This document shows positions 1-64,000 of a stretch of 64,000 nt of DNA, piece by piece (the first letter of the stretch is position 1; the number at the start of each line of letters is the position of its first letter). The notes under the pieces are model-generated. The model saw nothing but the letters and a program-made list of their open reading frames with translations. It ran no database searches and was not told the DNA's origin. This DNA comes from Anaerolineae bacterium (GTDB taxonomy: Bacteria > Chloroflexota > Anaerolineae > UBA4142 > SHND01). A program made the translations under genes and the position numbers. The stretch spans positions 1 through 64,000 of the forward strand of contig JADZCJ010000144.1 in the NCBI GenBank assembly GCA_020851635.1, given 5' to 3'.

Positions 1-105
1 CGGACCTTCGATGAGCTCGTTGAAGCACTCAATCTGGCATTCCAATCCATTACGCCCGAAGATGCGCGCGCTTGGTTCGAACACTGCGGTTATCTTTCGC
101 CTTGA
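1..105 (+). CDS. IS630-like transposase, C-terminal end (partial)
   Basis: The first 35 codons are open from the window edge and end in TGA at 103-105. The translated tail contains ITPEDARAWFEHCGY, which resembles the C-terminal end of IS630/Tc1-type DDE transposases; the catalytic residues would lie outside the window. It overlaps by 16 bp the stop end of the transporter gene on the other strand, so the element may have inserted into or beside the 3' end of that gene. No terminal inverted repeat could be defined. The family call rests on a short tail and is tentative. Confidence 0.5.
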   Translation, partial: RTFDELVEALNLAFQSITPEDARAWFEHCGYLSP

Positions 106-728
106 GTCAAAGAGGAATTCGCTCTAGCCGCCAGAACACTTGCGCCGCGCGAGAACTGAGAAAGGAGGCGTCTGGACATGCCGCGGAGGATGACCCACAC
201 GACAACAAACGAAACTGCCTTGTCAAGGGGGTCCGAAACAAAGCCCTGAATGGTTGCGGCAGCAAGCAGATTTTGCCCGGTCGCCTGGGCTGCCGCGATA
301 ATCAAATCGGTCCCCGAACCTGTGATGCCCCCAAATACAAACGCCGTAATCGGGGCGGAAACCAGCGCGGCGATCACCCCGGTGAGCAGCCCCGCCACAA
401 TCGTCCAGATGATGTTTTTGAATGCGCCATAGGTCCCGGCAACTCCGGCGCAGATCCCAATGATAAACGCGGTGATCGCATACGGCGCGGCGGTCGGCGT
501 GCTAAAGATGATTGCCCAGATGATGTTCGACAATGCGCCCGTGATGGCGCCAGCCAGCGGTCCCGCCAAAACACCCACCAGCACGGTGCCAATCGAGTCC
601 AGGTAGATGGGCAATTTCAAGACATTTTGTACGATCTGGCCTGCGACGATATTGATGACGATGGCAGCCGGAATGAGCGCGAGCGTGATCGTGGTGAAAT
701 CTCTCTGGATTCGTTCGCTTACTGACAT
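90..728 (-). CDS. ECF-type transporter S component (substrate-binding membrane subunit)
   Basis: A 212-residue integral membrane protein with about five or six hydrophobic segments. It has the N-terminal pattern seen in ECF S components: a first helix, then LPIYLDSIGTVL, then Gly/Ala-rich helices. S components bind a vitamin or other small molecule in the membrane and hand it to a shared EcfT/EcfA module, which is not in this window. The substrate cannot be read from sequence. The gene follows the restriction enzyme gene by 16 bp on the same strand. Its last residues run into the transposase tail, so the hydrophilic C-terminus (about residues 185-212) may not be native. Confidence 0.65.
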   Translation of the reverse strand: MSVSERIQRDFTTITLALIPAAIVINIVAGQIVQNVLKLPIYLDSIGTVLVGVLAGPLAGAITGALSNIIWAIIFSTPTAAPYAITAFIIGICAGVAGTYGAFKNIIWTIVAGLLTGVIAALVSAPITAFVFGGITGSGTDLIIAAAQATGQNLLAAATIQGFVSDPLDKAVSFVVVWVILRGMSRRLLSQFSRGASVLAARANSSLTQGER

Positions 729-744
729 CAGCGCTCTCCTTTGA

Positions 745-1314
745 TTACTTTGCGATTCCCAGTATCAGAACGGGAATGTCAATGTTCGCAATACCTCGCT
801 GTTCAAGGTCCCATGTAAATTGCTCAAAATAAGCAACACCGGTTGACATTTCACGCGCAAACTCTTTGACAGGCACGATCTCGACTCCCGCGTCGATTAG
901 GTCCAAATTGTGAAAGATGGTCATTTTTGCGGCGACGTTGTAAACCATAAATGCGTATTTGCCGAACTGAACTTCGACTCCAAGCCGATTTTTCACGAAA
1001 TCCATTTCGCGATATCCGCTTTTGCTCTGCTTTGTCGGAGTGTAGCCAGAAACATAATATTTGTCCGAATAGGAGGAAGCGATTTTGTGCTTGGACCACC
1101 CGCGCGCGAAAAATAGTTCGCCAAATCTTTTGTTTAACGCGCGTGGAGAGTACAACATGCGCCCCGATTTCGTCTTCTCCAACCCGACTTTGCTTTTGAA
1201 ATTGGATGCATCCACCAGCTCGATAATTTCTCGCACCTGGGCGATTTCGCCGGGGTAGCCACTTTCCACTTTGGCTTTGCCGCCGTTGAACGAGTATTCT
1301 CCAACAACCCTCAT
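745..1314 (-). CDS. BglII-like type II restriction endonuclease
   Basis: A 189-residue protein that looks like the BglII endonuclease family, cutting DNA within a short palindrome unless the partner methylase has modified it. The key evidence is D105 followed nine residues later by E114-V115-Q116. This matches the spacing and identity of the known BglII active site (Asp84, Glu93-Val94-Gln95). The C-terminal part (VEIVPVKEF, then an FEQF..DLE..G stretch and IPVLILGI) also fits. The start codon overlaps the methylase stop by 4 bp (ATGA), so the pair is translationally coupled. Length is shorter than BglII (about 223 residues). Specificity is not proven; AGATCT or a relative is the simplest guess. 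Confidence 0.75.
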   Translation of the reverse strand: MRVVGEYSFNGGKAKVESGYPGEIAQVREIIELVDASNFKSKVGLEKTKSGRMLYSPRALNKRFGELFFARGWSKHKIASSYSDKYYVSGYTPTKQSKSGYREMDFVKNRLGVEVQFGKYAFMVYNVAAKMTIFHNLDLIDAGVEIVPVKEFAREMSTGVAYFEQFTWDLEQRGIANIDIPVLILGIAK

Positions 1315-2300
1315 TTGTATTTTGCCTTTTTCTCAAAGAGACGCGGCAATTGCGGTGTCTGCCACTCTGCCGGAACTTGCGCTACTTTTTCTTTTCCAGT
1401 CGGCACAAAGACAGGTTTTCCCATCGGCCGGGTAACAAGAGTACCCGCCCAGAGCGCGTTGATACGTTCAAGCGCCACCTCGAAATATTCGGGCTCCTTC
1501 TCGCTTCCCATCGCGCGACGATTATGCATTTGGGCTGCAATCAGAGAAGTCCCAACACCTGCATACGGGTCCAACACCCAATCATCTTCATCGGTCAATC
1601 CCAGCACACATCGTTCAGCCAGTTCGACAGGATACTGACATGGATGCAAAGTCTTTTCAGGATGATTCGCTTTTACATTTGGAATATCCCAAAGCGCTTG
1701 TTCCCAATCCCTCAGCAGAATTTCCCAGACATCTGAGGGGTTTTTGCCGTTCGGGTTCCCCGATGGTTTGCCTTTGTTGGGTCCTTTGAAATGTCTCTTG
1801 CCGGGATATTTGGACGGAACACGGACCGGATCAAGATTAAACACATATTCATCACTCTTGGTGAACCACAAGATTGTCTCATAGCGTCCCGAGAATCGTC
1901 TAGAGGCATGCAAGCCATGTCCGAAATGCCAGACAATGCGATTCCGCAATCGCAAACCGAGATCTTTAAAGATCTGATAGTACAGAATATCCAACGGAAA
2001 CACTTCGCCAGCGGCCACAAAATTGCCAACCTGCCAACAGATGCTCCCGCTCTTTTTCAGGACACGCGCAAGCTCCGCAATGATTGGCTTTTGCCCTTTC
2101 AGATACTTTTCGATAGAGACGCGGTCCTCATACGCCTTGCCCAAATTGTAGGGCGGCGAGGTGATCACGAGCTGGACTGTCTCGTCCGGCAAAGTTTTCA
2201 GCAAGGCGGCCGCATCGCCATTTACAAGCACAACTGCTGAATCAGACGAATAATGGTTGTCAATGGACCGGGTGGTTTGGAACAGGGGCATGTTCTTCAT
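1311..2300 (-). CDS. DNA methyltransferase of the BglII-like system (TSPPY type, beta class)
   Basis: Protects host DNA from the adjacent endonuclease by S-adenosylmethionine-dependent base methylation. Catalytic motif TSPPY is at residues 47-51, a motif X-like HPEKTLHPCQYP stretch near 213-224, and the SAM-binding DPYAGVG at 244-250. Having the catalytic motif before the SAM motif defines the beta class, and TSPPY (rather than DPPY) suggests N4-cytosine methylation, as in M.BglII. I chose the ATG at 2300 (329 residues), which lies just past the Rel stop at 2305; an in-frame ATG at 2336 inside the rel gene is less likely. The coding sequence itself contains two AGATCT sites. Confidence 0.85.
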   Translation of the reverse strand: MKNMPLFQTTRSIDNHYSSDSAVVLVNGDAAALLKTLPDETVQLVITSPPYNLGKAYEDRVSIEKYLKGQKPIIAELARVLKKSGSICWQVGNFVAAGEVFPLDILYYQIFKDLGLRLRNRIVWHFGHGLHASRRFSGRYETILWFTKSDEYVFNLDPVRVPSKYPGKRHFKGPNKGKPSGNPNGKNPSDVWEILLRDWEQALWDIPNVKANHPEKTLHPCQYPVELAERCVLGLTDEDDWVLDPYAGVGTSLIAAQMHNRRAMGSEKEPEYFEVALERINALWAGTLVTRPMGKPVFVPTGKEKVAQVPAEWQTPQLPRLFEKKAKYK

Positions 2301-2304
2301 AGCT

Positions 2305-4458
2305 TTATCCGGAAACTCGTTTTGCGTCCAGCACATTCGGCAGACGTTCGATCTTGTTCAAAATCCGCGACAGCTGGTTGGCATTCCCGATTTCCAACGT
2401 CGCGGTGACGAGCGCGGTGTTGTCACGGCGCGATTTGCTGTTCACCGAGCTCATATTCACATTCTCTTCGGCGACGACACCCGACAAGTCACGCAACAAC
2501 CCCGAACGGTCAAAGGCGCGCACTTCGATGGTCACCGGATAGACCTGCTCCTGCTTCATCCCTTTCCACGTCAGCGCGATCCACCGCCCCCCTCCCCCCT
2601 CATGATCAATCACATTTTTGCAGTCGCGACGATGAATCGCGATACCCCTGCCGTGTGAAATATAGCCGATAATCTGTTCGCCCGGGACAGGGCGACAGCA
2701 TTGTGCCACACGCGTCAGCAGGTTGCCGACGCCGCCGATTTCCAAGCCGACATCCGTTTTTGGTTTGGGGCGGGGCTTGAGTTCGGGGAGCGGCTCTTGG
2801 GGCACCGGCTGCGCGTTTTTTGTCTGTTCCGCTTCCAGCAGCTTAACCCCTATCGCCTGCAGTCCGATGTCCGCATAGCCGATTGCTTCGGCGAGTTCGT
2901 CCACGCCGGTATAGCCAAAGAGTTTGGCGATGTCGTCCAGATTCTTGTTTGCCAACCCAAGACGGTGCAGTTCTTTTTCCAACAGCGTGCGTCCTTCGAT
3001 GCGCGCCACCTCGCGTTCCTGCTTGCGAAAATACTGTCGAATTTTCTCTTTGGCGCGCGCCGTGTGCACGAGACCGAGCGATGGATTGAGCCAATCGCGC
3101 GAGGGACCTCCCTTTTTTGCGGTGAGGATCTCGACGCGGTCGCCCGTCGCGAGCGGCGTCTCGAGCGCAACCAGCTTGCCGTTCACTTTGGCGCCGCGAC
3201 AGCGGTTGCCGACCTCGGTGTGGATGTGATATGCAAAATCAATCGGAGTCGCGCCGGTCGCCATTTCGATGATCTGACCCTTGGGCGTAAAGACATAGAC
3301 CTGATCGCGAAAAATGTCGGTTTTGAGCGCGTTCACAAAATCGCTCGCCGTCGTCACTTCGGCGCGCCATTCCTGCAGCTGGTGCAGCCAATTAATTTTT
3401 TCCTCGAGTTTGGGGTCGCGCTTGCCGCCCGGCTCTTTGTAACGCCAATGCGCCGCAACGCCATACTCTGCAATCTGGTGCATTGCGCGAGTGCGAATTT
3501 GGACCTCGAGCGCTTTGCCGCCCGGACCGATCACAGCCGTGTGCAAGGACTGGTATCCGTTCTCTTTGGGTTTGGCAATGTAATCGTCAAACTCGCCGGG
3601 AATCGGCGTCCACAGAGAATGCACAATGCCCAACACAAGATAACACTGTCCCGGATCATCCACCAGACAGCGAATCGCGCGAATGTCGTAAATGTGCGAG
3701 AGGTCGCGTTGTTTGGCGCGCGCTTTTCGATATATGGAAAAGATGTGCTTGGGTCGCCCGCTAATCTCCGCCTTGACCCCCTCTTTTGCCAGCCGCTCGC
3801 GCAGCAGCGTGACCGCCTGACCGATATACGAGTAGCGATCATCGGTGTCATCCGCCAAAAATTCTTCAATCTCGGCAAATTCATCGGGTTCGAGATATTT
3901 GAGCGACAGGTCCTCGAGCTCGCGGCGAATGTTATAGATCCCGAGACGATTGGCAAGCGGTGCAAAAATCTCGAGTGTCTCGCGCGCAATCTTGACCTGT
4001 TTATCGCGGCTGAGCGAGGATAGAGTCCGCATGTTGTGGAGCCGATCGGCGAGCTTGATCAAGACGACGCGAATATCTTCTGCCATGGCAAGAAACATCT
4101 TGCGGAGCGACTCGGCTTCGACCTGCTCTGTGCCATAGCGCAGCTGCGAAAGTTTGGTGACGCCATCCACCAACTGGGCGACGTCGTCCCCGAATTGGGC
4201 GCGGATTTCGTCTATCGTGACAGCCGTGTCTTCAAGGACATCATGCAATAACGCCGCCACAATTGTATCCTCGTCCATATACAAATCGGCGAGGATTCTG
4301 GCAGTGGCAACCGGGTGCGTGACATAGGGTTCGCCCGACGCGCGCGTTTGACCCCTGTGCGCTTCGGCCGCCAGCGCATAGGCGCGTTCGATTCGCCCGG
4401 TATCAATTTCCGGATTATACGATTTGACGAACGCCACCAGCAATTCAGGATCAATCAT
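2305..4458 (-). CDS. rel: Bifunctional (p)ppGpp synthetase/hydrolase (Rel/SpoT)
   Basis: Makes and degrades the stringent-response alarmone. The 717 residues carry the full family layout: HD hydrolase (HPVATARILADL, then LLHDVLEDT and KLADRLHNMRTL), nucleotidyltransferase synthetase (HIFSIYRKAR, then FDDYIAKPKENGYQSLHTAV), TGS domain (VYVFTPKGQ, then PIDFAYHIHTEVG) and a C-terminal ACT domain (VTIEVRAFDRSGLLRDLSGV). Hydrolase residues look intact, so it is probably bifunctional. The ATG at 4458 (MIDPELLVAF) gives the usual family length; longer readings into the upstream gene lack homology. The restriction-modification genes follow directly and may be read through from this gene. Confidence 0.95.
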   Translation of the reverse strand: MIDPELLVAFVKSYNPEIDTGRIERAYALAAEAHRGQTRASGEPYVTHPVATARILADLYMDEDTIVAALLHDVLEDTAVTIDEIRAQFGDDVAQLVDGVTKLSQLRYGTEQVEAESLRKMFLAMAEDIRVVLIKLADRLHNMRTLSSLSRDKQVKIARETLEIFAPLANRLGIYNIRRELEDLSLKYLEPDEFAEIEEFLADDTDDRYSYIGQAVTLLRERLAKEGVKAEISGRPKHIFSIYRKARAKQRDLSHIYDIRAIRCLVDDPGQCYLVLGIVHSLWTPIPGEFDDYIAKPKENGYQSLHTAVIGPGGKALEVQIRTRAMHQIAEYGVAAHWRYKEPGGKRDPKLEEKINWLHQLQEWRAEVTTASDFVNALKTDIFRDQVYVFTPKGQIIEMATGATPIDFAYHIHTEVGNRCRGAKVNGKLVALETPLATGDRVEILTAKKGGPSRDWLNPSLGLVHTARAKEKIRQYFRKQEREVARIEGRTLLEKELHRLGLANKNLDDIAKLFGYTGVDELAEAIGYADIGLQAIGVKLLEAEQTKNAQPVPQEPLPELKPRPKPKTDVGLEIGGVGNLLTRVAQCCRPVPGEQIIGYISHGRGIAIHRRDCKNVIDHEGGGGRWIALTWKGMKQEQVYPVTIEVRAFDRSGLLRDLSGVVAEENVNMSSVNSKSRRDNTALVTATLEIGNANQLSRILNKIERLPNVLDAKRVSG

Positions 4459-4550
4459 ATGATAGCCAGAGATTTTACATGTCCGCTCGGCTTTTGTAAA
4501 GGAAAAACCACTTTTTCCGCGAACCAAAAAACGAGCGGATTTTTTGGTGA

Positions 4551-4578
4551 TTGACACGCCAATCGGACGCGATACACT
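4551..4578 (+). promoter_or_regulatory. Sigma-70-type promoter for the lipoprotein gene, apparently leaderless
   Basis: A perfect TTGACA (4551-4556) and TACACT (4573-4578) are separated by 16 bp. Only 6 bases separate the -10 box from the ATG at 4585, so transcription should begin at or next to the start codon. No Shine-Dalgarno sequence is present. Confidence 0.75.
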
Positions 4579-4584
4579 CGAAAC

Positions 4585-5628
4585 ATGCGCCTCTTGTTTC
4601 CGCTTGTGCTCACTCTTGTGCTGGTTTCGGGCTGTCTGGCGACACCGACACCGACGCCGATTGCCGTATTTCAGTATCCCGCCACGTGGACCCCCGCGCC
4701 CACACCGACGTTCACGCCCCGTCCCCCAACCGCCACGCTGGTGATCCAACGGACCCCGGGCGCGGCACAAACCCGAGACCCCAACCTGCGAATCCTGCCG
4801 GACACGCCGCGCAGCCGCGTCGGGCTCTGGATGGACGTCTCGGCGCAAACACCTCCAGTCCTTGAAGAGCTGATTGGGCGCGCCCAGCTGATTGTGACGG
4901 ACAACACCGCCGCATTTTCACCCGCGCCGGGGGCAACAGTGTTTCTGGCAACGGACACACCGTCGACCGCATCCGAAGCTCTCAACCCCGTCTTTGCCGG
5001 AATTGTTTTGACGCCAACCGCAGCGACGGACATTGGCGCGGTGCGCGCGGCGATTGCGCCGAAACTACTCATCGCCAACATGTCTGTGACAGAGACGCTG
5101 GAGAGCGAGTTGGAACCACCAATAGATGGTGTGCGGCTCGAGGACTTTCTTACCGAACCCGAATCGCCGCTCTCGCAGATGCCCAACCAAGCGCGCTGGC
5201 TCCGCGATCTTGACGCGCTAGCCAAGTTGTCGTCCAATCCAAATTTGCTGGTCCTGACCTCGACCCGTTTGGGGACGGATGCGGGCGACGGGTCTGTGGA
5301 TGCTGACCAATGGCTGCGGTTCGCGCTCGGCTCGTTTCTGCTTGCAGCGAATGGAACGCACAGTTTTTTCGGCATGGCAAGCGCGCTCACTCCGCAAACG
5401 ATGGATTCGTCGCTCTATGGTTTGCAAATCGGCAGTCCGCTCGGCGGACCCTTTCAACAGACGGGGGTGTATCAGCGAAGGTTTACACAGGGGCTGGTTT
5501 TGGTGAACCCGACGAATGAAGCGCGGGCGATAACCTTGTCGCGCAATTATGTGGATGGGTTCGGGACGCGCTATGACAGCGTCAAGATGGAGCCGCACAC
5601 GGGGATGATTCTGTTGGAAACAGAATAG
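4585..5628 (+). CDS. Secreted lipoprotein, possibly glycoside-hydrolase-like
   Basis: A 347-residue exported protein. The signal peptide ends in a lipobox (LVSGC, Cys17), followed by a Pro/Thr-rich spacer (about residues 20-55). The rest alternates hydrophobic strands and helices. Its end (GSFLLAANGTHSFFG, then YQRRFTQGLVLVNPT) recalls the end of TIM-barrel proteins of the putative glycosyl-hydrolase GHL15 type, where a small beta domain follows the barrel. No catalytic acid pair could be assigned, so enzymatic function is only a suggestion. The gene stands alone between the divergent rel promoter region and a strong terminator. Confidence 0.55.
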   Translation: MRLLFPLVLTLVLVSGCLATPTPTPIAVFQYPATWTPAPTPTFTPRPPTATLVIQRTPGAAQTRDPNLRILPDTPRSRVGLWMDVSAQTPPVLEELIGRAQLIVTDNTAAFSPAPGATVFLATDTPSTASEALNPVFAGIVLTPTAATDIGAVRAAIAPKLLIANMSVTETLESELEPPIDGVRLEDFLTEPESPLSQMPNQARWLRDLDALAKLSSNPNLLVLTSTRLGTDAGDGSVDADQWLRFALGSFLLAANGTHSFFGMASALTPQTMDSSLYGLQIGSPLGGPFQQTGVYQRRFTQGLVLVNPTNEARAITLSRNYVDGFGTRYDSVKMEPHTGMILLETE

Positions 5629-5660
5629 TATTCCGGGGGATATGAGAGTCCACTCATCCA

Positions 5661-5690
5661 CGACACGGCGGCGCCGGTGCCGCCGTGTCG
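5661..5690. terminator. Bidirectional hairpin terminator between convergent genes
   Basis: A perfect 12-bp stem (5661-5672 with 5679-5690) and 6-base loop lie between the stops of the lipoprotein gene and pgk. The stem is GC-rich, with CTTGATT after it on plus and no long U-run, so terminator strength comes mainly from the stem. Confidence 0.75.
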
Positions 5691-5701
5691 CTTGATTAAC
5701 T

Positions 5702-6880
5702 CTATTTGTCTTGCAGAGCTTGGATTCCGGGGAGCGGGCGCCCCTCCATGAATTCCAAACTCGCTCCCCCGCCGGTCGAGACGTGCGACATCTTGTCGGC
5801 TACACCCGCCATTTCGACCGCTGAGGCGGAATCACCGCCGCCAATGACCGTGATGGCATCGGGTAATTGGGCGAGATATTTGGCAATCGCAAGCGTGCCC
5901 GTGGCGAATTTTGGAAATTCAAACACGCCCATCGGTCCGTTCCACACGACCGTCTTGGCGTCCTTGAGGTAGGTCTCGAACAGTTTGATGCTTTCAGGAC
6001 CCACGTCGAGAATCCGCCATCCGTCAGGAACGCTTTGAACATCCACCATCCGAGATTCTGCATCTGCCGCGAATCTATCGGCAATCGTCCAATCAACAGG
6101 GAACACGAGTTTCCCCTTGCCCGCATCCATTAGTTCGCGGGCGACATCGAGTTTGTCGTCTTCCGCCAGTGAGTCACCAACCGGATACCCTGCCGCTTTG
6201 GCAAATGTGTTTGCCATGCCGCCGCCGATGAGAATCTTGTCCACCTTGGGCAGGAGATTCTTGATCACGCCTATCTTGTCGCCGATTTTTGCGCCGCCGA
6301 GGATTGCGATATACGGGTGCTTGGGGTTGTTGAGCGCGCCGTCGAGATAGTTCAGCTCTTCTTCCATCAGGAACCCTGCGACGGCAGGCAGATAATCCGC
6401 CACGCCGCGCGTCGAAGCATGGGCGCGATGTGCGCTGCCGAACGCGTCATTTACATACAGGTCGCCGAGCCGCGACAGTTCGCGCGCAAATGCAGGGTCG
6501 TTCTTTTCTTCTTCGGGATAAAAGCGAACGTTTTCGAGCAGCAACACCTCACCCGGCTTGAGCGCTTGTGCCTGTCTCAAGACCGCATCGCCAATGACAT
6601 CGTCCGCCATCTGGACCGGGCGGCCCAGCAGCTCTTGCAGGCGCGCGGCAACCGGCTTGAGCGAGTATTTCTCTTCTTTGTTTTTGGGGCGTCCCAGGTG
6701 CGACATGAGCACCAGAGACGCGCCGTGATCCAGGAGATATTGAAGCGTGGGCAGCGATTCACGAATGCGGCGGTCGTCAGTAATGTGCCCATCCTTTTTG
6801 TCCTGAGGCACATTAAAGTCTACGCGCACCAGCACGCGCTTGCCTTGTACGTCAACATCCCGAATAGTCTTTTTTTCCAT
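5702..6880 (-). CDS. pgk: Phosphoglycerate kinase
   Basis: Cytoplasmic glycolytic enzyme converting 1,3-bisphosphoglycerate and ADP to 3-phosphoglycerate and ATP. All 392 residues align with the family: substrate-binding VRVDFNVPQ near residue 18, SHLGRP near 60, [12 protein letters not shown] near 113, the [11 protein letters not shown] hinge region, and the nucleotide-binding [11 protein letters not shown] followed by [10 protein letters not shown] near the end. The start is supported by AAAGG about 7 bases upstream of the ATG. It follows gap by 10 bp and is surely co-transcribed with it. Confidence 0.98.
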
Positions 6881-6890
6881 ACGCAGACCT

Positions 6891-7898
6891 TTACAGCCCC
6901 TTGTCTGCCATCATTTTGGTAAGGTCGGCAACGCGGCTGGAATAGCCCCATTCATTGTCATACCACGTAACCACTTTGAACAAGTTGCCGCCGATCACCA
7001 TGGTCAATTCGGCATCCACAATCGTAGAGCGCGGGTCGCCTTTATAGTCGCTGGATACGAGCGGTTCCTGGCTGTATCCGAGAATCCCCTTCATGGAACC
7101 TTCGGACGCGGCTTTGAACGCGGCATTCAATTCTTCGGCTGTGGCGTCGCGTTTCAGATTGCCCACCAGGTCAATGATCGAAACGGTTGAGACAGGCACA
7201 CGCAGGGAAAAGCCGTGAAATTTGCCCTTGAGTTCGGGCATGGTGAGCGCCACCGCTTTTGCCGCGCCCGTGGTGGTCGGAATAATGTTCATGGCGGCGG
7301 CGCGGGCGCGACGCCAGTCTTTGTGCACTACATCCAAAATCTTTTGGTCGTTGGTGTAGGCATGCACAGTCGTCATGAGCGCCTTTTCGATGCCGAAATT
7401 GTCTTCCAGAATTTTGGCAACGGGAGCAAGTCCATTTGTCGTACAAGATGCGTTCGAGACAATGAAATGCTTGGCGGGGTCGTATTTGTCCTCGTTCACG
7501 CCGAGCACAACCGTAATGTCCTCGCCCTTGGCGGGCGCGCTGATGAGGACCCGCTTGGCGCCGGCAGTAATGTGCGCCCTGGCTTTGTCCGCGTCCGTGA
7601 AAAGACCCGTGGACTCGATGACCAATTCCACACCCAGGTCCTTCCACGGCAATTTTGCCGGGTCCTTTTCTTTTAGGACCTTGATCTTGTCGCCATCAAT
7701 GACAATGTTATCTCCATCCACCTCGACGGTGCCCGGATATTTTCCATAGTTGGTGTCATACTTGAACAGATGCGCGTTTTCCTCGGGTGAGGCTAAATCG
7801 TTGACCGCGACAATGTCAATATCCTTGTATGTTTGTTTGATTGCCTTGGTCACCTGCCGACCGATGCGTCCGAAACCGTTAATACCGATGCGTGCCAT
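6891..7898 (-). CDS. gap: Glyceraldehyde-3-phosphate dehydrogenase (NAD-type)
   Basis: Oxidises glyceraldehyde-3-phosphate to 1,3-bisphosphoglycerate. The Rossmann motif NGFGRIGRQ opens the protein. Asp34 at the end of the second strand favours NAD over NADP. Catalytic Cys152 sits in SNASCTTN and His179 in TTVHAYT; the C-terminal [12 protein letters not shown] is typical. Length 335 is standard. AAGGAG lies 8 bases before the ATG. Gene order yvcK-gap-pgk places it with its metabolic partner and a carbon-flux regulator. Confidence 0.98.
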
Positions 7899-8021
7899 TT
7901 TTGTTGCTCCTTAAAGTTGATAACGCAGAGAAAACGTCTGCGGGTGTTACCCTCGAGTCGCGCAAGCCGCAGTTTGGCGAACGAACCCGACTCGCGTGCT
8001 ATTACTTGTTCGACAATTTCA

Positions 8022-9476
8022 TCATGTTGTTGCACTGGTCTCGAAAGTGCGGTTCGGACTCGAAAAAGACGGGTCCCGGCGACCGCGCTTGGTCCGCTCC
8101 GCATACCAGCGCACCACACTCCGCGCCAGCTTTTCCGAGTCATGCCGCCAGGGGCGTTCGTTATCCACCACATCCGCAAACGTATATGGAACAGCTGCCG
8201 TCGTGTTCGCGTCCTTGATATATCCAACGGGCGCGGTGGGCACGTCCGTGACGCCATTTCCGTTCGTATTCGGCGCGATCGGCGCGGCGCGCGGTTTTAC
8301 AAACTCTATTTCCGCCTGCGGAGGCAGTTTGTGTGAAACGTTGCTGTTGACCAGAACTCCGTCCGGCGTCAGCCCGTCACAGTGCAGAGAGAGCGCGCTC
8401 AAATAGTCCTCGACTGCGTATCCGTCCGTCTCGCCTTTTTCGGTCGCAACATTTGCCACATACAATTTTAGCGCGGGCGAAACGGCAAAGGCGGCGGAGA
8501 GGTCCTGCACCAAGAGATTCGGCAGCAGACTGGTGTAGAGACTGCCCGGTCCGAGGACGATCAATTCGGCATCGAGGAGCGCGCGGATGGCGCCCGGATA
8601 AGCGGGCACATTCTCGGGTTCGAGATAGACGCGCTCGACGGGCTGTCCGAACTTGGCGATCTGTGATTCGCCCATGACACGGGCGGGGGTGGATTCGTGC
8701 GTGCCGCGCACTTCTGCCCAGAGCGTCACGTTTTCGAGTGTGCTGGGCAAAATGCGCCCGCGCACGGCGAGCACGCGCGAAGATTCGAGCAGGGCGCGTT
8801 CCGAATTGCCCGTGACGCCTGCCATTGCGGCGATAAAGAGATTGCCAAAGGCATGACCGCCGAGACCCGTGTTCTTGGGAAAGCGATATTCGAGCAAGCG
8901 CGCCATGAGCGGCTCGGAATCTGCGAGCGCAGCGATGCATTGACGAAAATCTCCCGGTGGCAACACGCCCAGTTCGGTGCGAAGCGTGCCCGAGCTGCCG
9001 CCGTCGTCCGCCACCGTGATGATGGCAGTGAGATTGTCGGAATAGTTTTTTAGCCCGCGCAGCAGGGTGGACATGCCTGTGCCGCCGCCGATGCAGACAA
9101 TTTTCAAGCCGCGCTGACGCATGCGTTTGCGATAGAGATTTTCGACGAGCGAGGCGGGGCGCGCGGGAACTCCGGCGAGCAGAGCTTGGTTCAATTTATA
9201 GAGGGCAAACCCCACGACGCCGATGCCGACGGCCCCAAACAAGAGCGCGCGCAGGGCGCGGGGCAGGAACTGCAGGGTGAGATAATAGACAAAATCGGGA
9301 AACGGCTGTTCGCGATATACTTCAACCAAAAAATAGGCGACACCGAGCGAAAGAAAGGTGATGCCCGCAAGCAACAGCACCAGCCAGCGCTTGACGCCGA
9401 TGCCAACATAGAGCCATTTCCACGCCGAAGAACGCGCGGGAGAGTAACGGCGGAGCGATTGCAGAATGCGCGACAT
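8022..9476 (-). CDS. yvcK: Gluconeogenesis factor-like protein YvcK (CofD fold) with membrane anchor
   Basis: YvcK proteins bind UDP-sugars and influence central carbon flux and cell-wall synthesis. The family core starts near residue 125 with KIVCIGGGTGMSTLLRGLK, continues with ITVADDGGSSGTLR and LPPGDFRQC, and includes GHAFGNLFIAA and VLGPGSLYTSLLPNL. The N-terminal 120 residues add two hydrophobic segments (about 28-52 and 65-92), so this is a membrane-attached form, longer (484 residues) than the soluble Bacillus protein. The ATG at 9476 is chosen over an upstream start because an extended -10 (TGC-TATAAT) lies at 9492-9497. Confidence 0.88.
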   Translation of the reverse strand: MSRILQSLRRYSPARSSAWKWLYVGIGVKRWLVLLLAGITFLSLGVAYFLVEVYREQPFPDFVYYLTLQFLPRALRALLFGAVGIGVVGFALYKLNQALLAGVPARPASLVENLYRKRMRQRGLKIVCIGGGTGMSTLLRGLKNYSDNLTAIITVADDGGSSGTLRTELGVLPPGDFRQCIAALADSEPLMARLLEYRFPKNTGLGGHAFGNLFIAAMAGVTGNSERALLESSRVLAVRGRILPSTLENVTLWAEVRGTHESTPARVMGESQIAKFGQPVERVYLEPENVPAYPGAIRALLDAELIVLGPGSLYTSLLPNLLVQDLSAAFAVSPALKLYVANVATEKGETDGYAVEDYLSALSLHCDGLTPDGVLVNSNVSHKLPPQAEIEFVKPRAAPIAPNTNGNGVTDVPTAPVGYIKDANTTAAVPYTFADVVDNERPWRHDSEKLARSVVRWYAERTKRGRRDPSFSSPNRTFETSATT

Positions 9477-9491
9477 GGATAATCCACAGCA

Positions 9492-9497
9492 ATTATA
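9492..9497 (-). promoter_or_regulatory. -10 element for yvcK
   Basis: The minus strand reads TGC-TATAAT here, an extended -10 box, 15 bases before the yvcK ATG. A TTGAAA at 9522-9517 could be a -35 but is 19 bp away. The untranslated leader would be only about 8-10 bases. Confidence 0.6.
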
Positions 9498-9539
9498 GCA
9501 CAAGCGTCACCGGCTTTTTCAAAAAATCCATTTATCCCT

Positions 9540-9545
9540 TATACT
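9540..9545 (+). promoter_or_regulatory. -10 element for the VanW-family gene
   Basis: TATACT at 9540-9545 precedes the ATG at 9578 by 32 bases. It is divergent from the yvcK promoter. No clear -35 is visible. Confidence 0.5.
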
Positions 9546-9577
9546 ATACACGCCGTTCCGCCCAAGACACATGTCAC

Positions 9578-11581
9578 ATGTCCCAAGTTTCTCCTGATCC
9601 CGAGTATCAACCCTTTCACGCGCTGCCGCCGCGCCGCCGCCGTTCAACCTGCGCTCAAGAGCCGACATCCCCTGCCCCGCCGACTCCACCGCCGCCGCCC
9701 AACCTGACGCCCGAAGCACGCATCGAGCTGCGCCGCGCTCGCCGCGCTCAGAAACGCGGACTGCCGAGAATCGGCGCGCCGTGGATTGTGCTGGCGTTTG
9801 CCGCAGTGCTTGTCGCGGGGGCGTTGTTTGGCTACCAATGGTATTTGCGCGACCGCGCCGTGCCCGGCGTGCGTGTGCTGGGCGAAGAAATCGGCGGCAT
9901 GACCCGCGCCCAGGCGGAGACGCTGATTCGCGAGAAATTGGGCGACCCGAACGTGCTTTTGGAGCGTTTTGGCGGGGAACAGATCATTCTGCGCGACGGC
10001 TCGAATGTGTATCGCGCCTGGCCCTGGGAACTTGGCTTTCGCAGTGACTTGCGACCCGCGCTCGATGCCGCCTTTGCAATCGGACATCGCGGGGATTTGA
10101 CGCTTTCGCTGATCGAGCAGGGGCGCGCGCTGCTTGTCGGCGCGGACGTGACCGCATCCTCGGCGTTTGACGATGCGGTTGCGCGACAGTATGTGAGCGT
10201 GCTCGCTTTACAAATTGACCGTCCTTCGCGGGATGCTTTGTACCGGCTCGAAGGGCTGCGGTTGACCGAACAGCCCGCACAGGCAGGACGCCGTCTGGAC
10301 GGCGAAGAGACGTTCAAGCGCATCAAAGCATTTGCCGCCAATCCCGGCGGCGAGGTGATGCTGCCGGTACAAGACCTCGTGCCCAATGCCGTAGATGCAA
10401 AACAGGCGCAGACGCAAATCAACGCATTTCTTGCAGCTCCGCTCGTCCTGCAATTCCGCGAGCGCTCATGGGCAATTGATCAAGCTGCGCTGGCGCAGAT
10501 GCTGACGCTCCAGCCCGTTTCCAATGCGGATGGGTCGCAGAGCTATAAAGCTGTATTGAATGACGCCGCGATCCGCGCCAAAGTGGAACAGCTGGCACGC
10601 GAGATCAACCAGTCGCCGCGAGACGCGCGTTTTCATTTCACCGATGGTGTGTTGACGCCAATCGTAACGAGTCAGGAGGGCCGCGCGCTCGACATTGATG
10701 CGACCACACAAGCGGTCGCGCTCAAATTTCAACAAGCTTCCGCCTCGCGCCGCGTACAGGGCAACGCGTCGCCCGGCGAGACCGCGCTCAACGCCCTGCG
10801 CGAAAATACGATCGAACTCGCGGTCACGGTGACAAAACCGGCGGTGGATGTGCGCGACGCGGCAAATTTCGGCATCAAGGAATTGGTGTCGAGCGGCACG
10901 AGCCAGTTTCGCGGTTCGATTCCCAGCCGCATTGTCAACATCAACACGGCGCAAAAATCGTTTGACGGAGTCGTGATTCCGCCCGGCGCGACCTTTTCGT
11001 TCATCAAGTATCTGTCGGAAATTGTCGAGGCGAATGGGTATGAAGACGCCTATGTGATTTTTGGCGACCGCACGGTGCTGGGTCCCGGCGGCGGGGTGTG
11101 CCAGGTCTCGACCACGATGTTTCGCGCGGCGTTCTTTGCAGGGTTCCCCATCGCCGAACGGTGGGAGCACGCGTATCGCGTGGGCTATTACGAACCGCCC
11201 AAGGGTCTGGATGCGGCGGTCTTTGTTCCGAGCGCCGACCTCAAGTTTGTGAACGACACGCCGAACTATATTTTGATAGAGTCTGTCGCGGACATTCCAA
11301 ACCTCAAACTCACGTTCAATTTCTATGGCACCAAGCCAAACGGACGCGAAGTCAGGATGACGGAACCCGAAGTGACCAACAAGGTCCCACACCCGCCGAC
11401 AAAGTACATTGACGATCCGAACCTGCCGCGCGGGACGACCAAGCAAATTGATTTTGCGGTGGACGGCGAAGATGTGACGCTGTATCGCGAAATTTATCAG
11501 GACGGTCAGCTGGTGACGCGCCAAAAGTTTTTCAGCCGTTACGAACCGTGGCAGGCAGTGTATCTGCGGGGAACAAAATAG
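9578..11581 (+). CDS. VanW-family exported protein with putative peptidoglycan-binding region
   Basis: A 667-residue protein. A Pro-rich, positively charged cytoplasmic N-terminus (about residues 1-65) precedes one membrane segment (about 68-85), placing the rest outside. The extracellular part has two repeats typical of the YoaR/PG-binding region (PGVRVLGEEIGGMTRAQAETLI near 95-115). The VanW domain near residues 420-560 is marked by FSFIKYLSEIVEANGYEDA, GPGGGVCQVSTTMFRAAF and RVGYYEPP. VanW proteins accompany some glycopeptide-resistance clusters but are widespread without them; their biochemical role is unsettled. No van genes are nearby. Confidence 0.85.
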   Translation: MSQVSPDPEYQPFHALPPRRRRSTCAQEPTSPAPPTPPPPPNLTPEARIELRRARRAQKRGLPRIGAPWIVLAFAAVLVAGALFGYQWYLRDRAVPGVRVLGEEIGGMTRAQAETLIREKLGDPNVLLERFGGEQIILRDGSNVYRAWPWELGFRSDLRPALDAAFAIGHRGDLTLSLIEQGRALLVGADVTASSAFDDAVARQYVSVLALQIDRPSRDALYRLEGLRLTEQPAQAGRRLDGEETFKRIKAFAANPGGEVMLPVQDLVPNAVDAKQAQTQINAFLAAPLVLQFRERSWAIDQAALAQMLTLQPVSNADGSQSYKAVLNDAAIRAKVEQLAREINQSPRDARFHFTDGVLTPIVTSQEGRALDIDATTQAVALKFQQASASRRVQGNASPGETALNALRENTIELAVTVTKPAVDVRDAANFGIKELVSSGTSQFRGSIPSRIVNINTAQKSFDGVVIPPGATFSFIKYLSEIVEANGYEDAYVIFGDRTVLGPGGGVCQVSTTMFRAAFFAGFPIAERWEHAYRVGYYEPPKGLDAAVFVPSADLKFVNDTPNYILIESVADIPNLKLTFNFYGTKPNGREVRMTEPEVTNKVPHPPTKYIDDPNLPRGTTKQIDFAVDGEDVTLYREIYQDGQLVTRQKFFSRYEPWQAVYLRGTK

Positions 11582-11590
11582 AGGAAAACA

Positions 11591-11624
11591 AAAAACCTGC
11601 GCCAAACAACGGGCGCAGGTTTTT
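11591..11624. terminator. Bidirectional intrinsic terminator
   Basis: A GC-rich stem (11595-11603 with 11612-11620) is extended by A-tract/T-tract pairing on both sides, with loop AAACAACG. The T-run serves the VanW gene on plus and the A-run serves the convergent reductase gene on minus. Confidence 0.9.
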
Positions 11625-11642
11625 TGTTTGGCAAGGATCGGG

Positions 11643-12857
11643 TCAGGGCGACGGGGTGAGCATTGCGCGGGCGAGACCGAGACTTTTTCGCAAGAGTTTG
11701 GGATTGGCGGCGAGCGCCCAAAGCGTCCAGCTGCTGACAAAATTGGATGCCAGCGCTTGACCAAACTGCCGGGCGCTGAGCTGGTCCAACAGTTCGATCC
11801 CCTCGTCCCACTGGGCATCGTCCCACGCGGCGATGCGCTTGTTGATGAGCGCGGCGATCCGCAGATTTTTGCCATACGTTTTGCGCCACTGGCGCTCGTA
11901 GCGCGCGAGGAACGCTTCCGAAACATCGTTCGCGGCGAGCGCGTCCGCCGCGACCTCGCCCGCCAAAATTCCGCTTCGAATCGCCCAACGTATCCCCTCG
12001 CCCAAAAGCGCCGAGGGCTGCCCCGCCGCGTCGCCCAGCGCAAGCATGCCGTCCATGACAAATTTTTTTGCCATCCCATCGGACGGGATCAGTCCATGAT
12101 GATACTCGACCGGCTGTGCGCCGCGCAGGTTGATTTTGAAATCGCCCGCGCGTTCCACGAACTTGTCGAGATAATCGCGCGGGTTTTCTTTGGAATCGCC
12201 GTGAATGATGCCGACGCCCACGCGCACGCGATGATTGCCATAAGGCGCGGTCCACGCATAGCCCGCAGGCGCAAATGCGCTGCCGACAATGCCAACGGTT
12301 TCGCTCTCGTCATAGTGCGGCGCATACATGTCATACTCTGCGCCGACGCCAAACCGTTCAAACCCGTCGTGCAGTCCCGCGCGTTTAGAGAGGGTTGCCC
12401 GGTAACCCGTGGCGTCAAAGGTGAGCCGCGCAAGAATGTCGTAGTCAACGCCGCGCACATCCTTGACCCGCACACCCACGATCTTGCCGTTCTCTTCAAG
12501 CACATCGGTCGCCGTCGTGCTCATTCTCATCTGTGCGCCCGCGTCAATCGCGCGTTCCGCGAGAAATTGAAAGACGCCGCGCACGTTCAGGATGCACGCA
12601 AACGGCGGGTCATACGAGCGCGAAACGCTGCGATTCGCCGAGTGCATCCGCCCGCCGCGCACGGGGTGATACAGGTGAGGCGGAATACCCAGCTCAACGG
12701 CGTCTTGAATAAATGTGCCGCCTGTCGTGCGCGTCGGCGAGCCGATTTCGGCATTAGATTCGAGGACGACGACGCTCGCCCCGCGCGCCGCCAAAACCCT
12801 CGCTGCGGACAGCCCCCCCGGGCCGCCGCCCGCGATCACCGCATCCACAGTCATCAT
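11643..12857 (-). CDS. Geranylgeranyl-reductase-family FAD oxidoreductase (downstream copy)
   Basis: A 404-residue flavoprotein with the FAD-binding GGGPGGLSAARVLAARG at residues 10-26, an FAD-contacting FDATGYRA, and the second FAD motif MLALGDAAGQ followed by GEGIRWAIRSG. The family saturates isoprenoid chains of lipids, quinones or pigments; the substrate here is not known. It overlaps the upstream paralogue by 4 bp (ATGA), so the two are translationally coupled. The two proteins are clearly diverged and probably act on different substrates or as partners. Confidence 0.82.
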   Translation of the reverse strand: MMTVDAVIAGGGPGGLSAARVLAARGASVVVLESNAEIGSPTRTTGGTFIQDAVELGIPPHLYHPVRGGRMHSANRSVSRSYDPPFACILNVRGVFQFLAERAIDAGAQMRMSTTATDVLEENGKIVGVRVKDVRGVDYDILARLTFDATGYRATLSKRAGLHDGFERFGVGAEYDMYAPHYDESETVGIVGSAFAPAGYAWTAPYGNHRVRVGVGIIHGDSKENPRDYLDKFVERAGDFKINLRGAQPVEYHHGLIPSDGMAKKFVMDGMLALGDAAGQPSALLGEGIRWAIRSGILAGEVAADALAANDVSEAFLARYERQWRKTYGKNLRIAALINKRIAAWDDAQWDEGIELLDQLSARQFGQALASNFVSSWTLWALAANPKLLRKSLGLARAMLTPSP

Positions 12858-14029
12858 TTGCCAACACCGCGAATCTTGTGCCAGCTCTTGCGGAGAATAA
12901 AGCGCGGCGCCTGCCGCAGTGATTTCTTTATCGCCGTGTGATAATCCATGTCGGCGCGCGCGATTTCCAGAGTAAAGAGTTGCAGCGGTCTCGCTTGCGC
13001 GTAAATATTCAGCAAACGAGTCGGCATGTGATAAAAGACCGCGCCCAGTTTTTCGGCATAGCGATAGTCGCGCGTAAATTCGGTCTGAATGCGCGCCGTG
13101 TAATCGGCCAAGTCGAGTTTGCCCGCGCGCAGCCCCGCCGCCACATGCTCAGCCGCCAATTTACCGCTTTTGATGGCAGCATAAATGCCTTCGCCCGAAA
13201 ACGGGTCCACCAGATTCGCCGCATCGCCGACGAGAACGACACGGTCTTTGCTCACTCGCCGTCGCGTTCCGCCCAACGGGAGAGTATGTCCGTGCAGCGC
13301 GACGTGCCTGGCGTTTTGGAGCGTAGGTTCGGACGAAATGTATTGGTCGAGGAGACGACGGAGGTTTAGTTTCTGTTTCGTCTGGACAAATGCGCCGACG
13401 CCGACCGAAAGATGTTCAGCTTTGGGAAAAATCCATGCATAGCCGTACGGGACCGCGCCAAAATCGAGATGCCACACGCCGCGCCAGTGCTCGACAGAAG
13501 CATTCGGCAGCTCCATCTCGGCCTCCAATGCCGCGCCCAACCGGCGCTCCGAGTGCAGCCCTGCCGCGCGCGCGACAATGCCATTTGCGCCGTCCGCGCC
13601 GACAATCACCTCGGCATGAATCTCTTCGCCGGGCACTTGGACGCGCACTCCCGCGTCGTCAATCTCGATGTGATTCACCTTGACGCCATCGCGCACTTTG
13701 GCGCCCTGATTCGCTGCCTGGTTTGCCAGCAAAAGGTCAAAACGATCGCGCATGACCGACCATCCGACCGGCTCGCTAAACTGCACGGGAAAACGAATTT
13801 CATCACGAAAAGCGACGGACGCGCGGGCAATCGTGTCCTCGACGGCGGCGGAAAAATCCACATCAAGGACATTCTTGACTTTGGCGGTCACGCCGCCGCC
13901 GCACGGTTTATAGCGCGGCATTTTTTCTTTTTCGAGCAGCAGCGTTTTCAAGCCCGCGCGCGCCAGATGACGCGCGGCGGTTGTGCCCGAGGGACCTGCG
14001 CCGATCACAACGACATCATACCTGGACAT
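12854..14029 (-). CDS. Geranylgeranyl-reductase-family FAD oxidoreductase (upstream copy)
   Basis: A 391-residue flavoprotein. GAGPSGTTAARHLARAG (residues 11-27) binds the ADP part of FAD. The CGGGVTAK motif near residue 43 is characteristic of this reductase family, as are VIVGADGANGIVAR, GYAWIFPK and VVLVGDAANLVDPFSGEGI. It probably hydrogenates double bonds of polyprenyl chains, for example menaquinone side chains; this assignment is inferred from family only. First gene of a two-gene operon with its paralogue. Confidence 0.85.
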   Translation of the reverse strand: MSRYDVVVIGAGPSGTTAARHLARAGLKTLLLEKEKMPRYKPCGGGVTAKVKNVLDVDFSAAVEDTIARASVAFRDEIRFPVQFSEPVGWSVMRDRFDLLLANQAANQGAKVRDGVKVNHIEIDDAGVRVQVPGEEIHAEVIVGADGANGIVARAAGLHSERRLGAALEAEMELPNASVEHWRGVWHLDFGAVPYGYAWIFPKAEHLSVGVGAFVQTKQKLNLRRLLDQYISSEPTLQNARHVALHGHTLPLGGTRRRVSKDRVVLVGDAANLVDPFSGEGIYAAIKSGKLAAEHVAAGLRAGKLDLADYTARIQTEFTRDYRYAEKLGAVFYHMPTRLLNIYAQARPLQLFTLEIARADMDYHTAIKKSLRQAPRFILRKSWHKIRGVGK

Positions 14030-14089
14030 TGATTATCTATTCCAAACACAAGTCAGCTAAAGCCTTTGTCATGTCACTTGTGAAACGCA

Positions 14090-14653
14090 TCAACCGCCCA
14101 GATATTGCAAAGCGGCGCGCAACTTGTCTTCCAGTGTGGCGCCGCGCACGTTGCGGGCGGCGCGCTGGGCTTCGGCGGCGCTGTAACCGAGATTGATGAG
14201 CGTGGCGGCGACTTCGCCATCGAGAGGCGAGAGCTCGCTGATCTCTTCGCCCACCTCCACCTTGCCCTTGAGTTCCAGGACAAGCCGTTGGGCGGTTTTT
14301 TTGCCGATACCCTTGATGCTGCCGAGAATCTCGAGGTTGCCCTGAGAAATCGCCGACCGAATCTCGTTCGGGGGTGCGGAAGAAAGAATGCCCAGCGCAA
14401 CTTTGGGACCGATGCCCGACACGCTGAGCAAAAGCTCGAACAGATCGAGCTCGTCCTGCGTCGCAAACCCAAACAACGACATGTCATCTTCGCGGACATG
14501 AAGATGAGTGTACAACTCGGCGGGCGCGCCCAAATCGCCAAGCGCGCCCAGCGTAGTGGTAGGCACGCGCACACGATAGCCGACGCCGGTCACGTCGAGA
14601 ATGATGGAATCGAGCGCGCGCTGTAGAATGGTTCCGCGGAGATAGGAAATCAT
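14090..14653 (-). CDS. ruvA: Holliday junction branch migration protein RuvA
   Basis: RuvA binds four-way DNA junctions and loads the RuvB motor. The 187-residue protein begins MISYLRGTILQRALDSIILD, the OB-fold N-terminal domain, followed by tandem helix-hairpin-helix motifs (LLSVSGIGPKVALGILS near 75-91 and ILGSIKGIGKKTAQRLVLELK near 108-128) and a C-terminal UBA-like domain (EVAATLINLGYSAAEAQRA) that contacts RuvB. The ATG at 14653 matches the family N-terminus; a longer frame to 14719 adds unrelated residues. ruvB is not in the window. Confidence 0.95.
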   Translation of the reverse strand: MISYLRGTILQRALDSIILDVTGVGYRVRVPTTTLGALGDLGAPAELYTHLHVREDDMSLFGFATQDELDLFELLLSVSGIGPKVALGILSSAPPNEIRSAISQGNLEILGSIKGIGKKTAQRLVLELKGKVEVGEEISELSPLDGEVAATLINLGYSAAEAQRAARNVRGATLEDKLRAALQYLGG

Positions 14654-14678
14654 ATCAATTCTGCTGCCGACCCAACAG

Positions 14679-15566
14679 TCACCTTGTGCGCCCCAAACGG
14701 TAGGAGAGCCGGGCATCAAGCAGGGCGAGCTGCGTCGAGCGGCGGGGCTGGGCGTGATAATTTGTCAGGAACAATTCTTTGCCCTTGGCGGCCGAGCCGC
14801 GCTTGTAATTGTTCATGCCGTATTGCAATTCCCAGCCATCCTGGAACGCAAATGAAAAATTCTCGCGAATCTCGGGCGAATCGTCATACGTGATGAGCCA
14901 ATAGTGCCTGCACTCTTTCATCTCGGCGGCAAATCGGGCGTGATCGAACGCCGTGTGAAGCGCCCCGTTCACGCCATACAATCGCGATTTTGTTGCCACG
15001 AGATACGGAGGGTCCAGAAAAATGAAAATGTCTTGGCCGGGGGCATGAACAACCTGTCTGTAATCCTCATTCGTAATCTTGACATCGTTCAAGAGCGCCC
15101 CCAACTCCTTTAACCGCCGAATCGAAGAATCTGTGAATCGCCCTTGATATGCGCCCTCGGAATAGCCGCCCGAATCCACCGTGCCCGAAAACGAGATGCG
15201 GTTCAGGACAAAGAATCGAGCTGCACGGTCAAAATCGGTCATTTTCATGCCAACTTGGGCGCGCAGAGTCTCGAACAATACACGCCCGTCCGTCGTCTCA
15301 TCCTTGACTTTTTGGATCGCGCCCGCCAATTTGACTGCGTCGCGCTGTGTCTCGCGCCAAAAACAATACAGGTCAAAATTAAGGTCGTTGATCCACATCT
15401 TGACCTGCGGAAACTTTTGCCTCAAAAATACAAACACAGACCCGCCACCGACAAATGGCTCCCGATATTCCGTGAATGTCTCGGGGAGCTGTTCTATTAT
15501 CTTGGCAACGGCGCGAGATTTGCCGCCGGGATAGCGGAGAGGGCTGACAATGCTTGAAACGGCCAT
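14679..15566 (-). CDS. Orphan DNA adenine methyltransferase (D12/Dam class)
   Basis: A 295-residue N6-adenine methyltransferase. SAM-binding motif RYPGGKSR is at 11-18, FVGGGSVF at 38-45 and catalytic DPPY at 185-188, in the alpha-class order of Dam-like enzymes. No restriction gene lies beside it. It sits inside the ruv operon: its ATG shares one base with the ruvC stop (TGATG), and ruvA starts 25 bp after its stop. Its target sequence cannot be read from this; GATC is possible but not shown. Confidence 0.9.
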   Translation of the reverse strand: MAVSSIVSPLRYPGGKSRAVAKIIEQLPETFTEYREPFVGGGSVFVFLRQKFPQVKMWINDLNFDLYCFWRETQRDAVKLAGAIQKVKDETTDGRVLFETLRAQVGMKMTDFDRAARFFVLNRISFSGTVDSGGYSEGAYQGRFTDSSIRRLKELGALLNDVKITNEDYRQVVHAPGQDIFIFLDPPYLVATKSRLYGVNGALHTAFDHARFAAEMKECRHYWLITYDDSPEIRENFSFAFQDGWELQYGMNNYKRGSAAKGKELFLTNYHAQPRRSTQLALLDARLSYRLGRTR

Positions 15567-16066
15567 CAGGAAGATTGCGAATCAATCAACGCGCGCAACC
15601 GCGCCCCCTGCAAATGACAGATGGCAATCGCAACCGCATCGGCGGCGTCGTCGGGTTTGGGCACCTCGTCGAGGTGCAGGAGCATCTTGACCATCTGCTG
15701 CATCTGGTGCTTGTCCGCGCCGCCATACCCCGAGACCGCCTGTTTGATTTCGTTCGGCGTGTATTCCGAAATGGGGATTTTTGCCTCAGCAATCGCGAGC
15801 ATCGCCACGCCGCGCGCATGTCCGACGGCAATGGCGGTCGTGATATTGCGCGCAAAAAAAAGCTTTTCGACGGCGGCCTCGTCGGGTTTGTATTCGCGGA
15901 CCAGTTCAACAAGGTCCGCGTAAATTTTCAACAGACGTTGGTCAAGGGAGGTTTTGGGCGGCGTGGAAATTGCGCCGCAGGCGACCAGCTGATAATCGTC
16001 TCCATCGGAACGGACGATGCCGTAACCACACAACGCCGTCCCGGGGTCAATGCCAAGTGCAATCAT
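15566..16066 (-). CDS. ruvC: Holliday junction endonuclease RuvC
   Basis: Resolves Holliday junctions during recombinational repair. The 166-residue protein has the four acidic catalytic positions of the RNase H-like fold: Asp7 in LGIDPGT, Glu67 in AAVEKLFF, and Asp140 and Asp143 in KPDDAADAVAIAICH. It is followed without a gap by the adenine methyltransferase and ruvA, so all three are probably made from one message. Confidence 0.97.
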   Translation of the reverse strand: MIALGIDPGTALCGYGIVRSDGDDYQLVACGAISTPPKTSLDQRLLKIYADLVELVREYKPDEAAVEKLFFARNITTAIAVGHARGVAMLAIAEAKIPISEYTPNEIKQAVSGYGGADKHQMQQMVKMLLHLDEVPKPDDAADAVAIAICHLQGARLRALIDSQSS

Positions 16067-16071
16067 CCTGA

Positions 16072-16128
16072 CAGATAGCGGATGGCAGATAGCAAATAGT
16101 CAAAATGTCCCGAGCCATCCGCTATCTG
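16072..16128. repeat. 15-bp perfect inverted repeat between yebC and ruvC
   Basis: The 15-bp arms 16072-16086 and 16114-16128 are perfect inverted copies with a 27-base spacer. Part of the arm sequence (GGCAGATAGC) recurs in the spacer. There is no T-run, so it does not look like a simple terminator and may be a small palindromic element. Confidence 0.7.
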
Positions 16129-16139
16129 CCATTCGCGGA

Positions 16140-16904
16140 TTACGCCGCGACCTTTTCGTACTCGGCCATCGCCTCTTCGGTGATGTCGAGATTGGAAATA
16201 ACGCTCTGCACATCGTCGAGTTCTTCGAGCTCTTCGATGAGCTGCATCGTTTTCACGGCATCTTCGGGGCTGACGGCGGCGGGATTCTTGGCGATCATTG
16301 CCACATGGGCATTTTCGATCGGGATGTGGCGTTTTTGAATTTCTTCGCGGACGGGACGCAAATGTTCGGGCGCAACATAGGCCTCGACCGTTTCATCATC
16401 CGCCTGAATATCCTCTGCGCCCGCGTCAATCAATTCCAGTTCGAGGTCCTCGGCGCTCTTGCCCTTGAGGGGCACAGTAATAATCCCGCGTTTATCAAAC
16501 ATCCAGGAAACCGAGCCGACCGAGGCAAAATTGGCGCCCGCGCGCGTGATGATGCGCCGCACTTCGGCGGCGGCGCGGTTGCGATTGTCGGTTAGCACCT
16601 GCACGATCAGTGCGGTGCCGCCGGGACCATAGGCCTCGTAGGAAATATCTTCGAGCTGCCCGCCTTCGGCGCTATTGCCCAGCCCGCGCTGAATCGCGCG
16701 CTCGATATTGTCCTTGGGCATGTTTGCCGCCCGCGCCTTGTCCATCGCGATACGCAGCGAAAAATTGGTGTCAGGGTCGCCGTTGCCGTTTTCGCGGACG
16801 GCAATCGTAATATCACGGGCGAGACGGGTGAACATTTGCCCGCGCTTGGCGTCGGCGGCGCCTTTTTTGCGCTTGATGGTGGACCACTTGCTGTGACCTG
16901 ACAT
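16140..16904 (-). CDS. yebC: YebC/PmpR-family protein
   Basis: A 254-residue protein starting MSGHSKWSTIKRKKGAADAKRG, the hallmark N-terminus. LARDITIAVRENGNGDP, YEAYGPGGTALIV and TDNRNRAAAEVRR follow. The family has been described as transcriptional regulators and, more recently, as factors helping ribosomes on difficult sequences. Here it precedes ruvC, a very common arrangement. GGAGG lies 6 bases before the chosen ATG; the longer frame to 16973 is rejected. Confidence 0.95.
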   Translation of the reverse strand: MSGHSKWSTIKRKKGAADAKRGQMFTRLARDITIAVRENGNGDPDTNFSLRIAMDKARAANMPKDNIERAIQRGLGNSAEGGQLEDISYEAYGPGGTALIVQVLTDNRNRAAAEVRRIITRAGANFASVGSVSWMFDKRGIITVPLKGKSAEDLELELIDAGAEDIQADDETVEAYVAPEHLRPVREEIQKRHIPIENAHVAMIAKNPAAVSPEDAVKTMQLIEELEELDDVQSVISNLDITEEAMAEYEKVAA

Positions 16905-17236
16905 GGAGAACCTCCGTATTTTATCGAGACAATAACAGCCAATAAAAACACGCTGTCTATTCGGCAAAACCAACAGGGAATAGAAACAGCGCGTCGCTGG
17001 GAGGTTTTCGAAAAGGCAGTCCCCGACGTTGCTGCGGCTTGAAGAGCACCAACGAGCAATTCATCGCGCCAATTATAACATGTTTCGTTCCACCCCCACC
17101 AGTATTGCACAGTAGGGAACGAACGCCGTATCGTTCCCCGCGCGCCACAAAAAAAGGTGACAGCGAGTATGGTAGAATGTTAATCTCGCATTCACACCGT
17201 TCTCTACATCAAGTCATATAAAGCAATTTACGCTGT
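16905..17236. other. Gene-free region between divergent yebC and glycoside hydrolase genes
   Basis: These 332 bases hold promoters for both divergent genes. A TAAAAT at 16923-16918 on minus may serve yebC; a TATAAA at 17217-17222 on plus ends 14 bases before the hydrolase ATG. A partial copy of a dispersed hairpin repeat lies at 17112-17145. No RNA gene was recognised. Confidence 0.6.
17112..17145 (-). repeat. Partial copy of the dispersed double-hairpin repeat
   Basis: In minus orientation this matches the second half of the repeats at 27.6, 29.5 and 42 kb: a GGGGAACGA arm, a short loop and a TCGTTCCC arm ending in CTAC. The first hairpin of the full unit is missing. Confidence 0.65.
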
Positions 17237-18973
17237 ATGTTGTCCCGTCCATCCGAACGTCGTTGGGTCATCCGCCTTTTCCTCCTCAACGCAATCATTT
17301 TTTTTGCCATCGTCCCCGCCTATTTTCTGCGGCGTGACGATATTCACCGAACCCTGGTTGATGTGACGGGCGAAGAAGACTCGTCATACCAGCTCCGCGC
17401 GTTGGGCTTTTTCGCCCTCTCCCTGTTCCGCCCGCCTCGTGATACCGCCGATTACGTGCCGATGCCATATATTGACATGCCTCCCTTTGGCATCAACACC
17501 TTTTTCGAACAAGAAGTCGAGGAACAGAAAATACGGACCGGGATGCAGCTGATTCGGGACGCGGGGTTCCATTTTATACGACAGGAATTTCCGTGGGAAG
17601 ATATCGAGATCCCCGGCAAGGGTCAATTCTTTGATCCCAAGTTCAACAAAAGCGCCTGGGAAAAATACGACCGCCTCGTCGCGCTGGCAGAGGAATACGA
17701 TCTGGAAATTATCGCGCGGCTCGACCATCCGCCCGCGTGGACGCGCGCCGACGGGCATGCGCGCGGCTATTTTGCTCCGCCCGACGATTACGACGACTAT
17801 GGCGATTTCGTGAGCGCCGTCGTGTCGCGCTACAAGGGGCGGATCAAGTATTACCAGTTGTGGAACGAGCCAAACATTTATCCCGAATGGGGCGAGCAAC
17901 CCGTCAACGCACAGGACTATACGCGGCTTTTGAAAATCGGCTATCAGAGTGCCAAAGAGGCAGACCCTGACGCAGTGATCATCAGCGCGGGACTGGCACA
18001 GACGCTTGAAACGGGACCGCGCAACGTCAGCGATTTGATCTTTTTGCAGCAAATGTATGATGCGGGCGCCAAAGACTATTTTGATATTCTCGCGGTCATG
18101 AATTATGGGTTGTTTACGGGTCCCGGAGACAAGCGCGCTGACCCCTCGCGCACCAACTTTTCGCGCCCGATTCTGATTCGCGAAATCATGGTCAAGAACG
18201 GCGACGCCAACAAACCCATCTGGGCGATGGAGATCGGATGGAACGCGCTGCCGACCGGTTTCACCGATGCGCCATTTGGGCGCGTGACCGAGCAGCAGCA
18301 GGGGCGCTATGCGGCGCATGCGTACGAGCGCGCGCAGACAGAATGGCCCTGGATGGGCGTCATGAATTACTGGTTTTTCAAACGCGCCTATGATAACGAG
18401 CGCGAGCAGCCCTTTTTCTATTTTCGTCTGTTTGATCCCGATTTCACGCCGCGCCCGGCATATCAGGCGCTCAAGAACTATACGCCAACCGCAAGATGGC
18501 TCGGCAAAGGGTTTCATCAGGAAACAAATTGGACGCTCGACTATATCGGCGCATGGGGGCGCGGCGCGTCCGGCGAAAAACCGACAGAGGGCTATGCCAT
18601 CGGGACTCGCGATGATACGCTGCGCTTTATTGCGCGGGGCAACGAGATAGAGCTCGCCCTCGCGCCGATCCCATACGGCGGCATCATAGAGGCAAGCGTG
18701 GATGGGGGGGCATTTGCGCGTCATGATTTGCGCGCGACCGACCCGGCGGGCGAGCATCGCATCTCGCTTGCCGGGAATCTGCTGCCCGGCGCACACAAGG
18801 TCGAGGTGCGCGTGCTGCAAGGCGAATTGCGGTTGGACGGAATCGTGGTCAAGCAAACCAACACATGGTGGGTGACGGCGACCGGTTGGATTTTGTTGTG
18901 CATTGCGCTGGTCATTGGCGGCATTGTTTTTTTTATCCGCAGACTGCGGCAAGGAGCTGCGATTTCGCCATGA
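17237..18973 (+). CDS. Membrane-anchored clan A-like glycoside hydrolase
   Basis: A 578-residue protein with membrane segments at about 12-30 and 548-567, so a catalytic TIM barrel should face the outside between two anchors. The proton donor is Glu211 in YYQLWNEPN and the nucleophile Glu332 in IWAMEIGWN, the arrangement of clan GH-A enzymes (GH5/GH39-like). Trp/His-rich strands such as FHFIRQEFPWEDIE support the barrel. A beta-rich segment (about 440-540) follows it. The next gene starts inside its stop codon (ATGA), giving an operon with a membrane glycosyltransferase and a TPR protein; it probably trims or remodels a cell-surface glycan. Confidence 0.8.
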   Translation: MLSRPSERRWVIRLFLLNAIIFFAIVPAYFLRRDDIHRTLVDVTGEEDSSYQLRALGFFALSLFRPPRDTADYVPMPYIDMPPFGINTFFEQEVEEQKIRTGMQLIRDAGFHFIRQEFPWEDIEIPGKGQFFDPKFNKSAWEKYDRLVALAEEYDLEIIARLDHPPAWTRADGHARGYFAPPDDYDDYGDFVSAVVSRYKGRIKYYQLWNEPNIYPEWGEQPVNAQDYTRLLKIGYQSAKEADPDAVIISAGLAQTLETGPRNVSDLIFLQQMYDAGAKDYFDILAVMNYGLFTGPGDKRADPSRTNFSRPILIREIMVKNGDANKPIWAMEIGWNALPTGFTDAPFGRVTEQQQGRYAAHAYERAQTEWPWMGVMNYWFFKRAYDNEREQPFFYFRLFDPDFTPRPAYQALKNYTPTARWLGKGFHQETNWTLDYIGAWGRGASGEKPTEGYAIGTRDDTLRFIARGNEIELALAPIPYGGIIEASVDGGAFARHDLRATDPAGEHRISLAGNLLPGAHKVEVRVLQGELRLDGIVVKQTNTWWVTATGWILLCIALVIGGIVFFIRRLRQGAAISP

Positions 18974-21399
18974 GCGAGCGTCCGTTTTTTCGCGTGTCCC
19001 GTTCGTATGACGGGCAAGCGCACGACGGCGAATGGCTGTCAGTCAAGAACCGCATCTGGCTCTTGATCGCGTTGGCGGCGGGGTTGTTTGTGCGCGTGAA
19101 CGCGCTGGGCGCTGCCAGCTTGTGGAACGACGAAGGCACCTCAGTCGCGCTGGCGCGCGCGAGCATCAGCGCAATCGTGAATGCGGCTGCGCGCGACATT
19201 CACCCGCCCCTCTACTATCTCCTGCTGAGCGGTTGGATCCAGGGCGCGGGCATCACCGAGTTCGCCCTGCGCTTTTTGTCGGTCATGGCGGGTGTGCTTG
19301 TGATTGCCCTGACGTTTCGGATCGCGCGCGAATTTTTTGACCAGGACGTGGCGGTCCTCGCCGCCGTGCTGTCGGCGCTCAATCCATTCCAGGTCTATTA
19401 TGCCCAGGAAGCGCGCATGTATATCTGGGTCACACTGTTTGCGACGCTTTCGGTGTGGAGCATGGTCGTCATGCTCAAACCGCCGCGGGAACCCGCCGTC
19501 TCTCTTGCAAAACGCATCCGACGTCGCAGTTTGTTTCTGGGGTTGCATATCCTGTCCACCCTCGCCGCGCTCTATACCAACTATTACGCGTTTGCGTTGG
19601 TCCTTTTTGAAAATCTGGCATTTCTCGCCTGGTTCGTGTGGGCGAGACGTTCGCGACGCCCGCGGGTAAAGTATCCTGTCACCTTTTGGATCGCGGGGCA
19701 GTGTATTATCGGTTTGCTCTATCTGCCGTGGGTGCTGTTTGCGCGACAGTCGCTGACCGGCTGGCCCGGCATCAGCGAGCCGATGACCCTGACCGACATG
19801 GGATGGCGCATCGCAAGCGCGTTTGCGACAGGCACGGATGCGCCGCACGATCTGCAGTGGATGCTCGTCGGCGCCTATCTCTTGTTTTTTGTCGGCGGAC
19901 TATTACCCTCGCGCGATTTGTTCAAACAAAGCGTCTGGGGCATTGTGACTTGCGCGTTGTGGGCAATAGTCCCGCTGCTGGCAATGTATTTTGTCTCGCT
20001 CTCTCGCCCCGCATACAACCCCAAGTTCCTGCTGCTGGCTACGCCGGGATTTTTGATCCTTGTTGCGCGCGGTGTTTCGGTCCTGTACCCCGGTCTATTC
20101 TTGCGCGAACGGACACCCGTGATACCCCTCGATACGCCGCTGCCGAGCCGATTGGGACAACTGCTGCTCTCGACCGGGAAATTTTTTGTCGGCGCGTTGT
20201 TTGCGGGAGGCACGATTTTGGCGCTGCAGGGGTTGACCACCGAACCCGCCCTTCAACGCGATGATTATCGTTCGATTGTGAACTATATAAACGCCGTCGC
20301 CACCGAGCGCGATGCGGTGATTGTCAATGCGCCGGGACAGTTGGACGTGGTGCGCTACTATTATGACAGTCCCGCGCAGCTGGTCGGACTGCCCATCGGA
20401 CGCCCGATGCAGCAGGAGGCGACGCAGCGCGTTTTGGACGAGCTCAGCGCACGCGAAAACGTTTACGGCATTTTTTGGGCAACCGAACAGGCGGATCCTG
20501 AGCGATTGATCGAGCGCACTCTCGCGGTCAATGCGTACAAGGCAAGCGACGATTGGCACGGGAATGTGCGGCTCGCGCAATACACCAACGCCTTGTCGCC
20601 CACATTGACATCGTTTGACAGCAACGTCAATCTGGGCGACGAAATCGCACTGGAATCGTTCAAGTATCCGGCGCCGCCGCAAGTGATTGACAAATTTGTG
20701 CCCATCGAACTGGCGTGGCGTCCGCTCAAGACGCCGCCCACCGCGCGCTACAAGGTGTTTGCTCATCTGCTCGATGCGCGCGCACAGGTGGCGAGCCAGC
20801 GCGATACAGAACCGCACGACGGCTTTTTCCCGACGAATCAATGGACGCGCGACGAGTTGATTGTTGATCGTCTCGCGATTCCGATTCCTCCCGGGCTGGC
20901 GCCCGGCGATTATCGCATCGTGATCGGATTGTATCGTGGCGACACGGGCGAGCGACTGGTCACAAATGAGGGGGCGGACACGGTGGAACTGGGCACGGTG
21001 CGAATAAACAAGAAACTATTGCCCCGCCAAGCCGTGTTTCTGTCAGAGGCGTCGAATGTTGCTCTCGACGATATCGAATGGCTGGGATACAAAATCGAAA
21101 CTCCTGACCGCGGAACATTCGCGCCGGGAGACCTGTTTTCGCTCGTGCTATACTTTCGGGCGCGCAATAGACCAACCTCCAACACAAAACTGACGGTGCA
21201 GCTGCGCGATCGAGGCGAAAATATCGTTGCTCAAGCAGACGTGCTGGAAACGTATCCCCCCACGCGCTGGGACAAGGACGAGATCGTGCGTGACGTCCCA
21301 TCCCTGCGCCTTCCCGCAAACGCGCCCGCGGGGGAATACCGCATTGTCGTCGCTGATGGAAATCAGGTTTTCCAAGTGACAAGGATTTGGGTGCGCTAA
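18970..21399 (+). CDS. GT-C membrane glycosyltransferase (GT39/ArnT-like) with two C-terminal beta modules
   Basis: An 809-residue protein. The N-terminal half has about ten membrane helices and, after the first, the acidic loop motif WNDEGTSVA (Asp54-Glu55) followed by DIHPPLYYLLL, the mark of polyprenyl-phosphate-dependent sugar transferases. The second half (from about residue 547) is soluble and contains two successive beta-sandwich-like modules (about 547-670 and 694-809). A similar pair ends the unrelated DUF2723 protein at 57.2 kb. The start at 18970 overlaps the hydrolase stop. It probably glycosylates an exported protein or lipid; acceptor unknown. Confidence 0.85.
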   Translation: MSERPFFRVSRSYDGQAHDGEWLSVKNRIWLLIALAAGLFVRVNALGAASLWNDEGTSVALARASISAIVNAAARDIHPPLYYLLLSGWIQGAGITEFALRFLSVMAGVLVIALTFRIAREFFDQDVAVLAAVLSALNPFQVYYAQEARMYIWVTLFATLSVWSMVVMLKPPREPAVSLAKRIRRRSLFLGLHILSTLAALYTNYYAFALVLFENLAFLAWFVWARRSRRPRVKYPVTFWIAGQCIIGLLYLPWVLFARQSLTGWPGISEPMTLTDMGWRIASAFATGTDAPHDLQWMLVGAYLLFFVGGLLPSRDLFKQSVWGIVTCALWAIVPLLAMYFVSLSRPAYNPKFLLLATPGFLILVARGVSVLYPGLFLRERTPVIPLDTPLPSRLGQLLLSTGKFFVGALFAGGTILALQGLTTEPALQRDDYRSIVNYINAVATERDAVIVNAPGQLDVVRYYYDSPAQLVGLPIGRPMQQEATQRVLDELSARENVYGIFWATEQADPERLIERTLAVNAYKASDDWHGNVRLAQYTNALSPTLTSFDSNVNLGDEIALESFKYPAPPQVIDKFVPIELAWRPLKTPPTARYKVFAHLLDARAQVASQRDTEPHDGFFPTNQWTRDELIVDRLAIPIPPGLAPGDYRIVIGLYRGDTGERLVTNEGADTVELGTVRINKKLLPRQAVFLSEASNVALDDIEWLGYKIETPDRGTFAPGDLFSLVLYFRARNRPTSNTKLTVQLRDRGENIVAQADVLETYPPTRWDKDEIVRDVPSLRLPANAPAGEYRIVVADGNQVFQVTRIWVR

Positions 21400-21404
21400 A
21401 TTCT

Positions 21405-22628
21405 ATGTATCTCGGTCGGAAACCACAACGTCTGCCCTGGCTCCGCAGCTGCTTGCTGATTACGATTATTGTGATCGGCACGGCGTATGCGAGTTTTTTG
21501 CTGCTCGCGTCACGCGGCTTTTATGTGGGACCCACCGCGTGGCTGCCCGAAGCGCTGCATCCGACCCCCACCATCACCCCAACCCCGACGGAACCTGCCA
21601 TCAACATTGTGAACCGCGCCGACGGCTATTTTCGGAACGGCGAGGTAGACCGCGCGATGAGCGAATATCGGCGCGTGATCGAGATCGAACCCGGAAATGA
21701 CATGGCAATGGCGCGTCTGGCGCGGCTGCTGATTATTCGCCGCCGCTATGCCGAAGCCGAAGATCTGGCGCGCCTCGCCGTCGAGCTCAATGCCGACGAG
21801 GCATACAACAGCGCCGTGTTGGCGCTGACGCTGGACTGGCAGGGGCAATACGACCAAGCTCTGCCTCACGCACTGCGCGCGGTGGAACTCGACGAAACAA
21901 ATGTGTATGCCCAGGCGTATTTGAGCGAATTGTATTCGGATATGGGGCGTGTAGACCGTTCTATTCCTACGGCGCGGCTCGCGATCGAACTGGACCCCGA
22001 GAATTGGGAGGCACACCGCGTGCTGGGGTATGCATATGAAACGGCGGGACGCTATCGCAACGCAATTCCCGAATACCAGCGCGCGATCCAGATTCAACCC
22101 AATCTCGGCTTTTTGTACACATCAGTGGCGCGCAACATGCGCGCGCTGGGGCAATACCGCAACGCGCTCGCCATCATTCAGCAGGCGATTCAGGCGGACC
22201 CGAATTCCGCCGAGGTGTATGACGAATTTGGATGGATCTATTATTTTCTGGGCGATTACGATGCGGCGATCTCGCAGCTGCGGCGCGCGACGCAAATTGA
22301 CGCGAGCTATGCGCCTGCGTGGGGACATTTGGGGATTATTTATTTCGTGCTGCAGAACTGGGAGAACGCGGTGCCGAGTTTGGAAAAAGCCATCGCATTG
22401 GGGGGCGATCGCGCCGAATATTACTATTCGCTGGGGATTTCATACGTCAATATGGACAATTGCCCCAAGGGGCGCGAGTGGATTGACAAGGCGATGGACA
22501 TTAATGCCGATGATACGGCGGTGCTGGCGGCGGACCAATTCTGGAACGAGAACTGTCTCGGCAGTCAGTCGCCGCCGACACGTCCACGACCCACGCGCGC
22601 GCCGAACACGCCTGTGCCAGCTCCCTAA
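21405..22628 (+). CDS. Membrane-anchored TPR protein
   Basis: A 407-residue protein: one membrane segment (about 14-36), a short Pro/Thr spacer (about 48-60), then roughly nine tetratricopeptide repeats to about residue 385 (for example NAIPEYQRAIQIQPN and NALAIIQQAIQADPN), and a Pro/Arg tail. TPRs bind proteins, so this is likely a scaffold for the enzymes encoded upstream. It begins 5 bp after the glycosyltransferase stop. I prefer the ATG at 21405 to an overlapping TTG at 21387. Confidence 0.8.
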   Translation: MYLGRKPQRLPWLRSCLLITIIVIGTAYASFLLLASRGFYVGPTAWLPEALHPTPTITPTPTEPAINIVNRADGYFRNGEVDRAMSEYRRVIEIEPGNDMAMARLARLLIIRRRYAEAEDLARLAVELNADEAYNSAVLALTLDWQGQYDQALPHALRAVELDETNVYAQAYLSELYSDMGRVDRSIPTARLAIELDPENWEAHRVLGYAYETAGRYRNAIPEYQRAIQIQPNLGFLYTSVARNMRALGQYRNALAIIQQAIQADPNSAEVYDEFGWIYYFLGDYDAAISQLRRATQIDASYAPAWGHLGIIYFVLQNWENAVPSLEKAIALGGDRAEYYYSLGISYVNMDNCPKGREWIDKAMDINADDTAVLAADQFWNENCLGSQSPPTRPRPTRAPNTPVPAP

Positions 22629-22655
22629 AAATCGCCGCGCTGCGGCGATTTTTAG
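22625..22655. terminator. Bidirectional intrinsic terminator
   Basis: Arms CTAAAAATCGCCGC (22625-22638) and its complement (22642-22655) form a 14-bp stem with a 3-base loop and A/T-rich base, ending both convergent genes. Confidence 0.9.
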
Positions 22656-22669
22656 GGGCACTTGTTGCG

Positions 22670-24571
22670 TCACACCGGCGGCGCCTTGGTGTCGCGTTGT
22701 TCCATATGTTGGACGACCTTGGCGACTTCTTGGATCGCAATGCGCTGTTTGCGATAGAGGTCGCTTTCGCTGATAGAGAGTTTCTCCGCGACCTGACGAA
22801 TTTTCATGCCCTGAATGACTTTGAGTTCGAGGATGTTGTAAAGGACCCATTCCGGCGCGGTGAGCGAACGCGCGCCGTCGGGACGCAACCCCTCGATGGC
22901 ATCGGCGAGCACGGCGCGCAGCGCGCGGGTGGGATTTTGTTCGTAATCGTCGAGCGACGCGCGCACGATATTGAGTTGGAGCAGGGGCGAATGGGACAGT
23001 TTGGGACCGCCCCAATAATGGGCGAGCGCGTCCTGCACGGCGCGGTTGAAATCGGGCGAGGCGATCAATTCCTCTTCGACGCGTTCTTTGACCGTCTCAC
23101 CCACCACGCGCGCTTTTGCCCGGGCGCGCTGTAATGCCTCGACCTGGGTGCTGATTTGTTCGAGCGCATCAAACACATTCTTTTGCAGGGCGCGGTCCTC
23201 CAGCGCCAATTCCGCCTGTGAAGCGAGCGCATCCACCAGTTCCCGTTCATGCTCGGTCAGCTCGGGCTGGGGGGATCGCGCGGAAACGCCGATAACGCCG
23301 ATGGGCGAATCGCTGCCGTTCCCCTTGAGGGGATACAGCCAAAAATCTCCGTTCGCATAAAAATGGGGGACGTTTGGCTCACCGTTCGACAGCAAAGGCG
23401 GGGTTCTCTGCTCCCCCATAAATTTCTGAATCGGTTCGCGCGCGCCGACCACCGCCTCGAGCTTCCATTCATCCGTCTCGGCAGCGAGCACGAAACCGCT
23501 CTCGACCCGCAAAAGGTCGCACATGGCTGCCAGCACATTTTCGAGAATTTGGCGCAGATCGCTGGTCGTCAGCAAGCGCGCATCCAATTGTTGAATCTGC
23601 CGCACTTCATGCCGGTCCTGCCAGAACAGCAGGCGGTCGAGATACGCTTTGCTGCGGCTGATCAGCATTTCAAAAACGATAATCCCTACGATCACCGTCG
23701 CCGCCAACAATGTTTCGCGGCTCAGGTTTAGCCACCCCTCGATCGTCGGCACAATCGCCAGCGCCGTGACGACCCCGACCGCCACGATGGGACCGCGCAG
23801 CATAAAGTGAACAAACTTTTGCTTGATAATGCGGTCCGACTGGAGCGCGCCCTGATAGGTCACGGTATAAGCCATCACGACGAGCATGACAATGAGCGCG
23901 AGCGTGCCAAAGAATGTGAGCAGCAAAAGCACGAGAGGCGGGAGCAGCGCCGGAAAGCCCGAAAAGACCAGATAGGGAAATACGCCGAACGCGGGCGCGA
24001 GAAATGCAATGCCCATGCGCCGCAAACGACGGCGCGAGGTCGGGGTAATCGTGCGACGGCGCGCGAGCTCGATGTTGTAAATGCCCCAGGCAGTCGTCGC
24101 AAAAAAATAGATTGCAAAGAGATAAAAGAGCGGTCCGGCGCGCAGCTGCGTCGCCGCGGGATAGTTGAACGGATCGCTTACGACGTGGTCGGTAAAGAGC
24201 ACCAACGCGAGAAACACCACGCTTGCAACATACGCGCCAAATGTCGCATAGCGGCGCACGCGCGAATCATAGAATGTGGAGCGCAGCACCGCATTGGAAA
24301 AATGCACATACGCTGCCGGCACAAAAGCTATGCCGATCCATTTGAAACGCAGCCACGCTTCCGCCGCGTCGAGATTCAAAGTACGCAAGAGAAAGACCTG
24401 ACCGATATACACGATGCCGACAAACAACAGCAGGGCGCTGAGCGCGCGCTGGACCGGGTTGCGCCAGCTCTGGGGAAAGAGCCAGAGCAAGAGCGCAAAA
24501 GTGATGATTACGAGGGCAGCGGCGAGGAGAAAGTTCCAGAGGGAAAAAAGCTGCAGCAACAAATCGTACAT
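22670..24571 (-). CDS. Membrane sensor: 7TM region, GAF domain and C-terminal HTH
   Basis: A 633-residue protein of unusual build. Residues 1-310 contain about eight to nine hydrophobic helices resembling the 7TM sensory region found at the front of some histidine kinases. Residues about 335-480 look like a GAF domain (ESGFVLAAETDEWKLEAVVG, then LASQAELALEDR). A helical linker follows, then near residues 575-625 a helix-turn-helix with sigma-region-4-like spacing (LTAPEWVLYNILELKVIQ, then MKIRQVAEKLSISESDLYRKQR). No kinase H-box or ATP-binding motif is present. It looks like a membrane-bound one-component regulator; the ligand and target are unknown. Confidence 0.7.
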   Translation of the reverse strand: MYDLLLQLFSLWNFLLAAALVIITFALLLWLFPQSWRNPVQRALSALLLFVGIVYIGQVFLLRTLNLDAAEAWLRFKWIGIAFVPAAYVHFSNAVLRSTFYDSRVRRYATFGAYVASVVFLALVLFTDHVVSDPFNYPAATQLRAGPLFYLFAIYFFATTAWGIYNIELARRRTITPTSRRRLRRMGIAFLAPAFGVFPYLVFSGFPALLPPLVLLLLTFFGTLALIVMLVVMAYTVTYQGALQSDRIIKQKFVHFMLRGPIVAVGVVTALAIVPTIEGWLNLSRETLLAATVIVGIIVFEMLISRSKAYLDRLLFWQDRHEVRQIQQLDARLLTTSDLRQILENVLAAMCDLLRVESGFVLAAETDEWKLEAVVGAREPIQKFMGEQRTPPLLSNGEPNVPHFYANGDFWLYPLKGNGSDSPIGVIGVSARSPQPELTEHERELVDALASQAELALEDRALQKNVFDALEQISTQVEALQRARAKARVVGETVKERVEEELIASPDFNRAVQDALAHYWGGPKLSHSPLLQLNIVRASLDDYEQNPTRALRAVLADAIEGLRPDGARSLTAPEWVLYNILELKVIQGMKIRQVAEKLSISESDLYRKQRIAIQEVAKVVQHMEQRDTKAPPV

Positions 24572-24662
24572 GGCGTAAGTATAAAGGGATTTGGAAAAAC
24601 CGCGAAAAAATTTTCCGGATCACAAATCAGATGCAATCAAGCTCGAACTGTTTCCGCGCGCC

Positions 24663-25463
24663 TTAATGATATCCCAGCGCAAGTGTAAAGTACAAATATG
24701 CAAAAGCAAGCGGGATGAACATACTATCGAGACGATCAAAAACTCCCCCGTGCCCCGCGATCAGCGTCCCCGAGTCCTTGACGCCGAGATTGCGCTTGAT
24801 GAGCGACTCGGTCAGGTCTCCCGCTGTCGTGAGCATCGCAACGATCACTCCGCCAATGAACGCCGCGATGGGGTTCATGCCAAAAACAGAACCGAGTACG
24901 CCAAAGGTGAGCGTCCCCGCAACAAGACCCCCGATTGCGCCCTGTTTTGTCTTTTTGGGGCTGATGCTGGGAAAGAAAGGGTCTTTGCCCCAGGCGCGCC
25001 CGGTAAGATAGGCAAAGATGTCGGTCATCCACGTGGCGAGCAGAGTTATGAACAAAAGCGGCGCCCCATCCTGCAAATTTCGTATCGCAAAGAGATACGA
25101 GCCAAGCACCCCGATATACAGGACTCCCAGCGTCATCAACGCCCAGTCGAGCAAGAACCCTTGATGGTCCGAACGCGTCAGCTCCCACAAGGGCTGAAAG
25201 GAAATGGCAATGACCAGAATCAACGGCGCAAAATCAAATGGGAGCGTGGGGCGCAAAAAAGCATTCAAAAAGAGACAGGCGATCAGCGCCAGCGCAGGAA
25301 TGACGAGCGGTTTGTGATTGCCCAGCCGCGCCATGTTGAAATACTCGAATGCGGCAATCAACATCCCTACGCCAAACAAAATCAAAACAAACCAACCGCC
25401 GAAATAAATGGCGACCGAGGCAGAGCCCAGCAAGAGGATGGCAGAGATGAGACGAGTACGCAC
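24663..25463 (-). CDS. cdsA: Phosphatidate cytidylyltransferase
   Basis: Makes CDP-diacylglycerol from phosphatidate and CTP, the branch point for bacterial phospholipids. A 266-residue membrane protein with about eight helices. The family signature near the end is intact: GDLTESLIKRNLGVKDSG followed by GHGGVFDRLDSM, which supplies the metal-binding Asp/Lys/His residues. It follows uppS by 18 bp, the usual frr-uppS-cdsA order. Confidence 0.95.
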   Translation of the reverse strand: MRTRLISAILLLGSASVAIYFGGWFVLILFGVGMLIAAFEYFNMARLGNHKPLVIPALALIACLFLNAFLRPTLPFDFAPLILVIAISFQPLWELTRSDHQGFLLDWALMTLGVLYIGVLGSYLFAIRNLQDGAPLLFITLLATWMTDIFAYLTGRAWGKDPFFPSISPKKTKQGAIGGLVAGTLTFGVLGSVFGMNPIAAFIGGVIVAMLTTAGDLTESLIKRNLGVKDSGTLIAGHGGVFDRLDSMFIPLAFAYLYFTLALGYH

Positions 25464-25481
25464 GGCGAGAGGGGGAGATGC

Positions 25482-26219
25482 TTACGGTTTGTTGACTTGG
25501 CCAAAGCGCCGGTCGCGCTGATTATACGCTTCGAGCGCGTGATACAGCTCCGTTTTGTCAAAATCGGGCCAGTACGCGGGGGTCGCATAGTACTCGGCAT
25601 ACGCCGCCTGCCAGATGAGATAATTGGACAGTCGCATTTCACCTGCAGTGCGGATGACGAGGTCGGGGTCAGGCGTCTCGCCAGTGTATAGATAGCGGGT
25701 AAAGAGATTTTCGTCAATCGCGTCAGCGGGGATGCCGTCGGCGACAATCCGTCTGACCGCATCAACGATTTCGGCGCGACCGCCATAGTTGAACGCGACA
25801 TTCAAAACGAGGCGCTGATTATTTGCCGTCAAAGCGACCGCTTCGCGAATGAGTTTTTGCAGGTGGTCCGACAGCCCATCCATCCGCCCCAGGTGACGGA
25901 TGCAGACGCCGTTCTTGTGGAGCTCGGGTGTCTCGCGCTTGATGGTCTGCTCCAGGATAGTCATCAGACCGCGCACCTCATCCAGCGGGCGACGCCAATT
26001 CTCTGTCGAAAAGGCATAGATTGTCAGATACTTGATGCCAAACTCGACGCTGGCATTCAGAATGGGACGAATATTTTCGACCCCCTGACGATGTCCCATC
26101 AGGCGCGGCAACCCGCGCGCCTGCGCCCAGCGCCCATTGCCATCCATGATGATTGCAACATGAGTGGGAATATGGGCGAGGGTGGGATAGGCGGAGTCTA
26201 CTTGAACCACAGCGGACAT
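25482..26219 (-). CDS. uppS: Undecaprenyl (isoprenyl) diphosphate synthase
   Basis: cis-Prenyltransferase that makes the C55 carrier lipid precursor for peptidoglycan and surface glycans. [13 protein letters not shown] places catalytic Asp26 in the usual position; [15 protein letters not shown] and FNYGGRAEI follow. The conserved RTSGE motif reads RTAGE here, a conservative change, then [17 protein letters not shown]. Length 245. It lies directly between frr and cdsA with 1 and 18 bp gaps. Confidence 0.96.
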
Positions 26220-26220
26220 G

Positions 26221-26778
26221 TTACACCGCCATCACTTCTTCTTCTTTTTTGGCGGTGATCGCGTTAGCTTCTTCGATATAGCGGTCGGTCAATTTTTGGA
26301 GGACCTCTTTGCCGCGCTTGTGCTCGTCCTCGGTGATCATTTTTTCCTTTTCGTACTCTTTGAGGTCGTCCATGCCCTGATGGCGAATATTGCGAATGGC
26401 GACATGCGCCTCTTCGTTGCGCTGCTTGACGACTTTGACCATCTTGCGACGGCTCTCTTCGGTCATGGACGGGATGTTGAGCCGGATGACTTTGCCGTCG
26501 TTGTTGGGCGTCAGGCCCAGGTCAGACGCCAAAATCGCTTTTTCGATGGCTTTGATCGTTGATGGGTCATGCGGCTTGATCACGATCAGGCGCGCTTCGG
26601 GGACCGAGACGCTCGCCAACTGTTGGAGCGGCGTCGGCGCGCCGTAATATTCTACGCGGAGTGGTTCCACAATTGCCGGTGAGGCGCGCCCGGTCCGCAT
26701 CGCCTGAAAATCATGACGCAGCACTTCGAGCGCTTTTTTCATTTTGCCTTCCACTTCATTTTTTACGTCGTCTATCAT
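26221..26778 (-). CDS. frr: Ribosome recycling factor
   Basis: Splits post-termination ribosomes with EF-G. The 185 residues show the standard pattern: [25 protein letters not shown], then [32 protein letters not shown] and the C-terminal helix. It follows pyrH by 59 bp and ends one base before uppS begins. Confidence 0.97.
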
Positions 26779-26837
26779 AGGTCAGGGACAGAATGCAGGC
26801 AGCAGGTCACACAGAGAATGCGACTCGAAACCCGCTG

Positions 26838-27560
26838 TTAGCGACCGATCACCGTTCCCACCGTCTCGCCCATCACCACGCGCTCGATGGCGCGATGGTC
26901 TTCAAGGTCAAAGACCACAATCGGCAGATCGTGCTCCTTGGCGATGGTGATTGCGGTATCGTCCAGCACGCGCACCTGTTCGGACAAGAGCGCGTCGTTA
27001 TAAGATAGATGCGCGAATTTCTTGGCATCGGCAAAGCGGTGCGGGTCCTTGTCATAGACTCCATCCACCTTGGTCGCCTTGAGCAAAATTTCGGCATTGA
27101 TTTCCTGGGCGCGCAGGGCGGCGGCGGTGTCGGTGGTGAAAAAGGGGTTGCCCGTGCCGGCGCCAAAGATGACGATATAGCCCTTTTCCAGATGATGAAT
27201 CGCGCGGCGTCGGATATATGGCTCGGCAATCTGGTGCATCTCGATGGCGGTCATGACGCGCGTTTCATAGCCGCGCTTTTCGAGCGCATCCTGCAGGGCG
27301 AGCGCATTGATCACGGTCGCCAGCATGCCCATGTAATCAGCAGTGGCTCGGTCAATCTGCTTGGCATAGGGGTCGTTGCCGCGCCAAAAGTTTCCGCCGC
27401 CGATGACCACGGCAATCTGGACGCCGCGCGCTTTGACGGCGATGATTTCGTCGCCGATGCGCGCGACCATGTCTGCGTCAATGCCGGTCTCGCCGCGCCC
27501 GGACAAAGACTCGCCGCCGAGCTTGAGGAGAATGCGTTTATATTTTGGCTGGGGTGCCAT
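26838..27560 (-). CDS. pyrH: UMP kinase
   Basis: Phosphorylates UMP to UDP for pyrimidine nucleotide supply. The 240 residues contain [42 protein letters not shown] and [15 protein letters not shown], all standard for the hexameric bacterial enzyme. The ATG at 27560 is preceded by GGAG at a good distance; the longer frame to 27596 is unlikely. Its leader contains a dispersed hairpin repeat. Confidence 0.97.
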
Positions 27561-27614
27561 GTGCGCTCCGGTTAGCTCACCAACATGCGTTTGCATAATA
27601 GATTCTGCTTACGC

Positions 27615-27680
27615 GTAAGGCACGCTCGCCGGAGCGTGCCGGGCGGGGAACAAAACAGCGTTCGCTCCTTACCGTCCAAA
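27615..27680 (-). repeat. Dispersed double-hairpin repeat in the pyrH leader
   Basis: Two hairpins in tandem: GGCACGCTC/GAGCGTGCC around 27619-27640, then a GGGGAAC.../...GCTCC arm pair at about 27644-27668. The whole unit is bounded by GTAAGG (27615-27620) and CCTTAC (27667-27672). Its sequence is shared with copies at 29.5 and 42 kb. The plus strand reads in the same orientation as those copies; strand is given relative to pyrH transcription. Confidence 0.8.
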
Positions 27681-27720
27681 ATTGTGACGCACACCCTTGA
27701 TCATGTTGCTGCGCTATTGC

Positions 27721-27726
27721 ATTATA
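27721..27726 (-). promoter_or_regulatory. Possible -10 element upstream of pyrH
   Basis: TATAAT on minus at 27726-27721, just after the tsf terminator. This would give pyrH its own promoter with a leader of about 150 bases that carries the hairpin repeat. No good -35 was found. Confidence 0.45.
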
Positions 27727-27729
27727 CAT

Positions 27730-27773
27730 AAAAAAAGGGAAATGAGAGGATGATCATCCCTTCAAATCCCTTT
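27730..27773 (-). terminator. Intrinsic terminator after tsf
   Basis: On minus, an outer stem AAAGGGA/TCCCTTT encloses the palindrome GGATGATCATCC (27748-27759) and is followed by a run of seven U. It lies 20 bases after the tsf stop. Confidence 0.75.
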
Positions 27774-27793
27774 GGTTCATCAACTGGTTTTTG

Positions 27794-28387
27794 TTATTCC
27801 CCCAACGCGTACCGGGTAAAACGCCGCACGACAATCTTTTCGCCGGTCTGGGCGCTGGCTGCCTTGACAACATCCTCGATCGTCAGTTTATCATCCTTGA
27901 TATACGCCTGTCTGAGCAGGACGTGCTCGGCAAAATACTTGTCCAGTTTGCCCGCGACGATTTTTTCGACAATGTTGGCGGGCTTGCCTTCCGCCAACGT
28001 GGCATCGGTGAACGTCCTGGTTTGCGCTTCCAGTTCATCGGCGGGAATGTTCTCGACCGAGACGTATTTCGGATTCATTGCCGCAATCTGCAGGGCGACG
28101 GCATGCGCCGCCTCTTTGAATTGGGGCGTGCGCGCGACAAAATCGGTCTCGCAGTTGAGTTCGACCATGACGCCGACCTTGCCATTGTGGACATAGGTCT
28201 CGATCGCGCCATCTCTGGCGGTCCGCTCGGCTGCCTTTTTGTCCGCCTTGGCGATGCCCTTGGCGCGCAAAATGCTCAACGCCTTGTCGTAATCGCCGCC
28301 CATTTCGTCGAGGGTCTTTTTAGCGTCGAGAATGCCCGCGCCGGTTTCTTCCCGCAATTTCTTGATTTGTTCAGCTGTGCTTGCCAT
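27794..28387 (-). CDS. tsf: Elongation factor Ts (short form)
   Basis: Nucleotide exchange factor for EF-Tu. The 197-residue length matches the short EF-Ts of Thermus-like and Chloroflexota proteins rather than the 280-residue enterobacterial form. N-terminal UBA-like IKKLREETGAGILDAKKTLDE, then VMVELNCETDFVART, the EF-Tu-contacting TDF motif. Its ATG shares a base with the rpsB stop, so the two are coupled. Confidence 0.97.
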   Translation of the reverse strand: MASTAEQIKKLREETGAGILDAKKTLDEMGGDYDKALSILRAKGIAKADKKAAERTARDGAIETYVHNGKVGVMVELNCETDFVARTPQFKEAAHAVALQIAAMNPKYVSVENIPADELEAQTRTFTDATLAEGKPANIVEKIVAGKLDKYFAEHVLLRQAYIKDDKLTIEDVVKAASAQTGEKIVVRRFTRYALGE

Positions 28388-29244
28388 TATTCACCTATCT
28401 CTTCTGCAACGGCTTCGGGTGCGGCAGCTTGAACTATATCCCCGCCATCATCCAGGTCGAGGTCCGAGTCACCGGGCTCAAAGGTGAGCGCCTGTTCGAG
28501 CTCGCTCTGTATCTCGGCGGGCGCACCCTCTTCGAGTTGTTCCGCCGCAATGACGCCGCGAATGTTTTTGCCTTCGATGACGGCATCCGCGATCTTGGCA
28601 GTAATCAGTTTGATGGCGCGAATCGCATCGTCGTTCGCCGGAATCGGGTATTGAATCGGAAAGGGATCGCTGTTGGTATCGCACAGCGCCACAATCGGAA
28701 TTTCTAGAGTGGATGCTTCGTGGATCGCAATTTGTTCGTGCAGGGTGTCCACGATAAACAAAAGTCTGGGCAGACGCTTCATTTCGCGCAGCCCCCCGAC
28801 GCGGGTTTCGAGTTTGCCGAGTTCGCGCGTCAAGAGCAGCGCTTCCTTTTTGGGCAGTTTGTCGAGTTCGCCCATCGCCTGTCGTTCTTCGAGGCGCAGC
28901 ATGTAATCAATGCGCCCGCGAATGGTGCGGAAATTGGTGAGCGTGCCGCCGAGCCAGCGATTGCTGACATAGGGCATCCCGCACCGCATGGCTTCCTGTT
29001 GTACGGTCTCTTGCGCCTGTTTTTTGGTGCCGACAAAGAGGATGGCGCCGCCCTCGGCGACTGCGTCGCGGACGGTCTTGTATGCCTCTTCGAGCCGGCC
29101 CATTGTCTGCTGGAGATCAATAATGTGAATGCCGTTGCGCTGGGTAAAGATAAACTGCTTCATCCGCGGGTTCCAGCGCCGCGTGCGATGACCGAAATGA
29201 ACCCCTGCTTCGAGCAGGGATTTCATGGGGAGAATGCTAGCCAT
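28387..29244 (-). CDS. rpsB: 30S ribosomal protein S2
   Basis: Small-subunit protein S2. [20 protein letters not shown], then [30 protein letters not shown] and [13 protein letters not shown] are the standard signatures. The 285-residue protein carries an acidic C-terminal extension of about 50 residues ([13 protein letters not shown]...). AAGGAG precedes the ATG. Coupled to tsf. A long leader with a perfect inverted repeat lies upstream. Confidence 0.97.
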
Positions 29245-29263
29245 GTGGCTCCTTTGTGTTTTT

Positions 29264-29290
29264 GTTGGTCAACACGAGCTGTTGACCAAC
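29264..29290 (-). promoter_or_regulatory. Perfect inverted repeat in the rpsB leader
   Basis: GTTGGTCAAC (29264-29273) and GTTGACCAAC (29281-29290) flank a 7-base spacer. In the message the hairpin would end about 19 bases before the rpsB start, just ahead of the ribosome-binding site. It may be an RNA control element, for instance for feedback by S2, or a protein operator. Confidence 0.6.
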
Positions 29291-29404
29291 CTGCGGCATC
29301 CTTTGAGACGTCGCGCATTGCATTTTTTGGGCGCAACACACACGACGCGGGGAGATGCCTGATTGATAGAAATGTTTGCTGCGTTCGGGACGCAACGACT
29401 TGAT

Positions 29405-29410
29405 ATTATA
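29405..29410 (-). promoter_or_regulatory. -10 element for rpsB-tsf
   Basis: A perfect TATAAT on minus at 29410-29405. Transcription from here would give a leader of about 150 bases including the inverted repeat at 29264-29290. Confidence 0.55.
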
Positions 29411-29461
29411 CGCAGATTGGAAAACCGCGCAAAAAAGGGTATGCGTCCTATTTGGTGTGGT

Positions 29462-29520
29462 GTAGGGCACGCTCGCTGCAGCGTGCCGGGTGGGGAACGA
29501 AACGGCGTTCGTTCCTTACT
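29462..29520 (+). repeat. Dispersed double-hairpin repeat, copy at 29.46 kb
   Basis: Starts GTAGGGCACGCTC and ends GTTCGTTCCTTAC. The first hairpin is GGCACGCT/AGCGTGCC, the second GGAACGAA/TTCGTTCC. Nearly identical to the copy 89 bp downstream. Confidence 0.85.
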
Positions 29521-29550
29521 GTCTACAATCGTCACGATTTTTGGTCGTAC

Positions 29551-29608
29551 GTAGGGCACGCTCGCCGCAGCGTGCCGGGCGGGGAACGAAACAGCGTTCG
29601 TTCCTTGC
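29551..29608 (+). repeat. Dispersed double-hairpin repeat, copy at 29.55 kb
   Basis: Same orientation as the preceding copy, with starts 89 bp apart. It differs from it at a few positions, most of which keep the stems paired. Confidence 0.85.
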
Positions 29609-29704
29609 CATCCACACGCGCAAGGGCAAATCTGTCGGGTTTGCCAATCTGTCCGCAATGCGTCGGGGCGAGCGGACGCGTTTTTCATTCCCCATTGTTA
29701 CGCA

Positions 29705-29710
29705 TATAAT
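29705..29710 (+). promoter_or_regulatory. -10 element for plsC, apparently leaderless
   Basis: TATAAT at 29705-29710 with TTTTCA 17 bp upstream (29682-29687). Nine bases separate it from the plsC ATG and no Shine-Dalgarno is present. Confidence 0.6.
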
Positions 29711-29719
29711 CTTGTCGTC

Positions 29720-30508
29720 ATGTCCACTGATCCCAAGACGCCGGGCATTGCCAAGACGGGCTTTTTGATTCCTCCGGAACAACTCGATACGCCGGGGCAC
29801 CGCCGCATGTATTGGTTTGCGGCGCGCCTGCTCAATTGGATCTTTGATTCGATCTATCATTGGAAGGTGATCGGGCTGGGGAATATTCCGAGCAAGGGAC
29901 CCGCGATCGCGACCATCAATCACCTATCGGCGTTCGATCTGCCGACACTCGGGACGGTGATGGTGAATGCGGGTTGGACGCCGGGGATCAACATGTTTAC
30001 GATTTCCAAACAAGAGTTGTTTGAGAAACCGCTCTTGCCCCATCTTTTGGCTCGGATGGGCATGTTCCCTGTCAACCGCAACCAGTCGGACGTCAACGCG
30101 ATGCGGATAATGCTCTCGATCTTTAAGCGCGGCGCCATGTTGGGCATTGCGCCCGAAGGAACGCGCAGTCCGACAGGTCATTTGCAGTTGTTCCAACCCG
30201 GTCTGGCAAAACTCGCGATCCAAAAGCATATTCCCATTCTCCCCATCGGACTCGTGGGAATGGAAAAAGTGATGCCCATTGGTTCGAAACTGCCTCACAT
30301 TGTTCCAATCGAGGTCCATTTTGGACCGGTGTACGAGCTGTCCGACTATTACGACAAGACATTAACCCCCGAGACATTAGAGCGCGCGGCGTGGGACATG
30401 CGCGCCCGGGTTGCCGAGTTGCTCCCCGAATGGATGCGCGAGCTACCGCCGAGCGACGCAGAGGTGCGGTTCGGAAGCGTGCTCTCGGCGAGCAGCATCA
30501 AAGGATAA
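29720..30508 (+). CDS. plsC: 1-acyl-glycerol-3-phosphate acyltransferase (PlsC family)
   Basis: Adds the second acyl chain in phosphatidate synthesis, on the inner membrane face. The catalytic HX4D motif is NHLSAFD (His68, Asp73) and the substrate-binding EGTRS motif is present in LGIAPEGTRSPTG. 262 residues, with weakly hydrophobic N-terminal helices and a helical C-terminal tail. It stands alone between the repeats and a strong terminator, but its product feeds cdsA on the other side. Confidence 0.92.
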   Translation: MSTDPKTPGIAKTGFLIPPEQLDTPGHRRMYWFAARLLNWIFDSIYHWKVIGLGNIPSKGPAIATINHLSAFDLPTLGTVMVNAGWTPGINMFTISKQELFEKPLLPHLLARMGMFPVNRNQSDVNAMRIMLSIFKRGAMLGIAPEGTRSPTGHLQLFQPGLAKLAIQKHIPILPIGLVGMEKVMPIGSKLPHIVPIEVHFGPVYELSDYYDKTLTPETLERAAWDMRARVAELLPEWMRELPPSDAEVRFGSVLSASSIKG

Positions 30509-30516
30509 AGAATTGC

Positions 30517-30552
30517 AAAAAGGACAGAACACAATAGTGTCCTGTCCTTTTT
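30517..30552. terminator. Bidirectional intrinsic terminator
   Basis: An 11-bp stem AAAAAGGACAG/CTGTCCTTTTT (30517-30527 with 30542-30552) with a 14-base loop that can itself pair (ACAC/GTGT). The T-run follows on plus. It separates plsC from the convergent DUF2237 gene. Confidence 0.88.
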
Positions 30553-30565
30553 TTGTGCCACAAAC

Positions 30566-30970
30566 CTATTTGTCGAGCGCAAACTGGCGCAATTGATCGA
30601 GGGTGACCACACTCAATGCGGCGCGATGGGTGCGGCGCAAGAGAACGGGCGGCGCAACTCCGGCGTCGAGCGCTTGTTTCCAGCGGTCTACACACAAACA
30701 CCAGCGGTCGCCCGCCTTGAGCCCGGGAAAATCGTGCTCGGGCACCGGTGTCACCAGGTCGTTGCCCACCTCCTGACTGAAACGCAAAAACTCGTCGGTC
30801 ATTTGCGCGCAAACAACATGCGCGCCCACATCTTCGGGTCCCGTGTCACATGCGCCGTTGCGATAAAATCCGGTGAGCGGGTCCATGCAGCACGCTTCCA
30901 ATAAAGTGCCGAGGACATTTTTGGGTTCGTGGTGCCCGTTCGAGCTGTGTTGGCCGTTGCCGGAAATCAT
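30566..30970 (-). CDS. DUF2237 family protein
   Basis: A 134-residue cytoplasmic protein that matches the DUF2237 pattern well: NVLGTLLEACCMDPLTGFYR, then DTGPEDVGAHVVCAQMT, FLRFSQEVGNDL and FPGLKAGDRWCLCVDRWKQA. The conserved Cys residues suggest a metal or cofactor site, but no function is established for the family. It follows gatA on the same strand (18 bp after the gatA stop), so it is probably the last gene of that operon. Confidence 0.85.
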   Translation of the reverse strand: MISGNGQHSSNGHHEPKNVLGTLLEACCMDPLTGFYRNGACDTGPEDVGAHVVCAQMTDEFLRFSQEVGNDLVTPVPEHDFPGLKAGDRWCLCVDRWKQALDAGVAPPVLLRRTHRAALSVVTLDQLRQFALDK

Positions 30971-30988
30971 CCTGTCCTCCCTCGATTC

Positions 30989-32512
30989 TCAAGAGCTATG
31001 GGCGGGAGCGCCATTCAGCATTGGCTTGCGCTTGTGCCACCCGGTCGTTTGTTCGTACACATAGGCAACGCGGAGCATTTTGGCTTCGTCAAAGGCGCGC
31101 GCCATGATTTGCATCCCGACCGGCAAGCCATCCGAAAATCCCGCGGGCAAAGTAATGGCAGGGATTCCCGCGAGCGGCTGTGCGAGCGTCAAGACGTCCG
31201 CAAGATACATTTGCAGGGGGTCGTCAATCATGGCGCCGACGCGAAATGGTGGTGTGGGCGAGGTCGCGCTGACCAACACATCCACCTCGTCGAACGCGCG
31301 GTCAAAATCGCGCTTGATAAGCGTGCGCGCTTTTTGCGCTTTGACGTAATAGGCGTCGTAATAGCCCGCGCTGAGCGCATATGTGCCGAGCATGATGCGG
31401 CGCTTGACCTCGGGACCGAACCCGCGCCCGCGCGTCGCGCGCGTGACATCCCAGACATCGCCGGGCACGTTAGCGCGCAGCCCATATTTCACTCCGTCAT
31501 ATCGCGCGAGATTTGCAGATGCTTCGGCGGGGGCGAGAATATAATATGTCGGCAACGCGTATTCGGTATGCGGCAGACTGACCTCGCGGACCGTCGCGCC
31601 GAGCGATTCGAGATGCGCGATCGCCGCGCGGGTGGTTGATTCGACACCCGCCGCCATGCCCTCGACAAAATATTCTCGTGGGACACCCACACGCAAGCCA
31701 TGCAAAGGCAAAGATGCGCCGCCCACATCCCCCAACCCGGCGACGAAATCGGGCACGGCGAGGTCCACGGTGGTCGAATCGCGCGCGTCGCGCCCCGCGA
31801 TGAGATTCAGAATCAATGCCGCGTCGCGCACATCCTTGGTCATCGGTCCGACCTGATCGAGCGACGACGCAAATGCGATCACGCCCCAGCGCGAAACGCG
31901 CCCATAGCTCGGGCGCAGACCCACCGTGTTGGTAAAAGACGCGGGCTGGCGCACACTGCCGCCCGTGTCGGTGCCGAGCGCAAAAACGCCTTGGTCCGCC
32001 GTCATGGCGGCTGCACTGCCGCCGCTCGAACCGCCGGGCACGCGCGTCAAATCCCACGGATTGTATGTGACGCCGTAACCCGAATTCTCGGTCGAAGAGC
32101 CCATCGCAAATTCATCGGGATTGGTCTTGCCGAGCAGATGCGCGCCCGCCGCATGTAATCTTTCGATCACGGTCGCGCTATAGACCGGCACAAATCCTTC
32201 CAGAATGCGCGAGCCGGCGGTGGTCACCGTGCCCTCTGTCGAAATCACATCCTTGACCGTCATCGGCACCCCCAGCAGGGGAGCAATGTCCGCGCCGTCG
32301 CGCCGCGCTTGCGCCAGCAGCGCATCCGCGTGTTTTGCCTCCGCGAGCGCCGTGTCGGCAGTGACGGTCAAATACGCATGGATTTTCGGCTCGAGCTCGG
32401 CGATGCGGTCCAACAGAGCGCGCGTGAGTTCGAGCGCCGAGATTTCGCCCATCCGCAGCATTTCTGCCGCGCGCCAAGCAGAGAGTTCATGCAGACTGGT
32501 TTCGGTAGGCAT
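30989..32512 (-). CDS. gatA: Asp/Glu-tRNA amidotransferase subunit A
   Basis: Amidase subunit of the GatCAB complex, which converts mischarged Glu-tRNA(Gln) or Asp-tRNA(Asn). The Ser-cisSer-Lys triad is visible: Lys in GVPMTVKDVIS, and the serines in PGGSSGGSAAAMTADQGVFA and GTDTGGSVRQPA. 507 residues from the ATG at 32512. That start lies 26 bp inside the end of the upstream glycosyltransferase gene. gatB is not in the window. Confidence 0.96.
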   Translation of the reverse strand: MPTETSLHELSAWRAAEMLRMGEISALELTRALLDRIAELEPKIHAYLTVTADTALAEAKHADALLAQARRDGADIAPLLGVPMTVKDVISTEGTVTTAGSRILEGFVPVYSATVIERLHAAGAHLLGKTNPDEFAMGSSTENSGYGVTYNPWDLTRVPGGSSGGSAAAMTADQGVFALGTDTGGSVRQPASFTNTVGLRPSYGRVSRWGVIAFASSLDQVGPMTKDVRDAALILNLIAGRDARDSTTVDLAVPDFVAGLGDVGGASLPLHGLRVGVPREYFVEGMAAGVESTTRAAIAHLESLGATVREVSLPHTEYALPTYYILAPAEASANLARYDGVKYGLRANVPGDVWDVTRATRGRGFGPEVKRRIMLGTYALSAGYYDAYYVKAQKARTLIKRDFDRAFDEVDVLVSATSPTPPFRVGAMIDDPLQMYLADVLTLAQPLAGIPAITLPAGFSDGLPVGMQIMARAFDEAKMLRVAYVYEQTTGWHKRKPMLNGAPAHSS

Positions 32513-33701
32513 AAAAAGAGGGACGCGCCGAGCGTTCGAGCTGACGGTAGAGATCAACGAGTTTATCGAGGTTGCCGCGCAACGAATATTGTTCGACCGC
32601 GCGCTGGCGAGAACGACGTCTCAGTTCTTCGCGAAACTCCGGAAACTCTATCAATTGTCGCAGGGCAAGGGGCAGCTGCCCATCGAGGTTTTCCAGATCG
32701 AGCACAAGACCAGCCCCGCGCATTGCTTCGCCATCGGCGCCCACATCGGTAACGATCATGGCACAACCGCTTGCCATCGCTTCGAGCATGGAAATGGAAA
32801 GCCCTTCAATCGCCGAAGGAAGCACATTGATATCGGAGGCGCGCAGCAGCCGCTGGATTTCACGCGCATCAGACAGATGTCCCCGAAAGATGATGCGCGG
32901 GTCGTCGCTGTATTTGCGGCGCAAACGACCCAGGTCCATGCCCCCACCTGCCAGCACCAGAACATGATCGTCGGGCAAATCGAGCGAGGTGAACGCTTCG
33001 CACAACACGTTGACGTTTTTTTCCGGCTCGATTCGTCCGACATAGGAAATGAGAACGCGCGCACCCAACTCGCGTTTATAATCCGATTCCCCCGGCGCAA
33101 ACTTGTCAATATCTACCCCGTTGGGAATCACATGTATCTGGGCATGTTCGACACCGTTTTTTTCCAACATGCGCTTTTGGTTTTCGGAAAAGACAATGAC
33201 GACGTCATATTTTTCGAGCGTGCTGACATACATGCGATAAATCACGCGCATCGCCGCGCCCCAGAACGAACGGGGAGGACCAAAGGGCATATGGATCGTG
33301 GCGATGCAAGGAATGTTGTACTCGTGCGCCAGTTCGGGAATCGAGGAATCGAGGTTGGAAAACGAAAGCGAGACGTGCGCCAACTGCGGACGTTCATTGC
33401 GGAGGACGTTTTTGATCGTGCGTTCAGCCCGAAGAGAAGAGACTGTCGCGCGATTCAGGATATCCAATGCGCCAATGCGGACCGCCCGCACGTTGGGGGG
33501 CGTAATGAGATGCCGTTCGCGTGTGGCGTGGAAAAAAAACACAACCTCGACAGCGCGCTGGCTCAAGCCGCTGAGCATCATACGCGAATAAGACACGGTG
33601 CCATAGTGACGCTCACTGGCAATGTGTCCAAACCAGGCGATCTTGAGCTGAGGGAGAGCGACGGGCGCGGCAGGTTGGGTCAAGTCAGTCAATTGGGTCA
33701 T
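32487..33701 (-). CDS. Glycosyltransferase family 4 protein
   Basis: A 404-residue GT-B type enzyme. The N-terminal domain starts KIAWFGHIASERHYGTVSYSRMM near residue 20; the linker VIPNGVDIDKF and the donor-binding half (SYVGRIEPEKNVNVLCEAF, then NVLPSAIEGLSISMLEAMASG with the E-x7-E motif) identify family GT4. It transfers an activated sugar to an unknown acceptor. Its start overlaps gatC by 4 bp and its end overlaps gatA by 26 bp, so it is locked into the gat operon. Confidence 0.9.
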   Translation of the reverse strand: MTQLTDLTQPAAPVALPQLKIAWFGHIASERHYGTVSYSRMMLSGLSQRAVEVVFFFHATRERHLITPPNVRAVRIGALDILNRATVSSLRAERTIKNVLRNERPQLAHVSLSFSNLDSSIPELAHEYNIPCIATIHMPFGPPRSFWGAAMRVIYRMYVSTLEKYDVVIVFSENQKRMLEKNGVEHAQIHVIPNGVDIDKFAPGESDYKRELGARVLISYVGRIEPEKNVNVLCEAFTSLDLPDDHVLVLAGGGMDLGRLRRKYSDDPRIIFRGHLSDAREIQRLLRASDINVLPSAIEGLSISMLEAMASGCAMIVTDVGADGEAMRGAGLVLDLENLDGQLPLALRQLIEFPEFREELRRRSRQRAVEQYSLRGNLDKLVDLYRQLERSARPSFYAYRNQSA

Positions 33702-33994
33702 TCTTCGAGGATCGCGCGAACCCGCAAAAATTCGCGATTCGGATCGGTATCCGGCGCGTTTTGCAGAACTTGATCGCGGGTGAGCGAGGGAGTGACAATA
33801 TCGGGGCGCATGACATTTTGATTGGGAATGACGCCAAAAGTCGGAGGGATGGCGTCGGTATCAAGTTGATTGAGCCGTTCGGCGTAATCCAAAATTGCCG
33901 ACAACTGCTCGGTCATGCGTTCGATTTCCGGTTCGGTGAGGTCGAGTCTTGCCAACTCGGCAATGTGTGCGACCTGTGCGCGGGTCAAAGACAT
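33698..33994 (-). CDS. gatC: Asp/Glu-tRNA amidotransferase subunit C
   Basis: A 98-residue belt subunit that stabilises GatA against GatB. VAHIAELARLDLTEPEIERM, then LSAILDYAERLNQLDTDAIPP, are the family signatures. First gene of the gatC-glycosyltransferase-gatA operon, overlapping the next start by ATGA. Confidence 0.94.
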   Translation of the reverse strand: MSLTRAQVAHIAELARLDLTEPEIERMTEQLSAILDYAERLNQLDTDAIPPTFGVIPNQNVMRPDIVTPSLTRDQVLQNAPDTDPNREFLRVRAILEE

Positions 33995-34040
33995 GGATTA
34001 AAAACACCTGTGCGTGAATTGCGCGAGTGATTATAGCATA

Positions 34041-34103
34041 CGTGAGATTTGCCGTGGGCACACCCGCCCTTTGGCTTGGTCGGGATGTGTCGTGCATCTC
34101 ACG
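34041..34103. repeat. Imperfect inverted repeat between gatC and the cytochrome gene
   Basis: CGTGAGAT (34041-34048) is matched by ATCTCACG (34096-34103). Inside, ...GGGCACACCC faces GGGATGTGTC..., giving a longer imperfect palindrome of about 63 bp. It resembles a small palindromic element but does not match the other repeat families here. Confidence 0.5.
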
Positions 34104-34135
34104 CAATCGCGCGGAGGGGTGAGGCGGGAAACCGG

Positions 34136-34160
34136 GCAAATTGGAAATTTGCGCCCCCAG
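34136..34160. repeat. Dispersed palindrome GCAAATTGGAAATTTGC, copy 1
   Basis: The 17-mer GCAAATTGGAAATTTGC followed by GCCCCCAG also occurs at 44686-44710, there followed by GTTCCCAG. Its ends are self-complementary. Confidence 0.65.
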
Positions 34161-34167
34161 AAGAAAT

Positions 34168-34202
34168 GACGAGCGCGCGCAATTGGATTGCGCGCGCTCG
34201 TC
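34168..34202 (-). terminator. Hairpin after the cytochrome c gene
   Basis: A perfect 16-bp stem (34168-34183 with 34187-34202) and 3-base loop lie 22 bases past the stop of the minus-strand cytochrome gene. The following sequence is only moderately U-rich. Confidence 0.7.
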
Positions 34203-34224
34203 GCATTTGCAGACCGTGTCCGGT

Positions 34225-35193
34225 CTATTTGACGTTGATCGGCGTCAGCCCATGCAGATACAGGTAGAGCGCCTCCAATTCCACATCGTCCAATTTGCCG
34301 ATGGTTTTCCACGGCATGACCGGTGAGACTTGACGACCGGTCGGATCGATCCCGGTACGCATGGTTTTGAAAAAATCATCCTTGGACCAATTCGGCACAA
34401 TGACCGTGAGGTTTGATGCGCCGGGCGGCGCCGGAGGCGGCGCGTTGCCGGTGAGGTCGGGACCATGACAGCCGCGACAGTCCCCAAAGTTCGCAACATA
34501 CTCGCCATATTCTTTGGTCGCGGCTTTGGGCGGCGCAGTGACCGGTTGTATGGGGAGTTCGGCGCCCTCTGCCTTGATCATCCCCAGCGCGACAAGAGCG
34601 GCGAGGAGCGGAGAGGGACTGAGCGGGGGTCGCGTGCCTTCCACAGGCTGCGAGTGCCGCAGATACGCAATCACGGCTTTGGCGTCATCATCGCTCAAAT
34701 AGCGCACGGGAAAGAACCCCATCGCGGTCAAACGCCCATCCGGCTCGACGCCGCTCCGCAGGATGCGGAAAATGTCGGCGTCAGAGAGGTCCTTGATTTT
34801 TCCCGCGGGAGTAATATTCGGTGGATAAACATCGCCCAGCGGAATTCCCGAGTCATCGCTCAGATTTTTGCCGCCGGTGAGGGGCAGTTCCCCATTTTGC
34901 GAGTGACAAGAGGCGCACAGAAATGCGGCGAGGTATTCGCCGCGCGCAATTTGCTCCGGCGTCCCTTCAATCGTGACGCTGACCGGCGCGACCGGATAAG
35001 GGCGCAACAGGTCGAACGTGCCCTTGCCGACTACGAGTGCTACCACCGCGAAAAGCACCGTGAGCAGTCCTGCGAGAATCGTGCCTCCCCATTTCACGAC
35101 GCCATTTTGGGAGCGCCACGCGCGGACCGCGACAAAGCCAAACGCGATGACCAGTGCAACGAGAAATGCAAGGAATAAAATATTGATCAACAT
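34225..35193 (-). CDS. Membrane-anchored diheme cytochrome c
   Basis: A 322-residue protein with two N-terminal membrane segments (about 3-23 and 34-56) and two class I cytochrome c domains outside the cytoplasm. Heme-binding motifs are CASCH (Cys93-Cys96-His97) and CRGCH (Cys239-Cys242-His243). Met ligands are probably in LTAMGFFP near 158 and SPVMPWK in the second domain. It should shuttle electrons at the membrane; partner unknown. The ATG at 35193 has a strong GGGGGAGAG upstream. The promoter lies beside an 11-bp phased repeat array. Confidence 0.88.
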   Translation of the reverse strand: MLINILFLAFLVALVIAFGFVAVRAWRSQNGVVKWGGTILAGLLTVLFAVVALVVGKGTFDLLRPYPVAPVSVTIEGTPEQIARGEYLAAFLCASCHSQNGELPLTGGKNLSDDSGIPLGDVYPPNITPAGKIKDLSDADIFRILRSGVEPDGRLTAMGFFPVRYLSDDDAKAVIAYLRHSQPVEGTRPPLSPSPLLAALVALGMIKAEGAELPIQPVTAPPKAATKEYGEYVANFGDCRGCHGPDLTGNAPPPAPPGASNLTVIVPNWSKDDFFKTMRTGIDPTGRQVSPVMPWKTIGKLDDVELEALYLYLHGLTPINVK

Positions 35194-35299
35194 CTCTCCC
35201 CCTTGATTTGATGTTCTGCGCCCAAGCAGCAAGATGATGTTGTTGGACTACAAAACTGCGAGACCCATCCTGTTCCATTTTGGCTGAATGGCAGACTCT

Positions 35300-35305
35300 A
35301 TTATA
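35300..35305 (-). promoter_or_regulatory. -10 element for the cytochrome c gene
   Basis: A perfect TATAAT on minus (35305-35300), giving a leader of about 100 bases. No consensus -35 is present; a degenerate unit of the 11-bp array falls where the -35 would be (about 35323-35331), as expected for an activator-dependent promoter. Confidence 0.6.
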
Positions 35306-35325
35306 GATGAAAAATGAGCCATTTC

Positions 35326-35386
35326 CTGCCCATTTTTTGACCAATTTTTGACCGATTCTTGACCCATATTTGACCTATTTTTGATG
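35326..35386. promoter_or_regulatory. Phased 11-bp direct repeat array (TTGACC units)
   Basis: TTGACC occurs at 35337, 35348, 35359 and 35370, with TTGATG at 35381: five units at exactly 11-bp spacing, each preceded by a T-tract. Weaker units appear at about 35326 and, in phase, TTGAAT at 35403. On minus the unit reads GGTCAA plus an A-rich spacer. The array lies between the cytochrome gene (minus) and an unknown membrane protein gene (plus). The helical-turn spacing suggests head-to-tail binding of a winged-helix regulator and possibly DNA bending. Confidence 0.75.
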
Positions 35387-35455
35387 CTACTATCCTAGCT
35401 TTTTGAATGATCCGAGCAAAAGCAAACTATTTACCGCTTGCCCAAGGAGGTCAAG

Positions 35456-36334
35456 ATGGCTCAACGTGCCTGGCTTTACTCTTTCGTGCGCATCGTCGCG
35501 CTCGCATTTGTGATTGCGACCGTCCATGCGATTGATTTTGCTGCGCTCACGTGGAGCGCCTCACTCGAGTCTTTTGCCTGGCTCCTGTTGATGGGGCTGC
35601 TGCAAGCGACAGTCCTTGGCTATGTGTTGATGCGTTCGGTATGGCGCGGCTGGAAACTAGTCGCCGCGTGGTGTGCCATTTACTTTGGCATCACCGTTTT
35701 CCAAACACAAATCGAAGCGATCGTCTTTTTGCAGTATTTCGTGAGCATCATTCCTGTGGATGCGATGCCCGCGATTGTGCTCAACGATGCCATTCGCGCG
35801 ATGCTCATCGCGCCGCTGGCTGTTGTCATCTTTGACAGATTCAAGCCGTCCGCATCACCGAAAGTCGGATCTCAGCCCTTGCGTTTAACTGCTTTGCAGT
35901 GGATTTGGAAAACCGGCGCGCTCGCCGTCATTTATGTATTTATTTACCTGCTATTCGGCTTGGTGGTTGCGAAACCATTAGCCGGCACAGCATTTGACGA
36001 ATATTATGGCAATTTGCAACTGCCCGGATGGTTTCTGCCGTTCCAGCTCATTCGCGGCGTCATATGGGTTTTGATCACCATTCCGATCATTCGGATGATG
36101 CGCGCCAGCTCGCGCGAAATTGCCCTGGGAGTCGCGCTCATGCTATCGGTTCCGATTGCATCGCTCGTCATTCCGTCGAACGAATTTATGCCCGCCCCCA
36201 TCCGTTTCGCACACCTCGTTGAACTGTTTACCTCCATGTTTGTCTTTGGGTGGATTGACCATTGGCTGTTGACGTGGCGCAGACAACCTAAAGCACAACA
36301 AACGAATTTGCGGGGCGCGTCGCACCCATCATAG
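35456..36334 (+). CDS. Polytopic membrane protein of unknown function
   Basis: I do not recognise this family. The 292 residues hold about eight hydrophobic segments. Charged loops contain DAMPAIVLNDAIRAM near 98-112 and EFMPAPIRFAHLVE near 240-253, and the C-terminus is short and basic. No enzymatic motif stands out. The start is well supported by AAGGAGG six bases before the ATG. It diverges from the diheme cytochrome gene and shares with it the phased 11-bp array, so common regulation and a redox or membrane-stress role are possible but not shown. Confidence 0.75.
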   Translation: MAQRAWLYSFVRIVALAFVIATVHAIDFAALTWSASLESFAWLLLMGLLQATVLGYVLMRSVWRGWKLVAAWCAIYFGITVFQTQIEAIVFLQYFVSIIPVDAMPAIVLNDAIRAMLIAPLAVVIFDRFKPSASPKVGSQPLRLTALQWIWKTGALAVIYVFIYLLFGLVVAKPLAGTAFDEYYGNLQLPGWFLPFQLIRGVIWVLITIPIIRMMRASSREIALGVALMLSVPIASLVIPSNEFMPAPIRFAHLVELFTSMFVFGWIDHWLLTWRRQPKAQQTNLRGASHPS

Positions 36335-36352
36335 ATTTGGCAGAGCGTCCGC

Positions 36353-36391
36353 ACAAAACAAGCCGCGTCCCAGAGACGCGGCTTGTTTTGT
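36353..36391. terminator. Strong intrinsic terminator
   Basis: A perfect 17-bp stem (36353-36369 with 36375-36391), 5-base loop and T-rich tail, 18 bases after the membrane protein stop. Confidence 0.92.
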
Positions 36392-36465
36392 TGTCGCGCG
36401 CAGGCGATTCGGCAACGGCAAAAACCAAGCCAAACGACTGATCCCATTTTCGCCTCATCTTGTGC

Positions 36466-36471
36466 TATACT
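36466..36471 (+). promoter_or_regulatory. Extended -10 element
   Basis: TGC-TATACT at 36463-36471, 45 bases upstream of the ATG at 36517. No clear -35. Confidence 0.55.
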
Positions 36472-36516
36472 TTTTTTCTCCATTCCCCTGTCCATGTCCG
36501 TTCATTGATTCCGTTC

Positions 36517-38277
36517 ATGAGCGCAATTCCACACCAGTCCGGCGCAGAATGTCCTTCTTGTGGGCGTTTTGTCGGTCCGTTGGAAAAATGCCCGTTCTGC
36601 GGCGCAAACGTGCGCAAGCGCCTGCCTCTCAAATATCTGCGCCTCGCCTGTCTCGTCCTCGCCCTCGCCGGAATCGCCATCCTGCTCTATGCCGTCAGCG
36701 GCGCGTCCACGCCCACTGCCAAAATCGGAAACGTGGGCGCGACGATGAATTACGCGTATGTGAAAATCAAAGGGACTGTGGTGCGCGGTCCGATTTATGA
36801 TGTCGAACAGCAGTCCCTGCGCTTTTATGTTGCGGACGACACGGGCGAGATTCAAGCGTCCGCGTTTCGCGAGGTGACCGAGGCGCTGGTCGCCGCGAAT
36901 CGCGTGCCAAAGGTGGGTGATGCGATCACGGTCGAGGGCACGCTGCGGGTCCGCGATGATTTCACCGCCCTCAATGCTGCTTCGGCAGACAAGCTGCAAC
37001 TCACCCCGCCTACTTTTTCCGACCGCGCACTCTCTGAAATTGATACACATGACGAATTCGCAGCTGTGCGCGTGCGCGGCGATGTGCGCGAGATTCGCAC
37101 GCCTTATGCGGGATTAACGCTTGTTACGCTGGGCGACGCGGAGCGTGAGCTCGATGTGGCGATAACGGGCGATACGGAAACACTATACGGCGCGCTGCCC
37201 GCGCCCGCGCTTGGCGATGTGGTCGAGGCGCAGGGCATCGTGACGAATTTTCGGGACTCGCCCCAGCTGGTTTTGCGTCATCCCGACGATTTTCGAAAAC
37301 TCGAAATCGAAAACACTGCCGCAATGACGACAGAGATAGGCGCGCTTGACGCGGCGCGGGTCAACCAGCGCGTGCGGGTCGCGGGACAAGTTGTCAAGGT
37401 CTCTGAGTTTTCGCAAGGCGTGCGCGTGACGATTGAAGATGCTACGGGCGAAATCATTTTGCTGCTGTGGCGCGATATCCTGGCGCAAATCGTGAACCCG
37501 GCGGACCTGAAAGCGGGCGCGCAGGTGGAGGTCGTCGGCAAGGTGGCGGAATATCGTGGCGCGATGGAGCTTGTGCCGGACCGCGGCGAGGATGTGCAGA
37601 TTATTCCTTTGGTCGCGCAAGCAGCGGCAACTGCCCTGCCGGGCTCGACGGTCGAGCCGACCAGCACGCCGCAGCCAACGCGCGCCCCAACCCCGGTCCC
37701 GGTCGTCGTCGAGATCGGCAGTCTCACCGAAAACGATGTTGAAAAACGGGTGATTGTGACCGGCAAAATCGCGCGCGCGAGCAAATTCTCGCAGGGGATG
37801 CGTTACACGCTGGACGATAGCACGGGCACAATTTTGTTGATTCTGTGGACGAATGTGCTGGAAACGGTGGATGCGCGGGCGCAAATGCTGCCCGGTGCGA
37901 CGGTGCGGGTGACGGGCGCAGTCAAGGTCTTTGACAAGCAACTGGAGGTGATTCCCGATTTCGGCGGCGAGGTTGAACTGCTCGCGCCCGCGCCCGTTGT
38001 GATTGCGCCGGTCCGCCCGATTGATTCAATTACCACAGACGATTTGGACGCGACCATTCAGGTCGAGGGCATCGTCACGGAATTGACGCCGTTCTCGGCA
38101 GGGAAATATGCGACGGTCACGGATGCGAGCGGGACAATTCGTGTGACGGTGTTTGACAACGTGTTGGATGACATCGAGACACAACTGAACGTTGGCGCCG
38201 CAGTAACGGTAGAGGGAAAGGTTAATGTGTTCCGGGGGAATCTGGAAATTGTGGCGAGCGATGTGACGTTTCCGTAA
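36517..38277 (+). CDS. Zinc-ribbon, membrane-anchored protein with five OB-fold-like modules
   Basis: A 586-residue protein of unusual layout. A zinc ribbon opens it (CPSC near 12-15 and CPFC near 26-29), then one membrane helix (about 43-62). Five OB-like beta modules follow, at about 75-165, 172-262, 268-360, 395-490 and 498-586, with a Pro/Thr linker before the fourth. Modules 1, 3, 4 and 5 carry the same core: D(D/A)(S/T)G.I...(L/A/V)(W/F).(D/E/N)V, for example DDSTGTILLILWTNVLE. Such cores are typical of tRNA-anticodon-type nucleic-acid-binding OB folds, yet the topology would place them outside the cell. Function unknown. Confidence 0.7.
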   Translation: MSAIPHQSGAECPSCGRFVGPLEKCPFCGANVRKRLPLKYLRLACLVLALAGIAILLYAVSGASTPTAKIGNVGATMNYAYVKIKGTVVRGPIYDVEQQSLRFYVADDTGEIQASAFREVTEALVAANRVPKVGDAITVEGTLRVRDDFTALNAASADKLQLTPPTFSDRALSEIDTHDEFAAVRVRGDVREIRTPYAGLTLVTLGDAERELDVAITGDTETLYGALPAPALGDVVEAQGIVTNFRDSPQLVLRHPDDFRKLEIENTAAMTTEIGALDAARVNQRVRVAGQVVKVSEFSQGVRVTIEDATGEIILLLWRDILAQIVNPADLKAGAQVEVVGKVAEYRGAMELVPDRGEDVQIIPLVAQAAATALPGSTVEPTSTPQPTRAPTPVPVVVEIGSLTENDVEKRVIVTGKIARASKFSQGMRYTLDDSTGTILLILWTNVLETVDARAQMLPGATVRVTGAVKVFDKQLEVIPDFGGEVELLAPAPVVIAPVRPIDSITTDDLDATIQVEGIVTELTPFSAGKYATVTDASGTIRVTVFDNVLDDIETQLNVGAAVTVEGKVNVFRGNLEIVASDVTFP

Positions 38278-38285
38278 CCGTTGTA

Positions 38286-38343
38286 GAGACGCAAAATCTT
38301 GGCGAGACGCAAAATCTTGGCGAGACGCAAAATTTTGCGTCTC
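38286..38343. repeat. Tandem GAGACGCAAAAT repeats ending in a perfect palindrome
   Basis: Two identical 18-bp units (38286-38303 and 38304-38321, GAGACGCAAAATCTTGGC) are followed by a 22-bp perfect palindrome with arms GAGACGCAAAA and TTTTGCGTCTC (38322-38343). The same palindrome core occurs at 61308-61329. It could also act as a terminator for the OB-fold gene. Confidence 0.85.
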
Positions 38344-38350
38344 TCCCATA

Positions 38351-39682
38351 ATGCATCGGATGGAATATCTTTATCTTGTACCCTATGCCATTGCAGGCAC
38401 ATTGATCGCTTCGACGCTGGCGCTGGCGCCCGCGCTGCATGTGTATAACATCGCGGGCATTTTTATTTTGATTGCGCTGGGGGCGCAGAATTGGATCGGC
38501 GGGGACGCGCTGGCGATGCTGTTGCTGGGCATGATCATCGGGTATGCAATGTTGAACACGGTTTCGGCGATATTTCTCGGCGCGCCCGATGATTCGACCA
38601 TCTTTATCGTTCTGCCCGGTCAAAAGTATCTGCTCATGTCGAGGGGGTACGAGGCGGCGGTGTTGACGGGGATCGGCGCGCTCGGCGGGGTCGCGATTCT
38701 GATGCTGCTCGCGCCGTTTGCAGTAACTATTTTTGTCACTCTGCGAACGATTCTTTTGCCGCACCTGCATTGGATTCTTGCGGTAATTACCTGCTATATG
38801 CTTCTCGCCGAATGGCCCAAGGGTGGCGATCACGGGGCGACGGGGTTGGCGCGATTGTGGGACGCGTGGAAAGGTCTTGGCATTGGGCTGTTGACTTTTG
38901 TGCTCTCGGGCATACTGGGGATTGTGTTGATGTATAAATCGCCCGTGCCGCTCGAAATGTCATTCCAGAATCTGCTGCCCGCGTTTGTCGGCTTGTTTGC
39001 GGTCCCGTGGGTGCTGGAAAATATCTTGTCGGGCACAGAGGTTCCCAAACAGCATATTTCCAAAACTTTTGACGCGCCGCCGGGGGTTGTGGCGCGCGGG
39101 ATATTTTCGGGGGCGCTGGGCGGGTTGTTTGCCGCGTTCTTTCCCGTGGTCACGGGCGGCATCGGCGGATACCTGGCGGGGCACGCGACGGCGCAGCGCG
39201 ATGACCGCGTCTTTATCATTTCGCAGGGCGCATCCAAGTTTTTGTACTACGTTGGCGCGTTCTGCCTTTTCTTTTTGCCCGCCGCGCGCATCACCAAGGG
39301 CGGCATGGCTGGGATGCTGGCGACGATCTACACACCGCAGGGCACAGGGTTGTTTTACACGGTGGTCGCGATGATCGCCGTGTGCGGCGTCTTGTCGTTC
39401 GGGCTGCTGCTTGGATATTCACGCCTCGCCGTGTGGCTGGTCGAGCGCGTCAATTATCGTTACATCTCGCTCGCAACACTCGGCATCCTTTTCGCGCTGG
39501 TCTATTTCATGACAGGATGGGGCGGTGTGGCGATCATGCTGATCGCCACACCGATTGGCGGACTGCCCATCCTGTGGGGTTCGCGGCGCTTGAACTGTCT
39601 GGGCGTGATCCTGGTGCCGATCACGTTAAATCTGGCAGGTTTGGGGCCGACAGTCGCCGCAGGGTTGGGAATTTTGCGATAG
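38351..39682 (+). CDS. TctA/DUF112-like membrane permease
   Basis: A 443-residue protein with about eleven membrane segments. It resembles the large subunit of tripartite tricarboxylate transporters (TctA, formerly DUF112), with duplicated Gly/Pro-rich loops such as LGAPDDSTIFIVLPGQ and AAFFPVVTGGIGGYLAGHAT. No genes for the small membrane subunit or the periplasmic binding protein are adjacent, as in archaeal DUF112 proteins that occur alone. Substrate unknown. Starts at 38351 or 38360 are both possible; neither has a clear ribosome-binding site. Confidence 0.75.
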   Translation: MHRMEYLYLVPYAIAGTLIASTLALAPALHVYNIAGIFILIALGAQNWIGGDALAMLLLGMIIGYAMLNTVSAIFLGAPDDSTIFIVLPGQKYLLMSRGYEAAVLTGIGALGGVAILMLLAPFAVTIFVTLRTILLPHLHWILAVITCYMLLAEWPKGGDHGATGLARLWDAWKGLGIGLLTFVLSGILGIVLMYKSPVPLEMSFQNLLPAFVGLFAVPWVLENILSGTEVPKQHISKTFDAPPGVVARGIFSGALGGLFAAFFPVVTGGIGGYLAGHATAQRDDRVFIISQGASKFLYYVGAFCLFFLPAARITKGGMAGMLATIYTPQGTGLFYTVVAMIAVCGVLSFGLLLGYSRLAVWLVERVNYRYISLATLGILFALVYFMTGWGGVAIMLIATPIGGLPILWGSRRLNCLGVILVPITLNLAGLGPTVAAGLGILR

Positions 39683-39692
39683 AAAATCGTTA

Positions 39693-41792
39693 TCAGGGGT
39701 AGGGAATATTCTTGTGATAGAACGATTTCCAATTCAGGTTCCAGCCGACAGGCGCCACGCGCGCATATTCGACCATATAGACATTCCCATTGTCGTCGGT
39801 GCCAAAGATTACGGGCGAGGTCGTGCCGGGAGGGTCTTCCATCCACCGCGAGGCGGTTATGCTTTGCAGTTTGGGAGGGTTCTGCGGAGCGACGCCGGGC
39901 GCCCACAGATGCGTTTCAAACGTGCGCCACTCGTTCCAGGGCTGGCTGCCATACAAGGGGGTGAACCACAAACTATTGGTCGGACCGGGCACAACTCCAT
40001 TCCAGGAGGCGGGGATGGCGAGCATGAACCCGCGCGCCAGTTCATCCCATGTCAAGTCAATATCGCGCCAGGCGCTGATTTGCGCGGGACGAGGCAGCTT
40101 GATTCGGGACGTCCATCCCGCCACACCTTTAGAGACTCGCCAGATTTCGCCGGTCGTGTCGAGCAGCGCCACCCAAATCGTGCCCGCATAATTGATGGCA
40201 GTGAGCGCCTTATAAGTGCCGCCCGTAACTTTTTTCCATCCTTCCCAGGTTGTGTCAGACGTCTTGGCGCGGACATATGCCTTGCCCCCGCGCGCAACCA
40301 TAAAAAGGAGACAGCGGCCATTCGCATCCGTTGCCGCATCCAGGTCCCCGACACTGTCCGCCTTGGCAGGGAGTCCAAACGACGACCAACCGCTCCACTG
40401 TCCCAAACCGTCCGCCGAACGGGTATAGATCATGTTTTTGTTTACAGTCACAAAGACCTGAGGGCGACCATTTGCTCCCGCTGCGCAAGCGGCAATCCGT
40501 CCCAGCTTGGCGCCCTGGAACGGCGTGCCGAGACTGCGCCAATAGGTAAAATCACTGGTATAGGTAGGCGTCGAACCCAGCCGATTCCGATAAACCACCG
40601 TGTCGCTGTCGCTGTCCACCGCAAATACGGCGGTCGCCGACGTGCTAACGGGGCTGCGATGCACGGCGACATTCGAGGCATAGCGCGGCGCGTCGCGGAA
40701 CCGCTCGACACTCGCGCCTATATTGTCGCTGTTTGAAGGGATATCCGGGCTGCAGAGGGGAGTCAATAGCGCAAAATTGTTCGAGCTGGCAGTGGCGCTT
40801 GAACCGCCGCCGTGCCCGACGGCGATGACGCCCCAATTGCCCTGCGCGTCCAGACGCATGATCGGTGAACCCGATGAGCCGCCAATGGTATCGCAGTTGT
40901 GCACGACAACATCGTCAACTATTTTACCGAGCGAACAGTCTGCATGAATGTATCCGGCGGACCAGCGAGAGTTGCACCCGACCATATCACGATTCACGCC
41001 GTCATATATCGGCGCCGGACGCATCCGCACCGCCCACGCGCCGTTGTTGGGCTGGACCCAGCCGCAGTTTGTTGTGTCCCAAACCATATTGTCCCATTTG
41101 GGCGGCGCGTTGTCATTATATGGAAAGTGGTGGCGCGTATAAGCAGGGTTAGCCAGAGGGGCGCCCGGGGAGGGCATGGCATTCGCTAATGCGACAGGGG
41201 TCAGGTCCAACCCGGCTGCGTCCTGCCAACCACCCAGGCGCGCAATGCCCCAATCCATACCTGCGCCAAGCACATTTTCACCGGCGCGCGAACCGACGAC
41301 AATGCGTTTCACATTGGCGCGGGGGACATGCATTTCGTCCTGCCGAACTCGGCTGGGGTGAAAATTCGGATAGAAACGCAGACCGGTCTGCCACTGACCT
41401 GTGCCGGTGTCTTCAAAACAGTGCGCCGCCGCCGCGATATGTTTCGAATCAATGAGAAAGGCAGTGCATCCGTTGTTCAAAAACCCAACCGCGTTGTACG
41501 GGCGAGGCGGGTTGCGTTTGAGCTGTGTATAGGGGCGATTGCAATAGAGCGTCGCCGATGCTTCTCCCACGACGAGAAATAGCAAGAGGATTGCCGATCC
41601 GAGGACGACGGCGGGCAAGTTGCCAAATATTCTCGTTCTTGTGACGGGTTGCGCAGCTGCAAGCGATGTTTGTTCGGTTGGACTCGCGGCGTCTCGTTCG
41701 TTATCATGAATGGTCTGGGGTCGTCCGGACAAAACGGGGCTGAAAGACTTGGCGAGGAGGCACCAGCCCGAGGATATTTTGCGCGAAAACAT
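39693..41792 (-). CDS. Exported trypsin-like serine protease with C-terminal propeller-like region
   Basis: A 699-residue protein. An unusually long charged N-terminus (1-57) precedes a membrane or signal segment (about 58-78). The protease domain (about 95-345) has the catalytic triad His124 (AAAAHCFED), Asp180 (GMDWGIARL) and Ser307 (GGSSGSPI). From about 365 to 690 come repeated strands with W/G patterns (QWSGWSSFG, TWEGWKKVTGG, WTSRIKLP, WNEWRTFE), resembling PLL-lectin or tachylectin-type beta-propellers. It probably binds a surface or glycan while cutting proteins. AAAGGAG sits 7 bases before the ATG at 41792; upstream frame extension runs into a repeat. Confidence 0.82.
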   Translation of the reverse strand: MFSRKISSGWCLLAKSFSPVLSGRPQTIHDNERDAASPTEQTSLAAAQPVTRTRIFGNLPAVVLGSAILLLFLVVGEASATLYCNRPYTQLKRNPPRPYNAVGFLNNGCTAFLIDSKHIAAAAHCFEDTGTGQWQTGLRFYPNFHPSRVRQDEMHVPRANVKRIVVGSRAGENVLGAGMDWGIARLGGWQDAAGLDLTPVALANAMPSPGAPLANPAYTRHHFPYNDNAPPKWDNMVWDTTNCGWVQPNNGAWAVRMRPAPIYDGVNRDMVGCNSRWSAGYIHADCSLGKIVDDVVVHNCDTIGGSSGSPIMRLDAQGNWGVIAVGHGGGSSATASSNNFALLTPLCSPDIPSNSDNIGASVERFRDAPRYASNVAVHRSPVSTSATAVFAVDSDSDTVVYRNRLGSTPTYTSDFTYWRSLGTPFQGAKLGRIAACAAGANGRPQVFVTVNKNMIYTRSADGLGQWSGWSSFGLPAKADSVGDLDAATDANGRCLLFMVARGGKAYVRAKTSDTTWEGWKKVTGGTYKALTAINYAGTIWVALLDTTGEIWRVSKGVAGWTSRIKLPRPAQISAWRDIDLTWDELARGFMLAIPASWNGVVPGPTNSLWFTPLYGSQPWNEWRTFETHLWAPGVAPQNPPKLQSITASRWMEDPPGTTSPVIFGTDDNGNVYMVEYARVAPVGWNLNWKSFYHKNIPYP

Positions 41793-41951
41793 ATTCTGCT
41801 CCTTTGCTGACAAAGAGGACAATGACAAAAGCCATTGGTGGTGGCGAGAGGAACTTGATGTGCGCGTTCTGTTGTTGAGATTGTTATACACCCATGCAGC
41901 GCACTTTTCAATACCCATGCAAAGGTGTGCGCGTCGTGTTTTTGGTTCCGT

Positions 41952-42009
41952 GTAAGGCACGCTAACCTCATCGTGTCAGGCGGGGAACGAAACAGCGTTC
42001 GTTCCTTAC
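41952..42009 (+). repeat. Dispersed double-hairpin repeat, copy at 42 kb
   Basis: Bounded by GTAAGG (41952-41957) and CCTTAC (42004-42009). The second hairpin (GGAACGAA/TTCGTTCC) is intact; the first has decayed (GGCACGCT facing TCGTGTCA). It lies between the divergent protease and YdjM-like genes. Confidence 0.8.
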
Positions 42010-42068
42010 CGTCCAGAATCCGGACGCATGCTGCCCATGCACAGCCACCAGAATAAGGTATTCGGAAA

Positions 42069-43073
42069 ATGAAAGGGATTTCACATTTCGCAACCGGCGT
42101 CGCCGTCGGCACATTTTTTCCCGAGGCAGTCCATGCCGCGCTCGACGGGTCATTCATTCTTGCGCTGGGCGGGATTGGCGGATTACTGCCCGACACAATT
42201 GATTTCAAGTTTGCGCGTTTTTTGGAACAACCCGACATTCTGATTGACCCGCATCCCGAGCAGTTCGAGGCGCAAAAAATCGCGGACGAGATCGCGGCGG
42301 GGATTGATCGCGTCCGAGAGACACGCAAGAGACTGATTTTGAAATGCAATACGATCCGGTTGGGGCCCGACTGGTGGCAGCAATACTCGCTCAAGTTCGA
42401 CACGCAGGCGCGCGAGGTAATTGTCAAACTCGGACCCATCGTCAACACCTCGCAGCTGCCGCTGCCGGCAAGTTTGCGGAATGTCCCCGAAGGGCGCGCC
42501 AACATTCAAGCGCCACTGCTGCCGGCGTATGACGAATATATCGAGGTGGACATTTTCAGCGGACCGTCGTTCGCGCTAGAATGGCGCAACGAGCGGGTCG
42601 AGATTGATTTCATCCCGTGGCATCGCCAATACTCGCACTCGATTTTTATGGCAGTCTTGTTTGGCTTGATCTGCGGTTTGTTGTTTGGCGTGACGGCGGG
42701 GCTGATTGGCGGACTGGCGCTCTTGGCGCATGTGCTGGAGGACCAACTGGGTTATTTGGGGAGTAATTTGCTGTGGCCCCTGACCGGGGTGCGGACAAAT
42801 GGGGCGCACCTGATTCACGCGGGCGACCCGATACCCAATTTCTTTACGGTCGGCACGAGCGTCTATTTCATCATTTTCAATCTCGACCGCTTTTCGGCGC
42901 AGCCGACGCTCGACCCGCTGTTTTTCTGGGGTGTGCTCTGGCTCCCGTTCCCGATTGCGCTCGCCTACTTTTTCTATCGCAAATTCGAGACGGATATTCG
43001 AAAAAAGATTCCGTTACTCTCGCAGCAGGAGAGGGATTTGGTGGCAGAGTTGAATGAGGTGGTTGACGCATAG
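42069..43073 (+). CDS. YdjM-like membrane-bound metal-dependent hydrolase family protein
   Basis: A 334-residue protein starting MKGISHFATGVAVGTFFPE, with the conserved His near the N-terminus, GGLLPDTIDF, and later WHRQYSHSIFMAVLFGLI and LALLAHVLEDQLGYLG. The repeated His/Asp pattern in membrane segments is that of the YdjM/LexA-regulated hydrolase family (PF04307-like). About five membrane helices and a hydrophilic insert (about 60-185) with beta strands. Substrate unknown. Confidence 0.75.
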   Translation: MKGISHFATGVAVGTFFPEAVHAALDGSFILALGGIGGLLPDTIDFKFARFLEQPDILIDPHPEQFEAQKIADEIAAGIDRVRETRKRLILKCNTIRLGPDWWQQYSLKFDTQAREVIVKLGPIVNTSQLPLPASLRNVPEGRANIQAPLLPAYDEYIEVDIFSGPSFALEWRNERVEIDFIPWHRQYSHSIFMAVLFGLICGLLFGVTAGLIGGLALLAHVLEDQLGYLGSNLLWPLTGVRTNGAHLIHAGDPIPNFFTVGTSVYFIIFNLDRFSAQPTLDPLFFWGVLWLPFPIALAYFFYRKFETDIRKKIPLLSQQERDLVAELNEVVDA

Positions 43074-43083
43074 AGAGACAGAT

Positions 43084-43470
43084 TCAGTCCTCTTGCGGGC
43101 TGCGATTGACATTTGCGCGCATACGTTCGATGGCGCGCTGCCTGTCCATCTTTTTGCGCGAGATTTCGTCGTAATAGTGCCAGAACGTCAGGATGGGATG
43201 ATACAGCATCATGCGCGGTCCCGCATAGCGCATCACGCGGCGCACCCGCTCGCGCATATCGGGCTTGTAACAATGAATTGGGCATTTGGCGCAGGTCGGC
43301 TTGTCATCCACAAACGGACATTTGGCAATTCTCTGCATTGCATAGTCGGACAATGAAACACACTCGGAGCATAAGCCGGATTGCGGATGATGACGTCCCC
43401 GGCAGTAAATCCCGATCATGGTCTGTATGGTGTGACGTTCCCGGTCAAGGCGGTCCTGTTGGCTAGCCAT
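43084..43470 (-). CDS. YgbA-like protein (nitrous-oxide-stimulated promoter family)
   Basis: A 128-residue cytoplasmic protein with the full Cys pattern of the family: IGIYCRGRHH, then GLCSECVSLSDYAMQR, KCPFVDDKPTCAKCPIHCY and KPDMRERVRRVMRYAGPRMM. In Escherichia coli ygbA is controlled by the NO sensor NsrR and the product helps recovery from nitrosative stress. Cys-rich metal binding is likely. It is convergent with the YdjM-like gene. Confidence 0.88.
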   Translation of the reverse strand: MASQQDRLDRERHTIQTMIGIYCRGRHHPQSGLCSECVSLSDYAMQRIAKCPFVDDKPTCAKCPIHCYKPDMRERVRRVMRYAGPRMMLYHPILTFWHYYDEISRKKMDRQRAIERMRANVNRSPQED

Positions 43471-43609
43471 CGCGCGCTGAAATTCCTTTCATGGTGTAAA
43501 CCTCTGCGCACGATGATACACGGTCAGGATTCCGGTTTTCTAGTGTCAAATGTCCTTTGCTAGACGGAAATAGATACAGCAAGAGCTTGAAATATCAAGG
43601 GATAGCCGT

Positions 43610-44671
43610 TTGGAAAAGCCGCACGAGATTCCAATTGAGGCAGGGTCCGTTTCGCCGACCCGCTCCCCGAGCCGCCACCGGCTCGTCGTCTTCCTTCTCC
43701 TCGCGCTCGGCGCGTCGCTGCTGGTCACGTTTTTTGCGGGAAGCGCACAGACGCTGGCGCTATTGGTCAATGCAAATCTCGCCTACGTTGCCTTGATTGT
43801 TTTGTTTCAAGCCCTGCGTTATGTGGCGATGACGATTTCGACGCGCGCGGTTGCCGAAATCGTGGGAATGCGCGTGCCTCCCGTCCCCCTGTTTGAGGCG
43901 ACGGTGGCAGCATCAGCGGCGAACCGCACATTCGTGGGGGGCGCGGCAGGGCTGGTCATTCGAGGCGCGTTTTTTCTCAAGCGTGGGATGCGCGGCGGCA
44001 CATTTGCGGCGGTGGAGGGCGTCGAAGATGTGGTTTCACTGTGCGCGATGGCTTTAATGTTTCTGTCGGGCGTGACGATTGTGGCGGCGAGCGCGGCGGG
44101 GTCGGCGGTGCGGTGGGATGTGGTGGCAATCGTCATTGCGGGCGCGGTCGCGCTCGCGAGCGGCGCGGTGTGGTTTGTGCGACATCGTGAATGGGTCGAA
44201 CGATTTGTAAATGCGCTGGCAATGGGGACGAGCATCCTTGTTGCCAAGCTCACGCGCAAACACATCTACCGGCACGACCGCGTGCGCCGCGGAGTGAATG
44301 ATTTTTACAGGGCGCTGGCGTTGGCGCGGCAGGACCCGCTGCGAGTGTTTGTCGCGTTCGGGTGCGCGTTTGTGCGGCTGGGGTGTGATTGGATTGCCTT
44401 GTATTTTGCGTTCCGGGCGGTGGGCTATCCGGTCCCGTTGGGGACAGTGCTGTTGATTTTTGTCGTTTCTTCGTCGGTCGCGACGATTGCGGCAGTGCCG
44501 GGACAGATTGGGGTGATCGAAGCGACGCTGGCGGTTACGTCCACCGCGTTGGGGATACCGACGCCGGTGGCGGTGAGCGCAACTCTGCTCTACCGGCTCG
44601 TGTCGTACTGGCTGCCCGTGCCGTTCGGGTATGCGTTTGCGTGGGACCTGGAGCGGAGGGGGTTGGTTTGA
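43610..44671 (+). CDS. Flippase-like membrane protein (lysylphosphatidylglycerol synthase TM / UPF0104 type)
   Basis: A 353-residue polytopic membrane protein with about eight helices. Motifs such as NRTFVGGAAGLVIRGAFFLK (about 100-119), VEGVEDVVS, and ATIAAVPGQIGVIEATLA (about 298-315) match the membrane domain of the MprF/AglD2 family, which moves lipids or lipid-linked sugars. The aminoacyl-transfer domain of MprF is absent. The start appears to be TTG at 43610, with AAGGGA about 8 bases upstream; no ATG fits. Confidence 0.8.
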   Translation: MEKPHEIPIEAGSVSPTRSPSRHRLVVFLLLALGASLLVTFFAGSAQTLALLVNANLAYVALIVLFQALRYVAMTISTRAVAEIVGMRVPPVPLFEATVAASAANRTFVGGAAGLVIRGAFFLKRGMRGGTFAAVEGVEDVVSLCAMALMFLSGVTIVAASAAGSAVRWDVVAIVIAGAVALASGAVWFVRHREWVERFVNALAMGTSILVAKLTRKHIYRHDRVRRGVNDFYRALALARQDPLRVFVAFGCAFVRLGCDWIALYFAFRAVGYPVPLGTVLLIFVVSSSVATIAAVPGQIGVIEATLAVTSTALGIPTPVAVSATLLYRLVSYWLPVPFGYAFAWDLERRGLV

Positions 44672-44685
44672 AACGCAGGTAAAGC

Positions 44686-44770
44686 GCAAATTGGAAATTT
44701 GCGTTCCCAGGGGAAATTTGCGTTCCCAGGGGAGATTTGCGTTCCCAGGGGAGATTTGTGTTCGCAGGGG
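44686..44770 (+). repeat. Palindrome copy 2 followed by four tandem 19-bp repeats
   Basis: GCAAATTGGAAATTTGC (44686-44702) overlaps the first of four 19-bp direct repeats at 44695-44713, 44714-44732, 44733-44751 and 44752-44770. Units 1 and 2 are identical (AAATTTGCGTTCCCAGGGG); units 3 and 4 carry one and three substitutions. Each ends in GGGG, so the leader of the cold-shock gene presents four Shine-Dalgarno-like steps, the last in use. Confidence 0.88.
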
Positions 44771-44775
44771 GAAAT

Positions 44776-45030
44776 ATGAAATCGCCGGAAAAACGATATC
44801 AGGGCACGGTCAAGTCGTTTGTCAAGAACAAGGGGTATGGGTTTATTTTGTGGCAAGAAGGAGAGCGCGAGGTATTTGTCCATTATTCAGAGATCGCGCG
44901 GGCGGGACGGCGAAATTTGGAACGCGGTGAATTGGTCGAGTTTTCGGTGCGCGAGACGCCGCAGGGCTGGCAGGCGGCGCATGTGATTCCGCTTCAGCCG
45001 CGCCGCACCGACGCCTACGGCAAGGAATGA
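44776..45030 (+). CDS. Cold-shock-domain protein
   Basis: An 84-residue single OB-fold protein. YQGTVKSFVKNKGYGFIL is the RNP-1 region (usually K.FN..KGFGFI), and VFVHYSEIARAGRRNLERGELVEF is the RNP-2 region with its following loop. It is an RNA or single-stranded DNA binder, though the spacing and charge (REVFVHYSEI) differ somewhat from classic CspA. ATG at 44776 has GGGGGAAAT before it. The leader is made of tandem 19-bp repeats. Confidence 0.85.
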   Translation: MKSPEKRYQGTVKSFVKNKGYGFILWQEGEREVFVHYSEIARAGRRNLERGELVEFSVRETPQGWQAAHVIPLQPRRTDAYGKE

Positions 45031-45036
45031 TTGTGT

Positions 45037-45042
45037 TATAAT
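45037..45042 (+). promoter_or_regulatory. Extended -10 element for rsfS
   Basis: TGT-TATAAT at 45034-45042, about 45 bases before the rsfS start. Confidence 0.6.
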
Positions 45043-45084
45043 TTGCGCGGCTCTCTATCGTGAGGGCTTATCAAACAAGGAGAA

Positions 45085-45435
45085 TTGCTTCTGGAACCCA
45101 TCGAACTGGCGCGTCAAATCGCCGACGTGATTTCTGACAAAAAGGGCTCGGACATTGTAATTCTGGACACGGGCAAAGTTTCGAGTCTTGCCGATTATTT
45201 TGTAATTGCAACGGTAGACAGCGAGCGGCAGGCAAAAGCGGTCGTTGACGATATCGAAATCAAGTTGAAAAAATACCGCAAAATGCCCATGACGGCGGAT
45301 GGTCAAGTTGGCACCGGATGGGTTTTGTTGGACTATGGCGATGTGATCGTGCACATTTTTGACCCCGGCACGCGCGATTTTTACGATCTGGAAGAATTGT
45401 GGACCAACGCGCCGGTTGTGATGCGGATGCTGTAA
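45085..45435 (+). CDS. rsfS: Ribosomal silencing factor RsfS
   Basis: Binds L14 and blocks subunit joining in slow growth. The 116 residues show KKGSDIVILDTGKVSSLADYF, then VDSERQAKAVVDDIE, TGWVLLDYGDVIVHIF and FYDLEELW, all conserved in the family. The start is uncertain: TTG at 45085 lies only 2 bases from AAGGAG (45077-45082), whereas CTG at 45091 lies 8 bases away and would give MEPIELARQ. No ATG fits. Confidence 0.94.
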   Translation: MLLEPIELARQIADVISDKKGSDIVILDTGKVSSLADYFVIATVDSERQAKAVVDDIEIKLKKYRKMPMTADGQVGTGWVLLDYGDVIVHIFDPGTRDFYDLEELWTNAPVVMRML

Positions 45436-45473
45436 AACAAACGGCGAGGTCGCTTGACCTCGCCGTTTGTTTT
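45434..45473. terminator. Bidirectional intrinsic terminator between rsfS and ndk
   Basis: A perfect 18-bp stem (45434-45451 with 45456-45473), 4-base loop and A/T-rich base. It overlaps the stop region of both convergent genes. Confidence 0.93.
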
Positions 45474-45921
45474 ACTCGTTCACCCACTTGTCCAGTTCGC
45501 GGGTGTACTCGACCAGTTCGTCGGGTTTGAACCACAGCGCGATTTCGTTCGCCGCCGTTTCTGGCGCGTCCGACGCATGAATCAGGTTGCGCAGACCCAT
45601 GAGCGCCAAATCGCCGCGAATGGTGCCCGCTTCAGCTTCCCACGGACGAGTTGCGCCGACCATTTTGCGGACAGCGCCGATAGCTTCGTGACCTTCCAAC
45701 ACCATCACGACGACCGGACTGGACGTGATATAGTCCACCAGTCCCTGATAAAAGAATTTGCCCTTGTGGACGGCGTAATGCGCTTCGGCAAGGTCCGTGT
45801 CCACGGCAACAAGCTTGAGCGCGACGAGTTTGAATCCCCGTTCTTCGAACCGCGCCAAAATTCTTCCCGTCAGTGCGCGCTGGACGCCGTCAGGTTTGAT
45901 AATCACGAGTGTGCGTTGCAA
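45472..45921 (-). CDS. ndk: Nucleoside diphosphate kinase
   Basis: Balances nucleoside triphosphates by ping-pong phosphotransfer. From a TTG start at 45921 the protein is 149 residues, the family norm: QRTLVIIKPDGVQR at the front, GATRPWEAEAGTIRGDLA in the middle, and the phosphorylated His115 in RNLIHASDA. The Ser usually after SD is Ala here (HASDAPE). GGAGGG lies 6 bases before TTG; the longer ATG frame (45963) adds 14 unrelated residues. Confidence 0.95.
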   Translation of the reverse strand: MQRTLVIIKPDGVQRALTGRILARFEERGFKLVALKLVAVDTDLAEAHYAVHKGKFFYQGLVDYITSSPVVVMVLEGHEAIGAVRKMVGATRPWEAEAGTIRGDLALMGLRNLIHASDAPETAANEIALWFKPDELVEYTRELDKWVNE

Positions 45922-46045
45922 AGAATCCCTCCAAATTTGAATGAATGCGTATCTGCGACGCACCTCAAAAATGCGAGGACCGTATCCGACGCGCCATTTT
46001 CAAGATGCATCGTAATCATACGCCGAAAACGTAAAAAACAAAAAA

Positions 46046-46086
46046 AAGAGCCATGTGCGGCGATTGAATCGCCGCACATGGCTCTT
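46046..46086 (-). terminator. Hairpin terminator after the TPR gene
   Basis: Arms 46046-46065 and 46067-46086 are perfect inverted copies (AAGAGCCATGTGCGGCGATT and complement), closing on a tight loop. On minus a run of U follows (from the A-tract at 46033-46047). It lies at the stop of the minus-strand TPR gene. Confidence 0.9.
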
Positions 46087-46088
46087 GT

Positions 46089-48437
46089 TCATGACCGCGC
46101 GGGATGCTTGCCCATCGCAGTCCGGTATTGCTCCAGAGATTCTTTGAACCGTCCAACCATGGCGTATGCCTCGCCCAACAAACGATTGGCGGTCAGGGGC
46201 GCCTCACCCGTCTTGACGATGTCTTGCAGATCGGCAATCACCTGCTCGATGTGATTCGGGCGGCGGTGCAAGACGCGCTCGTACAATTCGAGCGCGCCCT
46301 TGAGATCGCCGCTGTCGCGCTTGTCACGCGCCATTTGCAGCATCGCTGCCGAGTCGGGCTGTTGCTGCACAGTTGGGCGTTCCTCCTCAGCCGCAGGCGG
46401 GGCGCTCTCTGATGCAATAGCTGTCGTCTCGGCAGCCGGGGATTCCTCCAGCGTGGGAACGGCGGCGACCGTTTCCAACGGCGATGCTATATCGGCGGGT
46501 GACGTTTCGTCACGCGCCGTCTCGAAAAGCACAGCCGCCACGCCAACAGCTGCAATGGGACCTGTGGCGTCGGATTCCGATCCCGCTTGTTGCGTGTCAA
46601 GAGCGGACAAGAGCGGTTCGGGCACGTTTGACCGTTCCAATGCAGGCGCGTCATCGGCGGGCGGTGGGGGGACGACAGGTGCTTGAGGTTGTTGGGCGGC
46701 TTTCGGCTCGCGGAGCCACTCGGGGAGTTCGGCGGTAGCTCCGGCTGCAGTCGCCGGTTTGGCAGTAGGACTCTGTTCGTTTTCGGATTCGCCCGCGGCA
46801 TCGGTTGGCGGCGGTTGCGTGGATTCTTGCGCCTCGCGCGCAATTGACGACACGACGCCCGCAACAACGGCAGGTCTCAGCCAATCGGGCAGTTCTTCCT
46901 GAGCGCTCACCGAGACCGGCTCGTTCTCGCTGGCAGCTTGAGCTTGCACGAGCCAGTCGGAGCGGTCGGATTCCGGGAGCACAGTCGCAAATTCATCCTG
47001 GTCAACCTCCGGCACGTCAAAAGAGGCGTTTGGGTTGGCGGGAGTAGGACTGAGATAAAGCCACGACGGCAATTTTTCCGCTGCGCCGGGAATGATGGGT
47101 CGCACTTTGGGGATTGCCGAGTGGGTGCGACGCGTGGGCGCGGGCTGGTTTGATTTGTCGAGCGCGATGCTTGTCGCCAGCGCCGCGGCAGCAGCCGCAA
47201 TCGCTTCTGTGGAGATATTTTTGGGTTTGCCGCGGGTCGAGCGATCGGCAGGCGCGGCAGGTTTTGCAGGTTCAGTCTCGACACCCTCCGCCACGGCGAT
47301 CTCTGCCAATGGGGTGTCGGAGGTATCTGAGTTGATTTGCGATGTTGCTACGGGTTCGGCGTCGAACATGACCGAGTCGGTGTCTGTCCCAGCGGAACCA
47401 AGCGCCTCGGCAGCCAGATTGACGGCGAGCGCGGCAGATGCGACTTGAGCCGCCGTCATTTCCGGACGGGATTCTGCTCTATCGGGCGCGGACCCGGGAT
47501 GCGCGGGTGTCAGCGGACCGGCTGCGAACGGTTCCGAAACAGAGACATCCGGTTCCTGGGCGCGTTCAATTTCGCCCAGCAAGAGCGCGGCGTATGCGGT
47601 ATCGTGTTCGGACGGGATTGTCTCGGACGGTTGGGCTTGGATGGGTGCGGGCAGCGCAACGGGGGCTGTAGAGCTTTCGCCCATCTCGGGCAGGCGCGGC
47701 GGGTCCGCTCCATCAAAGCGTTCGCCCAATAGTTGGCGCGCCACGCGGTGTTCGGGGTCAAGTTGATGGGCGCGTTGGAGAAATTGTTGTCCCTCGGGCA
47801 CGGCGTTTTCGGTCCACAGCGCGCCGAGAATAAGGTTGGGTTTGAGAGCATACGGCGCCTCTGACATTACTGCCTGGGCGACTTGCGCTGCTTCATCGGT
47901 ACGCCCCGCGCGATAGAGCGTTTCCGCAAGCCCCACCTGAGCGTCATAGCGTCGCGACTCGCTGCGAAGCAGGCGGCGATATTCGCCGATTGCCTGGGCA
48001 TACTGTCCCTGCCGCGCATACACGCGCGCCAATGCGCCGGGCGTCAACTCGACGCGCCCTGGCGCAGTCCCGTAATATTGTTCGCGCAGGCGCAAGAGCT
48101 CGCCCCGCAACTCGTCATTCGAGGGTTGGATTTCATACGCGCGCTCGAGATACCACAGCGCCTCGCCCTGTTTGTCCTGTGCCTGGTTGATGAGCGCCAT
48201 GCCCGCCAATGCAACCACGTTTTCGGGGTCAGAGCTGAGCACGCGCCGCAGCAGATCATTTGCGCCCGCCAGGTCATTGGTGGCGAGACTGACCTGCGCG
48301 AGGACGGTATACGTCTCGATATGCTTGGGGTAGAAATGGAGGATATGCCGCCCGAGGGCAAACGCCTCTGCCAAATGCCCGGCACGGAGGAACGAGCGCA
48401 TCAGGTCGAGGGACTCGCGTAAGGTTACGTCAGCCAT
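46089..48437 (-). CDS. TPR protein with long Pro/Ala/Glu-rich central region
   Basis: A 782-residue protein without signal peptide. Residues about 5-240 form six or so tetratricopeptide repeats (for example AFALGRHILHFYPKHIETYTVL and LAGANDLLRRVLSSDPENVVA). Residues about 245-690 are low-complexity, rich in Pro, Ala, Glu and Ser, with several short W-L-R/P patches (LPDWLRP, LPEWLRE, LPSWLYLS). The last 90 residues hold two more TPRs. The repeated LPxWL patches look like short binding motifs. Function unknown; a cytoplasmic scaffold is likely. Confidence 0.75.
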   Translation of the reverse strand: MADVTLRESLDLMRSFLRAGHLAEAFALGRHILHFYPKHIETYTVLAQVSLATNDLAGANDLLRRVLSSDPENVVALAGMALINQAQDKQGEALWYLERAYEIQPSNDELRGELLRLREQYYGTAPGRVELTPGALARVYARQGQYAQAIGEYRRLLRSESRRYDAQVGLAETLYRAGRTDEAAQVAQAVMSEAPYALKPNLILGALWTENAVPEGQQFLQRAHQLDPEHRVARQLLGERFDGADPPRLPEMGESSTAPVALPAPIQAQPSETIPSEHDTAYAALLLGEIERAQEPDVSVSEPFAAGPLTPAHPGSAPDRAESRPEMTAAQVASAALAVNLAAEALGSAGTDTDSVMFDAEPVATSQINSDTSDTPLAEIAVAEGVETEPAKPAAPADRSTRGKPKNISTEAIAAAAAALATSIALDKSNQPAPTRRTHSAIPKVRPIIPGAAEKLPSWLYLSPTPANPNASFDVPEVDQDEFATVLPESDRSDWLVQAQAASENEPVSVSAQEELPDWLRPAVVAGVVSSIAREAQESTQPPPTDAAGESENEQSPTAKPATAAGATAELPEWLREPKAAQQPQAPVVPPPPADDAPALERSNVPEPLLSALDTQQAGSESDATGPIAAVGVAAVLFETARDETSPADIASPLETVAAVPTLEESPAAETTAIASESAPPAAEEERPTVQQQPDSAAMLQMARDKRDSGDLKGALELYERVLHRRPNHIEQVIADLQDIVKTGEAPLTANRLLGEAYAMVGRFKESLEQYRTAMGKHPARS

Positions 48438-48511
48438 AAGGAAAAATTATAATAAATCCGGTCACGGGCGCAATAGCGTTTTGGGTGGGGTCTTTGGCTC
48501 AATGACCCCGG

Positions 48512-49543
48512 CTATACCAGTTGGTGGACCCCCTGTAGATGCTCGATCAGGTCAGAAATATCGCGCTCCTCGCGGGGAGGCGCGCCGACGGGGTCATCCT
48601 CCACCGGACTGCCAAAAAGCGCCTCGACCGACGCGCGGCTCGACCAGGCGAGCGCGTCAAAGTTATAGCCCCCCTCCAGAATCAGCGCAATCCGACCCCC
48701 GGCATAGTCGCGGGCGATGCTGTGCAAAACCTGGGTCATATAGGCAAATCCGGTCGCGTCCAAAAGGGTCAGCGCGCCGAGCGGGTCCGCCCAGTGCGCA
48801 TCATACCCCGCCGAGACGAGGACGAGCTGCGGCTGGTAGCGCGCCATCGCAGGATACATCAAGTCGTCACAAATCCGGGCGTATTGCTCATTCCCGACGC
48901 TGTGCGGCAGAGGGACATTCATATTAAAGCCCGCGCCATCGTCCGCGCCGATATCGCGCCAGTGCCCCGAGCCGGGATAAAAAGGATAACGGTGGGTGGA
49001 AAAATAGAATACTTGCGGCGACGAATAGAAAATGTCCTGAGTGCCGTTGCCGTGATGCACATCAAAATCCATGATCAGCACGCGTTCGAGATTGTAATGC
49101 TCGATGGCATGCTGCGCGGCGACCGCAATGTTGTTAAAGAGGCAAAAGCCCATCGCCAGATCGCGCGTCGAGTGGTGCCCGGGCGGACGCATCAACGAGA
49201 ACGAGGCATCCACCACACCCGTCATGACCGCGTCCACCGCGTTCATTGCCGCGCCCGCGGCGAGATACGCCGCTTGACGAGAGTACCCGTTCATGTACGT
49301 GTCGCCGTCAATCTGCAGACCTCCGCGCCGATGAGCAGACTCGATCGTGTTGAGGTGCTTTTGAGAATGGACACGCAGCAAGTCCTCATCTGTGGCGGGA
49401 GTTGGCTCGATGGCAACCAGTTTTTCCATCAAGCCCGTGTCCTGCCAGACCTGGAGAATCGCTTCGATCCGCTGGGGCGCTTCGGGATGTCCCGCAGAAG
49501 AATGCATCAGACAAAGGGGAGAATAAACATAACCGACTTTCAT
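48512..49543 (-). CDS. Histone-deacetylase-family amidohydrolase
   Basis: A 343-residue class II-like deacetylase. Catalytic His123-His124 lie in RPPGHHSTRD; zinc ligands are Asp161 and His163 in MDFDVHHGNGTQD and a later Asp in SAGYDAHWADPLG. ILEGGYNFDAL completes the pocket. Bacterial members act on acetylated polyamines, acetoin-related or protein substrates; the substrate here is not known. ATG at 49543 is preceded by GAGGAA. Confidence 0.92.
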   Translation of the reverse strand: MKVGYVYSPLCLMHSSAGHPEAPQRIEAILQVWQDTGLMEKLVAIEPTPATDEDLLRVHSQKHLNTIESAHRRGGLQIDGDTYMNGYSRQAAYLAAGAAMNAVDAVMTGVVDASFSLMRPPGHHSTRDLAMGFCLFNNIAVAAQHAIEHYNLERVLIMDFDVHHGNGTQDIFYSSPQVFYFSTHRYPFYPGSGHWRDIGADDGAGFNMNVPLPHSVGNEQYARICDDLMYPAMARYQPQLVLVSAGYDAHWADPLGALTLLDATGFAYMTQVLHSIARDYAGGRIALILEGGYNFDALAWSSRASVEALFGSPVEDDPVGAPPREERDISDLIEHLQGVHQLV

Positions 49544-49582
49544 CAAGGTTCCTCAAAAGCCGCCGCACGACCCGTTTCGCGT

Positions 49583-50539
49583 CTATATTTTGCGGTTCAG
49601 CCGCCATCCAACGCCGACAGGATAGCCGATCATTTTTGCGACATCACCGGTGATACGAACTATGGGAACGTATAGAAATGAAGCGGTCTTGTCAGCGCGT
49701 GACAACCTGTGCCAAGCTCGAAACAGACGACGGTAGGGTGTGCCGAACAGGGCATACGCGCCGACCAACCACATGATCACGGAAACGAGTGGCAAGAATG
49801 GCAGCAGCACAAACGAAAGCGGAATCGCGCCGAGATAGGTCGCATACCGCGCCAGATGCCGTTTCCAAAAGAGATTTGCCTTGCCGTCGCCGCGCGCATA
49901 CAAATAGTATTGGCGAAAAAATTTTCCGAGCGTGGGGCGCGGGCGAAAATAGACGAGCGCGTCGGGCTGAAAATAAAAGCGAAAACCCGCGCGCCGCAGC
50001 TCCAGATCAAAAATCAGGTCTTCGCAGTAATCGAGCCACTCCGGATAGCCCTTGATTTTCTCCCACGCCGCGCGCCGAAACGAGACCGAGCGCGAAGAGG
50101 GCATAAAGGTCTCGGGATGAATATCGCCCAATTCGGGCAGAGTGGTCGCGGCAAGCGCGGTTTCGAACGCGCCGTGCGGGTCGGGAAGAAAAAAGCCACT
50201 GACCACATCAGGGGCATTTTCGCCAAAATAGGGGGCGGTAATGCGTTCGAACCATCGCGGATCCAGACGCACGCCCGCATCCATGCTCGCGATGATCTCG
50301 GCGTCGGTCGCGCGAATCGCCGCATTGCGCCCCTCGGAAATGTTTGCGCCGGGACATTCCAGCACCCGGACCGGCGCGCCAAGCGTCGCGTCGCGGACGA
50401 GTCGAACGGTGCTATCGGTCGAACCGCCGTCAGCGACAATAATCTCGTCCGGTTGTTTGGTTTGTAAGGCAAGAGTCTCGAACAAACGCGGCAGCGCCTC
50501 CGCTTCGTTCTTGACCGTCATAATCAACGCACAACGCAT
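49583..50539 (-). CDS. Glycosyltransferase family 2 protein
   Basis: A 318-residue GT-A enzyme: ALIMTVKNEAEALPRLFETL and IIVADGGSTDSTVRLVR bind the nucleotide-sugar, ASMDAGVRLDP carries the DxD-like acidic motif, and CEDLIFDLELRRAGFRF contains the catalytic-base ED. After residue about 245 come two hydrophobic segments that anchor it to the membrane. It lies alone, with a -10 box only 10 bases from its ATG. Confidence 0.9.
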   Translation of the reverse strand: MRCALIMTVKNEAEALPRLFETLALQTKQPDEIIVADGGSTDSTVRLVRDATLGAPVRVLECPGANISEGRNAAIRATDAEIIASMDAGVRLDPRWFERITAPYFGENAPDVVSGFFLPDPHGAFETALAATTLPELGDIHPETFMPSSRSVSFRRAAWEKIKGYPEWLDYCEDLIFDLELRRAGFRFYFQPDALVYFRPRPTLGKFFRQYYLYARGDGKANLFWKRHLARYATYLGAIPLSFVLLPFLPLVSVIMWLVGAYALFGTPYRRLFRAWHRLSRADKTASFLYVPIVRITGDVAKMIGYPVGVGWRLNRKI

Positions 50540-50549
50540 TCGCGCCGCG

Positions 50550-50555
50550 ATTATA
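50550..50555 (-). promoter_or_regulatory. Extended -10 for the GT2 gene, apparently leaderless
   Basis: TGC-TATAAT on minus, with ten bases between the box and the ATG at 50539. No Shine-Dalgarno is present. Confidence 0.6.
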
Positions 50556-50682
50556 GCATATTCTCGTGACTCGGTTTGTCATCCCGCGCAGGCAAGCAAA
50601 ACGCGGTCGGTCCCGGCTCGCCGCACATCGTCGGCGCGGCGTCAGAACCGTCCGCGTTTTCAGTTTCGAGACTGTCCGCGTA

Positions 50683-51168
50683 TTACTTTTTGGTCAGCGC
50701 ACGACCTATAGCTTCGGATTCTTCGTCGGTCAGGGGATACGTGGAAACGCCGCCAACAATCGGCTTGGCATAAACACGCACGTCCGCGCGCGAATGGAGC
50801 CCCGTAAAGACGACGCCGTCGTGGTGATCGTCCAAAAAAGCGACGGCAAAGCTCTGGTCGCCGCCCTTGTCCGCAAAGGGGTTAAAACGGACAACCCCCA
50901 CATGCGAGACGGTAAAAGGAACTTGTTGCTCGATCCGCGTTGCCCGCTGATTAAATTCCTTGATCGTCTGGTCGGTGCGGTCCATGCGCTCCATATATTC
51001 ACGGAGCACCTGTTCCAGGTCTGCCCCGGTCCGTCCGCTGAACAGAGCGCGCAAAGTCCGATTCTGGCGCATCATGCGATATTCAATAGAGCCAATCCAG
51101 GCGACCAGCACCCCGACCATGAGGAGGATGAGGACTTCGATGATGGAAAATCCGCGTTCAAGATCCAT
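50683..51168 (-). CDS. DUF4446 family membrane protein with prepilin-like N-terminus
   Basis: A 161-residue protein. VGVVRFNPFADKGGDQSFAV, FLDDHHDGVVFTGLHSR and VYAKPI match the DUF4446 family, which has no established function. One membrane helix spans about 8-27, followed by a helical/coiled region (about 45-85). The N-terminus reads RGFSIIEVLILL: Gly6, then Phe7 and Glu11, which fits the type IV prepilin cleavage pattern (G-F, Glu at +5). Whether it is processed is unknown; no pilus genes are nearby. Confidence 0.8.
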   Translation of the reverse strand: MDLERGFSIIEVLILLMVGVLVAWIGSIEYRMMRQNRTLRALFSGRTGADLEQVLREYMERMDRTDQTIKEFNQRATRIEQQVPFTVSHVGVVRFNPFADKGGDQSFAVAFLDDHHDGVVFTGLHSRADVRVYAKPIVGGVSTYPLTDEESEAIGRALTKK

Positions 51169-51228
51169 AGTATTCCTTGCAGACAGGATGCGGCGATTCT
51201 ATTAAAGGTTGTGTAAAATACAAAATAT

Positions 51229-51834
51229 ATGAAACTACTGATAGCCACACACAATCGCGAAAAACTGAGAGAATACCGGGAACTGTTGGGTGCGCGCGAG
51301 CCGGAGCTTGTCACACTGGACGATGTCGGCATTGCGCGCGATGTGGAGGAAACCGGCGCGACGTTCCTGGAAAATGCGCGCATCAAGGCGGATGCCTATG
51401 CCGCCATGAGCGGGCTGCCCACGCTCGCCGACGATTCGGGGTTGGAGGTGGACGCGCTGGGCGGAGAACCCGGGGTCTATTCCAAACGCTATGCGGGTGA
51501 TGCCAAGACTGACGCCGAACGGAACGAGTTTCTTTTGGATAAACTGCGGAATGTGCCCCAAGAAAAACGGACGGCGCGCTTTCGCTGTGTGATTGTGCTC
51601 AACGATGCCCGGGGCAACTCTTGGACAACCGAAGGCGTTTGCAAGGGCGAAATCGGGTTCGAGCCGCGCGGGACGAACGGGTTTGGTTATGATCCCGTGT
51701 TCGTTGTCGCAGACCGCGGTCTGCATCTGGCAGAACTGTCCTCACAAGAGAAGAATCAGATTAGCCACCGCGCAAACGCTTTGAGGACCGCACGTCCCAT
51801 CATTCAACAGCTCGTCAAGGAACATGACAAATGA
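51229..51834 (+). CDS. rdgB: XTP/dITP diphosphatase (RdgB/HAM1)
   Basis: Removes deaminated purine nucleotides (ITP, XTP) before they enter nucleic acids. IATHNREKLREYRELL, FLENARIKADAYA, TLADDSGLEVDALGG, PGVYSKRYAG and GTNGFGYDPVF are the standard motifs. 201 residues. TAAAAT at 51214-51219 lies only 9 bases from the ATG, and no ribosome-binding site is seen, so the message may be leaderless. Confidence 0.96.
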   Translation: MKLLIATHNREKLREYRELLGAREPELVTLDDVGIARDVEETGATFLENARIKADAYAAMSGLPTLADDSGLEVDALGGEPGVYSKRYAGDAKTDAERNEFLLDKLRNVPQEKRTARFRCVIVLNDARGNSWTTEGVCKGEIGFEPRGTNGFGYDPVFVVADRGLHLAELSSQEKNQISHRANALRTARPIIQQLVKEHDK

Positions 51835-51856
51835 GCGGACTCCTCGCTCATTGTTT
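51830..51856 (+). terminator. Intrinsic terminator overlapping the rdgB stop
   Basis: AATGAGCG (51830-51837) pairs with CGCTCATT (51845-51852), 7-base loop, followed by GTTTT. The stop codon lies in the left arm. Confidence 0.75.
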
Positions 51857-51858
51857 TA

Positions 51859-52623
51859 CTAATCCTCTTTTTGTCTCCGCAAACGCTCCAGCTCGGCAGC
51901 AAGTTTTGCCAACTCTGCCTCGGCAAGGTCGGCGCGTTGTGCTTCTGCCGCCGCGCGCCCTGCCTCTGCCATCGCGCGCTCTGTCTCTGCCGCCGCGCGC
52001 TCTGCTTCCGCCTCTGCCTGCTCGAACGCTTCGTTGAATGTCGGCAACAACTCGCCGGTCTCGGGATTTCTAAGCCGCAAGAGCTTGTCCTCGGGGACAA
52101 AACTCAAGCCCAGCTCCCGGCTATACATCGAGCCATCTGCCTGCAGCTCAATGGGCTGGAAACCGCCGCCTACCAGTGTGAACCCCTGCAGTCGAGGTTT
52201 GAGATACTCATCCAAAGGATCAAAGAGGAAATATTCGCGCACGCCGAGCATTTCGTACAAACCGCGCTTGTTGGCAAGGTCCTGAATCCGGGTCCCCTTG
52301 GAGGTGATCTCGAAAACGACGGTCGGGCCCTTTCCCTCCTCCCACATCTTGTAGGTCCGACGCACGTGATTGCTGACTCCTTGGACCACAAACACATCGG
52401 GCACGACGAATTGGGTGATGTCTCCTTCCTCATGATACAGGAGCATGTTGGCAGAGACATAGATTTGGGATGCTTGCCGAAAATAATATTGGAGCGCCGC
52501 AAACAAATAGAGCATCGCCTGGATATGGATTTGCGTTTCACCCATGGGTTTGCCATCCGATTCGGGATATTCCAATTCCTTGCTCACCGGTAGGGGTTTG
52601 AGATGATTCAAAAGCTGTCCCAT
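51859..52623 (-). CDS. Uma2-family putative endonuclease with coiled-coil tail
   Basis: A 254-residue PD-(D/E)xK-fold protein. YHEEGDITQFVVPDVFVVQG contains the first acidic residue; GPTVVFEITSKGTRIQDLANKRGLYEMLGV holds the E..K-like second part; EYFLFDPLDEYLKP follows. Residues about 195-254 form a heptad-rich Glu/Ala coiled coil. Uma2 proteins are abundant in Cyanobacteria and Chloroflexota, often in many copies, with unknown biology. Confidence 0.85.
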   Translation of the reverse strand: MGQLLNHLKPLPVSKELEYPESDGKPMGETQIHIQAMLYLFAALQYYFRQASQIYVSANMLLYHEEGDITQFVVPDVFVVQGVSNHVRRTYKMWEEGKGPTVVFEITSKGTRIQDLANKRGLYEMLGVREYFLFDPLDEYLKPRLQGFTLVGGGFQPIELQADGSMYSRELGLSFVPEDKLLRLRNPETGELLPTFNEAFEQAEAEAERAAAETERAMAEAGRAAAEAQRADLAEAELAKLAAELERLRRQKED

Positions 52624-52635
52624 ACATGCACCTGC

Positions 52636-53151
52636 TCAATCTTTTTGCAAGCGGTCTATCTTTTTCAGCGACACCTTGTCCTTGGAGATGACCAGCCCGA
52701 CCGTGTTGGTCGTTTCGGTAAACGTGACATCGGCGCCTTCTGTGATCGCGTCGGTAAAATCCGCGCCGTCGAGATGGGTCTTGGACAAATTGGCGTTGCG
52801 GAGATTTGCGCCCACGAGTTTGGCGCCAACCAGGACTGCGCCGCGCAGATTCGCCCCTTCGAGATTTGCCTCGCGCAAGCCGCAGGTCTTGAGTTTGGCA
52901 TCGGAAAAATCTGCGCCCGCGCAATTTGCGCCATGCAGGTTGGCTGCGTTGAGCATCGCCCCTTTGAGAATCGCGCCCGTCAGGTCTGCGCCTTCGAGGT
53001 TCGCCCAGCCGAGATTGGCTTTTTCCAAATTCGCCCCGTGCAAATTGATGCCGCGCAGTTTAGTTTCGACGAGGTTCACGCCCTTGAGATCGGCATTGGA
53101 AAAATCGCGTTCGCCCGCCGCGTATTTTTTGACAAGTTCTTGTGCGTTCAT
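52636..53151 (-). CDS. Pentapeptide repeat protein
   Basis: A 171-residue protein with about twenty A(D/N)Lxx repeats (for example ANLEKANLGWANLEGADLTG), predicted to form a right-handed quadrilateral beta helix, from about residue 16 to 140. The N-terminal helix (MNAQELVKKYAAGERDF) and a non-repeat C-terminus cap it. Some members protect DNA gyrase from quinolones, but nothing here shows that role. It overlaps the NUDIX gene by 4 bp. Confidence 0.9.
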   Translation of the reverse strand: MNAQELVKKYAAGERDFSNADLKGVNLVETKLRGINLHGANLEKANLGWANLEGADLTGAILKGAMLNAANLHGANCAGADFSDAKLKTCGLREANLEGANLRGAVLVGAKLVGANLRNANLSKTHLDGADFTDAITEGADVTFTETTNTVGLVISKDKVSLKKIDRLQKD

Positions 53152-53627
53152 GGTTTGTCGAAATTGTATGAATTGGCGATGAATTGGTCAAGCGCCGGAT
53201 AGCCCAGTTTGAAATCCCCATACAACTTGTGCCAGTCTATGCGCGGCAACCAGTAGAACCGAAAGCGCATTCCCTCATCCTCCCCTGTGCCTGTCACCTG
53301 ATGGACCCATTCGTCCGCTGTCTCGGGCCAAGCCCATGCAGCAAAGAGATGCGCCCGTACATCCTCTCCATGCCAATTTCGTTCGATCACTGCGATCCGT
53401 GAAAAAACGTCCAGGCGGACACCGGATTCTTCCATCAATTCGCGTTTGGCAGCCGCCTGAATGTCTTCGCCTTGTTCCACTGTTCCGGCGGGAATCTGTA
53501 CACCGGCGTTGACGTCAACCTGGTCAAAAACGAGGAGTTCGATCCCCGACCCACCCTGCCGCACAACATAGGTCCAGACTTTTTGCGTCACGCCGGGTAT
53601 TGTACGCGCGTTCGGCGGGTTGAACAA
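53148..53627 (-). CDS. NUDIX hydrolase
   Basis: A 159-residue pyrophosphohydrolase. The NUDIX box is complete: Gly48, Glu54, Arg62-Glu63, Glu66-Glu67 and Gly69. Substrate is unknown; the surrounding strands (WTYVVRQGGSGIELLVFD) do not point to a subfamily. The start is a TTG at 53627, 3 bp after the RlmD stop; a GTG at 53591 is an alternative. It lies between rlmD and the pentapeptide gene in one operon. Confidence 0.88.
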   Translation of the reverse strand: MFNPPNARTIPGVTQKVWTYVVRQGGSGIELLVFDQVDVNAGVQIPAGTVEQGEDIQAAAKRELMEESGVRLDVFSRIAVIERNWHGEDVRAHLFAAWAWPETADEWVHQVTGTGEDEGMRFRFYWLPRIDWHKLYGDFKLGYPALDQFIANSYNFDKP

Positions 53628-53630
53628 TTG

Positions 53631-54890
53631 TCACAAGCGTGAGAGTTTTGCAACACATTCGATATGATGGGTTTGCGGGAACAGGTCAACCGGCTGGGCG
53701 CGGTCGAGGTGATAACCATGTTCGAGCAGGCGCGCCACATCGCGCGCAAGCGTGGCAGAGTCACACGAGACATAGGCAATGGTGCGCGGTTTTTTTGCTG
53801 CCAGCGCATCGAGCGCGCCGCGTTCCAACCCCGCACGCGGCGGGTCAACCACGGCAATGTCAACTGCCGTTTCGAGTTTGGGCAGAATATCCTCCACTCG
53901 CCCCTCGAGAATTTCGATGTTGGACAGGTCGGCGGCGTTCGCCCGGGCATCGGCAACGGAATGGGGGTTGTCCTCGATTTCGATCACCCGCGCCACCTTG
54001 CCTGCCAGACTCGAGCCGAATAATCCAACCCCGCCATAGGCGTCCAAAAGCACATCCTCCGGTCGCGGCTCCAGGTATTCGCGCACCAGCTCCAGCAAGA
54101 GTTCCGCCATCGGCGTGTTGACCTGAAAAAATGAATCGGGGGAAATTTGAAACTCCCGGTCGCCCACCCTTTCGGTGAGCGTCTCTCTGCCCAGGATCGG
54201 GACGGTTACGCCGCCGCCGCGAAAGGCAATCGAAACTGGCTCGTCGGTCTCGATTTCGGGGGTTTCGGGGTCCTCGGATTCAAGAATGATGAGTTTTTCG
54301 CCCGTCGTTTGTCCCACGCGCAAAGTAACACCGTCAAAACCATCGGGACCGAGTTCCAGCGTCTTGAACGTTTCACCCATGCCTGCGTCCATTATATAGC
54401 ACACCCGGATAGGCACTGGCGTGTGCGAATCGGGAGCGCGCAGACAAAGCTGCCCTCTCTCGTTCACCACAAACTGCATGTTGTTGCGATAGCTCCACTC
54501 TTGATTGGATGGGATAATGGGCAAGACAGGCGCGTCGGGCAGTTTGGCGACGCGGGCGAATTGATCGCGCACAATCCGGGTTTTGAAAACGAGCTGGGAT
54601 TCGTACGCAATGTGCTGCCACTGGCAGCCGCCACAAAAGGATTCGAGATTGGTGATCGCCGGGGTGGGCGGAAAATGCGGACAGCGCGGCGTGACGCGCG
54701 CGGGCGAAGGTTCGAGAATCTCAAGCACACGCCCGCGCGCAAAGCCGCGCCTGGACTCGACAATTTCCACGCGCGCCCGTTCGCCCGCGATGGCATAGGG
54801 GACAAAGAGCACGCGCCCGTTTTCCTCGCGCGCGAGCGCCTCGCCCCCCTGTGCCATCGTTTCGAACGTAACTATCGTCTCTTGAGACAC
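53631..54890 (-). CDS. rlmD: 23S rRNA uracil-C5 methyltransferase (RlmD/TrmA family)
   Basis: A 419-residue SAM-dependent enzyme. N-terminal TRAM domain (about 1-60); Cys70, Cys86 and Cys89 (CPHF, then CGGCQWQH) belong to the 4Fe-4S cluster; the SAM-binding part shows LLDAYGGVGLFG; VDPPRAGLERG, YVSCDSATLARD (with the catalytic Cys) and HHIECVAKL close the pattern. RlmD, RlmC and TrmA cannot be told apart reliably by eye; the iron-sulfur motif favours the rRNA enzymes. First gene of the group with the NUDIX and pentapeptide genes. Confidence 0.88.
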   Translation of the reverse strand: MSQETIVTFETMAQGGEALAREENGRVLFVPYAIAGERARVEIVESRRGFARGRVLEILEPSPARVTPRCPHFPPTPAITNLESFCGGCQWQHIAYESQLVFKTRIVRDQFARVAKLPDAPVLPIIPSNQEWSYRNNMQFVVNERGQLCLRAPDSHTPVPIRVCYIMDAGMGETFKTLELGPDGFDGVTLRVGQTTGEKLIILESEDPETPEIETDEPVSIAFRGGGVTVPILGRETLTERVGDREFQISPDSFFQVNTPMAELLLELVREYLEPRPEDVLLDAYGGVGLFGSSLAGKVARVIEIEDNPHSVADARANAADLSNIEILEGRVEDILPKLETAVDIAVVDPPRAGLERGALDALAAKKPRTIAYVSCDSATLARDVARLLEHGYHLDRAQPVDLFPQTHHIECVAKLSRL

Positions 54891-54913
54891 AAATCCTTTG
54901 TCCTTTGTCGTCC

Positions 54914-56179
54914 TTAATTGATCGCATCCAACCGCACATAGTCGCGCAGAACATCCGGGACTTGGATCGAGTTATCCTCTTGCTGGTAATTTTCGAGAAT
55001 CGCAATCATGGTGCGCGGGATGCCGAGACCCGAACCGTTGAGCGTGTGGACGAATTCGGGTTTTGCGCCGGGGCTGCGGCGAAAGCGAATGTTGCCGCGC
55101 CGCGCTTGAAAGTCGCGCACGTTCGATGCGCTCGAGACTTCGAGCCATTCGCCGATGCCGGGAGCCCACACTTCGAGGTCATACGTCTTGGTCGAACCAA
55201 ACCCAAGGTCACCCGTGCAAAGCTGTTTTACGCGATACGGAATCTTGAGCAGATGCAAAATGTCCTCAATGTCCGCGAACATGTTTTGCAACTCTTGTTC
55301 CGAGTCTTCGGGCTTGCAGTATTTGTACATTTCGACCTTGTCGAATTGAAAACCGCGCTTGATGCCGCGCGTATCTTTACCCGCCGCCAGATTTTCTTTG
55401 CGAAAACATGGCGTATAAGCGGTATAGTTCAACGTGAGCTGCTCACCGTCGAGAATGTCGCCCATGTGCAAACCCGTGAGCGGGACCTCGGCGGTCGGGA
55501 CGAACCAGGCGTCCCGTTCGACATCATGATACAAGTTTTCTCTGAACTTGGGCAGCTGCCCTGCCGCGAGCATGACATCTTGTTTGACCATGAACGGGAG
55601 CCCGAATTCGCGATAGCCGCGGGCGATGTGGTGGTCGAGCAGCCATTGAATCAGACCGCGCTGGAGTTTGGCGATGGGTCCGCTCGTCACATAAAAGCGT
55701 GTGCCCGCCAGCTTGACGCCGCGCTCGAAATCGAGATAGCCGAGTTTGGGTCCGAGTTCGTAATGCGGCAACGGCGTGAACGCAAACTCGCGCAATGCGC
55801 CAACGGTTTTGAGGACCACGTTTTCGCTGTCATCTTTGCCCGGCGGCACATCGGGGTCGGGCACGTTGGGGAGCTCGTATAACGCCTCTTGCAGCTGCGC
55901 GTCGAGCTCGCTGACGAGGGTATCGAGTCCGTCAATTTGAATGTTGATGGCGCGCACCCGGTCCTTTATGGTCTCGCGCCCGCTCTCGTCTTGCATGCGT
56001 CCGATCTCTTTCGAGGCGCTGTTGCGCTGGGCGCGTAACGCCTCCAATTCGCTCAATTTGGCGCGGCGTTCTTCATCCAGCGCCAGAATGCGGTCTATGG
56101 GCGCGGGGTCCATCTGGCGTTTGACGAGCGCCTCGCGCATCAAGTCGGGTTTTTCACGAATCATTCGAATGTCGTTCAT
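54914..56179 (-). CDS. serS: Seryl-tRNA synthetase
   Basis: Charges tRNA(Ser). The 421 residues have the N-terminal coiled-coil arm (about 25-105) and the class II core: motif 2 in PCFRKENLAAGKDTRGIKRGFQFDKVEM and motif 3 in LNGSGLGIPRTMIAILENYQ. TAEVPLTGLHMGDILDGEQL carries the serine pocket TAEVPL. It overlaps mug by 4 bp and is controlled by an upstream serine T-box. Confidence 0.97.
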   Translation of the reverse strand: MNDIRMIREKPDLMREALVKRQMDPAPIDRILALDEERRAKLSELEALRAQRNSASKEIGRMQDESGRETIKDRVRAINIQIDGLDTLVSELDAQLQEALYELPNVPDPDVPPGKDDSENVVLKTVGALREFAFTPLPHYELGPKLGYLDFERGVKLAGTRFYVTSGPIAKLQRGLIQWLLDHHIARGYREFGLPFMVKQDVMLAAGQLPKFRENLYHDVERDAWFVPTAEVPLTGLHMGDILDGEQLTLNYTAYTPCFRKENLAAGKDTRGIKRGFQFDKVEMYKYCKPEDSEQELQNMFADIEDILHLLKIPYRVKQLCTGDLGFGSTKTYDLEVWAPGIGEWLEVSSASNVRDFQARRGNIRFRRSPGAKPEFVHTLNGSGLGIPRTMIAILENYQQEDNSIQVPDVLRDYVRLDAIN

Positions 56180-56694
56180 GACAGTTGCTCCTGTTTCAAG
56201 GAATGTTGGAATCGTTTCAATTCGCTAAACCACTCGACCACTCGGGGCCGGTAGTGGGCATTGCGCGGACTGGTTGAAGGCACGATAAAGAGTTTTGTGT
56301 TCCCCCAATCGGGGGAGGATTGCGCGCCAAATACCGCGCGGCGGTCAAAAGCGGCGCGGAACCCTGTAATGCCGACAAAGCATGTCACGCGCGGGGCAAA
56401 CCGTTCAATTTTGGCGCGCAGGATTTCACCGCCCGCACCGAATTCGTCGCGCGTGAGCGAATCAATGTTCGGCGTAACGCGCGGCACAAGGTCGGTGAGT
56501 CCAAAACCAAATTCGTTTATACGCACATCGTCCTGCAGACCAAGCCGTTGCGAAACAAGACCCGATTCATACAGCGCGGTCCAAAAAAGATTGGTCGAGC
56601 GCGCAAAATAATGCCCCACTTTGTCGGAATAGCGGCCCGGGTTGAGACCGACAAAAATGATTTCGAGATTTGGCGCGAGATAATCGGGCAACAT
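56176..56694 (-). CDS. mug: Mismatch-specific uracil/thymine-DNA glycosylase (Mug/TDG family)
   Basis: Removes uracil or thymine mispaired with guanine. IIFVGLNPGRYSDKVGHYFA (catalytic-loop GLNPG) and FIVPSTSPRNAHYR (substrate-loop) are the family motifs. From the ATG at 56694 the protein is 172 residues; a start 18 bases upstream is possible. It lies between the T-box and serS and overlaps serS by ATGA, so serine-tRNA charging controls it too. Confidence 0.87.
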   Translation of the reverse strand: MLPDYLAPNLEIIFVGLNPGRYSDKVGHYFARSTNLFWTALYESGLVSQRLGLQDDVRINEFGFGLTDLVPRVTPNIDSLTRDEFGAGGEILRAKIERFAPRVTCFVGITGFRAAFDRRAVFGAQSSPDWGNTKLFIVPSTSPRNAHYRPRVVEWFSELKRFQHSLKQEQLS

Positions 56695-56786
56695 ACAAGA
56701 ACACACAACCAAGAATCAACAGTGCCGAAATCGGCAGAGGGGCAAAATTGTTGCGAATGAAATCCGCCGTTTGCCCTACAGAATAA

Positions 56787-57035
56787 AAAACGCCCGCCCT
56801 GTAAAGGGCGAGCGTCGCTCGCGGTGCCACCTTTGTTTGGGTCGAACGGAATTTTGTTCAACCCATCTCTGTCGCCCGATAACGGGGGCGGACCGAAACT
56901 GTTTATCACAGCTGCGCCGGAAAAAGTGAAACCCTCTTTCCCGCCGAATTGGATTTCATTTGCTCCGGCTATCGCCCTTGCACCGTACGGCGACTCGCTA
57001 AAGCCAATACAAATTACTTGATTCGGCAACGCGTG
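56787..57035 (-). ncRNA. Serine-specific T-box riboswitch upstream of mug-serS
   Basis: The minus strand carries the T-box core GGTGGCACCGCG (56831-56820), followed by a terminator (56814-56805 with 56800-56791) and a U-run. Upstream are the AGTA S-turn of the specifier loop (57018-57015) and a GAAATCCA stretch whose TCC (56953-56951) is a serine codon. A stem III-like hairpin (about 56871-56836) precedes the T-box. Uncharged tRNA(Ser) should stabilise the antiterminator and allow mug-serS transcription. Confidence 0.9.
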
Positions 57036-57041
57036 CGGCGG

Positions 57042-57070
57042 ATGATAGCATGGCAAAAGGAGGGTGTCAA
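57042..57070 (-). promoter_or_regulatory. Promoter of the serine T-box transcript
   Basis: On minus, a perfect TTGACA (57070-57065), a 17-bp spacer and TATCAT (57047-57042). The start of transcription would be near 57035, just ahead of stem I. Confidence 0.8.
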
Positions 57071-57165
57071 ACGCAAAAATATCAGTCAAAATCAGGCAGA
57101 TCCGAAATCTCCTAACCAAGGACCAAACAATTCATTCCGTACCCGTTCGTAGCGTGATACATGGT

Positions 57166-57194
57166 TTGTCCTTAATGTGCCCACATGCTATATT
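57166..57194 (+). promoter_or_regulatory. Promoter of the DUF2723 gene, apparently leaderless
   Basis: TTGTCC (57166-57171), 17 bp, then TATATT (57189-57194). Seven bases separate the -10 from the ATG at 57202. Confidence 0.65.
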
Positions 57195-57201
57195 TCGGGG
57201 A

Positions 57202-59565
57202 ATGGAATACGGTCAGGCAAATCTCGAAAATCGCCTCAAACGGGTTGACTGGTTGGTGGGCGCGATCCTATTTGTATTTACCCTATTTATCTATCTCCGC
57301 ACTCTTGCTCCCACCGTCGCTTATCTCTTTGACGATTCGCTGGAATTTCAACTTCTCGCTTCACGGATGGCAATCGCCCATCCCACAGGATATCCCCTCT
57401 ATTCGATTTTGCTCAAACTCGCGACATTTTTGCCCTTTGGCGACGTGGCGTATCGCGTGAATTTGGCGTCTGCGCTCTGCGCGGCGGGCGCGGTGATGTT
57501 TGTGTATTTGGGGGCGCGGCTCATCACCGAGCATTTGTTCACCGCCAACAACCCGTTCGGCGATATTTTGGTGCGCGCGCCCGCTTTTATTGCTGCGCTC
57601 GTCCTCGCATTTGGCGAAACATTCTGGTCGCAGGCGGTCATCGGCGAGGTGTATGCCCTGCAAGCGTTTCTCACGGCGATGATGTTGTGGCTCGTGCTGG
57701 AATGGAGTTGGGAGCAGAGGACGTTTCAGGCGTCGGGGGAAATACAGAACCGCAACGGGTTTGCGAGTCAAATTTCACTCGTGCTGCTCGCTTTTTTTGC
57801 CGGGCTGATGCTTACGCATCATCGCATGTCCGTGCTGCTGTATCCCGCGCTCGTCGTCTATGTGCTAAGCTATGACCGTTCCATGTTCCGACAGCCGGTC
57901 ATGCTGGTCAAGCTCGCGCTCGCATTCGCTCTTCCCCTTTTGCTCTATTTGTATCTGCCCATTCGCGGCGCCGTGACTTTGTCGCTGGATGGCGCATATC
58001 AAAACACGCCGGATGGGTTTATCAATTGGGTCCTCGGCACGGCATACACGGTCTTTGTCACCGAAAACCCATTCAACCAGGCGCGCGATGCGAGCTATTT
58101 TTTTGATCTGCTGGTGAACGACATGAGCGCGTGGGGCTTGGTCGCCGCGTGCGGGGGTCTGGTGACGCTGTTTTTGCGCGCGTGGCGCGAGTGGCTCTTG
58201 CTGGCCCTCGCGCTGGGGGCGAATCTGGTTTTTGTCCTGTCCTATCAAGTCGCCGACATTAACGTCTTTTTCATCCCGACCTATGTGATATTGGCTCTGC
58301 TCGGCGCGGCAGGGCTGGCAGGCGCCCTGTGGCTTGTTTATTATGCGTTTTCAAATCGCGCGGCGACAATTGCGGCGACCGTCGGCGCGCTCGTCCTGCT
58401 TCTGATTCCATTCAGTTTGTATCGTGACCACTATGCGCGGGTGGATTTGTCCGCCAAGCTCGACGTTATCGAGTATGGGCGTCAGGTGCTGGCACAACGA
58501 TTTCCCGAGAACGCGACGATCATTGGGATTCTGGGAGAAATGTCTCTGCTGCGCTATCTTCAAGACACGGGGCAATCATACAATCCGGTGGAGACGATTG
58601 CGGCGGACTCGGAAGAGGACCGCATCAAGGCGATTCAGGATGCGCTCGCCCGCAATCGCACGGTCTATTTGACGCGCACGCTGGCGGGGCTTGCCGAAAA
58701 ATATTCGCTGACGTCGGTGGGTCCGTTGATCCGGGTCCAAACCAAAGCGAACAAGACGGAAGCGCCGACCAAGCTCAAGCCCTTGGATGCCGATTTTGGC
58801 GACGTAAAATTGTTGGGGTACGACACCGAATCGCACATCGGACATGCGGTTGATGGACCGTGGAACCCCCAGCAATACGTGGACGTGACGCTCTATTGGC
58901 AGCCGCAGACCAAGTTGCAAAATGCGCGCCTGGTGTCGCTGAAATTGCTCGACGCGCAAGGCAGGACCGCGGGACAGCTGGATCGCCAACCTGTACTGGA
59001 CGCGTACCCGACCAATTTGTGGCGAAACGGCGAATACATCGCCGACACGTATCGTGTGCCGGTGGTTGTGGGCGCGGCGCCGGGCGAGTACGCACTTCAA
59101 GTTACGCTGTATGACCCTGAAACAGGCGAAATTTACGGTCAACAAGAATTGGAGCGCTACCGGATTGATGCGCAGCAGGTCAACATGCCGCGCGAACTGC
59201 TCGGCGTCTCCAAAACGGTCGTGCGCGATCTGGGCGGGGTGGAATTGAGCGGCTATGACCTTGACACAACCGAGCCGTATCTCCCTGGCGCAAGCATACC
59301 CATCACGCTTTTGTGGCGCAATCTGCTGCAAGAGACCCCTCGCGATTATGAGGTGACGGTTTCGGAAGAACTGGGCAAAGTCATCGCAACACAACCCGGC
59401 AGCGTCACCGGCAAGTCAGGGGAGTATGTGCGACAGGATGTGAGCGTGACCCTGCCGAATTCGCTCGCGCCGGGAAAATACATCGTGCGCGTCACCGTGC
59501 CCGGTGGTTTGCCGCTGCAGAATAATACCGCCACGCTCGGCAGAATGGAGGTCGCAGCGCCATGA
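57202..59565 (+). CDS. DUF2723 GT-C glycosyltransferase-like membrane protein with two C-terminal beta modules
   Basis: A 787-residue protein. The N-terminal DUF2723 region begins after the first helix with YLRTLAPTVAYLFDDSLEFQLL and HPTGYPLYSILLKL; about ten to eleven membrane helices run to about residue 425. The family is related to GT-C protein O-mannosyltransferases. A soluble segment follows, then two beta-sandwich-like modules (about 525-665 and 670-787) similar to those ending the GT-C protein at 19 kb. Start at 57202 is set by the promoter; upstream codons look non-coding. It overlaps the next gene by ATGA. Confidence 0.85.
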   Translation: MEYGQANLENRLKRVDWLVGAILFVFTLFIYLRTLAPTVAYLFDDSLEFQLLASRMAIAHPTGYPLYSILLKLATFLPFGDVAYRVNLASALCAAGAVMFVYLGARLITEHLFTANNPFGDILVRAPAFIAALVLAFGETFWSQAVIGEVYALQAFLTAMMLWLVLEWSWEQRTFQASGEIQNRNGFASQISLVLLAFFAGLMLTHHRMSVLLYPALVVYVLSYDRSMFRQPVMLVKLALAFALPLLLYLYLPIRGAVTLSLDGAYQNTPDGFINWVLGTAYTVFVTENPFNQARDASYFFDLLVNDMSAWGLVAACGGLVTLFLRAWREWLLLALALGANLVFVLSYQVADINVFFIPTYVILALLGAAGLAGALWLVYYAFSNRAATIAATVGALVLLLIPFSLYRDHYARVDLSAKLDVIEYGRQVLAQRFPENATIIGILGEMSLLRYLQDTGQSYNPVETIAADSEEDRIKAIQDALARNRTVYLTRTLAGLAEKYSLTSVGPLIRVQTKANKTEAPTKLKPLDADFGDVKLLGYDTESHIGHAVDGPWNPQQYVDVTLYWQPQTKLQNARLVSLKLLDAQGRTAGQLDRQPVLDAYPTNLWRNGEYIADTYRVPVVVGAAPGEYALQVTLYDPETGEIYGQQELERYRIDAQQVNMPRELLGVSKTVVRDLGGVELSGYDLDTTEPYLPGASIPITLLWRNLLQETPRDYEVTVSEELGKVIATQPGSVTGKSGEYVRQDVSVTLPNSLAPGKYIVRVTVPGGLPLQNNTATLGRMEVAAP

Positions 59566-60323
59566 AGATGGATTTGAATGCCGATTTTGGCGAAAGTTTC
59601 GGCATTTATGAATTTGGTGAGGATGAGGCGTTGATGCCATACATCACCTCTGCCAATATCGCGTGCGGGTTTCACGGCGGCGACCCAATGGTGATGCAGC
59701 GCACTGTCGCGCTCGCCAAGGCGCACGGCGCGGCACTCGGCGCGCATCCGGGATATATGGACCTGGCGGGATTTGGGCGGCGCGCGATCAAAATGTCTGA
59801 AAGCGAAATCGAGAGTTTGCTCTTGTACCAACTGGGCGCGCTCGCGGGCTTCGCTCGGGCGCAGGGCACGACCCTACGACATGTCAAGCCGCACGGAGCG
59901 CTCTATACTGCCGCGACCGAAGATTTGACCGTCGCCAGAGCAATCGCGCGGGCAGTCACTCGCTTTGACTCGAGATTGGTCCTTGTGGGTCTAGCAAATT
60001 CCAGATTGATGCAAGCGGCAAACGAGTTCGGGCTGTCGGGTGGACGCGAAGGTTTTGTAGACCGCGCCTACAAAGGGGATGGCACGCTCATGCCGCGCAC
60101 GGAAATCAGCGCGGTTATTGCTTCACCCGCGCGGGCGGTGCAGGTGGCGATACAGCTCGTGCGCCAAGGGACCGTGCGGGCAATTGACGGCAGTCTGCTG
60201 CCAATGGAGGTAGATACCCTGTGCATTCACAGCGACACACCCTATGCAGTCGAGATTGCGCGCGCTGTAACTGAGGCGCTGCGCGCCGAGGGTGTCGAAC
60301 TAAAAGCAATGTCCGCGGAATGA
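59562..60323 (+). CDS. pxpA: 5-oxoprolinase subunit A (LamB/YcsF family)
   Basis: PxpA works with PxpB and PxpC to open the ring of 5-oxoproline. The 253 residues show MDLNADFGESFG, ITSANIACGFHGGD, GAHPGYMDLAGFGRR, VKPHGALY and EGFVDRAYKGDGTLMPR, all diagnostic. No pxpB or pxpC is adjacent; the partners may be elsewhere. Translationally coupled to the DUF2723 gene by a 4-bp overlap. Confidence 0.93.
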   Translation: MKMDLNADFGESFGIYEFGEDEALMPYITSANIACGFHGGDPMVMQRTVALAKAHGAALGAHPGYMDLAGFGRRAIKMSESEIESLLLYQLGALAGFARAQGTTLRHVKPHGALYTAATEDLTVARAIARAVTRFDSRLVLVGLANSRLMQAANEFGLSGGREGFVDRAYKGDGTLMPRTEISAVIASPARAVQVAIQLVRQGTVRAIDGSLLPMEVDTLCIHSDTPYAVEIARAVTEALRAEGVELKAMSAE

Positions 60324-60337
60324 GCGAGGACCAAAAA

Positions 60338-60378
60338 CAAGAGTGGTGGCAGAAATGAATCTGTCACCACTCTTTTTG
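60338..60378. terminator. Bidirectional hairpin terminator
   Basis: GAGTGGTGGCAG (60341-60352) pairs with CTGTCACCACTC (60361-60372) with one G-U pair and an 8-base loop, flanked by A-rich and T-rich runs. Confidence 0.85.
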
Positions 60379-60385
60379 TATTGCG

Positions 60386-61216
60386 CTAGCTGTCATCACC
60401 CATATCTTGCGTTGGGCGCGGGGTCGCGGACGGCTGTTGACCGCCCGAATCTGTCGGGCGAGGTGTGTTGGTCGGCGTTGAAGGCGGTTTGGGTCCGGTA
60501 GTAGAAAAATTCACAGTCGCGGACTGGCACGATCCCGCGCTGCTGCCGGAATCCTCCACGCGGGTCGCATCCGTCTTGACAATCGCAATCTCGGAAATGC
60601 GTTGGAGGGTGTCCTTGTCCAGCACCCAGATATACCATGTGCCATCATGCGGCGCATTGGCATCAATATTGTGATAATAGTAACCCTTGCGGCGCGGGTC
60701 AGTCCCGGTACGATAGTCGTCGTTCGGGTCGGGACCGCCGTCCGGACCTTGCGAAATCCGCACCAACACATCATTTTTGCCGACGCTGCCTTCATATACA
60801 GTGCCTTCGATATAAGTACGCACATTCGGTCCGCAGCGAGACTCTTGAATGCGGTACAGAAATTGCGGCGTCGTCGGCTGCGGCACGGGACTAGCCGGAG
60901 GTGGGTCAGTCGGTTTGACTTGAGGCGGCGGGGGGCGACTGGTCGGCGGACTGGCGACGGTGGGTTCGTCAGAGTCTTCGGGCGCCGGCTCATTCGTCGG
61001 TGGCTGCGCAAAGGGGATGTCCGTAACCGCCACAATCGGAGTATCTTGACGGACCGGTTGATCCACGGCAACACGCGTCGGACGACGCGTCGCCGCACGC
61101 GAGCTGCCGCCGGAACGTGAACTCAATTGGACAATCGTGTCGGCGGTGCGACACGCCAGCGCAAAGGCGACGACAAAAAGCACAAGCGCAAGCGGCAAAA
61201 AACGTTTCGATCTCAT
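60386..61216 (-). CDS. Lipoprotein with Pro-rich spacer
   Basis: A 276-residue exported protein. The signal peptide ends in a lipobox (ALAC, Cys22). A Pro/Thr/Ser-rich spacer runs to about 118. A compact domain (about 119-245) contains CGPNVRTYIEGTVYEGSVG and YYYHNIDANAPHDGTWYIWV, consistent with a beta-sandwich, with two Cys that may pair. A second Pro/Thr-rich tail ends it. No function can be assigned; a surface-displayed binding domain is likely. Confidence 0.7.
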   Translation of the reverse strand: MRSKRFLPLALVLFVVAFALACRTADTIVQLSSRSGGSSRAATRRPTRVAVDQPVRQDTPIVAVTDIPFAQPPTNEPAPEDSDEPTVASPPTSRPPPPQVKPTDPPPASPVPQPTTPQFLYRIQESRCGPNVRTYIEGTVYEGSVGKNDVLVRISQGPDGGPDPNDDYRTGTDPRRKGYYYHNIDANAPHDGTWYIWVLDKDTLQRISEIAIVKTDATRVEDSGSSAGSCQSATVNFSTTGPKPPSTPTNTPRPTDSGGQQPSATPRPTQDMGDDS

Positions 61217-61307
61217 AAGTCAACTGTACGCAGAGGCGTTCAAAGGGCAAATCCGTTCATATCATGTTTTGCTGAGAACAAGATGAGAAAAAACGGGTCC
61301 CAGGCGC

Positions 61308-61329
61308 GAGACGCAAAATATTGCGTCTC
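61308..61329. repeat. GAGACGCAA palindrome
   Basis: GAGACGCAA (61308-61316), AATA, TTGCGTCTC (61321-61329). The arms are the same as in the element at 38322-38343. It lies 8 bases after the stop of the PII-like gene on minus and may double as its terminator. Confidence 0.75.
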
Positions 61330-61336
61330 TACGGCT

Positions 61337-61696
61337 TTATTCTGACGCGGGGACGGCGGGGTAGCCCCACACCCGGGTGACGGGCATGGTGAACATGATG
61401 TCGCGATGCCCCTGACCCAGGTCGGGAATCAGTTTCAGCACCGCATTGACCGCCTCGCTGCAGACGACATCGCTTTCAATCACCGAAAACAGCATCTGGG
61501 TGCGTTTTTCCTGGCTCTCGAGCACCGAGCGCAGAGATACGACGAACGGCAAATCGTCGCGCGAGTCGTCATGCCCGCGATGGCTGCTCGTGCTGTCCAC
61601 CAGCGTAACACCGGGGACACCGGCTGTCTCCCACGCCGTCAATATATCCGGGGTGAGCTCGGTATTATCAATCACCAGGACCAAGAGTTGCGCCAT
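61337..61696 (-). CDS. PII-like small protein next to a cation/proton antiporter
   Basis: A 119-residue protein whose alternating strand-helix pattern and ends (MAQLLVLVIDNTELTPDILTAW, then IMFTMPVTRVWGYP) resemble the PII/CutA-like ferredoxin fold. The middle (RDDLPFVVSLRSVLES) would form the T-loop region. It starts 22 bases after the antiporter stop, with GGGAGG before the ATG at 61696. PII-like proteins often bind nucleotides and gate a neighbouring transporter, which fits this arrangement, but the assignment rests on pattern only. Confidence 0.6.
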   Translation of the reverse strand: MAQLLVLVIDNTELTPDILTAWETAGVPGVTLVDSTSSHRGHDDSRDDLPFVVSLRSVLESQEKRTQMLFSVIESDVVCSEAVNAVLKLIPDLGQGHRDIMFTMPVTRVWGYPAVPASE

Positions 61697-61718
61697 CCTC
61701 AACCTCCCATTTCGCAAG

Positions 61719-62945
61719 TTACGTGCCGTCGCGTGCGCCCGCAGGCGCGGCAGACGCATTACCCGCATCAAGCCCATACGCCCACCGCAGCAACAGCGGC
61801 GTGACGAGCGTGGTGACCAGGACCATGATGACCACCTGAGAATATTCCTCGGTCGTGACCAGCGCGGTGTTCAAGCCGATGGTGGTGATGATCAACCCTA
61901 CTTCGCCGCGCGAGACCATGCCCAGTCCAACCCGAAAGGACGGCAGCAGATCAAAGCCGCCCAGCCGCGCGCCAAGCCCGCTGCCAATAACCTTTGATAC
62001 CACGGCAACAATGATGAGGACGACCAGAAACACCAGACCCGCGCTATCAATCTCCCGGATGTTGGCGCGCAGTCCGATGCTGACCAAAAAGATCGGCACG
62101 AAAAACGAGTAGGTGATGGTGTGCATCCCGCGTTCGATTTCTTGATGAAAAGCGGTGCGACCAAAAAAAACTCCGGCAATGAACGCCCCCGTGATCGCCG
62201 CGACTCCGCCCACCACTTCTGCCGCCCAGGCAAAGATCAGCGTTACCGTGATCACAAATGCAAGCAGACCCTGGCTGATTGGCAGGTTGACAATGATGCG
62301 GGTGAGCGGGGCGAACAAGCGAGAAGCGATAAACAGGGCGGCGACAAAAAATACAACCATCAATACGATCACAAGCCACAACGGTCTTGACGCATCGCCC
62401 ACGCCCGTGATCGCCAAAAAGACCGAGAGGGCAAGGATTGCGACGACATCATCCACCACCGCCGCGCCCAACAAAGCAAGCCCTTCTTTGGTGCGCAGGA
62501 CCCCCAATTCGAGGAGCGTTTGAGCAGAAATACTGACGCTCGTTGCCGTAAGGATCAGTCCGACAAAAATTGCCGCGTACAAATCCAGCCCGAACACGAG
62601 GGCAGCGCCTGCGCCCAGCAAGAGCGGGAACAACACACCGAGATTGCCTGCAAGGAGGGAGACCTTGCCCGATTTGAGCATTTCCTCGAGGTCAACTTCG
62701 AGTCCGGCGACAAACATTAGAAAAATCACGCCAATCTCGGCAAGTTCATAGATCACATCTTTCGAGTGCCCGCCCGCAAAGGGACCGATGCCAAACAAAT
62801 TGATGACCGACGGACCCAGAATCAACCCCATCAACAATTCGCCCAACACTGCCGGTTGGCGCAGGCGCGTGGCAAGATAACCGCCGAGCTTGGCAGCCGC
62901 AATCACGATCGCAATCGCCAGAATCAGTTCAAGTGTTTCGGTCAT
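61719..62945 (-). CDS. Monovalent cation:proton antiporter (CPA2 family)
   Basis: A 408-residue membrane protein with about twelve helices. VLGELLMGLILGPSVINLFG, GVIFLMFVAGLEVDLEEM, TATSVSISAQTLLELG and GAAVVDDVVAILALSV, with the ion-binding Asp pair VDD, are typical of CPA2 (KefB/NapA-type) antiporters. There is no C-terminal RCK/TrkA domain, so control may instead come from the PII-like protein encoded next to it. Exchanges Na+ or K+ for H+. Confidence 0.93.
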   Translation of the reverse strand: MTETLELILAIAIVIAAAKLGGYLATRLRQPAVLGELLMGLILGPSVINLFGIGPFAGGHSKDVIYELAEIGVIFLMFVAGLEVDLEEMLKSGKVSLLAGNLGVLFPLLLGAGAALVFGLDLYAAIFVGLILTATSVSISAQTLLELGVLRTKEGLALLGAAVVDDVVAILALSVFLAITGVGDASRPLWLVIVLMVVFFVAALFIASRLFAPLTRIIVNLPISQGLLAFVITVTLIFAWAAEVVGGVAAITGAFIAGVFFGRTAFHQEIERGMHTITYSFFVPIFLVSIGLRANIREIDSAGLVFLVVLIIVAVVSKVIGSGLGARLGGFDLLPSFRVGLGMVSRGEVGLIITTIGLNTALVTTEEYSQVVIMVLVTTLVTPLLLRWAYGLDAGNASAAPAGARDGT

Positions 62946-63061
62946 CGCACAGCGTTCTCAAAAATGCGGAAGATTAAAGCAGACCCGAATGGTTTGATTT
63001 CACTCTGCCAACCCGCTCTACTTTATGGAAAATGATTTGGGCTCGTAGTGACGACTTGATG

Positions 63062-64000
63062 TTAGCAAGCAACTCGAGTGAGTGCCATAAACGCTTTCAC
63101 ATGCGCCTCCGAATCCAGACGCTCGCAGATATACGCGACCACCTCGCGGGCGCGCGTCCGCTGCTCTGCCGCGAGCGGCGCATTCCCGAGCCGCTCATTT
63201 ATCTCGCTCTGCGCCTGTAGGATCTTCCACAACATACGACGCGAAAGGATCGCAACGGCGGCGCGATGCGCCTCGTCATATACGGCGAGGGCGGCTCTGG
63301 TATCCCCCTGCAAGTCGAGCAGATGCCCTTTTAAATAGAGCAAATCGGACAAATAGGTCGGCAGCCCGCGGGTTTCAAAAAAGCGAATGGCAGGGTCCAA
63401 TTTCTCGATTGCCCGCGCGTGATCTCTGCGCGCCAAAGCGAATTCCGCTTCCGCCAACGCCCTGCTCGCAACCCAGCCGGGATCGAATTTAAAACTGGAC
63501 TCGGCTTGAAATACCGGCTGTTGGCTGATGTTTTCGGCGGTAGCCAGGTCCCCAACCAAAACGGCAACGTGCATCCGCGCAATGAGGACAAAGGTCGTAA
63601 ATGGGGGGACTTGGTCTATCATGGCGACAGCAAGTTCTGCTTCTCTGACCGCCTCTTGATAAAGCCCAATCTCTCCGAGCAGCCAGGCATACTGCGCCCG
63701 GGTCCACGCCTGCGGCGGGTTAAAGCCCGCCCTGGCGGAGGTGAGCAGACACTCTTGCATTACCTTGAATGCCTCGCCATACTCGCCGCGTTCGGCAAAC
63801 ACGCTCCCCATCCGCATCTGGCTGTATGCCTGACCCCACAAACTCCCGGTCAATTGGCTCAGCCGAAAGGATTCGGCATACGCCTGTTTCGCCTTGTCTA
63901 TTGCGCCCATATAGAAATCGAGCGGGATCAAATTCGCGACCGTATCCGACAGCATCGCCAGATTTCCGAGCTCTTGCCAAATGCCTATCGCCTCTTGCGT
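63062..64000 (-). CDS. TPR-containing protein, C-terminal part (partial)
   Basis: The frame is open to the right edge of the window (the first visible residues read TQEAIGIWQELGNLAMLSDT). The visible 312 residues form a chain of helical repeats of the kind seen at the end of large AAA/STAND-type regulators and adenylate-cyclase-linked proteins (for example AYAESFRLSQLTGSLWGQAYSQ and AIRFFETRGLPTYLSDLLYL). The N-terminal effector and ATPase domains would lie beyond the window. Ends with a short tail. Confidence 0.7.
   Translation of the reverse strand, partial: TQEAIGIWQELGNLAMLSDTVANLIPLDFYMGAIDKAKQAYAESFRLSQLTGSLWGQAYSQMRMGSVFAERGEYGEAFKVMQECLLTSARAGFNPPQAWTRAQYAWLLGEIGLYQEAVREAELAVAMIDQVPPFTTFVLIARMHVAVLVGDLATAENISQQPVFQAESSFKFDPGWVASRALAEAEFALARRDHARAIEKLDPAIRFFETRGLPTYLSDLLYLKGHLLDLQGDTRAALAVYDEAHRAAVAILSRRMLWKILQAQSEINERLGNAPLAAEQRTRAREVVAYICERLDSEAHVKAFMALTRVAC

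Follow-up and report, generated by a model that had tools for sequence, protein, structure and literature searches.

A phased array of TTTGACC boxes in an Anaerolineae genome, a predicted multi-box operator of an OmpR/PhoB-family response regulator associated with anaerobic energy metabolism genes

The window analysed here corresponds to positions 1-64,000 of contig C144 in an Anaerolineae genome assembly of 5.8 Mb (144 contigs, 97.7% complete, 3.2% contamination). Near its middle, two divergently transcribed genes, one encoding a diheme cytochrome and the other a predicted membrane protein, are separated by an intergenic region that contains a series of short direct repeats, each one helical turn from the next. 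The features of this locus are as follows.

34225..35193, minus strand: membrane-anchored diheme cytochrome c with CASCH and CRGCH motifs (Pfam Cytochrom_C / Cytochrome_CBB3), a possible divergent target
35300..35305, minus strand: -10 element TATAAT of the divergent cytochrome gene, by direct reading
35325..35331, plus strand: weak unit CCTGCCC, in phase (CTGCCC at 35326), 4 of 7 positions matching TTTGACC
35336..35342, plus strand: unit 1, TTTGACC, by direct reading
35347..35353, plus strand: unit 2, TTTGACC, by direct reading
35358..35364, plus strand: unit 3, CTTGACC, by direct reading
35369..35375, plus strand: unit 4, TTTGACC, by direct reading
35380..35386, plus strand: unit 5, TTTGATG, degenerate, 5 of 7 positions matching
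35385..35393, plus strand: candidate extended -10, TGC-TACTAT, of the membrane-protein gene, with TACTAT (35388) 12 bp past unit 4
35396..35401, plus strand: alternative -10, TAGCTT, a weak hexamer exactly 9 bp past unit 5, which is the usual spacing in the putative regulon described below
35444..35451, plus strand: ribosome-binding site AAGGAGGT of the membrane-protein gene, by direct reading
35456..36334, plus strand: 292-aa membrane protein with about seven predicted transmembrane segments, the gene at which the array points

The core TTGACC occurs at 35337, 35348, 35359 and 35370, four strong units in exact 11-bp steps (span 35337-35375), and TTGATG at 35381 makes a fifth, degenerate unit. 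Direct reading, simulation and an independent call by Tandem Repeats Finder (35330-35384, period 11, 5.0 copies) all bear out the positions and the phasing given in an earlier note on this DNA. Its count of seven steps was generous: the five contiguous units and the weak one at 35326 stand, but step 35392 reads ATCCTA and holds no unit, and the TTGAAT at 35403 is an isolated in-phase match two steps past 35381. The periodicity does not depend on the choice of motif, as the self-identity of positions 35326-35408 is 0.60 at a lag of 11 and 0.62 at a lag of 22, compared with approximately 0.13-0.44 at other lags. The five units together score 28 out of 30, while 21 was the best score among 3000 intergenic regions simulated with a Markov model. 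The cores of the four strong units are identical while the base behind TTGACC differs each time (A, G, C, T, in order along the array), a pattern suggestive of a constrained core and not of recent slippage. Elsewhere in the window, Tandem Repeats Finder also reports repeats at 38286-38337 (18 bp, 2.9 copies), 44693-44775 (19 bp, 4.3 copies) and 51932-52012 (21 bp, 3.9 copies).

All genome-wide statistics reported here derive from pattern searches with reversed controls. In the 5.8-Mb genome, the window array is the sole match to four TTGA units at 11-bp spacing with up to two mismatches (none for the reversed pattern), and it is the only four-unit array of this genome; arrays in relatives mostly have two to four units, so that the description of the operator as unusually long is justified. 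The search for further arrays that the earlier note had proposed returned shorter ones, for example near ccmEF and near nrfHA and a hydrogenase operon, and no second four-unit array. The cytochrome/membrane-protein pair with its array was looked for in relatives and not found. On the two points by which that note had suggested its proposal be judged, the outcome is thus divided: the gene pair is not conserved in relatives, yet shorter arrays exist elsewhere in the genome.

The box and its promoter context recur across the class. Aligned units consist of TTTGACC followed by four variable bases, and the composite pattern TTTGACC-N4-TTTGACC-N9-TAnnnT is found in 25 of 298 Anaerolineae genomes, at about 57 sites compared with about 12 for the reversed control; with two mismatches allowed, the counts within the genus are 103 and 38 in the control. 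Three consecutive units with at most one mismatch are present in 21 of the 298 genomes (three hits for the reversed control). When arrays of three to five units were chosen without any requirement for a -10 element, a -10 hexamer was found exactly 9 bp past the last unit, a signal that none of 5000 shuffles equalled at any distance; in two arrays, including one from contig C89 of the genome under study, the hexamer lies one step further, at 20 bp. Furthermore, TG occupies the extended -10 position at 26 of the 53 listed composite sites, far above its frequency at neighbouring offsets, and the search pattern did not require it. Class II activators are known to recruit RNA polymerase at promoters that have no good -35. 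Because of the fixed 9-bp distance and the TG excess, the composite sites look like real promoters of this type, in which the boxes would lie over the -35 region and no -35 hexamer would be needed. In the fhs promoters of family f2 (L277-L281, L284), further weak in-phase units (such as GTTGCACA and TCGGACA) lie upstream of two strong boxes, and the operators there therefore probably have four or more steps.

This recurrence bears directly on the view that the array is a neutral minisatellite generated by slippage. A row of five similar 11-bp units that has no second copy in the genome and is not kept together with the gene pair could be taken for one, and similar three-unit repeats are found in unrelated phyla among the matches listed: some assemblies of Bacteroidales, Stahlbacteria, WOR-3 and Prosthecobacter each have several sites with YTTGACC three times at 11-bp spacing, and such triples may be minisatellites or belong to other regulons. 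Also, nine of the 21 Anaerolineae genomes with three-unit arrays do not encode the regulator discussed below, and some of their arrays lie in apparent coding DNA, which indicates that such repeats can arise in other ways. However, many genomes have this box, with identical spacing and at a constant distance from the -10, in two- to four-unit promoters ahead of genes that are not homologous to one another, and in the window the four strong cores agree despite the changing base behind them. We rejected a minisatellite origin on the strength of this recurrence at unrelated promoters and consider it quite improbable.

A candidate for the protein that would recognize the boxes is suggested by family f7 (two genera), in which an array adjoins the genes for a histidine kinase and an OmpR-type response regulator. 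The orthologue of that regulator in the genome under study is G000:C83:42308-43030 (64% identity). It lies on a separate contig, so the pairing of the window array with this regulator depends on the assembly bin; all six genomes of the genus carry an orthologue. The recognition-helix region reads YVKRYIWYLR in both the C83 protein and the f7 regulator, and the form [YV/YI]KRY[IV]WYLR is common to all orthologues in which it was readable. With orthologues defined by at least 61% identity and at least 305 bits, the clade is present in 28 of the 298 genomes, and its distribution follows that of the sites closely: composite sites occur in 22 of the 28 regulator-positive genomes and in three of the 270 others (Fisher p ~7e-25; p ~3e-11 after leaving out the two nearest families). 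One of the calculations behind these values took 299 rather than 298 as the number of genomes, which changes p negligibly. Within family f7 itself, two genomes (G116, G170) have neither regulator nor sites and two (G024, G185) have both.

Linkage points in the same direction. The regulator gene lies near an array in families f1, f7 and f13, namely in the genome under study (G000, about 3 kb), in G024, in G185 (about 1.6 kb) and in G030, where an array directed at nrfH is about 2.7 kb away. The linked array of G000 is located between nrfHA and an operon for a CoA-transferase, a radical-SAM protein and a NiFe hydrogenase. The regulator so associated consists of a receiver and a Trans_reg_C domain, the make-up sought for an operator of the OmpR/PhoB type. 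Since the same clade both co-occurs with the arrays and is linked to them, the proposal in the earlier note that this is a head-to-tail operator of that type gains support, to which the 9-bp distance to the -10 in relatives adds. The closest NCBIfam model to the candidate regulator is MtrA (215.6 bits, cut-off 300), and the best 25 of its 103 NCBIfam hits include neither a curated equivalog above its cut-off nor an ArcA-type model.

In most other families a histidine kinase gene lies directly upstream of the regulator gene, but it is absent from this position in the genus studied here, and a search of the genome for a partner kinase did not find one. The best match, C89:74140 (43%), was rejected as it has no linked OmpR-type regulator, and the kinase at C55:108807 is, by sequence reading, of a different type and is followed by an ANTAR-like regulator.

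The boxes might instead be recognized by some other OmpR-family response regulator of this genome rather than by the C83 protein. At least 15 such regulators give similar full-length matches and share the fold, the next best being 48-53% identical, and in family f44 two other OmpR-type regulators are encoded just upstream of the fhs array. However, it is the C83-type clade that tracks the sites over the 298 genomes in the co-occurrence test of this clade and that is linked to arrays in three families, and the f44 genomes also have a C83-type regulator, encoded elsewhere. Recognition by another family member is therefore unlikely, and we regard the array as a multi-box operator for the C83 response regulator, a prediction to which we assign a probability of about 0.8.

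The genes downstream of the sites outline a putative regulon. In regulator-positive genomes they encode formate-tetrahydrofolate ligase (in families f2 and f44, in the former with CO dehydrogenase nearby), pyruvate:ferredoxin oxidoreductase, hydrogenase operons, heterodisulfide-reductase-type proteins, NrfH, NrfA, CcmE and CcmF, a PhsA-like molybdopterin oxidoreductase and sulfide:quinone reductase. In the genome under study, ccmEF, a multiheme cytochrome operon, a 2-oxoacid:ferredoxin oxidoreductase cluster and a gene for a DUF418 protein are preceded by sites. Some of these names come from reading the translated sequence rather than from family searches. Judged from such annotations, the common theme would be anaerobic energy metabolism and its redox carriers, and the set appears largely coherent, although some targets, such as DUF418 and CBS-domain proteins and transporters, do not obviously fit.

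The window promoter itself fits the regulon pattern imperfectly. The composite match in the window (35369-35401) ends in the weak TAGCTT at the regular 9 bp; TGC-TACTAT offers a better hexamer and is 3 bp off the 9-bp rule. The orientation of the boxes points to the membrane-protein gene as the likely target. Its product has no Pfam or NCBIfam match, and homologues are found in two genomes of the same genus (about 35% identity) and in another family (32%). A distant paralogue (26%) is encoded on contig C83 (approximately 60797-61483; L013, L220) within the 2-oxoacid:ferredoxin oxidoreductase cluster, and there a box array lies upstream of the first gene of the cluster.

The array might instead mainly control the divergent cytochrome gene, through the same regulator. 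The TATAAT at 35305-35300 is present where the earlier note had placed it, but the weak unit does not supply the -35 that was ascribed to it: the hexamers 16-18 bp from TATAAT read AGGAAA, CAGGAA and GCAGGA, none of them -35-like. In G030 (L332), a cytochrome orthologue with 45% identity is preceded by CGCGACC-N4-TTTGACC-N8-TAATCT pointing at the cytochrome gene, a hint that it may be a regulon member there, and cytochrome maturation genes are among the putative members. However, the boxes face the membrane-protein gene, just as those of catalogued arrays with a clear target face the gene that follows them, and no boxes are found upstream of the same-genus cytochrome orthologues (69-75% identity), which have other neighbours. 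Of the control of one or both divergent genes originally suggested, the part concerning the membrane-protein gene is thus favoured, while an equal role at the cytochrome gene is not; given the different surroundings of its same-genus orthologues and their lack of an array, the cytochrome is a possible, unproven target, and its being the main one is doubtful. Upstream of two cytochrome orthologues (L327, L331), copies of CGTAACG spaced 12 bp apart precede a TATA-like -10, without an 11-bp array; these repeats are possibly a site for another cytochrome regulator.

In the mechanism that we envisage for the C83 operator, a histidine kinase, presumably responding to a redox or anaerobic signal, would phosphorylate the regulator, which would then occupy successive TTTGACC boxes in head-to-tail fashion along a single face of the double helix. 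Once bound, the protein would bring in RNA polymerase at promoters that have a -10, in many cases extended by TGn, and no good -35, and its effect would accordingly be activation rather than repression. At the window array it would act on the membrane-protein gene (35456-36334), and the divergent cytochrome promoter could be affected too. By extension, it is fairly probable that in some Anaerolineae this two-component system governs anaerobic energy metabolism as a master regulator, by way of TTTGACC boxes spaced at 11 bp and set 9 bp from the -10, with the Wood-Ljungdahl pathway, hydrogenase, heterodisulfide-reductase-type proteins, PFOR, NrfHA and cytochrome-c maturation as targets, to which the window array, the longest in its genome, would add the membrane protein and perhaps the diheme cytochrome. 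Anaerolineae are abundant in sediments and digesters, and gene regulation in these bacteria has been little studied. The combination of a box, a promoter geometry and a specific regulator yields a testable prediction of how acetyl-CoA-pathway, hydrogenase and cytochrome genes are switched on, and would tie a membrane protein without a family match to redox metabolism.

The kind of operator is already known, in the form of ArcA-like direct repeats, whereas the regulator and its regulon appear to be undescribed; a full-text literature search of open-licence papers found no described regulon of this kind. The Pho boxes of PhoB are similar in being 11-bp direct repeats over the -35 region that are bound head to tail by an activator of the OmpR/PhoB family. 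However, the Pho box is CTGTCAT and the box here is TTTGACC. The link to Pho drawn in the earlier note was dropped, since no phosphate-starvation genes are among the targets examined and the candidate regulator scores 187.6 bits against the PhoB model, below the cut-off of 296.2. In Bacillus, genes for anaerobic respiration and cytochrome c maturation are controlled by the OmpR-family protein ResD, which resembles the predicted system in family and target theme and belongs to another phylum. MtrA recognizes a pair of short, imperfect direct repeats (PMC5650626) and differs in its targets, which concern cell division and development in actinobacteria rather than anaerobic metabolism.

CarH operators share the head-to-tail geometry, with three to four tandem 11-bp repeats nnnnTnnACAn, one of which includes the -35 (PMC9304148), and their T..AC core is also seen here, so a B12-dependent MerR repressor of the CarH/LitR type could in principle bind the array. 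CarH, however, is a MerR-type B12 photoreceptor whose core ends in ACA, and all four strong units have T, AC and then C. The six MerR_1 matches in this 97.7% complete genome are frames of 146-219 aa, too short for MerR plus a B12-binding domain, and no carotenoid or photolyase genes are among the targets. Lacking a candidate gene and with the wrong last core base, this option was rejected as extremely improbable. A closer likeness is to ArcA of E. coli, an OmpR/PhoB-family protein with receiver and winged-helix domains whose regulon also concerns redox and anaerobic energy metabolism, and whose sites are direct repeats of two to five elements with 11-bp centre-to-centre spacing (PMC3798270); ArcA mostly represses, whereas the promoter geometry in Anaerolineae suggests activation.
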